From a virus, in IMG/VR virus record IMGVR_UViG_3300030107_005347, positions 1 through 29,539 of that record: 29,539 nucleotides of DNA. The stretch is one strand, 5' to 3'. A model generated the notes under the pieces. The model was given only the letters and a program-made list of their open reading frames with translations. It was not told the origin of the DNA and did no database searches. The translations under genes were made by a program, and so were the position numbers. Below are positions 1 through 29,539 of this stretch, in pieces (within the stretch, counting starts at the first letter, position 1; each line of letters starts with the position of its first letter).

Positions 1-10
1 GCAGACTAGG

Positions 11-1345
11 ATGAATGAAAATGGTGATGTGGAAATTTACTATGAACACGTTGACCCTAACAAGCCTGATTTATCTACCGAGAATTTCCAGAGCAGGGTT
101 ATAGTAGACCCTGAAGTAGCAGCACTTGCCACAGGTGATCTGAGTCTAGAAGATCCCCAAAGTGACGGATATAAAGATGCTACAACACATTTAGCTAAAG
201 CTGGGTTCCCGTCACCTGAAGAATTAAAAAAGAATGGCATTACATCGTTGAGGGTAATGAGGGATGCCAACCAGAACATAACAATAGAATTTAAAGACGA
301 AGATGGGCATACCATGACGGAATCTAAAGCCCATAAATTACGGAAAAGGACTGTTGAAACTGCCGAGGGAACTCTTCAGCTTAGTAAAGATAAGTTTAAG
401 AAAAAGACAGAACATTGGGAAACAGAGCATAAAGAAAATTTTGAGCAAAGGGCTAAGGAAAATGGATGGAAAGAGGAGAGGATCGAAAGGGAGGTTGCAT
501 CACACAATATAAGTCTGAAGCAACAACAGAAAAACTTAGATTCTGGTACTGATTACTTATCAAGGCAAGAGTTTATTGCTAAATATGGTGATACATTGCC
601 AGAAGATGTTGCTCAAGTTGAAATAGATAAGAATGGCACAATAAAAAAGATGCTCAAAGAGGACTGGACCGAAAGGAATGTCCCACTTAATGCTTTAGAC
701 ACACAGGTATTACAGGGTGAACTAGAAAATATATACACAACATATCCCGAAATATTCACAGCACAGAAAAAGGCTGGAATTAATTTATTAATGCAGGGGG
801 ACGACCCCATGCTGGCACTCAAAGAGGCACACAATGAATTAACTAGACAAGAGGTCTTAGCCCAGCCACCTGCCATGATAATGAAGATGTATAATGTTGA
901 TTTGGGTGTAATGGAATCAGCACAGGCAGCCTTAAATTTAATTAATGAAGAAGAAGAGGTAGCAAAGAAAACTGGCATCGTCTTAGGCCGGATTACAGAT
1001 AAGTTAAAACCTGCTGTTGTTCAGGCATTTTCTGCTCTAAAAACTGAGGCTGGCCTTATTAAACGTAACGAAATGATTGGTTCCCAGATGACTGATGGGG
1101 AGATTAAATTCTCGACCCCCTTCTTCCCTGATACCACTGACACAGTTAGTTCTGCAAAGGTAAAACTTCAAATACTTTTACGTGTTTCAAGGAACCGTGC
1201 CAACAGAATTAAATCAATGTTTTCAAAGAAAGCAGGATACAACGACCAGATTTGGGTTGATCCAAAATTTCAAGATGTAAAAGTGGATACTGAAGGGAAT
1301 ATTACTGAACCTCAAGCCTTAGATGCAACAACAATAGAAAATTAG
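11..1345 (+). CDS. Hypothetical protein, probable internal virion or ejection protein (5' end uncertain)
   Basis: I do not recognise a family for this 444-residue protein. It is hydrophilic and highly charged, with a long Lys/Glu-rich, probably coiled-coil region at about residues 95-180 and a second helical region at about 250-345. There is no signal peptide and no clear membrane segment. It ends three bases before the next gene, which looks like a DNA-ejection protein, so both probably belong to the end of a late structural operon. The first ATG is only ten bases inside the window, no stop precedes it in frame and no good ribosome site is visible, so the true start may lie further left. A virion role is inferred from position and composition only. 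Confidence 0.75.
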   Translation: MNENGDVEIYYEHVDPNKPDLSTENFQSRVIVDPEVAALATGDLSLEDPQSDGYKDATTHLAKAGFPSPEELKKNGITSLRVMRDANQNITIEFKDEDGHTMTESKAHKLRKRTVETAEGTLQLSKDKFKKKTEHWETEHKENFEQRAKENGWKEERIEREVASHNISLKQQQKNLDSGTDYLSRQEFIAKYGDTLPEDVAQVEIDKNGTIKKMLKEDWTERNVPLNALDTQVLQGELENIYTTYPEIFTAQKKAGINLLMQGDDPMLALKEAHNELTRQEVLAQPPAMIMKMYNVDLGVMESAQAALNLINEEEEVAKKTGIVLGRITDKLKPAVVQAFSALKTEAGLIKRNEMIGSQMTDGEIKFSTPFFPDTTDTVSSAKVKLQILLRVSRNRANRIKSMFSKKAGYNDQIWVDPKFQDVKVDTEGNITEPQALDATTIEN

Positions 1346-1347
1346 TA

Positions 1348-3495
1348 ATGGCTGAAACACTGAAAAATAGACTGCATAAAGACAGGAAAAAAATGAAGTA
1401 TACAACCCTGCCTGATATAACCAGAAGGGTTATTGAGGCAAGACAGGGTGGTACCTCAGAAGATGTTATCGAAGGGTTTCTCAAAAAACGTGGATATACT
1501 CCAGCATCTTTTGAAACGGCAGTAAATAACCAAACCAAGAAAGAAAATGAAAAAGGGGTAGGGGATGCAGATTGGAGTTTTTGGGATACTGTTACGGACG
1601 GGCTACAATACTTTAACAAAGCAACTGACAGTCTCATTACAGGAAGGACGTTTGGCCTTGCTATCCCAGCACGGGCAGTAGGAAGGTGGGCTGCTAAAAA
1701 TATGCCTTGGAGAGATGAATCCGAAGCAGAAACCTACTCTGAATCAGTTAAGGCCATCCAAGCTGAAGATAAAGAATTTGCTGACGAAAACCCAAATGTA
1801 GCAATGGGTACAGAGATGGTAGGAGCAATGGCAGCAGGTCCAGAGATAGTGGGAGGTTTAGTAAAAAAGGTGCCAGCACTAATGCCAGTGGCAGGACAAA
1901 CTGTAAGGAATGTAGGTAAAGGTGTGGCACTTCATGGTCCAGTTGGCATGGTAGAAGGCACAAGTCTGGCAGCAGCAAAAGATGAGAACCTCTACTTAGG
2001 AGCTGGTGCTGGAGGAATTGGTGGAGCATTAGGAGAATTAGCAATGCCTTTGCTGAAATGGGCCGTAAAAAAATTCACAACCCCAATAAAGAAAAAGCTA
2101 GGCAAACCTGTTGAAAAAGAACTTTCCTCAGCAGAAATAAAGGGTGAGCAGATGCTTGAAGAGGTTGATAAAAAGGATGGAGTTACATTGGTCCAGAAAG
2201 ATATGAGGTTACAAGAATATGAGGCCCTTGGGTTAGGTGATGAAGTTATGGAAGTTGATCTTCTAGGCAAGAAGGGTCAAGGTCTAGCAGGTACCATTAT
2301 GAGGAAGGGAGATAAGATCCCCGATGATGCTGAAACAAAACTGGTAGCACGTGCTGGCAAGGTCCGTCAGTATCTTTATGACTTTCTGCAAGAAGCTACA
2401 GGTGGCACCCGTATGTCCTTGAAACAGGCAGATGATGTATTCAGGAAAACTGCAAAGGAGGAATCAACCCCGGTTTATAATGAGGCATTTTATACTAAAG
2501 GAAAATTCAGGACAGTATCTGATACAGACTTGAATGCACTGTTTAAGATGCCAGAATTTAAAAAAGCATATAAAAGGGCACAGTATTTAGCAAAACATGA
2601 TACCCCCCCTGTAAAATTAGACCCCATGCCAAAAAACGGGTTCCCAGAAGGGCACGAGTTCCCGGTGTATGCCTTAGATAAAGTAAAGAAGGCACTCAGT
2701 TCAAAATTTGGGAAAGACTCCATTTTCCATCCAGATTCAAATGTCAAAGCACTTGCTGGGCAAATGACACAGCATAAAAATAATATGCTGGATATTATTG
2801 AAAAATATAATCCTGAATATAAACAGGCAAGGGACACCTATGCCGGTTATCTGGAATTAAAGGATGCCACCGAAATGGGTAAGAAGTTATTTGACAGTGA
2901 GGATGCCTTTGATAAATTCTATGAGCATTCAACAAAACTAAGGACAAATGGAGAAAGAGCAGAGTTCCGTAATGCTGCCTTTAATGTGCTTTCCAAAAAG
3001 ATAGAAAGCTCAAGTGTAAATCCTAAAGGCATGTCCACGTTTTTTACTAGCCCTCAAAACATGAAGAAGCTGGAACTTCTGATACCTGACCCTGAAAAAA
3101 GAGCAAAGTTCCTGAGACAGAATGAGTTGCTGTCAGGTTTTGTTGATGTGAAAAACAAGATCGTTGGAGGTTCCCCCACTGCTGAGAAGCTGGCAGCAGA
3201 TGCAGGAGAAGAAGAAATGAGTCAGGGAATCCGGGCAGTATCAAATATAGCAAACCGTAACCCGGCAGGGCTGGCACAGCAAGCAACCGATTTAGTTGCT
3301 GGCACACAACGTGGGGCTAGATTAGATGAAGCAGGTAAGAAGATGTACCAGCAAAAAACCCCTAATATACAAGCAGCCCATGAGGATAGCTTACTTACTA
3401 ATCAGGTGCTAAAAAGTAAAATGAGAAAGGGCCTTCTTGACCAAGGTGCCGGAGCTGCTGGTGGTGCCAGCTTGCTTAATTCACTGCTCCAGTGA
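1348..3495 (+). CDS. Probable internal virion / DNA-ejection protein
   Basis: This is a 715-residue protein with a charged N-terminus (1-75). A long Gly/Ala-rich hydrophobic stretch follows at about residues 150-240, with runs such as GTEMVGAMAAGPEIVGG and GAGAGGIGGALGELAM. The rest is a long helical, charged C-terminal region. Large virion proteins with a Gly/Ala-rich, membrane-prone segment are typical of podovirus ejection proteins, which leave the head and form a conduit across the cell envelope. No lytic transglycosylase motif was seen. It starts just after the stop of the preceding gene and ends by overlapping, tail to tail, the last gene of the minus-strand early operon by 15 bases; no terminator hairpin was seen there. 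The functional class is inference. Confidence 0.75.
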   Translation: MAETLKNRLHKDRKKMKYTTLPDITRRVIEARQGGTSEDVIEGFLKKRGYTPASFETAVNNQTKKENEKGVGDADWSFWDTVTDGLQYFNKATDSLITGRTFGLAIPARAVGRWAAKNMPWRDESEAETYSESVKAIQAEDKEFADENPNVAMGTEMVGAMAAGPEIVGGLVKKVPALMPVAGQTVRNVGKGVALHGPVGMVEGTSLAAAKDENLYLGAGAGGIGGALGELAMPLLKWAVKKFTTPIKKKLGKPVEKELSSAEIKGEQMLEEVDKKDGVTLVQKDMRLQEYEALGLGDEVMEVDLLGKKGQGLAGTIMRKGDKIPDDAETKLVARAGKVRQYLYDFLQEATGGTRMSLKQADDVFRKTAKEESTPVYNEAFYTKGKFRTVSDTDLNALFKMPEFKKAYKRAQYLAKHDTPPVKLDPMPKNGFPEGHEFPVYALDKVKKALSSKFGKDSIFHPDSNVKALAGQMTQHKNNMLDIIEKYNPEYKQARDTYAGYLELKDATEMGKKLFDSEDAFDKFYEHSTKLRTNGERAEFRNAAFNVLSKKIESSSVNPKGMSTFFTSPQNMKKLELLIPDPEKRAKFLRQNELLSGFVDVKNKIVGGSPTAEKLAADAGEEEMSQGIRAVSNIANRNPAGLAQQATDLVAGTQRGARLDEAGKKMYQQKTPNIQAAHEDSLLTNQVLKSKMRKGLLDQGAGAAGGASLLNSLLQ

Positions 3496-3903
3496 TATAA
3501 AAACCCCTACCTCAACAGGCAGACAATAAAACAATTCTCCTTCTGGCACGAATTTATTTGGAACGGGCTTTATATATTCATCCTTCATGTCCGAGGAGTA
3601 AACACGGAATGCTTGGGTACAATCATTATTCATAACCCAGAACACAACTCTCCTACCATTCTTCATTAGCCTTTTCTTTCTGGCAGGTATTCTTACAGTA
3701 GACCAACTTTCATTCCAGTCTCCTTCCCAGCCTTTCTTTATTTCCACTTCATAGAACACCTCAAGACTAGCCTTGATGTCCGGGCCGTAATCCTCATGGA
3801 CAACAGTTGGGATTCCCTTTGAATCTAAATAATCCCTCAGTGCCTTTTTAGCACGGGCATCGTTTTCGTTGTAGCTTTCTTCAAAGTGAGGTTTGTGTCT
3901 CAT
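3481..3903 (-). CDS. Small PD-(D/E)XK-type nuclease
   Basis: This 140-residue protein shows a plausible nuclease core: Pro41-Asp42, then about ten residues later a strand reading EVEIKKGW, with Glu54-x-Lys56. This is the spacing of PD-(D/E)XK enzymes, and the basic stretch RIPARKKRLMKNGRR follows. I chose the ATG at 3903, one base after the stop of the upstream oxygenase gene; a longer frame starts at 3927 inside that gene. It is the last gene of the early minus-strand operon, beside the RuvC-like resolvase and the oxygenase, so it could process recombination or packaging intermediates. The fold is inferred from the motif. The alternative is a non-catalytic relative with the same fold. Confidence 0.75.
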   Translation of the reverse strand: MRHKPHFEESYNENDARAKKALRDYLDSKGIPTVVHEDYGPDIKASLEVFYEVEIKKGWEGDWNESWSTVRIPARKKRLMKNGRRVVFWVMNNDCTQAFRVYSSDMKDEYIKPVPNKFVPEGELFYCLPVEVGVFISLEQ

Positions 3904-3904
3904 G

Positions 3905-4486
3905 CTACTTAAATGGAGGTCCTGCAAACCATGCCACCAATGAATATCTGGTGCCAGCAGTTACAGGTTTTACACGGTGATGCAGATTAGATGGAAACAT
4001 TAAGATGGTACCTGTGGATTTTTCCACAGTCTCAGTTTTCAGTTTTCCTCTCTCAATATATGCTATCTCAAAATTTCCACCTTCGTAATCTTCGTTTAAT
4101 TGAATAGTCATTGATATTTTACGAACAGTGCCTTGATCGTCTGTGTTGTTATGTGACCCTTTGCCGTCTATATGGAACCCGTAGTGATCTCCTTTTTCGT
4201 ACTTGGTGATCTGGATACTCTCCCATCTTGTGACATTGTAGTTAAGCCCAGTGATCTCGTTATAGGCATCCATATATCTCCAGATTTTATCGACTACCCA
4301 TTTTTCGTCTGTCCAGAAAATCTTACTTTTCCTAGTTTTATCAGTTATCAGATTTTCTCTGGAGTCACCTTCAACTTTTGCATGGTCCCATTCCGTAGCA
4401 ACGTCAATAATTTTCTGGCAGGTGCCAGCATCAACTTCTCTTTTCAGCACCATTAAGTTGGTGTCGTTATTCAGACTGGCTTGCAT
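3905..4486 (-). CDS. 2-oxoglutarate/Fe(II)-dependent oxygenase (PKHD/P4H-like)
   Basis: The protein has 193 residues, and the double-stranded beta-helix signature is complete. Iron ligands are His105-x-Asp107 (in HYGFHIDGKG) and His170 (in SNLHHRVKPVTAG), and Arg180 (TRYSLVAW) is placed to bind 2-oxoglutarate. The sequence between them (ISMTIQLNEDYEGGNFEI) is characteristic of prolyl-4-hydroxylase/PiuC-like enzymes. Family members hydroxylate protein side chains or, in other branches, nucleobases; the substrate here cannot be read from the sequence. The start overlaps the end of the RuvC-like gene by 20 bases and the next gene begins one base after the stop, so it is translationally embedded in the operon. 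A second, divergent oxygenase lies at 16459-16968. Confidence 0.9.
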   Translation of the reverse strand: MQASLNNDTNLMVLKREVDAGTCQKIIDVATEWDHAKVEGDSRENLITDKTRKSKIFWTDEKWVVDKIWRYMDAYNEITGLNYNVTRWESIQITKYEKGDHYGFHIDGKGSHNNTDDQGTVRKISMTIQLNEDYEGGNFEIAYIERGKLKTETVEKSTGTILMFPSNLHHRVKPVTAGTRYSLVAWFAGPPFK

Positions 4487-4943
4487 TTTTTATTTTCATT
4501 AAATGTCGTGCAATCAGGATGGCATCAGCAATGCCATGATCCTTTTTTCTTTCAAGAACAACGTCAGGATATAATTGCCCGACCCTCATAATACTGGCCT
4601 CTTTTTCTTTCGGCATATCGGGCATCATTGCCTTTTTCCATGTCCTTGGATGTATGAGCTGATATTCCAGCCCCAAACCAACACAAACACCCCTTAAAAA
4701 GCCATAGGAACCCATATAACGGCCTGAAGAGGATATGCCTTGCCCCGGCATCACCTGAGCCTTTTCTATGCCCACTACGAGAGGTTTAAAGCCTTCTAGT
4801 ATAAACTTGATATTTGGCTCGTTTAGTTCCCGTTTCTTACCGACTTGAATGATCGGCATTTCATTTGTCTGAAGCACATCACCATCCCATCCAAGGATTG
4901 CTATTGCACCTGAAAATCCCACGTCTATTCCACAATAATTCAT
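4467..4943 (-). CDS. RuvC-like Holliday junction resolvase
   Basis: A 158-residue RNase H-fold protein. It opens with the first catalytic aspartate strand (NYCGIDVGFSGAIAIL, Asp7). A VVGIEKAQVMPGQG segment supplies the expected glutamate, and HPRTWKKAMMP and the C-terminal KDHGIADAILIARHL supply the last acidic residue. These are the hallmarks of phage and bacterial RuvC-type resolvases, which cut four-way junctions left by recombination and replication before packaging. Its position downstream of SSB, exonuclease and annealing-protein genes supports that role. The ATG at 4943 gives the conserved beta-1 strand at the expected distance from the N-terminus. Confidence 0.9.
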   Translation of the reverse strand: MNYCGIDVGFSGAIAILGWDGDVLQTNEMPIIQVGKKRELNEPNIKFILEGFKPLVVGIEKAQVMPGQGISSSGRYMGSYGFLRGVCVGLGLEYQLIHPRTWKKAMMPDMPKEKEASIMRVGQLYPDVVLERKKDHGIADAILIARHLMKIKNASQSE

Positions 4944-4946
4944 AAT

Positions 4947-5027
4947 TCACCCCATGAGAGTTTTAGTTGTTTCCGTTATCACTTTACTGGCAATGATCCT
5001 GATGGTTTTTCTTTTAAGAGGTCCCAT
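4947..5027 (-). CDS. Possible 26-residue basic peptide
   Basis: A short frame starts inside the end of the upstream 65-residue gene and stops two bases before the RuvC-like start (4943). It would encode MGPLKRKTIRIIASKVITET and six more residues, a basic, possibly helical peptide. It fills an otherwise empty 70-base gap in a tightly packed operon, which is the only argument for it. There is no convincing ribosome site and no family is recognised, so it may be chance. Confidence 0.25.
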   Translation of the reverse strand: MGPLKRKTIRIIASKVITETTKTLMG

Positions 5028-5211
5028 CAACCAGCTTGCCCTTGGGGTGAATTTTGACTCTTAATTTTCTAGCTATCATTTCCCTTTGAACATATTCCTG
5101 AACAAGATGCCCCCGTGATTCTGTCTTGCCATGTTTTTCTTCACCTTCTTTGATTAGGCTGTCAATCAGTTCAATCTCATCTTGAGTATAAGGTCTTAAT
5201 TTCCAAGCCAT
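5014..5211 (-). CDS. Hypothetical 65-residue protein
   Basis: I do not recognise this protein. It is charged and probably mainly helical (RPYTQDEIELIDSLIKEGEE, then RGHLVQEYVQREMIARKLRV), with a basic C-terminus and no cysteines or membrane segment. It starts three bases after the stop of the putative annealing protein and lies ahead of the RuvC-like gene, so it is co-transcribed with recombination genes. The tight spacing supports it being real. Confidence 0.65.
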   Translation of the reverse strand: MAWKLRPYTQDEIELIDSLIKEGEEKHGKTESRGHLVQEYVQREMIARKLRVKIHPKGKLVDGTS

Positions 5212-5214
5212 TTT

Positions 5215-5787
5215 CTATCCAAATTTTCGGTTAAGTGTGTCTGCCGTGCTTTCGTTACTCTTCACTTCAGAATAATATTTTTTAAGGTCCTTTATTTCAT
5301 TTGGTGTGACACTCTCTAAAGAATGACCAAGCCTTTGCACTAGATCATCCTGAGTGACACCTAACCCTGCAAATGCCTGAATCATTTTATTCACCTGCTC
5401 TGGCAGCTTGTCTAGGTTTTTAATTTCATTCCCTTTTTCGATGGCACCCTTTACCTCTTCTGCCGAGGCAATGCCATCTCTGGAACCTATACCCTTAAAA
5501 CCTAATGCCCTTCCATAAGCTGAAGTTTCACAGTTCTCTACAAATGAGGTTAAATTAACTGTGGCTTTTTTATTGGCCTGAAACTCGTGAGCATGACCAA
5601 CGGCCCTAACTTTGCCGTTCTCATCTTCCACCCAGCATTTAAAAATTACGTTGCCAGTTTCAAAGCATACCTTTTCCAGTTCAGATTTTAAGGACCACTC
5701 TGGATGCAGTCTCCAGAAGTGATAAACTCTTTCTGGCACCTCAACATATTCCTTGCCATGAATGTTAGTCGTTTTTACTTTTTCCAT
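5215..5787 (-). CDS. Putative single-strand annealing / ERF-Rad52-like recombination protein
   Basis: A 190-residue protein. Its central part reads VNLTSFVENCETSAYGRALG followed by FKGIGSRDGIASAEEV. From memory this resembles a phage family carrying the signature N-x-(T/S)-S-x-x-EN-x-ETSA-x-GRALG...IASA-x-E, found beside RecE-like exonucleases and often annotated as an Erf/Rad52-type or ssDNA-binding recombination protein. The C-terminal 60 residues look like a separate helical tail. Neighbours fit: a PD-(D/E)XK exonuclease and SSB upstream and a RuvC-like resolvase downstream, together a phage homologous-recombination module. The annealing function is inferred from family memory and context. 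It starts inside the small membrane-protein gene, a 23-base overlap. Confidence 0.75.
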   Translation of the reverse strand: MEKVKTTNIHGKEYVEVPERVYHFWRLHPEWSLKSELEKVCFETGNVIFKCWVEDENGKVRAVGHAHEFQANKKATVNLTSFVENCETSAYGRALGFKGIGSRDGIASAEEVKGAIEKGNEIKNLDKLPEQVNKMIQAFAGLGVTQDDLVQRLGHSLESVTPNEIKDLKKYYSEVKSNESTADTLNRKFG

Positions 5788-5902
5788 AATTCTCTCCCAT
5801 TATTTTGTCGTCAATGCAGTAAAGAACTAAGAAGAATGCCACCACACAAATACCTGTCAGGACACCTGCCAGATAAATGATGAGGACATCCCACCAGTCC
5901 AT
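5765..5902 (-). CDS. Small single-pass membrane protein (45 residues)
   Basis: This is a short frame beginning with MDWWDVLIIYLAGVLTGICV. A strongly hydrophobic segment at about residues 6-30 would span the membrane, followed by a charged tail (DDKIMGENYGKSKND). Its ATG overlaps the TAA of the exonuclease gene (TAATG), a classic coupling arrangement, and its end overlaps the next gene by 23 bases. The overlaps and a clear transmembrane segment argue that it is real. Its function is unknown. A membrane peptide inside a recombination operon is unexpected; holin-like, exclusion or anti-nuclease roles are possibilities without direct support. Confidence 0.65.
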   Translation of the reverse strand: MDWWDVLIIYLAGVLTGICVVAFFLVLYCIDDKIMGENYGKSKND

Positions 5903-6699
5903 TAGTAAATAGTCTCTTTGAAGCCATATCGAGGTAGTGACACTTCTACGGCATCCCCTGAATACCCAGCATATCTCTCCTCTTCCGGCTTGTTATAGTA
6001 GTCCACGTATCTCCGTAGGTTCTTATCTGCCACCTGCCAGCCCTCATCCTTTGAGGCTTGGTTAAGGACATAAATACCAATTTCATAAGGCTCATCATTC
6101 TCAACCACGATGAACACAAACTCTGGACGTGATATCCTAAGTGCCCTCTTCACACCAACGGTGTACCAAGCATCCTGCACGTGATACCTGAAGTTGTTTA
6201 TGGCACGGGGGAATCCTTCCTCAGAGGCATCAGCAGAAGTCTTTAAATCTATAATATATTCCCCATCGTTAATGAGCCAATCAGGTCTACACCTGCATCC
6301 AACCCCTTGCATTTCCCAGAACACAGATACCTCTGGTTCACCCTGTTCAAAATACTTGGAGAACCGAGGGTGCTTCTCTGTCTTGTCCTTCATTTTGTGG
6401 AGTGCTTCCCATTCCTTAACTCTCAGAAGAGTTTTGCCGGGGTTTTCTTCCCGTGCCTCTGCCCATATTTTTTTGCTCCGTTTGTCCTCTACTGGGCCTT
6501 TGGCATAAAGTTTTTCAAATCTTTCCGGCTCAAGAATCATGGCATGGAATGCCGTACCAAATTCCATTTTTTCAGTAGGGTCCTTTCGGGGGGCAAAATA
6601 ATGTGCCATAGATTTATTAATTAGAGTCAGGTCAGAATTACTTACTTCCTTTCTCTTGTGGTACTCTTCGTTTGGTAAATCTTTTATAACCTCTATCAT
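5902..6699 (-). CDS. RecE-like PD-(D/E)XK exonuclease (DUF3799 type)
   Basis: A 265-residue protein. The N-terminus (LPNEEYHKRKEVSNSDLTLI) and the segment TEKMEFGTAFHAMILEPERF match the phage/prophage exodeoxyribonuclease VIII-like family. The catalytic core appears as CRPDWLINDGEYIIDLKTS, giving Asp...Asp-Leu-Lys, followed by NNFRYHVQDAWYTVG, which resembles the QxxxY motif of RecB-type nucleases. Such enzymes resect double-stranded ends so that an annealing protein can load. The SSB gene is directly upstream and the putative annealing protein is downstream, with a small membrane protein between. Confidence 0.88.
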   Translation of the reverse strand: MIEVIKDLPNEEYHKRKEVSNSDLTLINKSMAHYFAPRKDPTEKMEFGTAFHAMILEPERFEKLYAKGPVEDKRSKKIWAEAREENPGKTLLRVKEWEALHKMKDKTEKHPRFSKYFEQGEPEVSVFWEMQGVGCRCRPDWLINDGEYIIDLKTSADASEEGFPRAINNFRYHVQDAWYTVGVKRALRISRPEFVFIVVENDEPYEIGIYVLNQASKDEGWQVADKNLRRYVDYYNKPEEERYAGYSGDAVEVSLPRYGFKETIY

Positions 6700-6708
6700 G
6701 CCAGCCCC

Positions 6709-7128
6709 CTAGAATGGAATGTCATCTTCGACAACATCTTCTGCAACCGGGGCAGGTTTAGGCTGAGTTCGTGGGGCAGGAGTGGTGCCAGCATCATCAG
6801 TCTTTGAATCTAAAAACTGGATGGCCCTAACAACAACTTCTGTCTTGTATCGTTTTTCACCCTCTTGGGTTTCCCAGCTAGAAGTTTGCAGTCTGCCTTC
6901 AGCATAAATCTGTGATCCGGCTCTCAGGTAATCACGTGCCAATTCAGCTTGCTTGTTCCATAGCACGAGGTTATGCCACTCTGTGCTTTCCTGCTTAACT
7001 CCAGCTTTATCATTCCAGTATTCGTTTGTGGCTATTGAGAAGTTTGCCACCATGCCAGTTGCAGTTTCCCGGCACTCTGGGTCCTGTCCTAATCTTCCGA
7101 TTAATTGTACTTTATTTAAATTAGCCAT
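6709..7128 (-). CDS. ssb: Single-stranded DNA-binding protein
   Basis: A 139-residue SSB. The OB-fold (residues about 1-110) is recognisable from MANLNKVQLIGRLGQDPE, the NFSIATNEYWND strand, EWHNLVLWNKQAELARDYL and IYAEGRLQT. A Pro-rich linker follows, and the acidic tip ends EDDIPF, the conserved docking peptide for partner proteins. It coats single-stranded DNA during replication and recombination. The length is slightly short for a bacterial SSB and typical of phage ones. Its start lies inside the end of the upstream zinc-protein gene (8-base overlap), behind a GGAGAGA ribosome site. Confidence 0.95.
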   Translation of the reverse strand: MANLNKVQLIGRLGQDPECRETATGMVANFSIATNEYWNDKAGVKQESTEWHNLVLWNKQAELARDYLRAGSQIYAEGRLQTSSWETQEGEKRYKTEVVVRAIQFLDSKTDDAGTTPAPRTQPKPAPVAEDVVEDDIPF

Positions 7129-7723
7129 TAGTCTCTCCTATGCTTGTTTCATTAAGGATATAGTCACCAGCACCTGTATAGCTGCCAAGTCCTGCTGAGT
7201 TTTCCCAATCCCATCCACCATCTCTCCAGAGAAGGTTGACAGAAGGGATATTCTGGGACGGTTCTGGTGGCAAGACTGTAATCTTTCCACCGTTCTTTTT
7301 AAACTGTGCCATTGCTTGCTTTATCTCCAACTGCTCTGGTGTATCATCAGCAGTTACAGGAATATCTGGCACCTCTTTATGGGATACTTTTACTTCTATT
7401 TCCTTGGGCTTTAGTTGATCTATTTTTAATAAATAGACCTTGTATCCCACACCATCTTTAATATATTTATTTGCACATTCAGTTGAGCATGTCTGTCTAT
7501 GCCTAAATCCAATAAACTGTTCGTGACAGACCTTACACACCCTGCCAACCATTCCCTTCTTATTCCGGGCACGTTTGTCAGTATTACGTCGATCTGCTTC
7601 CTGTCGTCTAAAGATAGCACGGCACTCAGGGGAACATTTATTGTTGTCTTTCCTTATAGGCACAAACATCTCCTTGCAAATATCACAAGGTCGTTCAGGT
7701 AATTCTGGTAATTTTGCTGTCAT
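7121..7723 (-). CDS. Protein with two treble-clef zinc motifs
   Basis: A 200-residue protein with two similar cysteine motifs: CDICKEMFVPIRKDNNKCSPEC at about residues 13-34 and CKVCHEQFIGFRHRQTCSTEC at about 62-82. An Arg-rich helix (RRQEADRRNTDKRARNKK) separates them. Each resembles the treble-clef zinc fingers found in phage DNA-binding and HNH-associated proteins. The C-terminal half has no motif I know and no HNH catalytic residues. The start has a strong ribosome site (AAAGGAG). It lies between the initiator/loader genes and SSB, so a DNA-binding or replication-accessory role is plausible but not demonstrated. It belongs to a cluster of Cys-rich proteins in this operon. Confidence 0.8.
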   Translation of the reverse strand: MTAKLPELPERPCDICKEMFVPIRKDNNKCSPECRAIFRRQEADRRNTDKRARNKKGMVGRVCKVCHEQFIGFRHRQTCSTECANKYIKDGVGYKVYLLKIDQLKPKEIEVKVSHKEVPDIPVTADDTPEQLEIKQAMAQFKKNGGKITVLPPEPSQNIPSVNLLWRDGGWDWENSAGLGSYTGAGDYILNETSIGETNG

Positions 7724-7777
7724 TTTTTCTCTCCTTTAATGGTTAAGCATTTTTCCTTCATATCCTCTCCATTCATC

Positions 7778-8002
7778 CTAGACACGTCTAAACTCCCGGT
7801 AACATTCATGTGAGCATGCCATCTCTTCCCAGTCCTCTGTACGAAATGGGTTATCGCAGACAGGGCATGTTTTGGTTTTGGTGTTCTCCCACTTAACTTT
7901 TGCTTCAATCTGCCTTGCTCTGATTTGCTCCTTCTTTCTCCTCTCGTGTTCTATATCCATATGTGTTAATTTCCGTGCATTCGGGGCAAATATTTTCTTC
8001 AT
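7778..8002 (-). CDS. Small zinc-finger protein (74 residues or shorter)
   Basis: The C-terminus carries CPVCDNPFRTEDWEEMACSHEC, a CxxC...CxxxC zinc motif like those of the neighbouring genes. It is preceded by a charged helix (HERRKKEQIRARQIEAKVKW). The start is uncertain: ATG at 8002 or at 7960, neither with a good ribosome site. It overlaps, in another frame, the 54-residue zinc-ribbon frame at 7905-8069. The two may be separate overlapping genes, or one protein with two zinc ribbons split by a frameshift, natural or from assembly. Function unknown, possibly DNA or RNA binding. Confidence 0.65.
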   Translation of the reverse strand: MKKIFAPNARKLTHMDIEHERRKKEQIRARQIEAKVKWENTKTKTCPVCDNPFRTEDWEEMACSHECYREFRRV

Positions 8003-8069
8003 TATCTTTAGGCAAAAATGGCAGTTGGCAATCGTTACAGGGGATACAGGATTCGTAAAAGTTGTTCAT
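7905..8069 (-). CDS. 54-residue zinc-ribbon protein overlapping the next gene
   Basis: The ATG at 8069 overlaps the stop of the upstream loader gene (ATGA). The frame reads MNNFYESCIPCNDCQLPFL and then ENICPEC, giving a four-cysteine ribbon (CxxC...CxxC) within the first 31 residues. After that it runs as a charged tail in the frame that overlaps the 74-residue zinc-finger gene by 98 bases. The perfect cysteine spacing and the coupled start suggest at least residues 1-35 are real coding sequence. The tail may be a read-out of the wrong frame if a frameshift joins the two. Confidence 0.55.
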   Translation of the reverse strand: MNNFYESCIPCNDCQLPFLPKDNEENICPECTEINTYGYRTREEKEGANQSKAD

Positions 8070-8530
8070 AACTCTGGATCAATCATGTCCCTGCCGTAGA
8101 AGTAAACGTAATCCCTACCTCTGGCATCACGGGTAATCCTAAACTTACTGCCATTTTCCTCACCTTCATGTGGCATGGCATTAAGGCCCCTGTTCTTCCA
8201 GCCTTTCTCCTGTGCCCCTGCCATCAGCTTCTTGATAAAATCTGCTGGCATATCAACACGATCACTCTTGTGTTCTATCTGTGGTGCATCCTTCCACTGG
8301 CCCCCACGTTCCGTTGTGCCAGTAAGAGCCTTCTCACGGAAAATCTTTATCGTGGGATAAAACTCACACTCGGTCAGGCACCTCCGTGTGCCTTTTAAAA
8401 TAGCTTCCATGCTTAAATCACCGAGACTGTTCAGCCAAATCACTGTGAGTTGCTGTGTTGTTTCTTTCCTGAAGTTTTCACTGAATGACTTTAATGCCAC
8501 CAGTATTGCTTCTCTCGTTTTCTGCTCCAT
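8066..8530 (-). CDS. Putative replicative helicase loader (G39P / lambda P-like)
   Basis: This is a 154-residue protein starting at the ATG at 8530, which has an AGAGGTG ribosome site; the longer frame from 8563 lacks this. Its N-terminal region (SENFRKETTQQLTVIWLNSL, then SMEAILKGTRRCLTECEFYP and TIKIFREKA) has the pattern of phage helicase-loader N-terminal domains: a conserved Trp-Leu, a helical array, and an x-YPTIxxF segment. The C-terminus is basic. It directly follows and overlaps the replication initiator gene, the standard O-P order of lambdoid replication modules. Function is assigned from pattern and gene order. No replicative helicase gene is in the window. Confidence 0.65.
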   Translation of the reverse strand: MEQKTREAILVALKSFSENFRKETTQQLTVIWLNSLGDLSMEAILKGTRRCLTECEFYPTIKIFREKALTGTTERGGQWKDAPQIEHKSDRVDMPADFIKKLMAGAQEKGWKNRGLNAMPHEGEENGSKFRITRDARGRDYVYFYGRDMIDPEL

Positions 8531-9239
8531 GTTCACCTCTGCTTTTTTTGATTTCCTCATCAAGCCAAGACGTGTTCAATCTGGCACGTTCATCGGCTGA
8601 GAGATATTTAGGCTGGGTTTGTTTCTTAGGTTCAAATACTCCCTGCCATCCATTAATAAGTGATTCTTCTAATAGCTTGTTTGGATCATGCCCCTCATCT
8701 TTTAATTTCCCCAATTTTATTAACATCTTCTTTTCAGCAAATTCAGTCATCGGCTTTTTAACCTTTTTCCTGTGCTTTTTAAACTCGTCCCAAATTTCCA
8801 AATCTAACCAATGGGGGGTAGGGGGGTTTTTAATTATCTCTGTTAAATTATCTTTGTTATGGGTACGGTTGGAGTGTACCTCTGGGGTACGGTTGGTCTG
8901 TACGGTACGGTTGGAGTGTACGGTACTGCCCCCCAGCTTTTTGTATTCCGTCCACGTCATTGACCTAATATCTGCATCAGGGACAGTTATTTCATATTTA
9001 TATTTATTGTCGTGCCACTTCTTTAAAACCCATTTCAAAGATACCAATTCTGTAGTAACCTCTGACACTGTAGTAACCCTAATCCCTGTCTTTTTAGATA
9101 TTGACTCCCGGCTTGGAAAACATAAATTTGTGGTTTTGTTCCTAAAGCTAAACAATGCCAGTAAAACCTTAATCTGGTTTAAACTTAATCTTTTATCCTG
9201 AATTATCTCTGGGCAACAAATAATGACATTCTCACTCAT
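8478..9239 (-). CDS. Winged-helix replication initiator (lambda O / DnaT-like role)
   Basis: A 253-residue protein. Residues about 17-75 form a winged helix-turn-helix (LSLNQIKVLLALFSF, then PSRESISKKTGIRVTTVSEV) like phage replisome organisers. A short repetitive linker follows at about 105-127, where VHSNRT, VQTNRT and VHSNRT are encoded by DNA iterons, and then a basic C-terminal domain (IWDEFKKHRKKVKKPMTEFA) of the kind that contacts the loader or helicase. Having the origin iterons inside the gene, followed by AT-rich DNA and then the loader gene, matches the lambda O arrangement. The gene overlaps the HNH gene upstream and the loader gene downstream. Confidence 0.82.
   Translation of the reverse strand: MSENVIICCPEIIQDKRLSLNQIKVLLALFSFRNKTTNLCFPSRESISKKTGIRVTTVSEVTTELVSLKWVLKKWHDNKYKYEITVPDADIRSMTWTEYKKLGGSTVHSNRTVQTNRTPEVHSNRTHNKDNLTEIIKNPPTPHWLDLEIWDEFKKHRKKVKKPMTEFAEKKMLIKLGKLKDEGHDPNKLLEESLINGWQGVFEPKKQTQPKYLSADERARLNTSWLDEEIKKSRGEHGAENERSNTGGIKVIQ
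8813..8934. other. Candidate phage replication origin inside the initiator gene
   Basis: Three 17-bp direct repeats lie on the plus strand: GTACGGTTGGAGTGTAC at 8863-8879 and 8905-8921, and GTACGGTTGGTCTGTAC at 8887-8903. Their starts are 24 and 18 bp apart, and each is bounded by GTAC at both ends. They are followed, in the direction of the gene, by an AT-rich stretch (8827-8860), a likely melting region. The block is bounded by G-runs (two G6 tracts at 8813-8826) and a C6 tract at 8929-8934. The layout is that of the lambda origin within gene O. Replication activity itself is inferred. Confidence 0.72.
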
Positions 9240-9624
9240 TTACAAACTCCTCATAAGTCAGGTCACCTTTTTTCTGATTGCACGATTTACAACAACAAAC
9301 GAGGTTGTCTATCAAAAGCACTTCCTCTCGTGTTTTTAAAAGTCGTCTTGGTGTCTTATGATCTATATTCATCTCTTCTGGACTAATTAAAATTCCGCAG
9401 TAATGGCATTTGATTTTTGGTTCTTTATCACCATTTTGAGCAATGCACCAAAGCCTGATAATTGTTGTCCTTGGGTATCCCCCACGTCTGTAAAAGTATT
9501 TGTTTTTTTTCTTTTCAGCATGGTATCTTGCCTTGTCTTTGCAACTTCGATTGCAATATTTCTGGTTAGTTTCTTGGTACAGTTTTGGCTTGTAAAATTT
9601 TCCACAAAATTCACATCTCTTCAC
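9232..9624 (-). CDS. HNH endonuclease with N-terminal treble-clef zinc finger
   Basis: A 130-residue protein. An N-terminal CEFCGKFYKPKLYQETNQKY-C-x3-C finger is followed by a classical HNH core. In the core, CHYCG (about residue 74) is the first zinc pair, MNIDHKTPRRL carries the catalytic Asp-His, and DNLVCCCKSCNQKKGDLTYE carries the Asn and second Cys pair. HNH enzymes nick or cleave DNA; in phages they act as homing endonucleases, packaging cofactors or recombination nucleases. It overlaps its neighbours on both sides by a few bases and is not inserted in another gene, so a homing role is not obvious. Confidence 0.88.
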   Translation of the reverse strand: MKRCEFCGKFYKPKLYQETNQKYCNRSCKDKARYHAEKKKNKYFYRRGGYPRTTIIRLWCIAQNGDKEPKIKCHYCGILISPEEMNIDHKTPRRLLKTREEVLLIDNLVCCCKSCNQKKGDLTYEEFVNE

Positions 9625-9869
9625 TGAAGAGTCGGCCTTATTTGCTTGGAAATATCTTCTACTCGGTCATTATCTGACCGTCTTTCTAGCCACACGTCAG
9701 AGACTCGTTTGGCTTTAGAGTCTCTTAAACTGCGAGCAGCCGATTCTATTTTTTGTCTGAGATTATGATTTAGGATTCTGCTGACGGTGGATTGACTTTC
9801 CCCACAGGCATCAGCTACTTGTTTGAGGGTAACTCCTATTTCCCGAAGTTCTTTTTTAAGATCATCCAT
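9621..9869 (-). CDS. Lone LacI-type HTH regulator, first gene of the early operon
   Basis: An 82-residue protein. Residues about 13-45 (VTLKQVADACGESQSTVSRI, then LNHNLRQKIESAARSL) are an excellent match to the LacI-family DNA-binding headpiece, including the hinge-proximal helix. The sugar-binding domain of LacI proteins is absent, replaced by a basic and charged tail. It is the first gene behind a strong promoter, with a GGAG ribosome site and a 15-bp palindrome in its leader, so autoregulation of the early operon, in a Cro-like or repressor role, is the simplest inference. Confidence 0.85.
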   Translation of the reverse strand: MDDLKKELREIGVTLKQVADACGESQSTVSRILNHNLRQKIESAARSLRDSKAKRVSDVWLERRSDNDRVEDISKQIRPTLQ

Positions 9870-9887
9870 GATCTACTCCTGTTGTTT

Positions 9888-9902
9888 AATGTCTTTGACA
9901 TT
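9888..9902. promoter_or_regulatory. Operator-like palindrome AATGTC-TTT-GACATT
   Basis: A perfect inverted repeat with 6-bp arms and a 3-bp centre lies between the early promoter and the start codon of the HTH regulator. Short palindromes in leaders are typical operators, and the adjacent regulator is the natural candidate ligand. It could also form a weak hairpin in the mRNA. Binding is inferred. Confidence 0.45.
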
Positions 9903-9957
9903 GAGGTTTGGTGTGCAATACTTATCTAAACTTTAATTGCCCGTTACGTTACAACAT

Positions 9958-9986
9958 ATTTTGCACGAAAATGTAAACAGTGTCAA
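9958..9986 (-). promoter_or_regulatory. Sigma70-type early promoter
   Basis: On the minus strand a perfect -35 TTGACA (9981-9986) is separated by exactly 17 bp from a -10 CAAAAT (9958-9963), four of six matches to consensus. It is in the only gap upstream of the early operon and reads toward it. The leader between it and the regulator ATG (9869) holds the 15-bp palindrome. Confidence 0.65.
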
Positions 9987-10014
9987 TAATTAATTTACTA
10001 TATCCTAAATCAAT

Positions 10015-11175
10015 TCACAAATTAGCTTCAATTTGTTTCCTGATCTCTGAATCATCAGGAGTATAATAGCCTATTGTTGTGGCTGGCTTTTTGTGGTTGG
10101 CAAGTATTTGCACCTGAGCCACTGAGGTGCCCCTGTCAAGAAGTCTTGAAATTACTGTAGCACGGAACCCATGAGTACGTTTCCCTTCAATACCGAGTGA
10201 TCTGAGGTTTTTATCGAACACTCTGCCGAAAGTCTGCACGTTATTCCACTGAAGTTCACCGAAACCGTCATCTAAATACCAAATCTCCCCCGGCTTTCTT
10301 TCTTCAAAATCTTTTTCCAGAAATTCAACCAGTTCAGTTTTGGCTATCGGAATATATGCCTCGTCACGGGTCTTAACTTTAAACCCTGCTTCTGGCACAT
10401 CTGCTATCAGGAAATTTTTATGTTTCAAGCTAATCCTGTTAAGTGGCAGACATCGCAACTCCCCGGCCCTCAGCCCGGTGTACCTGAACATATAAAAGGC
10501 CCTTCTTTGATTGATGGCAGATACAAGGTTTCTTTCTGTATCAGGGTTTTCAATCCTTTTCTCAATCAATGCCAGCAGGTCATCCATCTGCTGCTGGGAA
10601 AAGACCTTCGGCTTTTTTGCTGTAGCCCGTGCCCTCTCCAGCTTATAACGACGGGGTGCTATCCCCTGCTCGTCACACCAGTTGAAGAATATCTGGCATG
10701 CCTGAATGTTTGAATTGATCGAGTGATCTGTGATCCCCCTGTTCCTGAGATATTTCAATAAATTTCCTGCCAGCTTTTCGGGTGGGTTTTTAATATCAAA
10801 ATTCCCCACTGCCAGCAATAAATAATTTAATGATCTGGCATATTCCTTAACAGTTTTTCCAGATCGACTGTCAGAAATCTGGTCAAGGTATCTCTGGATA
10901 ATATCCTTAGCTGTGTTATTATCGGCTGGGTTTTTCTTTGTCCCAGCTTTTTCCAGTTCGGCTTTTTTCTTATCGTATAATTCACTTAGCTTTTTTGCTT
11001 GTTGTAAATCCGATCTTCTGTGCCTTCGTTTTTTGCCATCTTCCCATTCAAGGTTTTCGAAAGATATTAAATCCCTTGTTATAGGGTTTCCACTTGGAAG
11101 CACAAAATCATGGAACCTGCCAAGATACATCTGCCTTTTTTCATCGTAGAAAGTCTTTTCAATTCTTTTACCCAT
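10015..11175 (-). CDS. int: Tyrosine-family phage integrase
   Basis: A 386-residue site-specific recombinase. The catalytic set is visible: Arg236 (RYTGLRAGELR), a lysine in the beta-hairpin (about residues 266-269, FKVKTRDEAYIP), His335-x-x-Arg338 (THGFRAT), His361 and the nucleophile Tyr370 or 371 (NHKKPATTIGYYT). Residues about 85-185 form the SAM-like core-binding domain and residues 1-60 a small arm-binding domain. I place the start at 11175 because a very strong AAGGGGGAG ribosome site precedes that ATG; the longer frame from 11247 lacks one. It would integrate and excise the phage genome, which points to a temperate lifestyle. No attP core could be identified. Confidence 0.93.
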   Translation of the reverse strand: MGKRIEKTFYDEKRQMYLGRFHDFVLPSGNPITRDLISFENLEWEDGKKRRHRRSDLQQAKKLSELYDKKKAELEKAGTKKNPADNNTAKDIIQRYLDQISDSRSGKTVKEYARSLNYLLLAVGNFDIKNPPEKLAGNLLKYLRNRGITDHSINSNIQACQIFFNWCDEQGIAPRRYKLERARATAKKPKVFSQQQMDDLLALIEKRIENPDTERNLVSAINQRRAFYMFRYTGLRAGELRCLPLNRISLKHKNFLIADVPEAGFKVKTRDEAYIPIAKTELVEFLEKDFEERKPGEIWYLDDGFGELQWNNVQTFGRVFDKNLRSLGIEGKRTHGFRATVISRLLDRGTSVAQVQILANHKKPATTIGYYTPDDSEIRKQIEANL

Positions 11176-11210
11176 TCTCCCCCTTATTTGCTTAAAAATT
11201 ATATTATAAA

Positions 11211-11408
11211 CTAGATATTTTCTTTCGGCTTTTCTCGTTCCACACATTCACGGATTGCCTTTTCTACAAATCCCTGAAACGAAACTTTGAACCCAACCTT
11301 CTGACTAAAATCCGGCAGGACTTTCCTGACTTGTTCTGCCAGTTCATATTCAACCCTGCAATGGGTCATTTTTTCTTTTGGCTTTTTAACTTCGGCTTTA
11401 TTTTTCAT
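11211..11408 (-). CDS. Ribbon-helix-helix-like small DNA-binding protein
   Basis: A 65-residue basic protein. After a Lys-rich arm it reads MTHCRVEYELAEQVRKVL and then GFKVSFQGFVEKAIRECVER: a strand, a helix, a turn with G-x-x-x-S, and a second helix, as in CopG/MetJ-type ribbon-helix-helix regulators. It lies 35 bases upstream of the integrase start on the same strand, with its own AAAGGAG ribosome site, so it could be an excisionase-like directionality factor or a repressor of the integrase operon. Fold assignment is by pattern only. Confidence 0.65.
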   Translation of the reverse strand: MKNKAEVKKPKEKMTHCRVEYELAEQVRKVLPDFSQKVGFKVSFQGFVEKAIRECVEREKPKENI

Positions 11409-11454
11409 TGCTCTCCTTTATTTATTTATGATATGCTGAATTACCTACCATAAA

Positions 11455-11475
11455 ACCTCATTTGGTAGTGTTAAA
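11455..11475 (-). promoter_or_regulatory. Repeated leader element, copy A
   Basis: On the minus strand TTTAACACTACC is followed by AAATGAGGT. It is one of four near-identical copies (others at 11879-11900, 12931-12952 and 14967-14988). This copy is followed by a nine-codon frame (MVGNSAYHK) and then the RHH gene. A TTGACA lies a short distance upstream. The 3' part supplies a GAGG ribosome site; the conserved TTTAACACT part could be a promoter element or regulator site. Confidence 0.55.
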
Positions 11476-11540
11476 TCCCCGGCCTTTGTCAAGCTAGTGG
11501 CACGATGAGGGCCGGGACCAAACTCACCGTGCCAGCATGT

Positions 11541-11873
11541 TTATTTCCCGGCCTTTTCTTTGTGGTATGTTTCCCAATATTCGTTCTCGATATTGTCATT
11601 TTCCTGCCACTCAGGGGTCCCGTATTCAGGGACAGCACCAGTCTCATCAATTAACTCATCAAATTGATATGGCAGGACAGCCAGTTTATTTTTAATGGTG
11701 TGGGAATCTTCCATGATTATATCTGTAAGATTTTGCCTTAACTCCTCTTCAGTTTTCCCATCACCCATGCTTTCCATTAGCCAATCAATTCTCCTTTTAA
11801 ATACAGGGTTTTTCATTGTTGAAACTCTAATCCCCATTTTTTCGGCTAATGCTATTGTGTCTTTTCTATTCAT
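11541..11873 (-). CDS. Hypothetical 110-residue protein
   Basis: I do not recognise this protein. The N-terminal third looks helical and basic (NRKDTIALAEKMGIRVSTMK, then PVFKRRIDWLMESMGDG). The rest is strongly acidic, with a C-terminal DNIENEYWETYHKEKAGK tail. No cysteines, catalytic motifs or membrane segments are visible. It is the last gene of the minus-strand accessory block. It has its own copy of the repeated leader directly upstream, giving the GAGG ribosome site for this ATG. Confidence 0.7.
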   Translation of the reverse strand: MNRKDTIALAEKMGIRVSTMKNPVFKRRIDWLMESMGDGKTEEELRQNLTDIIMEDSHTIKNKLAVLPYQFDELIDETGAVPEYGTPEWQENDNIENEYWETYHKEKAGK

Positions 11874-11878
11874 TTTTT

Positions 11879-11900
11879 ACCTCATTTAATTAGTGTTAAA
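11879..11900 (-). promoter_or_regulatory. Repeated leader element, copy B
   Basis: TTTAACACTAAT then TAAATGAGGT on the minus strand, ending six bases before the ATG at 11873. It is nearly identical to the copies at 12931 and 14967. A GC-rich stem-loop lies just upstream (11916-11952). Confidence 0.6.
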
Positions 11901-11915
11901 AGATGGCAGAATTAC

Positions 11916-11952
11916 CATCATCGGGGGCACCCAAAATGCCCCCTGTGATGAT
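11916..11952 (-). other. GC-rich stem-loop after the 53-residue gene
   Basis: GGGGGCA (11923-11929) pairs perfectly with TGCCCCC (11937-11943), and ATCATC/GATGAT extends the stem outward. It begins at the stop codon of the 53-residue gene. No T-run follows on the minus strand, so it may act as an mRNA 3' end stabiliser or a weak terminator rather than a standard intrinsic terminator. Confidence 0.55.
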
Positions 11953-12113
11953 TACTCTTCTTGGTCGGATTCATTGTTTAATAACCATTCATTCATTCCT
12001 ATTTCAAATCCTATTGGATCACCTTGACGGAATAATATGCCATAATTAGGGGCATCATAAATACCCTCTAAATAATCCATGTATGCTGTTTCTTCTTTTG
12101 TAAAATAACTCAT
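11952..12113 (-). CDS. Hypothetical acidic 53-residue protein
   Basis: This short frame begins MSYFTKEETAYMDYLEGIYD and ends NNESDQEE. It is acidic and aromatic-rich, with no cysteines or membrane segment. The ATG at 12113 has an AAAGGGG ribosome site and follows the stop of the DUF6573-like gene by 12 bases, so the two are probably translated from one mRNA. A stem-loop sits at its stop codon. I know no family for it; the good ribosome site and placement support it being real. Confidence 0.65.
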   Translation of the reverse strand: MSYFTKEETAYMDYLEGIYDAPNYGILFRQGDPIGFEIGMNEWLLNNESDQEE

Positions 12114-12125
12114 ATTTACCCCTTT

Positions 12126-12599
12126 CTAATCTTCATTTGGTTGCATTATTGTTATAACTGGTTCGGCATTATCACCGGGGCCAATGTTAATTTTAAGAGT
12201 CGTTAGTTTTGCCCCTGTAAAATCATCAATTTCGGTAATAGTTTCGGCTTTTGTGTCTTTGGGTATTACATTTAATTGATATAATAAATCTTCGGACTGT
12301 TCCCGTGAAGATTTTATTTTCCAATGTGCCATAAAAAGCACATCCCACAGTCTGCCATCTATGCTTTGACCAAACCCCTGCTCTGATTCTTCGGGCCAGT
12401 CTATGCACTCTTCCCACACGGACCGGGTAACTGCCACCGGGAAAACAAACCCGGCTTCACGTGCCATCTCTGACACATCAACTAGCACCCCATCACTCAA
12501 AGCATCTGCTCTTGTGTAAATGCTGATTGGAGGACCGAAAAAATCTTCTATTGTTTTGGCTTTTTGAGTTTCGGCTTTTTCACTTTTGATATTTTCCAT
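12126..12599 (-). CDS. DUF6573-like phage/plasmid protein
   Basis: A 157-residue protein. The core (PPISIYTRADALSDGVLVDV, then SEMAREAGFVFPVAVTRSVW) matches, from memory, the DUF6573 family found on phages, plasmids and conjugative elements. The family's function is not known to me. I chose the ATG at 12599 because AAATGAGGTG lies just upstream; a longer frame from 12635 has no such site. The leader is a partial version of the repeated element, and an intrinsic terminator lies between it and the upstream gene. It forms part of an accessory block with the AAA+ ATPase. Confidence 0.75.
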   Translation of the reverse strand: MENIKSEKAETQKAKTIEDFFGPPISIYTRADALSDGVLVDVSEMAREAGFVFPVAVTRSVWEECIDWPEESEQGFGQSIDGRLWDVLFMAHWKIKSSREQSEDLLYQLNVIPKDTKAETITEIDDFTGAKLTTLKINIGPGDNAEPVITIMQPNED

Positions 12600-12666
12600 T
12601 TTCACCTCATTTGGTTTTGTTTGAATTTGGGCCATTTTTGGCCCGGATGCAGCACCATGCCAGCAT

Positions 12667-12692
12667 CAAAAGACCCCCATAAAACGGGGGCC
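12667..12692 (-). terminator. Intrinsic terminator after the PETSS-type gene
   Basis: On the minus strand CCCCC, a seven-base loop and GGGGG are followed by TCTTTT. The stem is at 12674-12678/12686-12690 and the T-rich run at 12668-12673. It lies 21 bases after the stop of the gene at 12713-12925 and before the DUF6573-like gene. Confidence 0.65.
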
Positions 12693-12712
12693 TTAAGCTG
12701 ATAACTTGTTAC

Positions 12713-12925
12713 TTAATAACTGTCAAAACCGTCAAACCAAGGGCCACAAGTTTTAGTACGTTGTTTCCCTGTTGACGTTGTGCATGTTTTGCTGGACGTT
12801 TCAGGGTCTTGACAGTGGTTCATTGCCTGTTGTTTAGTCAGGCCCTTTTTAATGGTTCTGGACGGTATATTGTCATTAAAGTATTGTCTTATAATCTTAT
12901 ACCTTTTTTTGTTACTTCCGAACAT
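12713..12925 (-). CDS. Conserved small phage protein (PETSS family)
   Basis: A 70-residue basic protein: KRYKIIRQYFNDNIPSRTIK, then KGLTKQQAMNHCQDPETSSK and a C-terminal GPWFDGFDSY. I recognise the pattern sRTI-x-x-GLT-x-x-x-A-x-x-HC-x-DPETSS...GPWFDG as a small protein family of unknown function that recurs in phages of diverse hosts. It contains three cysteines but no clear zinc motif. It has its own leader copy (12931-12952) and is flanked by two terminator hairpins, so it is probably a single-gene transcription unit. Confidence 0.75.
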   Translation of the reverse strand: MFGSNKKRYKIIRQYFNDNIPSRTIKKGLTKQQAMNHCQDPETSSKTCTTSTGKQRTKTCGPWFDGFDSY

Positions 12926-12930
12926 TTAGC

Positions 12931-12952
12931 ACCTCATTTTATTAGTGTTAAA
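12931..12952 (-). promoter_or_regulatory. Repeated leader element, copy D
   Basis: TTTAACACTAAT then AAAATGAGGT on the minus strand, five bases before the ATG at 12925. It is preceded by a terminator hairpin (12958-12982). Confidence 0.6.
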
Positions 12953-12957
12953 TTGTC

Positions 12958-12982
12958 TTTAAAACGGCCCTAGTGGAGCCGT
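12958..12982 (-). terminator. Intrinsic terminator after the VWA-like gene
   Basis: On the minus strand ACGGC (12978-12982), a nine-base loop and GCCGT (12964-12968) are followed by TTTTAAAG. It lies downstream of the gene at 13040-13846. Part of it (12964-12978) is nearly repeated at 13024-13038 as ACGGCCCTGATGGAG. Confidence 0.55.
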
Positions 12983-12986
12983 AGTA

Positions 12987-13001
12987 TTTACACTATGTAA
13001 A
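12987..13001. promoter_or_regulatory. Operator-like palindrome TTTACA-CTA-TGTAAA
   Basis: A perfect inverted repeat with 6-bp arms lies in the 114-bp gap between the VWA-like gene and the PETSS-type gene. It is close to two copies of an ACGGCCCT...TGGAG repeat and is distinct from the palindrome at 9888-9902. A regulator-binding role is inferred. Confidence 0.4.
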
Positions 13002-13039
13002 CACTAACAGGACCATATTATATACGGCCCTGATGGAGT

Positions 13040-13846
13040 TTACTTAGTTATTTTCTGAAATAAATCATCTATTTCGTTTTCATCAAATGTAATAGAATTA
13101 ATATCAATAAATTTGCCAGTTTTTGCATGTTCAGGTAGCCAATCAGCATTCCCATAAGCATGCTTAGTCATACAAGGATTAAACATTTCAGTAAGTCTAA
13201 AACCGAACCGTCTTAGCATACTTGGATGAGCCATAATAAAAGCAAGTCTATCTAATTCTATATGGTCTTGATAATCTTTTATCGTTACTTCGAAATATTC
13301 TTTATTTAATTTTTTCCCAGCTTTTTTATTAGAGCTGGAATAAGCCACAAGTTTTACTCTATACCCATTATTTTCTAGATTATCAATATTAGATAAAATT
13401 CTGGCACCACGTTTTATAATTTGTGTCGGTTTTTTCTTATAAGAATAAGAATAAGAATAAAAGACCTTAACAAATTTTTGACCGTCTTGCTTTATATAAT
13501 CATAGCTAATCATGTTTTCAGGGTCATTAGATAAAAACCTATCAATGCTTGGTTCATCACCTGAAACATCAAAAACCTGATTTATTAGAGGTGCCTGAGC
13601 CTGTTCTATATTATCTAATTCTTTTTTCATTTTCTTGACCCCTTCAGGAAAGCCATTTTCTAGAATTTCGAGTGCATGTTCGAAACTATCGGACCCGGTC
13701 CATTTAGGGTCCTTATACTGTGAAGCCTTTTCATATATTCCAGCTTCACAGTCTTTTAAAAACTTTTTGCTTAAAGGGGTTTTTGCAGTTTCGATAAACT
13801 CATCAAAACTAAAGTATTTTTTAATATCTGCATTTTTTATAGTCAT
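13040..13846 (-). CDS. VWA-like partner of the AAA+ ATPase (DUF7192-like)
   Basis: A 268-residue protein. The C-terminal half resembles a von Willebrand A-like fold as found in MoxR partners: RGARILSNIDNLENNGYRVK, then LVAYSSSNKK, then LDRLAFIMAHPSMLRRFGFR. The metal-binding DxSxS motif is missing. The N-terminal third (FDEFIETAKTPLS, WTGSDSFEHALEILENGFPE) matches, from memory, a phage family called DUF7192. The gene overlaps the ATPase gene by four bases, as expected for a functional pair, and has an AAGGGG ribosome site. A YSYSYSY run is encoded by a hexanucleotide repeat near 13437-13460. Assignment rests on pattern and partner. Confidence 0.65.
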   Translation of the reverse strand: MTIKNADIKKYFSFDEFIETAKTPLSKKFLKDCEAGIYEKASQYKDPKWTGSDSFEHALEILENGFPEGVKKMKKELDNIEQAQAPLINQVFDVSGDEPSIDRFLSNDPENMISYDYIKQDGQKFVKVFYSYSYSYKKKPTQIIKRGARILSNIDNLENNGYRVKLVAYSSSNKKAGKKLNKEYFEVTIKDYQDHIELDRLAFIMAHPSMLRRFGFRLTEMFNPCMTKHAYGNADWLPEHAKTGKFIDINSITFDENEIDDLFQKITK

Positions 13847-14961
13847 TCGGACCCCTTCAGCTTATTGATTGTTGATTTATCAAGACCCTTGTATATAAGA
13901 CCATGTAATATATCCTTTTCGGTCATTCCAGCTTTTAAAAGCCTAACCGCATAAATTGAATCACGAGGTGAAACAGTCACTCGCATGTTATGCCTTGAAG
14001 CATTTTCTCGAAGGTCTTGGATTGTATCAATTAAGGCATTTGATTTATCACAGTCAGCACCTGAAATGCTTCTTTCGAGGTTGCCGTCATAACCCCATTC
14101 AACTGTGAAAAATCTTTTTAGTGTTGCTTCATCTAATTGGCACCTGCCAACATACTGCCTATCGGCCCCGGTGCCATAAGTGTTAGCACCTGCAATGCAA
14201 ATAAAATCTGCATGCTTTTCTATCATGCCTTCAGGTGTTGCCATTACACCGTTGCTTAATACCATATTTAATATGGTTAAAACTCCGGGGTTACCTGAAT
14301 CAATTTCATCTATCATAAAAACCCCCCCATTTTTAACACATCTAATTAAACCAGTTTCATGATACTTTCCATTAGCATCTATAAAACCGATTAAGTCAGA
14401 CTTGCTTGTCATAGGACCAACACTAATTGCCTCATAATGTAAGCCTAAACCTTTTGCAAGCTGTTCTGCTCCATAAGTTTTGCCAGAACCACTAGGCCCA
14501 GCTAAAAAAACTGGTATTCTTTGAGATGCTACTAAAAGCATTTCTTGGAATTTATGGTGCTGGGCACCTACGTTTATTTCTGGCTTTTCAAGGGGTTTTA
14601 CTATTACTTCAACGGCAGGGTTTGAGTGCTGTTTGATTAATTCAACTATTCTTGCCTCATCCATGCCAGCATTGTTATTAATGCCGTTTAGAAATGGCTG
14701 CAAGGCCCCTGCTAGATTAGATACATGGTCTAGGGTAGCACCGTTGTTATTATTTAATGCTGGTATAGTTTCAACAGCTTTAACGGGGTCCTGCTTTACT
14801 CCATTATTATTAGCAGGTATTTCTTGACCATTTAACCATGCTAAAAGCTGGTCTTTATTGGCTCCAGAAATTGCCACTCCTGATGCTGGGGGATTGTCCA
14901 AGTTTCGGCAATGTTTTCTTAATTCCGAAACTGTCATATTATTTAGGGTATTGTGTTCCAT
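13843..14961 (-). CDS. MoxR/CobS-type AAA+ ATPase with SAP-like N-terminus
   Basis: A 372-residue protein. Residues about 9-45 (MTVSELRKHCRNL...KDQLLAWLNG) look like a SAP-type nucleic-acid-binding motif, followed by an Asn-rich linker. The AAA+ core has Walker A GPSGSGKT at about 155-162, Walker B VFMIDEID at about 214-221, a sensor-1 Asn in CIAGANTYGTG and an LDEATLKRF arginine-finger segment. This pattern is typical of MoxR, GvpN and CobS proteins, which remodel partners together with a VWA-domain protein. The downstream overlapping gene fits as that partner. It has the best-spaced copy of the repeated leader, and two hairpins lie further upstream. The substrate is unknown. Confidence 0.88.
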   Translation of the reverse strand: MEHNTLNNMTVSELRKHCRNLDNPPASGVAISGANKDQLLAWLNGQEIPANNNGVKQDPVKAVETIPALNNNNGATLDHVSNLAGALQPFLNGINNNAGMDEARIVELIKQHSNPAVEVIVKPLEKPEINVGAQHHKFQEMLLVASQRIPVFLAGPSGSGKTYGAEQLAKGLGLHYEAISVGPMTSKSDLIGFIDANGKYHETGLIRCVKNGGVFMIDEIDSGNPGVLTILNMVLSNGVMATPEGMIEKHADFICIAGANTYGTGADRQYVGRCQLDEATLKRFFTVEWGYDGNLERSISGADCDKSNALIDTIQDLRENASRHNMRVTVSPRDSIYAVRLLKAGMTEKDILHGLIYKGLDKSTINKLKGSE

Positions 14962-14966
14962 GTTTC

Positions 14967-14988
14967 ACCTCATTTATTAAGTGTTAAA
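14967..14988 (-). promoter_or_regulatory. Repeated leader element, copy E
   Basis: TTTAACACTTAA then TAAATGAGGT on the minus strand, five bases before the ATG of the AAA+ ATPase gene. It is the first copy of the element in the accessory block. Confidence 0.6.
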
Positions 14989-14992
14989 TTAT

Positions 14993-15030
14993 CCGGGGTA
15001 GTGGCCCCGGTTAAGCTAAAAATTTAGCTT
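14993..15030 (-). other. Tandem hairpins upstream of the AAA+ ATPase gene
   Basis: CCGGGG (14993-14998) pairs with CCCCGG (15005-15010) across a six-base loop. Next to it AAGCTAAA (15013-15020) pairs with TTTAGCTT (15023-15030). The T-rich second stem could terminate transcription entering from the divergent region, or the pair could act as an attenuator in a leader RNA. Confidence 0.5.
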
Positions 15031-15386
15031 ACATATTTATACGTTAAAAAAAGCATAATGTATACAAAAAAATGCAAAAAGTTTAATTATTTTAACATGA
15101 CCCCAGCAAACCCTTGCAAATGCTACAAATAAAAATTCACTCAAACCATAAAAAAAAGACCAAAAACTAGCAAAAAAAGAAAAAAACTGAACAGGTCCAA
15201 AAAATGCCTAGTAAAACAGGGTAATATTTACCCCTGAAAATGACCCTGAAAACGGGTCAAATATTAAGTAATATATATAAGAGTTTATATATATACATAG
15301 TATATAAATATAAACGTCTTTATATATTACTAAAGAAATGGACCAAAAAAACGGCCCCGGTTCCGGGTCAAATTATCGGTGCTAAA

Positions 15387-15624
15387 TGCTGGCATAATTT
15401 AACGGGGTTTCGGTTCGGTGTTTTATGCTGGCAAATTGTTTGAGGTGTTACGGTGCTGGCATTTAATATGCTGGCAGGGTTTTGACTAGCCAGAGTGCTT
15501 GCCGTGTTCTTCACGTGCACGTGTAGCATGCTAGATACTGGCATATACTAGAATTATACACTAGATAAGCTGGCATAACCCCTGTAAACCGTTGGTAATG
15601 CTGGGATTACGGCAAATGCTGGCC
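15387..15624 (+). repeat. TGCTGGCA octamer array
   Basis: Four exact copies of TGCTGGCA begin at 15387, 15426, 15454 and 15469. Four one-mismatch copies begin at 15536, 15568, 15599 and 15617. All eight are in the same orientation within 238 bp, with irregular spacing (15 to 67 bp). Flanks are often A/T-rich, as in AATGCTGGCATAA. Two of the weaker copies sit in a longer direct repeat, CTAGATA...CTGGCATA. The octamer has TGC/GCA ends, a possible short dyad. Confidence 0.7.
15512..15533. repeat. Two abutting perfect palindromes
   Basis: CACGTGCACGTG (15512-15523) is directly followed by TAGCATGCTA (15524-15533). Both are perfect palindromes without spacer, located inside the octamer array. They look like protein-binding sites or a recombination or cleavage site; no function is assigned. 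Confidence 0.5.
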
Positions 15625-15765
15625 TGATGGTCTATCAGTTGAACCACTGCCAAGGCCCAGTTTTACAGCATTTTGACCCCCCCGGCATGGTGAGCTGGGG
15701 GCTGAATCAGAGAGTACCCTATCCCCCCACAAACCACCCCCCTAAAAATTTTTTTATTTACTGTC

Positions 15766-15793
15766 TTGAATTTTTGCTTTACAAATTTATTAG
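15766..15793 (+). promoter_or_regulatory. Candidate late promoter before the terminase genes
   Basis: TTGAAT (15766-15771) and TATTAG (15788-15793) are 16 bp apart and read toward the small terminase gene, in an AT-rich stretch directly after C-rich DNA. The match to sigma70 consensus is moderate. Confidence 0.35.
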
Positions 15794-15817
15794 CAACAAA
15801 ATTTTAATGGAGGACGT

Positions 15818-16387
15818 ATGGCAAAGGAGACTCGTAAGGAGAGAAGCATCAGGAATAAGGCTGAGTATGCTAAGGCAAAGAGCAGTTCCAAGTCACAGGT
15901 TAGTCAGAAGGAGGAGGAGTTTACTACGAAGGGTAATGTTCCAGTACCTTCTGCTGGGGATACTGAATTTTGGGAGGAGTTTTTTGGTAAGATTGAGATG
16001 GGAGAGACACTTGGTGGTTTTGCCAAGGACAGGGGAATGGCAGTACAGACGTTGAGGGATCGTCTGAGGAGTGGAGATTTGCATGAGAGGTTTATTGAGG
16101 CCCATCAGGGCAGGGCAGTATATCATGCCCAGAGTATTGAGGGAATGATAGACAGGTTGGAGAGTGGGGATGTTGAGAGTGATGTTGCACGTGTTTCGAT
16201 AGATGCAAGGAAGTGGTTGGCAACAAAGTATTATCCAAGGATGTTTGGAGAGAGGCAGGAGGTTAGTGTTAAGACAACGGATATGACTAAGGTTTACATT
16301 GAGCAGTTGAAGATATTGATGTCGAATCAGGATGATCGTATCAAGACTATTGAGGTGAAGAGTGAGAAGAAGAGTCTCCCGAAATAG
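15818..16387 (+). CDS. Terminase small subunit (Sf6/P22-like)
   Basis: A 189-residue protein. The central part (EFWEEFFGKIEMGETLGGFA, then KDRGMAVQTLRDRLRSGDLH) has the helix-turn-helix pattern of DNA-recognising small terminases. VARVSIDARKWLATKYYPRM followed by FGER matches the conserved oligomerisation segment of the Sf6-type family. It recognises phage DNA and regulates the large subunit during packaging. The start has an AATGGAGGACG ribosome site. It is the first late gene after the control region; an oxygenase gene separates it from the large subunit. Codons for Glu and Lys are almost all GAG and AAG, unlike most other genes here. Confidence 0.85.
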   Translation: MAKETRKERSIRNKAEYAKAKSSSKSQVSQKEEEFTTKGNVPVPSAGDTEFWEEFFGKIEMGETLGGFAKDRGMAVQTLRDRLRSGDLHERFIEAHQGRAVYHAQSIEGMIDRLESGDVESDVARVSIDARKWLATKYYPRMFGERQEVSVKTTDMTKVYIEQLKILMSNQDDRIKTIEVKSEKKSLPK

Positions 16388-16458
16388 GAATGGGGGAATA
16401 TTGAACAGGGGTACTAGGGTGCATCAGAATAAGAAGAAATACTCAAGGAAGAGGAGAG

Positions 16459-16968
16459 ATGAAGGTAATTGATGATTTTTTAGATGAGGATGTATTTGCA
16501 GAATTGCAGAAGGAGCTGATGAGCTACCATGTTTGCTGGTATTTTGTGCCGTTTACTGATGAGAAGAAGGAGACTAAGGACCAGTTTTACTTTGGGCATA
16601 ACATTTACCTCAATCATTCTTGGGTATCTGGGTTATCGGGTGCAGTCAAGCCTCTTATTTCAAGGATTAATCCTATGGGGCTTCACATGGTGAGGGCAAA
16701 CCTGATGACAAAATCGGAGAAGCACATTGAGAGTGATTTTCACACGGATTTGGACAGAAATTCTCCAACTACTGATAAAAAGAACAAGTGGACAACTGCA
16801 CTTTACTACATCAATGACTGCAATGGATACACGAAGCTGGAGGATGGCAGCAGGATTGAGAGTAAGGCAAACAGGCTGCTCACGTTTTCGTCAGATATGA
16901 AGCATTTGGGTGCCACTTGCACTGATGAGAAGAGGAGGGTGTTGATTAACCTGAATTATATTACTTGA
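16459..16968 (+). CDS. 2-oxoglutarate/Fe(II) oxygenase in the packaging cassette
   Basis: A 169-residue protein. The expected residues are present: His95-x-Asp97 (ESDFHTDLDR), distal His149 (SSDMKHLGATCT) and Arg159/160 (EKRRVLINLNYI). WTTALYYINDCNGYTKLEDG forms the core strands of the jelly-roll fold. The N-terminus (MKVIDDFLDEDVFAELQKEL) is the typical start of phage P4H-like proteins. It has a GGAGAG ribosome site and lies between the small and large terminase genes, so it is expressed late with the packaging machinery. The substrate is unknown; a virion protein or DNA-associated target is a reasonable inference. It is clearly divergent from the oxygenase at 3905-4486. Confidence 0.85.
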   Translation: MKVIDDFLDEDVFAELQKELMSYHVCWYFVPFTDEKKETKDQFYFGHNIYLNHSWVSGLSGAVKPLISRINPMGLHMVRANLMTKSEKHIESDFHTDLDRNSPTTDKKNKWTTALYYINDCNGYTKLEDGSRIESKANRLLTFSSDMKHLGATCTDEKRRVLINLNYIT

Positions 16969-16977
16969 GGGGGAGGA

Positions 16978-18381
16978 ATGAGTTTTGAGAACACGGTTAA
17001 GCAGTTTTTTGACAGATATGGCAGGGACCCTGTTTTGTTTGTTGAGGAGGTGTTGAAGATTAAGCCTGATCCTTGGCAAGCACAGGTGATGAAATGGGTA
17101 GGAGAGGGTGAAAGACGTATATCGGTACGTTCGGGTCATGGAGTAGGAAAAAGTTCGTGTGCATCATGGTTGATGATCTGGCATTTGCTTACGAAATACC
17201 CCCAGAAGGCAGTTGTTACGGCCCCAACGGTTAATCAGTTGCAGAATGCACTGGCAGCAGAGTGCAAGAGGTGGGTGAATGAGCTGCCGGATGCACTGAA
17301 GGATCAGTTGGAAGTGCTGGTGGAGACAATACGGTTGAAGGAGGCACCTGCCGAGAGTTTCATAAGTTTTTCCGTTTCTAGGGCCGAAACTCCAGAGGCA
17401 TTGGCTGGGGTGCATTCATCATGGGTAATTTTGCTAGCCGACGAAGCATCAGGGGTGCCAGAGGGTGTTTTTGAGGCTGCATCAGGGTCAATGTCAGGAG
17501 AAAATGCCTGTACGATTTTGTTAGGGAACCCTGTACGTAGTACAGGTATGTTTTTTAACACTCACAACAAACTTTCGGGGTACTGGAAAACTCTCAAGGT
17601 TTCATGTGTTGACTCTCCAAGGGTTTCTGAGGATTACGTCAGGGACATGAAACTGAGGTACGGTGAGGACAGCAATGCCTACCGGGTTAGGGTATTGGGT
17701 GAATTTCCTGTTGCAGATGATGATACGATTATTTCAAGGCAGTCTGTGGAGTCAGCAGTGGGACGGGATGTAAAATGCACTGGTGGTCCTGTGATTATGG
17801 GAGTGGATGTGGCACGACGTGGCATGGATTCTTCAGCCATTTGTATCCGTCAGGGTAATCATGTGCTGGGAGATGAGATACTGATTAAGAAAAAGTTTGA
17901 TACAATGCAGGTTGTCGGCTGGATTGAGTCTGAAATGAACAACCTGACTGCAAGTGGTTACGAAGTTGGGGAGGTCTTGATAGATTCCATCGGAATTGGT
18001 GCCGGGGTGGTGGATCGGTTGATGGAGAAGGGTGTTGATGTACGTGGAATCAATGTTTCTGAAGCTGCAAGTGTTGGGACAGAGTATTTTAACCTCAGAA
18101 GTGAGTTATGGTGGAGGTGCAAGGACTGGTTTGACAGGCAGGACTGTTTAATACCGTCTGATGAGGGTTTAATTGAAGAATTGGTGACAGTTCAGCAGGA
18201 TTTTAACTCAGATAAGCTGAAAGTTGAGTCAAAGGAGAGGACACGTAAGAATTTGGAGAGGGGAGCATCACCTGACCGGGCAGATGCCATGATTTTGACG
18301 TTTGCCAGCTTTGCCAGCATGACAAGTGGCAGGATTAGCTGGAAAAAACCTCTTGAGAGGGAAAGTCTGGGATTAGTTTAG
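16978..18381 (+). CDS. Terminase large subunit
   Basis: This is a 467-residue packaging motor. The ATPase domain has Walker A (RSGHGVGKSS, about residues 51-60) and Walker B (WVILLADEASG, about 149-159). The RNase H-like nuclease domain has Asp277 (IMGVDVARRGMDSSAI), Asp336 (VLIDSIGIGAGVVDRL) and a C-terminal acidic segment (GASPDRADAMILTFA). It cuts concatemeric DNA and pumps it into the procapsid through the portal, whose gene follows. Length and order are normal for P22/Sf6-like podoviruses. The ATG is preceded by GAGGGGGAGG, a very strong ribosome site. Confidence 0.96.
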   Translation: MSFENTVKQFFDRYGRDPVLFVEEVLKIKPDPWQAQVMKWVGEGERRISVRSGHGVGKSSCASWLMIWHLLTKYPQKAVVTAPTVNQLQNALAAECKRWVNELPDALKDQLEVLVETIRLKEAPAESFISFSVSRAETPEALAGVHSSWVILLADEASGVPEGVFEAASGSMSGENACTILLGNPVRSTGMFFNTHNKLSGYWKTLKVSCVDSPRVSEDYVRDMKLRYGEDSNAYRVRVLGEFPVADDDTIISRQSVESAVGRDVKCTGGPVIMGVDVARRGMDSSAICIRQGNHVLGDEILIKKKFDTMQVVGWIESEMNNLTASGYEVGEVLIDSIGIGAGVVDRLMEKGVDVRGINVSEAASVGTEYFNLRSELWWRCKDWFDRQDCLIPSDEGLIEELVTVQQDFNSDKLKVESKERTRKNLERGASPDRADAMILTFASFASMTSGRISWKKPLERESLGLV

Positions 18382-18389
18382 TAATTTGC

Positions 18390-18416
18390 TTGACTTTCTT
18401 AGATTTTGTATATAGT
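18390..18416 (+). promoter_or_regulatory. Weak candidate promoter before the portal gene
   Basis: TTGACT (18390-18395) and TATAGT (18411-18416) are 15 bp apart in the 76-bp gap between the large terminase and portal genes. Spacing is shorter than ideal. The portal ATG at 18458 has no visible ribosome site, so the gap may carry other signals. Confidence 0.33.
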
Positions 18417-18457
18417 TTTATCCATAATTCCATATTATGTTAAGTTAATTTTGTAAA

Positions 18458-20716
18458 ATGCCCACAGATTCTGAGCTTTCTGCTCAAGCACAAGAGTTGG
18501 AAAGTGAACAAATAAGGCTGTCTGGTGATGAGCCGATGGATGAACACGAGCTTGAAGGCATAATTGGCTCTCTCATTCAGGAAGCAGAAGATTATATTGA
18601 CTTGACAGAGGCCCCTGACAGGGTAAAAGCCCAAGACTACTATCAGGGCAGACCCTTTGGGAATGAGGAAGAAGGCCGTTCACAGGTGGTGTCGTATGAC
18701 GTAAGGGACACTGTTTCCCTGATGATGCCACAGATAATGAGGACATTTTTCGGGTCAGAGAAGGTTGTTGAGTTTATTCCAAGGGAAATGAACGATGTTG
18801 TTAATAGTGAGCAAGCCTCTGATTACGTCAATAGTGTTGTTTTAGGGCAGGACAACCCTGCATTTTCCATTTTCTACAATGTTTTCAAGGATGCACTTGT
18901 AAAAAGAATTGGGATAGTCAAGGTTGACTGGGAGAAAAGAGAAGAGGTAGAACACGAGGAATTTTCCGGGCTGGATGATGCAGGATTACAGGCACTTATG
19001 TCTGACCCAGACATCGAAGCTACACAGGTAGAAAGCTACGATGATCCCGATTTTGTTCCACCACCTCCACAAGTCTCTCCCGACGGGTCAGTGCCCGTGC
19101 AACCGCAGGACATGGTGGCAACACCGCAGTTACATGACGTAGTGATCCGTCGCCTCTCCACCGAGGGCAGTATCGTACTGGAAGCACTCCCCCCTGAAGA
19201 ATTTTTGATTGATAGACGTGGCAAATCAGTGGAGGACTGTGCAGTTGTGGCACATCGACGTTACCTCACTATCTCAGAGTTGGTCCAGATGGGTTATGAC
19301 TACGATGAGATGCTTGAGCTGGCAGGAGATGAAGATGAGTTTGGCACAAACACCGAATTTTTAAACCGTCACCCGATAGGCAACTACACCGACAGTAATC
19401 AGGGTGGTGAAGCCAATAAAAAGGTCTTGTATATTGAGGCTTTTGCAAAAGTTGACTACGACGGGGATGGTATAGCAGAACTTAGACGTTTTTGCACAGG
19501 AGGGACACATCACAAAATTTTACACCATTCTCCTGTGAATAGTGTCCCTTTTGTGCTTTTTAATGGATACCCTGAGCCACATTTATGGAAAGGTGATTCG
19601 GTTGCAGACTTGATGATGGATGTCCAGCTTATCAAGTCAAATGTTCTCAGGAATATGCTTGACAGTCTCTCCAAGTCAATTCATCCAGACACTTGGGTGG
19701 TTGAGGGGCAGGTAAATGTTGATGATGCCTTGAGCAACAAGGTTGGCAAGATCATCAGGACGAGAGCTGCTGGCATGATAGGAGAGTTGGTAAAAGACTT
19801 CTCAGGAAAAGAAGGATTCCCGATGCTGGACTACCTAGACCAGCTTAAAGAGGACCGAACTGGCATGAGTAAGGCAAGTCAGGGATTGAACCCGGATGCC
19901 TTGCAATCGACCACAAAAGCAGCAGTAACTGCCACCGTAAGTGCAGCACAGGCCCAGATTGAGCTTCTGTGCAGGGTGTTTGCAGAAAATGGCATGAAGC
20001 CACTGTTTAAGAAGATTTTGAAACTCCTGCATGCCCATCAGGAAAAGGCAAGAATGGTCAGGCTCAGGAACGAATGGGTGCCAATCGACCCTAGAGCATG
20101 GGATGCCAGCATGGATGTCAGTGTCAACGTGGCACTGGGTCTTGGCACCACAGAGGATAGAATGATGATGCTTGAGGGCATTGCCAAGAAACAGCAGGAA
20201 CTGCTGGGAACTTTGGGGCCTGAAAATCCATTGGTTACACAGAAACAGTATCACCATACCCTAACTAAGATGACAGAACTTTCAGGGCATAAGGATATAC
20301 AGAATTTCTGGACTGACCCGGCAACGTATGAGCCACCACCTCCCCAGCCACCTGAACCTACACCAGATGAGATATTTGCACAGGCACAGGCAGACAAGGT
20401 TCGTGCAGACATGGAAGTGGATCAGGCAAAGCTGGCACTGGAGAAAGAGAAGATGGTCCGTGATGATGATTTGGAGAGAGACAAGATGGAATCAGACCTT
20501 GAAGTAAAGATCAAGGAAATGGAGAACAAATACCAGACTGCCATTGACCAGACTGAGATAAGGGGCAGGATGGAGAGAGACAGGGAGCAGATGAGGATGG
20601 AAGCACAGCAGATGCAACAGGCACAGCAACAGGCACAGCAACCACCTCAGCAACTTCCACCACAGGACCTGAACCCACAGCAGATGGGGCCTCCGATACC
20701 ACCGATACAGAACTAG
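18458..20716 (+). CDS. P22-like portal protein
   Basis: A 752-residue portal. The N-terminal part (RVKAQDYYQGRPFGNEEEGR, VVSYDVRDTVSLMMPQIMRT, FFGSEKVVEF) and the middle part (FVLFNGYPEPHLWKGDSVAD, VQLIKSNVLRNMLDSLSKSI) match the P22-type podovirus portal family. The C-terminus is a long charged coiled-coil and a Gln/Pro-rich tail (about residues 640-752), consistent with the barrel extension. It forms the dodecameric ring through which DNA enters and leaves the head. A Pro-rich acidic insert at about 190-225 (DDPDFVPPPPQVSPDG) looks like a flexible loop. The start lacks a ribosome site. Confidence 0.92.
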   Translation: MPTDSELSAQAQELESEQIRLSGDEPMDEHELEGIIGSLIQEAEDYIDLTEAPDRVKAQDYYQGRPFGNEEEGRSQVVSYDVRDTVSLMMPQIMRTFFGSEKVVEFIPREMNDVVNSEQASDYVNSVVLGQDNPAFSIFYNVFKDALVKRIGIVKVDWEKREEVEHEEFSGLDDAGLQALMSDPDIEATQVESYDDPDFVPPPPQVSPDGSVPVQPQDMVATPQLHDVVIRRLSTEGSIVLEALPPEEFLIDRRGKSVEDCAVVAHRRYLTISELVQMGYDYDEMLELAGDEDEFGTNTEFLNRHPIGNYTDSNQGGEANKKVLYIEAFAKVDYDGDGIAELRRFCTGGTHHKILHHSPVNSVPFVLFNGYPEPHLWKGDSVADLMMDVQLIKSNVLRNMLDSLSKSIHPDTWVVEGQVNVDDALSNKVGKIIRTRAAGMIGELVKDFSGKEGFPMLDYLDQLKEDRTGMSKASQGLNPDALQSTTKAAVTATVSAAQAQIELLCRVFAENGMKPLFKKILKLLHAHQEKARMVRLRNEWVPIDPRAWDASMDVSVNVALGLGTTEDRMMMLEGIAKKQQELLGTLGPENPLVTQKQYHHTLTKMTELSGHKDIQNFWTDPATYEPPPPQPPEPTPDEIFAQAQADKVRADMEVDQAKLALEKEKMVRDDDLERDKMESDLEVKIKEMENKYQTAIDQTEIRGRMERDREQMRMEAQQMQQAQQQAQQPPQQLPPQDLNPQQMGPPIPPIQN

Positions 20717-20968
20717 ATGGCAGAACGTACACCGAAGGAGAAAAGAATAAGCAAAGGAAAAGCAGCCGAAAGGTTGCTCAATGATCCAATAATTTCAGAA
20801 GCATTTGAAAAATTGGAAGCTAAATACAACTCAGCATGGGTATCTTCAGGTTTAGAGGACAACCAGAAACGTGAGACACTTTACTTGTCTATACGGGCCT
20901 TGGGGGAACTTAGACTTGAGCTGGAATCCATGATAAATACGGGCAAAATAGCCCAACAGGAACAATAA
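20717..20968 (+). CDS. Hypothetical 83-residue helical protein
   Basis: It starts directly after the portal stop codon. The sequence is charged and probably helical: RISKGKAAERLLNDPIISEA, then FEKLEAKYNSAWVSSGLEDN and TLYLSIRALGELRLELESMI. It resembles small helical proteins that often lie between portal and scaffold genes in podoviruses and have no assigned function known to me. An assembly-cofactor role is a guess from position. Confidence 0.7.
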   Translation: MAERTPKEKRISKGKAAERLLNDPIISEAFEKLEAKYNSAWVSSGLEDNQKRETLYLSIRALGELRLELESMINTGKIAQQEQ

Positions 20969-20971
20969 CCA

Positions 20972-21011
20972 GTGAGGGGTAATCTCTAACGAGAATAGAC
21001 CCTTAACTCAC
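20972..21011 (+). other. Structured leader before the scaffold gene
   Basis: GTGAG (20972-20976) pairs with CTCAC (21007-21011) and GGGT (20977-20980) with ACCC (20999-21002), leaving a TTAA bulge. An inner TCTC/GAGA stem (20983-20986/20991-20994) continues the structure. No T-run follows. It ends 14 bases before the scaffold ATG, close to its GAAAGGA ribosome site, so it could tune scaffold expression or be an mRNA processing site. Confidence 0.4.
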
Positions 21012-21025
21012 ATGAAAGGATAAAT

Positions 21026-22012
21026 ATGGCTGAAGAAATGATTGAGGGCAATACTCCCCATGTAGGGACTGAACTTAATGATGCAGCAAAATTTTGGGGC
21101 AAAGAACTGGCCTTAGAGAACGGTGAGGAATTACCCGAAGAAGATAACCAGTTGGAGCCGGAGTCTGAATCTGAAGAAGAAGTAGAATTGGAGGAGGCAG
21201 ACTCAGAGGAAGTGCAGGAAGAAGAGTATGAGGAGCTTGCAGAAGATGCAGAAGAGGAACCAGAGGAAAATCTTTATGAAGTTAAATCCGACGGGGAATC
21301 CAAGCAGGTCACTTTACAGGAATTGAAAGATAACTGGTCAAAGGGGCAGAATTATACTCAGAAAAGTCAGGGCCTTGCAGAAGAAAAGAAGGCTTTTGAA
21401 CAGGAAATAGCAGAAGCAAGACAAATGAGGGATCAGGCAATCTCCATCCTTGAAAATGCTAAAGCACAGACTCAGCCTGAACAGCATGATGATGCTTACT
21501 GGCAAAATCTCAAAGACACAGATCCGATGCAGTGGATGATCGAAAGGGATGCCATGAGGGAAGCTGAAATGCAGACTATGAAGGATCAACAGCAGTTAGA
21601 GCAGTTGAACTATCAGAAGGAAGCAGAAAGACAAGCTGAACTCGGCAAATTTGTGGAATCTCAACACGGGGAGTTGAAAAAACTAATCCCAGAGTGGGGC
21701 AACACAGAAGTAGCTGATGCAGAAAAGAAGTTAGTTATTGAATACGGCAAAAAGGTAGGATTCACACAAGAAGAACTTGACAATGCCTATGATGCCAGAG
21801 CAGTTGCAACAATGAGAAAAGCTGCTCTATATGACCAACTAACTGAGAAACGTAAAGGCTTAAAACCCGTAACACGTAAATCCATGAAAGCAGGTTCAAA
21901 GTCTGGAGAACCCAGTCAACTAAAAGCTGGCAAGGCAGCAGCTAGGTTAAGGAAATCCGGGCACGTCGATGATGCTGCCGGGGTATTTTTCAATATGATT
22001 CGTTCAAAATAA
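21026..22012 (+). CDS. Capsid assembly scaffold protein
   Basis: A 328-residue acidic protein. The first 85 residues are dominated by Glu and Asp (EEDNQLEPESESEEEVELEE). A conserved-looking segment, YEVKSDGESKQVTLQELKDN-WSKGQNYTQKSQGLAEEK, is typical of phage scaffold proteins. A coiled-coil middle (about 125-215) and a basic helical C-terminus (KSMKAGSKSGE...KAGKAAARLRK) would bind the capsid protein. It guides procapsid assembly and then leaves the head. Its position between portal and capsid genes supports this. Confidence 0.85.
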   Translation: MAEEMIEGNTPHVGTELNDAAKFWGKELALENGEELPEEDNQLEPESESEEEVELEEADSEEVQEEEYEELAEDAEEEPEENLYEVKSDGESKQVTLQELKDNWSKGQNYTQKSQGLAEEKKAFEQEIAEARQMRDQAISILENAKAQTQPEQHDDAYWQNLKDTDPMQWMIERDAMREAEMQTMKDQQQLEQLNYQKEAERQAELGKFVESQHGELKKLIPEWGNTEVADAEKKLVIEYGKKVGFTQEELDNAYDARAVATMRKAALYDQLTEKRKGLKPVTRKSMKAGSKSGEPSQLKAGKAAARLRKSGHVDDAAGVFFNMIRSK

Positions 22013-22031
22013 TTAATAAAAACAGGTACTT

Positions 22032-22985
22032 ATGGCTATTGTAGCAAATACTTTTACAACCCATTCTGCTATAGGTCGTCGTGAAGATTTAGCCGATACG
22101 ATCTATAATATTTCACCTTCAGATGTGCCTTTTATGTCTATGATTGGCAGGTCTAAGGCCACAAATACTTTGGCAGAATGGCAGACTGATTCGATTTCTA
22201 GTGCAGCAAATAATGCACAGGTGGAAGGAGATGAATATGCCTTCACCGCAGTAACACCTACTGTAAGATTGGGTAATTACACTCAAATCTCACGTAAGAC
22301 TGTTATTGTTTCTGGTTCACAGCAAGCAGGTAACAATGCTGGCAGGGATTCAGAGATGGCATACCAGCTCGCAAAAAATTCCAAGGGCCTCAAGAGGGAC
22401 ATGGAAACAGCATTGACACAGAATGTGGCAAAAACTGCTGGTGCCCTCTCCCCGGCAGCAGCTAGAAAGCTGGGTGGTCTTGAAACATGGACTGCAACAA
22501 ACAAATCTCGTGGTGGAGGTTCCCCTGCCGGATCAGGAGCAGGTAATGGTGCTGCACCAGTTGATGCTGGCACCAAGAGAGCATTCACAGAGACAATCCT
22601 TAAGGCCGTTATCCAGAGTTGTTATTCCTCTGGAGGTGATCCATCAGTATTGATGGTAGGCCCGTTTAACAAGGGTGTTGTCAGTGGATTTGCAGGGAGA
22701 ACTTCAGCTCGTCAGATGATCGGAGCAACCAAGATTCAGGCAGCAGCCGACTTGTACGCATCCGACTTTGGAGATTTAAAAGTTATCCCCAATCGTTTTC
22801 AACGTGAGCAATCTGGATTTGTCTTAGACCCGGAATACTGGTCTGTGGCATATTACAGGGATTTCAAGCAGGAAGAAGTGGCAAAAACAGGTGATGCAAT
22901 TAAAAGGGCACTGCTTGTGGAATACACACTTGTTGCTAAAAATGAAGCTGCATCAGGAATCTGTGCAGACCTTACTGTAAGCTAA
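22032..22985 (+). CDS. Major capsid protein (SU10/DUF5309 type)
   Basis: A 317-residue protein. The N-terminus (NTFTTHSAIGRREDLADTIY, NISPSDVPFMSMIGRSKATN) and the segment TVRLGNYTQISRKTVIVSGS match the DUF5309/SU10-type HK97-fold capsid family. A Gly/Pro-rich loop at about residues 158-177 (RGGGSPAGSGAGNG) precedes the central domain (LMVGPFNKGVVSGFAGRTSA). The C-terminal YYRDFKQEEVAKTGDAIKRA is typical too. It builds the icosahedral shell. It lies directly after the scaffold gene, as expected. Confidence 0.93.
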   Translation: MAIVANTFTTHSAIGRREDLADTIYNISPSDVPFMSMIGRSKATNTLAEWQTDSISSAANNAQVEGDEYAFTAVTPTVRLGNYTQISRKTVIVSGSQQAGNNAGRDSEMAYQLAKNSKGLKRDMETALTQNVAKTAGALSPAAARKLGGLETWTATNKSRGGGSPAGSGAGNGAAPVDAGTKRAFTETILKAVIQSCYSSGGDPSVLMVGPFNKGVVSGFAGRTSARQMIGATKIQAAADLYASDFGDLKVIPNRFQREQSGFVLDPEYWSVAYYRDFKQEEVAKTGDAIKRALLVEYTLVAKNEAASGICADLTVS

Positions 22986-22986
22986 T

Positions 22987-23286
22987 ATGCTTTCACCCTC
23001 TAAAAAGAGGCTCTTAGACTGGTCGCAGGGGAGACAAGAGATTTTCTCCTACGACCAGCATGAGAACACCTTCACTGTGGAACACAAGGAAGATGTTCAA
23101 CCCATTATTGAAGTGGCTAAAGATATGAGTGAACTGCAACCTGCTAAGGATTTAAGGCATGCTGCCATAATTCCTCAGTATGTGCTGGATCAATCTTTAA
23201 GGGAGAAATGGACACCAAAGGATTGGAAGAAGTGGGCAAATGCTCACGAGAACAAGCCTTTCAGGACGTGGCCCGGAAACCTCTGA
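22987..23286 (+). CDS. Hypothetical head-associated protein (99 residues)
   Basis: It starts two bases after the capsid gene stop. The protein is charged, with an N-terminal KKRLLDWSQGRQEIFSYDQH and a C-terminal REKWTPKDWKKWANAHENKP-FRTWPG. I recall similar Trp-rich ends in uncharacterised proteins next to capsid genes of marine podoviruses, but I can give no function. A head-completion or decoration role would fit the location. Its end overlaps the next frame by 79 bases. Confidence 0.7.
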   Translation: MLSPSKKRLLDWSQGRQEIFSYDQHENTFTVEHKEDVQPIIEVAKDMSELQPAKDLRHAAIIPQYVLDQSLREKWTPKDWKKWANAHENKPFRTWPGNL

Positions 23287-23885
23287 GAGTTGCTGTACTT
23301 GTACCCTCATTCAGTGGTTTATGGCCTTACAAATTTGGAGAATGCTTGGCAAACATGTGCCAGCACTTCCAAAGCAGTAGTTACGATGGAGAGCATGAAA
23401 TAACGGTATTTGCCTACGGTGGCAAGGTAATGCCGGAAATTAAGCATCGTTTAATTGGTGATGCAATCGGTTGGGATGCAACCCATGTTCTTTTCCTGAT
23501 GCCAGAGTTGAGTTTTCCACCAGACTCGATACATAGAATGCTGGCAAGAGGAAGGGCAACTGTAGGAATAAATTACTTACGGGATTTTGCCTCAAAAGAA
23601 TACTCTGCATATCGTGCTGGCATGCCAGTCATGCCGGACCCTAAGTTACCTGAAGTTGAAGAAGTAGAAGGAGTAGCAATGGGGATGGTCCTGATAAATA
23701 TGCCTGTTTTTGATGTCCTTGATCTGCCGTTCTTCAAGAATGAACAGATAGCAGATACACCGGGCTTTGAGGAGGATCATGTAGCCTTCTGGAAGCAATG
23801 CAGGGAAAAAGAAATTGCATGTGTTATAGATCATAAATTGTCACAGGAAGTTAAGAGTTTACATCATGGAGAATTATGGCACTGA
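23208..23885 (+). CDS. Glycosyltransferase-A-like protein with degenerate DxD
   Basis: This frame of up to 225 residues has a core beginning RVAVLVPSFSGLWPYKFGEC. It continues with GWDATHVLFLMPELSFPPDS and IHRMLARGRATVGINYLRDF, resembling phage GT-A-type glycosyltransferases. In active relatives the segment corresponding to LFLMPEL carries the metal-binding Asp-x-Asp, which is missing here. It may therefore be an inactive or repurposed fold, perhaps structural. The start is uncertain: ATG at 23208 overlaps the previous gene by 79 bases, and a GTG at 23268 also precedes the core. It overlaps the adaptor gene by ten bases. Confidence 0.68.
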   Translation: MDTKGLEEVGKCSREQAFQDVARKPLRVAVLVPSFSGLWPYKFGECLANMCQHFQSSSYDGEHEITVFAYGGKVMPEIKHRLIGDAIGWDATHVLFLMPELSFPPDSIHRMLARGRATVGINYLRDFASKEYSAYRAGMPVMPDPKLPEVEEVEGVAMGMVLINMPVFDVLDLPFFKNEQIADTPGFEEDHVAFWKQCREKEIACVIDHKLSQEVKSLHHGELWH

Positions 23886-24490
23886 GTAACTACACGGAGC
23901 TGCAAGCATCAGTTGCAGATTTCCTGAACAGGTCTGACTTGACTTCTGTTATTCCAGATTTTATCAAGATGACAGAATCAGAACTGAACAGGGTGCTTCG
24001 TACAAGAGAAATGAGTGTTCGCACAAGGGCACCAGTCTCAGGACAATATGTGAAGCTGCCAGTTGATTTTCTTGGTATGAGGAATATTGAGTTATTGACC
24101 GAACCAGTGACAGTGCTTGAATACCGTAACCTTCAAAACTTGGATGCACACAGGGCAGCAGATTCAACGGGTAAACCATTATTTTATTCAATTATGCAGA
24201 ATAATATAGAGTTTGCTCCTGTGCCTGATAGTGAATATACACTGGAAATTGTTTATTACCAGTCTTTGCCAGCATTGGCAGATAATACAACAAACTGGCT
24301 ACTGGATGCTCACCCTGACATTTATCTTTATGGTTCTCTAATGCAGAGTGCCCCATATCTACAGGCAGATGAAAGAATTAGCATTTGGGCAGGGAAATTT
24401 CAGCAAATACTTGAGCAACTTAAAACTTCCGACGAGAAAGCACGTTTCTCAGGAACAACTCCAACAATAACATTTTCATCATTTGGATAG
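23876..24490 (+). CDS. Head-tail adaptor protein (SU10-adaptor-like)
   Basis: A 204-residue protein. The pattern LSNYTELQASVADFLNRSDL, then IPDFIKMTESELNRVLRTRE, KLPVDFLGMRNIELL and a C-terminal YLYGSLMQSAPYLQADERIS is characteristic of phage adaptor/connector proteins that attach to the portal ring and receive the tail. Predicted helices at both ends flank a beta-rich centre. It is located after the capsid genes and before the tail genes, as expected. It starts inside the end of the preceding frame. Confidence 0.82.
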   Translation: MALSNYTELQASVADFLNRSDLTSVIPDFIKMTESELNRVLRTREMSVRTRAPVSGQYVKLPVDFLGMRNIELLTEPVTVLEYRNLQNLDAHRAADSTGKPLFYSIMQNNIEFAPVPDSEYTLEIVYYQSLPALADNTTNWLLDAHPDIYLYGSLMQSAPYLQADERISIWAGKFQQILEQLKTSDEKARFSGTTPTITFSSFG

Positions 24491-24498
24491 GATAGAAT

Positions 24499-24912
24499 AT
24501 GGCAGGATTCACGAATTATTTAGAAGATAAGGTGATTGGTCATCTTTTCGGAGGGACTGCATATACGGCCCCCGGTACATGGTATGTGGGGCTGCAAACT
24601 GCTTCACCGTCAGATAGTGCTGCTGGAACAGAAGTTTCAGGAGGTGCTTATGCCCGTCAGTCAGTGGCATGGACAATAGCTTCTGGAGGGATAGCACAGG
24701 CATCAAATACTGCTGCCTTAACATTCCCTGCTGCTACTACAGATTGGGGAACAGTAACCCATGCAGGTGTGTATGATGCTGCTTCAGGTGGAAATCTGGT
24801 GGCATACGAACAGTTGACTAAAACTGATTTTACAACTGCAAACCCGAAAACTGTGAACACGGGTGACATTTTTAAGATAGATGCAGGAAACCTGAAAGTT
24901 CAGCTTGACTGA
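24499..24912 (+). CDS. Phage tail-associated protein (Gp80-like)
   Basis: A 137-residue protein. The pattern FTNYLEDKVIGHLFGGTAYT, then TWYVGLQTASPSDSAAGTEV, GGAYARQSV and a central THAGVYDAASGGNLV matches, from memory, a small beta-rich family sometimes annotated as phage tail fibre protein Gp80. It has no charged catalytic motif and reads as a beta-sandwich structural protein. It begins nine bases after the adaptor gene and its stop overlaps the next start. Confidence 0.72.
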   Translation: MAGFTNYLEDKVIGHLFGGTAYTAPGTWYVGLQTASPSDSAAGTEVSGGAYARQSVAWTIASGGIAQASNTAALTFPAATTDWGTVTHAGVYDAASGGNLVAYEQLTKTDFTTANPKTVNTGDIFKIDAGNLKVQLD

Positions 24913-25271
24913 TGCTTTACTTTGGTAGCCGGAATTTTGGTCAGGCCAACTTTGGTAAGGGCCTTATTAAGACTGCGGTTGATGAGACTCTCACAACCTC
25001 AAACATGGATGTGGCAGGGTATCTTCTTTTTGATACCTGCACCGTTGACCAGCAAGCAGCTTGTAATGTAGACGTTGCTGCTGGGATACAAAGATTAGGA
25101 TACTTAAACATAACACCTGATACAACATTAATAGCTTCTGGTATTAAAATGACATGGGTTCCCCAAATGGCAGCACCAAAATCAACAGCATCGACACAAG
25201 TTTCAGGTTTTATTGCTTGGGATTCTCAGTTAGTTGATGATGCAACATGGACAACACAAACAGTAGATTAA
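24912..25271 (+). CDS. Hypothetical virion protein (119 residues)
   Basis: It starts at the last base of the previous stop codon (TGATG arrangement). The N-terminus (LYFGSRNFGQANFGKGLI) resembles short repeats seen in phage tail and baseplate proteins, and the rest alternates hydrophobic and polar residues as in beta-rich structural proteins. It contains two cysteines. No family is recognised. The location inside the tail gene cluster supports a structural role. Confidence 0.65.
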   Translation: MLYFGSRNFGQANFGKGLIKTAVDETLTTSNMDVAGYLLFDTCTVDQQAACNVDVAAGIQRLGYLNITPDTTLIASGIKMTWVPQMAAPKSTASTQVSGFIAWDSQLVDDATWTTQTVD

Positions 25272-25272
25272 T

Positions 25273-26118
25273 ATGGCAACCACGACAAACTTTGCAGTAG
25301 AGAAACCAACCGTCGGAGGGTATAGAAATTCTTGGGGAGGTACACTTAATGTGGCATTGGATAAACTTACAGAGTTGCTGGCACTTGCACTGCCTATTGG
25401 CACGATCCAGATGCACACGGCAGCAGCAGCACCAACTGCAACCGGGAATGGGGGTACATGGTTAATCTGTGATGGCACTGCAATTTCACGGACCACCTAC
25501 TCGGCTCTTTATGCCTTGATTGGGACAACATACGGTGTTGGGGATGGCACAAACACGTTCAACGTGCCAGATATGAGGTCAAGATCACCAATAGGGTACA
25601 ACACTGCCTCTATTACAGGTCGTTCAACAAGAGCAATGGCAGCAAATGGTGGTGAAGAAGCTCATGCCTTAACAGAAGGTGAATTGGATGCCCATGCCCA
25701 TTCCCTGCCAAGTACAGCACACAAGCACTCAATTTCAGATCAGTCTCATTCCCATTCAGGATCAAATTCAGGTAAAACAGCAAATGCCACAACGGGTATC
25801 AGTATTGGGGATCATTCACATACCATAGAAATGGTTTCCTCTTGGGGTGGAGGACCAGATTACAGGGCAGAATGGGGGCCGGGTCCTACTGCAAGTAAGC
25901 ATGATGTTGCTACAAATGCTACTGCTTTGTCAATCACCGATTCAGGGCATGAACACTCGTTTACAACTACTTCAGTTGCTACTGGTATTACAGAAACACA
26001 AAACAATGTTACTGGCATCACGACAACTAATGAAACAGGTTCAAATACGGCTCACAATACAATGCACCCGTTTTTGGTAGTTCAATACATAATTTTAGCA
26101 AAGCACCCAACATTTTAA
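25273..26118 (+). CDS. Phage tail collar domain protein
   Basis: A 281-residue protein. The N-terminus (TTNFAVEKPTVGGYRNSWGG) is a typical virion-attachment segment. Residues about 42-110 are a tail collar domain: IGTIQMHTAAAAP...GGTWLICDGTAISRTTYSAL-YALIGTTYG...FNVPDMRSRSPIGYN. The remainder is rich in His, Ser, Thr and Gly (HAHSLPSTAHKHSISDQSHS), as in trimeric fibre tips that bind metal ions between chains. It ends with NTMHPFLVVQYIILA, a common C-terminal strand of microcystin-dependent/collar proteins. It probably forms part of a host-recognition fibre. No ribosome site is obvious. Confidence 0.88.
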   Translation: MATTTNFAVEKPTVGGYRNSWGGTLNVALDKLTELLALALPIGTIQMHTAAAAPTATGNGGTWLICDGTAISRTTYSALYALIGTTYGVGDGTNTFNVPDMRSRSPIGYNTASITGRSTRAMAANGGEEAHALTEGELDAHAHSLPSTAHKHSISDQSHSHSGSNSGKTANATTGISIGDHSHTIEMVSSWGGGPDYRAEWGPGPTASKHDVATNATALSITDSGHEHSFTTTSVATGITETQNNVTGITTTNETGSNTAHNTMHPFLVVQYIILAKHPTF

Positions 26119-26119
26119 T

Positions 26120-26608
26120 ATGGCAACGATAACGTACACAGTCACAGTAGTAAGCTCAAAGTTCATCATAGATGGCAGTGGAGAACCAGTAAAACTAACC
26201 TTCAGGGATGGTGACACTTATGTGTTTGACCAGTCTCATAATTCTAATGCTGGACACATACTCCAGTTTTCTGCAACGTCAAACAATTCAGGATCGAGTG
26301 AATACACCACTGGAGTTACAAAGACAGGAACTGCTGGTCAAGCAGGAGCAAAGACAACTATAGTCACCAGTGCCAGCACGACAGATACTCTTTACTACTA
26401 CTCCTCTGGTGGAGGAACATACGGATCAGAGTTTAGCAATACAGGATACGTTACTTCAACTGGACACAACCTTTTAAAGCCGAAAGTTGGAGATGAATCA
26501 AGTTTGGAAAAATGGGGGCCGATGCAAAATCATGCCATTGACCAAATTGACCAAGCATTAACTGCAACTGATGCTTCAGGAGTTGCTATGGCAATCGCAC
26601 TCGGATAG
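26120..26608 (+). CDS. Tail protein with cupredoxin-like domain
   Basis: A 162-residue protein. Residues about 15-112 (LTFRDGDTYVFDQSHNSNAG, HILQFSATSNN, YTTGVTKTGTAGQAG, LYYYSSGGGTYGS) match a cupredoxin-like domain common in structural proteins of marine phages. In many relatives the last strand reads YYYC..HSGM; here the Cys/His/Met-type ligands are replaced by Ser and Gly, so a metal site is unlikely. The C-terminus (EKWGPMQNHAIDQIDQALTA) looks like an attachment helix. A role in the tail fibre or tail tube is inferred from the neighbourhood. Confidence 0.75.
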   Translation: MATITYTVTVVSSKFIIDGSGEPVKLTFRDGDTYVFDQSHNSNAGHILQFSATSNNSGSSEYTTGVTKTGTAGQAGAKTTIVTSASTTDTLYYYSSGGGTYGSEFSNTGYVTSTGHNLLKPKVGDESSLEKWGPMQNHAIDQIDQALTATDASGVAMAIALG

Positions 26609-26629
26609 CACTGATATTAAAGGATAATT

Positions 26630-26959
26630 ATGGCAAATACATTTAAAAACAGGACACTCAGGGCAGTCGGAACGAGTGCAACAGATGTTGGTGCAGTAGT
26701 AGCTGCCAGCACCCAGACCACATTGATCGGAATGACAGTCAGCAACATAACTTCTGGAGTTATTGCAGTAGATGTTGTCCTTAATGATGGTTCAAATAAC
26801 ACACACATAGTCAAGACAGCACCGATACCGACAGGAGGAAGTTTAGTGGTTCTTGGAGGTGACCAAAAAGTTGTCCTGATGACAGGAGATAAAATTACAG
26901 TCAAATCAGATACAGCCAGTAGTGCTGATGTGATAATGAGCTTTCTGGAGATTACATAA
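26630..26959 (+). CDS. Hypothetical virion protein (109 residues)
   Basis: A beta-rich protein: ANTFKNRTLRAVGTSATDVG, then TLIGMTVSNITSGVIAVDVV and IPTGGSLVVLGGDQKVVLMT. Similar small proteins are scattered in the tail regions of marine phages; I know of no assigned function. It has an AAGGATAA ribosome site, and its stop overlaps the next start. It resembles in design the 119-residue protein at 28431-28790. Confidence 0.7.
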   Translation: MANTFKNRTLRAVGTSATDVGAVVAASTQTTLIGMTVSNITSGVIAVDVVLNDGSNNTHIVKTAPIPTGGSLVVLGGDQKVVLMTGDKITVKSDTASSADVIMSFLEIT

Positions 26960-27609
26960 TGGCTTACTTAGGAAGAAAAGGAGCTTCGGCAGCTTTAACA
27001 AGTGCTGACATACCAGACGGAAGTATCTCCGCAGTTAAGGTGGCAGCCGATGTTGCAACTCAGGCTGAGATAGATTTAAAGGCTAATTTAGCATCTCCTA
27101 CTTTTACAGGAACTATTGGTGGTGGAGCAATAGGTTCTGCTGTCACAGGATTTACAGGGATTAAAGAAACAGACATATGGAGACTACACACTAATTGGCA
27201 AATAAGTAGTGGAACGCAAGCTGTATTAGCCTCTAACCTAGAAAGAGATGATTCTTCCGATTTTGGGAGACTTGGAACAGGAATGAGTGAATCATCAGGT
27301 GTATTTACATTCCCCTCTACTGGTATATGGCATGTTTCTGCTCATGCTAGGGCTAGGGCTGATGGTGACATTAGAACATATCTTGAAATTGAAATAGATG
27401 TTGGAAGTACTACACACGCAATAGGAACCACTGATCTTGCGGCAAACCAACACTATGCAACATGTCACTGTGAGCAACATGTTGATGTTTCTGATACATC
27501 AACTAAGACAGTTAGAATACAAATAGCTTCAAATAATACAATTACAGTTTTGGCTGGTAGTAGTACTAACCAGACTTATATTGTGTTTACTAGATTAGGA
27601 GATACATAG
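26959..27609 (+). CDS. Tail fibre protein with C1q/TNF-like head
   Basis: A 216-residue protein. The first 65 residues (YLGRKGASAALTSADIPDGS, QAEIDLKANLASPTFTGTIG) are a typical fibre-shaft or attachment segment. The C-terminal 120 residues (FTFPSTGIWHVSAHARARAD, then YLEIEIDVGSTTHAIGTTDL and NQTYIVFTRLGD) resemble a C1q/TNF-type jelly-roll as used in trimeric receptor-binding tips. It likely contributes to host recognition. Its stop overlaps the GTG start of the next gene. Confidence 0.78.
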   Translation: MAYLGRKGASAALTSADIPDGSISAVKVAADVATQAEIDLKANLASPTFTGTIGGGAIGSAVTGFTGIKETDIWRLHTNWQISSGTQAVLASNLERDDSSDFGRLGTGMSESSGVFTFPSTGIWHVSAHARARADGDIRTYLEIEIDVGSTTHAIGTTDLAANQHYATCHCEQHVDVSDTSTKTVRIQIASNNTITVLAGSSTNQTYIVFTRLGDT

Positions 27610-27932
27610 TGGATATAAATGGAAGATATGATCATATTGAGGATGTACTTGTAGACCTTCATTCTGGACAATGGTTTGGTTGGTCAGATAGTAAGAATAA
27701 AGTTTATGCAAATTTGATTATACATGATGATTCAAAAGATAAACCAACAGAAAAAGAATTAACAGATGCCTTAGCAAAACAACAGTCAGACTTTGATGCA
27801 TTAGAATATTCCAGAAAAAGAGCATCAGAATACCCAAGTATCCCCGATCAACTAGATGAAATTTATCATAATGGCATCAATGCTTGGAAAGCAGTAATTA
27901 AGAAAACTAAAGACAAATACCCTAAAGGATAA
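27609..27932 (+). CDS. XkdW-like tail fibre accessory protein (GTG start)
   Basis: A 107-residue protein starting with GTG that overlaps the previous TAG, with GGAG upstream. The C-terminal part (RASEYPSIPDQLDEIYHNGI, then NAWKAVIKKTKDKYPK) is a pattern I associate with XkdW-like and fibre-assembly proteins of marine phages. The N-terminal part (GQWFGWSDSKNKVYANLIIH) is beta-rich. It probably assists assembly of a neighbouring fibre or is a small virion component. Confidence 0.75.
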   Translation: MDINGRYDHIEDVLVDLHSGQWFGWSDSKNKVYANLIIHDDSKDKPTEKELTDALAKQQSDFDALEYSRKRASEYPSIPDQLDEIYHNGINAWKAVIKKTKDKYPKG

Positions 27933-27934
27933 CT

Positions 27935-28429
27935 ATGAGTTACATAGGTCAAGAACCCGGTCAGGGACAAGCTGAGAGATTCCTGTTCACGGCATCAGGT
28001 GGAGAAACGTCTGTCAGTGCTGGTGACGATGGCAGAATGGTCAGTTACACTGTTCACCAAGTGTCGGTATATCTTAATGGAGTTAAGCTAGTCGAAGGCT
28101 CAGGCAAGGACTTTCAGGCTACCAACGGATCGACAATAACTGGTCTGGCAGCATTAACAGCCGGAGATGTAGTAGATGTGTTTGCTCTCTCAGCATTTAG
28201 TGCAAGTGATACTGTTAGTGCCAGCACAGGAGGAACATTCTCAGGGAACGTAAGTTTCGGAGATAATAATATAACCAATGTTGGTTCAATAGCCCTAGAT
28301 TCTATATCTGCTGATGGCACAGAAATTACAATTAGTTCCGATATGGAAACAGCAACAAATAAAAAGATAAAACAAAAAGGAGCATTTATGCAAAGTTCAA
28401 CACATCAAGCATTAATATTAGGAGGATAG
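27935..28429 (+). CDS. Tail fibre attachment protein
   Basis: A 164-residue protein. The N-terminal module (YIGQEPGQGQAERFLFTASG) followed by QVSVYLNGVKLVEGSGKDFQ and GDVVDVFALSAFSASDTV is a recurrent fibre-base domain in marine phage tail proteins. A short shaft-like repeat (GNVSFGDNNITNVGSIALDS) and a short C-terminus follow. This is shorter than many relatives, which continue into a long fibre, so the tip may be supplied by the separately encoded small proteins downstream. Confidence 0.75.
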   Translation: MSYIGQEPGQGQAERFLFTASGGETSVSAGDDGRMVSYTVHQVSVYLNGVKLVEGSGKDFQATNGSTITGLAALTAGDVVDVFALSAFSASDTVSASTGGTFSGNVSFGDNNITNVGSIALDSISADGTEITISSDMETATNKKIKQKGAFMQSSTHQALILGG

Positions 28430-28430
28430 A

Positions 28431-28790
28431 ATGGCTATACCAAGTGGATCAGGAACAGAAGTTCTTAAAAGAGTATATGTTGATGGTCTATCCAATTCTC
28501 CTGCATCACCGGGAGTTGTTCTTATTAACGGAGAAGCAGATCATATTTACACAATTTTGTCTGTAGTATTTTGTGAAACAGCAGGAACAGCACAGCAAGT
28601 AGAAATTAATGTCAAGCCTGATGGGTCTGGACAAGTTCGTATATTAAAAAATGGCTCTGTTCCAGCTTCAGGACAATTTGTTTGGAATGACAAATTTTCT
28701 ATTACTGGCACAGATGAATTATGTGTTTGGGCAAATGGTGGCAATGTAGATTGCTGGTGTACCTATATCGAACAAGATTTTGGGAGTTAA
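28431..28790 (+). CDS. Hypothetical virion protein (119 residues)
   Basis: A beta-rich protein: VLKRVYVDGLSNSPASPGVV, then HIYTILSVVFCETAGTAQQV and FVWNDKFSITGTDELCVWAN. Similar in style to the 109-residue protein at 26630-26959 and located in the same fibre cluster. A GGAGG ribosome site precedes the ATG. Function not known; probably structural. Confidence 0.7.
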   Translation: MAIPSGSGTEVLKRVYVDGLSNSPASPGVVLINGEADHIYTILSVVFCETAGTAQQVEINVKPDGSGQVRILKNGSVPASGQFVWNDKFSITGTDELCVWANGGNVDCWCTYIEQDFGS

Positions 28791-28792
28791 TT

Positions 28793-29245
28793 ATGAGTGG
28801 AATAGTTGGAGGAGCAGGAAGTAAGTCAGGTGTTATCGGTAAAACTGAACTGGATTATGAGGAAGGTGCTTGGACACCTGCACATGGTACGTTTGATATA
28901 GGAGGAAATACAGCAGGGAGATATATAAAAATAGGTAGACAGGTAACAGTTTGGGGAAAATTAGATTTTGGTTCATCAAATGGAGGTGGAACTAGTTCAT
29001 CAGCAAATTTTACAGGACTTCCTTTTACAACAAGTGGTATAGATTGGGCTGGTACTGGTACAATTAATCGTCATGCAGTTGATTTGTATTCAAGTTATGA
29101 AACTGCTGTCCCAAAAACAGTTGCTAATAACACCACATGGACTTTTTATTGTAACAGTTCAGGTGATGGAGGATGGAATGATACTATTGAAGCAGAACAT
29201 GGATCAATAGGATTATTTATGATTGTTTATGAAGCTGCATCATAA
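28793..29245 (+). CDS. Tail fibre tip-like protein (MSGIVGG type)
   Basis: A 150-residue protein starting at the ATG at 28793; the reading frame is open further upstream but inside the previous gene. MSGIVGGAGSKSGVIGKTEL and DYEEGAWTPAHGTFDIGGNT form a module I recall from many uncultured marine phage tail proteins. The module is followed by a beta-sandwich (GRYIKIGRQVTVWGKLDFGS). It is probably a small fibre or tip protein. Confidence 0.75.
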   Translation: MSGIVGGAGSKSGVIGKTELDYEEGAWTPAHGTFDIGGNTAGRYIKIGRQVTVWGKLDFGSSNGGGTSSSANFTGLPFTTSGIDWAGTGTINRHAVDLYSSYETAVPKTVANNTTWTFYCNSSGDGGWNDTIEAEHGSIGLFMIVYEAAS

Positions 29246-29257
29246 CTTAGGAAAAAT

Positions 29258-29503
29258 ATGGCAAATACATTAGATAAAATAGAAGTTGTTGGAGTACATA
29301 ATCATCTCCAAATAAGAGAGATTACAGACTCAGGTGAATACCATAGGAGAGTTCTCACACCAGATAGAACTCTTGCAGAAGATGAACATCAGGAAGTTAA
29401 GGACAAAGCAGAAGAGGTTTGGACAGATGAAGTTAAAACTGCATGGTCTAATCTTTTAAAAGAACAAGAAGCAGAACATAAAGCAAACATGAGTAAGGAG
29501 TAA
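29258..29503 (+). CDS. Hypothetical 81-residue protein of the fibre cluster
   Basis: The first half is beta-rich (IEVVGVHNHLQIREITDSGE, YHRRVLTPDRTLAEDEHQEV). The second half is a charged helix (VWTDEVKTAWSNLLKEQEAE) like the tail of fibre-assembly chaperones. An AGGA ribosome site precedes the ATG. No family assigned. It is close to the window edge and directly before a new fibre gene. Confidence 0.7.
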   Translation: MANTLDKIEVVGVHNHLQIREITDSGEYHRRVLTPDRTLAEDEHQEVKDKAEEVWTDEVKTAWSNLLKEQEAEHKANMSKE

Positions 29504-29505
29504 CA

Positions 29506-29539
29506 ATGACAAGAGCAAGAACCAACGCAGATCAGGCAC
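29506..29539 (+). CDS. Tail fibre protein, cut by the window edge
   Basis: Only the first eleven residues are visible, MTRARTNADQA. This start (MTRAR followed by a short polar stretch) is common in long tail fibre proteins of marine phages, and an AAGGAG ribosome site lies just upstream at the end of the previous gene. The gene continues beyond the window. Confidence 0.55.
   Translation, partial: MTRARTNADQA

Follow-up and report, generated by a model that had tools for sequence, protein, structure and literature searches.

The window analysed in this study is a viral DNA stretch of 29,539 nucleotides, positions 1 to 29,539 of the record IMGVR_UViG_3300030107_005347. Its region of interest (11541-14961) harbors a series of open reading frames; the positions and strands given for the named frames in a preceding sequence-only reading, all of them on the minus strand, were confirmed throughout. 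The first gene in the direction of transcription (13843..14961) encodes a MoxR-type AAA+ ATPase of 372 residues, the first 45 of which (14827..14961) constitute a SAP-like N-terminal domain of DNA-binding type. It overlaps by four bases with the gene of a 268-residue partner protein (13040..13846), which is assigned to the Pfam family DUF7192 (PF23822) and to phrog_1909 and includes a candidate pore-inserting finger (residues 86-118; 13493..13591). Directly 3' of the partner's stop codon, a minus-strand hairpin with an 11-bp stem (13008..13032; -25.3 kcal/mol, z = -6.7 relative to shuffles) may serve as the terminator of this pair. The genes beyond it are neighbors outside the conserved pair: the small protein PETSS (70 residues; 12713..12925), for which no family match was found, a DUF6573 protein (169 residues; 12126..12635) and an unassigned 110-residue frame (11541..11873), which has no family match above threshold and no homolog among the fetched loci. 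A further frame of 53 residues (11952-12113) was absent from the earlier description.

The ATPase and its DUF7192 partner form a strict two-gene unit. In an alignment-based scan of viral contigs, 80 loci were selected by their ATPase alone, and 77 of them encode a DUF7192 protein on the ATPase's strand, downstream in 73 cases and with a gap of at most 20 bases in 54. The remaining three are L018, where DUF7192 is found on the full contig, and two contigs that end 0 and 113 bases past the ATPase; for the two families, this co-occurrence is far above chance. Locus L098, with an ATPase and no partner, was considered as a counterexample and discarded: only 494 bases separate the ATPase from the start of its contig, and in the related loci L071, L092 and L093 the partner is located upstream. 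As the 65 aligned ATPases fall into 61 clusters at 90% identity and 31 at 50%, the pair is not one lineage. Likewise, DUF7192 is present in all ten isolated phages fetched by their ATPase (Tunturi_4, K, Bestia, Aegeus, Octobien14, P100, LP-114, PT11-V19, Whirlwind and Halena). The reverse test was run on annotated phages, because the partner alignments are too divergent for a reverse scan (a lone partner query matched only itself), and it found the ATPase in 5/5 isolated-phage records fetched by DUF7192. Viral-contig scans with a single ATPase or partner protein yielded nothing, and a genome scan yielded three clear relatives only, its other matches being other AAA proteins. Lastly, a mirror-tree comparison of ATPase and partner (r = 0.65; 0/500 permutations) is consistent with co-inheritance, but is not proof of contact.

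The identification of the first protein as an AAA+ ATPase is certain, given its matches to AAA_5 (E = 5e-17, above the cut-off) and phrog_249 (E = 7e-57). Its SAP-like N-terminus is followed by a low-confidence linker (about residues 46-75), a helical stretch and the AAA+ module (about 128-371). The Walker A residue K161, the Walker B residues D218 and E219, and N260, R283 and R333 are invariant in 65/65 aligned ATPases; judged by these motifs, both Walker motifs, both sensors (1 and 2) and the arginine finger of a MoxR-type AAA+ core are intact in the protein. The nearest folds to its AlphaFold model (pLDDT 88) are NorQ (Z 21.8) and CbbQ2 (6l1q; Z 21.6), with E = 2e-15 and Z scores 4-5 units above those of the dynein matches. 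The model also features a NorQ/CbbQ-like hairpin insert in helix 2, formed by a short strand pair (193-194/200-201). On the sequence level, the family profile finds CobS as the nearest solved single-module ATPases (E = 6e-20). The SAP-like end is weak in the window protein itself, whose N-terminal 45 residues alone score 18.1 bits against Pfam SAP (E = 0.002; gathering cut-off 23.9), but it gains support from relatives, as PF02037 matches the N-termini of 11 out of 14 (E up to 1; best 6e-6). Within this region, the model has confident helices at residues 11-19, 28-33 and 36-43. Since such N-termini are found in only 14 of the 65 ATPases, with different or zinc-ribbon-like ends in the others, DNA tethering would not be a general property.

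The partner passes the DUF7192 cut-off of 27 bits with a score of 118.9 (E = 3e-34; phrog_1909, E = 7e-32) and comprises a helical N-terminus, the candidate finger and a VWA-like fold with a degenerate MIDAS (about residues 124-268). While a search of solved structures with the partner's sequence profile found no relative, a Foldseek search with its AlphaFold model (pLDDT 88.4, pTM 0.83) returned NorD VWA in the top four rows (probability 0.99-1.00, E = 1e-4). In a comparison with the NorD VWA domain, the model reaches a VIA Z of 8.1 over 182 residues, a moderate match with low TM-scores (0.24), and the MIDAS domains of Rea1 come next; we thus predict a VWA (integrin I-like) fold with moderate confidence. 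The MIDAS motif DxSxS is intact in 0/66 family members, and the partner's first description as a VWA-like protein without metal-binding motif is supported in both respects. Conservation within the family peaks in a 20-residue stretch that begins at residue 93, before the first VWA strand, which is the position expected for a finger. The surrounding residues 86-118 follow the family pattern DVxGxxxDVxRxLxGxPExM and adopt a strand-helix-strand arrangement in the model. By analogy, they may be equivalent at the residue level to the finger of NorD, which spans residues 403-448 (PMC13036017). DUF7192 was found in one of 398 Bacillota genomes and is therefore essentially viral there.

The proposed analogy to MoxR/VWA or CobS/CobT-like machines is borne out by the predicted structures, as ATPase and partner, searched separately, each retrieve one of the two chains of the solved NorQ-NorD complex, and the pair very probably represents a remodelling machine of the MoxR AAA+/VWA type. 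NorQ and NorD, a MoxR AAA+ protein and its VWA partner, mediate iron insertion into nitric oxide reductase. They resemble the phage proteins in ATPase fold, with 22% identity over the AAA+ module, in being encoded by a gene pair, in the VWA domain and in the comparable conserved stretch preceding it. By contrast, the phage partner is much smaller (268 residues versus about 70 kDa) and has lost the MIDAS, on which NorD depends for its target, while the phage ATPase has an additional SAP-like domain. No nitric oxide reductase was found among the annotated genes around the pair in isolated phages, and the searched genes of the window are phage genes. CbbQ/CbbO, a rubisco activase, shares the ATPase fold and the MoxR/VWA principle, but differs in partner architecture and target, and no link to rubisco was seen.

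Related pairs are also known from other mobile elements. The cobST genes of cyanophages, haloarchaeal tailed viruses and phage-plasmids (PMC8651126) form a two-gene viral cluster with an ATPase related in sequence, as judged by the CobS match of the family profile and by phrog_249. However, the partner is encoded upstream in both S-PM2 and a Klebsiella phage-plasmid, where it has 740 or 670 residues and no DUF7192; the 670-residue Klebsiella protein retains an intact DMSGSM site. A plasmid AAA-DUF3150-VWA module combines a related ATPase with a VWA protein two genes downstream and, in a Vibrio plasmid, a nearby gene of the lambda exonuclease family, but it consists of three genes, has no DUF7192, and its VWA protein is recognized by Pfam VWA models. 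Jumbo phages and an Acidianus virus encode a MoxR protein with a vWA partner (PMC7824862); by its description, the jumbo-phage system is set apart by the fusion of vWA to a metallopeptidase and a proposed role in virion assembly. The suggestion of an undescribed system must therefore be narrowed, since phage cobST and MoxR-vWA pairs have been published. A literature search found no paper mentioning DUF7192, and its role as a metal-site-less partner in phage MoxR/VWA pairs appears to be undescribed.

In the window, and in its relatives where such genes are recognized, all virion and packaging genes near the pair lie on the opposite strand. This gene position suggests that the pair is expressed early; its genes are not named in the main texts of the kayvirus and Listeria phage transcriptome papers. 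The set of replication genes nearby is variable, with no strict linkage to the pair. We envisage that the ATPase would assemble into a hexameric ring, on which one DUF7192 protein would dock by inserting its conserved finger into the pore. By hydrolysing ATP, the ring would then twist or pull this adaptor and thereby remodel a target held on the adaptor's remaining surfaces. With the loss of the metal site required by NorD for its target, the adaptor would have to bind elsewhere, possibly through the conserved HPSMLRR region or its helical N-terminus. In this phage group, the SAP-like domain would keep the machine on DNA. Given this domain and the early-type gene position, the likeliest target would be a phage or host complex that is associated with DNA early in infection, e.g. 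a replication or recombination complex. Overall, we lean slightly towards a compact, early, DNA-tethered phage MoxR/VWA machine acting on a DNA-associated complex as the best explanation. Taken singly, early and DNA-associated action falls just below an even chance, and a replication or recombination target is a rather doubtful specification.

The sequence-only reading had assigned PETSS and the DUF6573 protein to the same system, in the belief that four families travel together. Although the DUF6573 identity was confirmed (PF20213, E = 6e-24), only the ATPase and DUF7192 do so. Among the fetched loci, DUF6573 accompanies the pair only in near relatives (L189, L016, L017 and L194), and among viral contigs, PETSS does so only in the nearest, L189; PETSS is also found in Tunturi_3, without DUF7192 in its record and without the ATPase in the stretch read. 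A joint four-gene function could draw on the fact that the window and L189 both have all four genes in order on a single strand, and on DUF6573 following the pair in L016, L017 and L194. Yet the arrangement is missing from nearly all other pair-bearing loci; this survey and the hairpin after the partner gene set the pair apart from the small downstream genes, making a four-gene system extremely improbable. Scarcely more credible is a cobaltochelatase that raises host vitamin B12. It is invoked by the published cobST hypothesis (PMC8651126), by the label 'porphyrin biosynthesis' of phrog_249 and by the proximity of CobS in sequence. However, the ATPase reaches 17 bits against the CobS equivalog TIGR01650 (cut-off 558.55), and DUF7192 lacks the MIDAS of CobT. 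Furthermore, hhalign found no link between the partner and the cyanophage CobT-position protein or a plasmid VWA protein, a weak test with single sequences and little power. CobN had no match in one pair-carrying MAG, which may be incomplete.

A role as virion assembly chaperone has its precedents in the jumbo-phage proposal and the Acidianus two-tailed virus (PMC7824862). However, wherever terminase, portal and tail genes were recognized, in the window as in its relatives, they are encoded on the other strand; the pair is therefore probably outside the late operon, so that we consider this role unlikely. Somewhat better placed, but still improbable, is an anti-defence or host-takeover machine, in which motor and adaptor would disassemble a host complex on DNA, such as a defence system, the nucleoid or a repair complex. 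The early-type location, the viral restriction of DUF7192, the SAP-like tether and the occurrence in phages of very different hosts would suit it, as would the adjoining small genes without known function, here and in actinobacterial phages. Nevertheless, a near-universal partner across many hosts suits a core function at least equally well, and neither protein could be linked by sequence to known anti-defence proteins. A PADLOC search for defence proteins gave weak, generic P-loop matches for the ATPase (best E = 3e-4, over the P-loop only) and none for the partner.

Returning to the remodelling machine, a bolder reading, with less than even odds, is that DUF7192 pairs represent an undescribed and widespread class of early phage AAA+ systems. 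These would combine a MoxR ring, a metal-site-less VWA adaptor and exchangeable, often DNA-binding-type N-terminal domains, and might remodel DNA-bound phage or host complexes at the start of infection. Hundreds of sequenced phages carry the pair, including Staphylococcus kayviruses, Listeria phage P100 and mycobacteriophages, annotated as 'AAA ATPase' or 'porphyrin biosynthesis' next to a 'hypothetical protein'. Once the second gene is recognized as a dedicated adaptor of VWA type, two unconnected annotations merge into a single machine that can be tested, and the vitamin B12 reading is weakened for the DUF7192 branch. As the pair is present in tractable laboratory phages, it offers a route to asking what phage MoxR motors do.

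The four minus-strand genes that a sequence-only reading had grouped as a possible phage system exist and were correctly placed. They encode a 372-aa AAA_5/MoxR-type ATPase (13843-14961), an overlapping 268-aa partner that belongs to Pfam DUF7192 (13040-13846), a PETSS small protein (12713-12925), for which a family search returned no match, and a DUF6573 protein (12126-12635), whose assignment the search confirmed. The early-type region of this 29.5-kb virus record runs leftward and includes a nuclease, an SSB, a replication initiator and an integrase, while the packaging and structural genes run rightward from 15818.

Several further features were observed in the window. Eight TGCCAGCAT-like repeats in one orientation fall within 240 bases between the ATPase and small terminase genes (15386-15624, minus strand) and resemble iterons or operators; the 9-mer is enriched across the whole window (50 occurrences versus 9 expected, allowing at most one mismatch). 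A 2OG-Fe(II) oxygenase gene (3905-4486, minus strand) adjoins a Holliday junction resolvase gene, and an endonuclease V-like phage gene (16459-16968, plus strand; phrog_274, 6e-43) separates the small terminase gene from the large one. Two large rightward ORFs, one of 444 aa and one of 715 aa (phrog_5880), lie at the left end (11-3495, plus strand); they are probably late genes, which suggests that the point at which the record was cut falls among the late genes.

Co-occurrence beyond chance, as proposed for all four families, holds for the ATPase and DUF7192 only. When viral loci were selected by ATPase alignment alone and all their ORFs were then searched with the partner profile, DUF7192 was found on the strand of the ATPase in 77 of 80 loci (73 downstream, 4 upstream), and the sequences are diverse, falling into 31 clusters at 50% identity. 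In the other three, 53, 0 and 113 bases remain past the ATPase, and the full contig of the first does carry DUF7192. The same holds for isolated phages of Staphylococcus, Listeria, Mycobacterium, Gordonia, Acinetobacter, Alteromonas and Tunturiibacter selected by the ATPase (10/10) and, in reverse, for isolated-phage records selected by DUF7192 (5/5). Among 398 Bacillota genomes, DUF7192 occurs in one, on which the sample was centred.

The arrangement of the pair varies. In L071, L092 and L093, a group with DUF7192 upstream, the gene starts are about 0.9 kb apart, and L092 has a UvsX-like recombinase gene nearby. In two Rhizobium phages, two small ORFs separate the genes, and the DUF7192 proteins (L185, 3581-4726; L186, 3548-4726) exceed the usual length by about 110 residues. 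Some mycobacteriophages carry a second DUF7192 gene, in Chaser (L188, 5953-6816) 1.7 kb from the pair, and many related records have two such places.

By contrast, co-occurrence of DUF6573 with the pair is limited to close relatives of the window phage; that of PETSS is limited to L189, the nearest one, which has the integrase in common as well. L195 has a more distant DUF6573 with no pair within 8 kb. Given also a very stable hairpin directly 3' of the partner gene (13008-13032, minus strand), the block is no more than normal synteny within a single phage group, built around a far more widespread pair.

Both proteins gave confident AlphaFold models (pLDDT 88 each). The best solved matches of the ATPase model were NorQ and CbbQ, and that of the partner was the VWA domain of NorD; separate searches thus recovered both halves of a single experimental complex. 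No other evidence speaks more strongly for the pair working as a MoxR/VWA machine, although the partner match itself is moderate. All ATPase motifs are invariant. The partner does lack the metal-binding motif, as had been noted: DxSxS is intact in 0 of 66 DUF7192 members, with N or S the most frequent replacements of its D. Since the NorD site is required for target activation but dispensable for ATPase binding (PMC9976466), a partner lacking it would be expected to hold its target by other means and to keep the motor interaction. The partner is best conserved at residues 93-112, ahead of its first VWA strand; from chain order and predicted strand-helix-strand, this stretch may correspond to the NorD finger (residues 403-448), whose deletion abolished iron insertion (PMC13036017).

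In the accessible text of earlier reports, phage cobST clusters are linked to vitamin B12 (PMC8651126) and jumbo-phage MoxR-vWA pairs to virion assembly (PMC7824862); DUF7192 is not described there, and a literature search found no paper naming it. The present pair shares their principle, but its adaptor is different and compact. A virion-assembly role, as proposed for the jumbo-phage pairs, is made less likely by gene position: in the window, its relatives and the two Rhizobium phages, every recognized terminase, portal, head or tail gene near the pair lies on the opposite strand, which argues against a late operon. A three-gene counterpart is found on a Vibrio gangliei plasmid (L013, 3845-8837), where a related ATPase is followed by DUF3150 and a VWA protein, with a lambda-exonuclease-family gene next in line.

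A SAP-like start is common to 14 of 65 ATPases, 11 of which match the SAP model, while the remaining N-termini are zinc-ribbon-like or unrelated. Against a constant motor and adaptor, the ATPase thus has an exchangeable N-terminus, suggestive of a role in targeting. We propose, as the most likely mechanism, that a MoxR ring and a single DUF7192 adaptor would use ATP to remodel a target early in infection, at best guess a DNA-associated phage or host complex, and that in this phage group the SAP-like domain would keep the machine near DNA.
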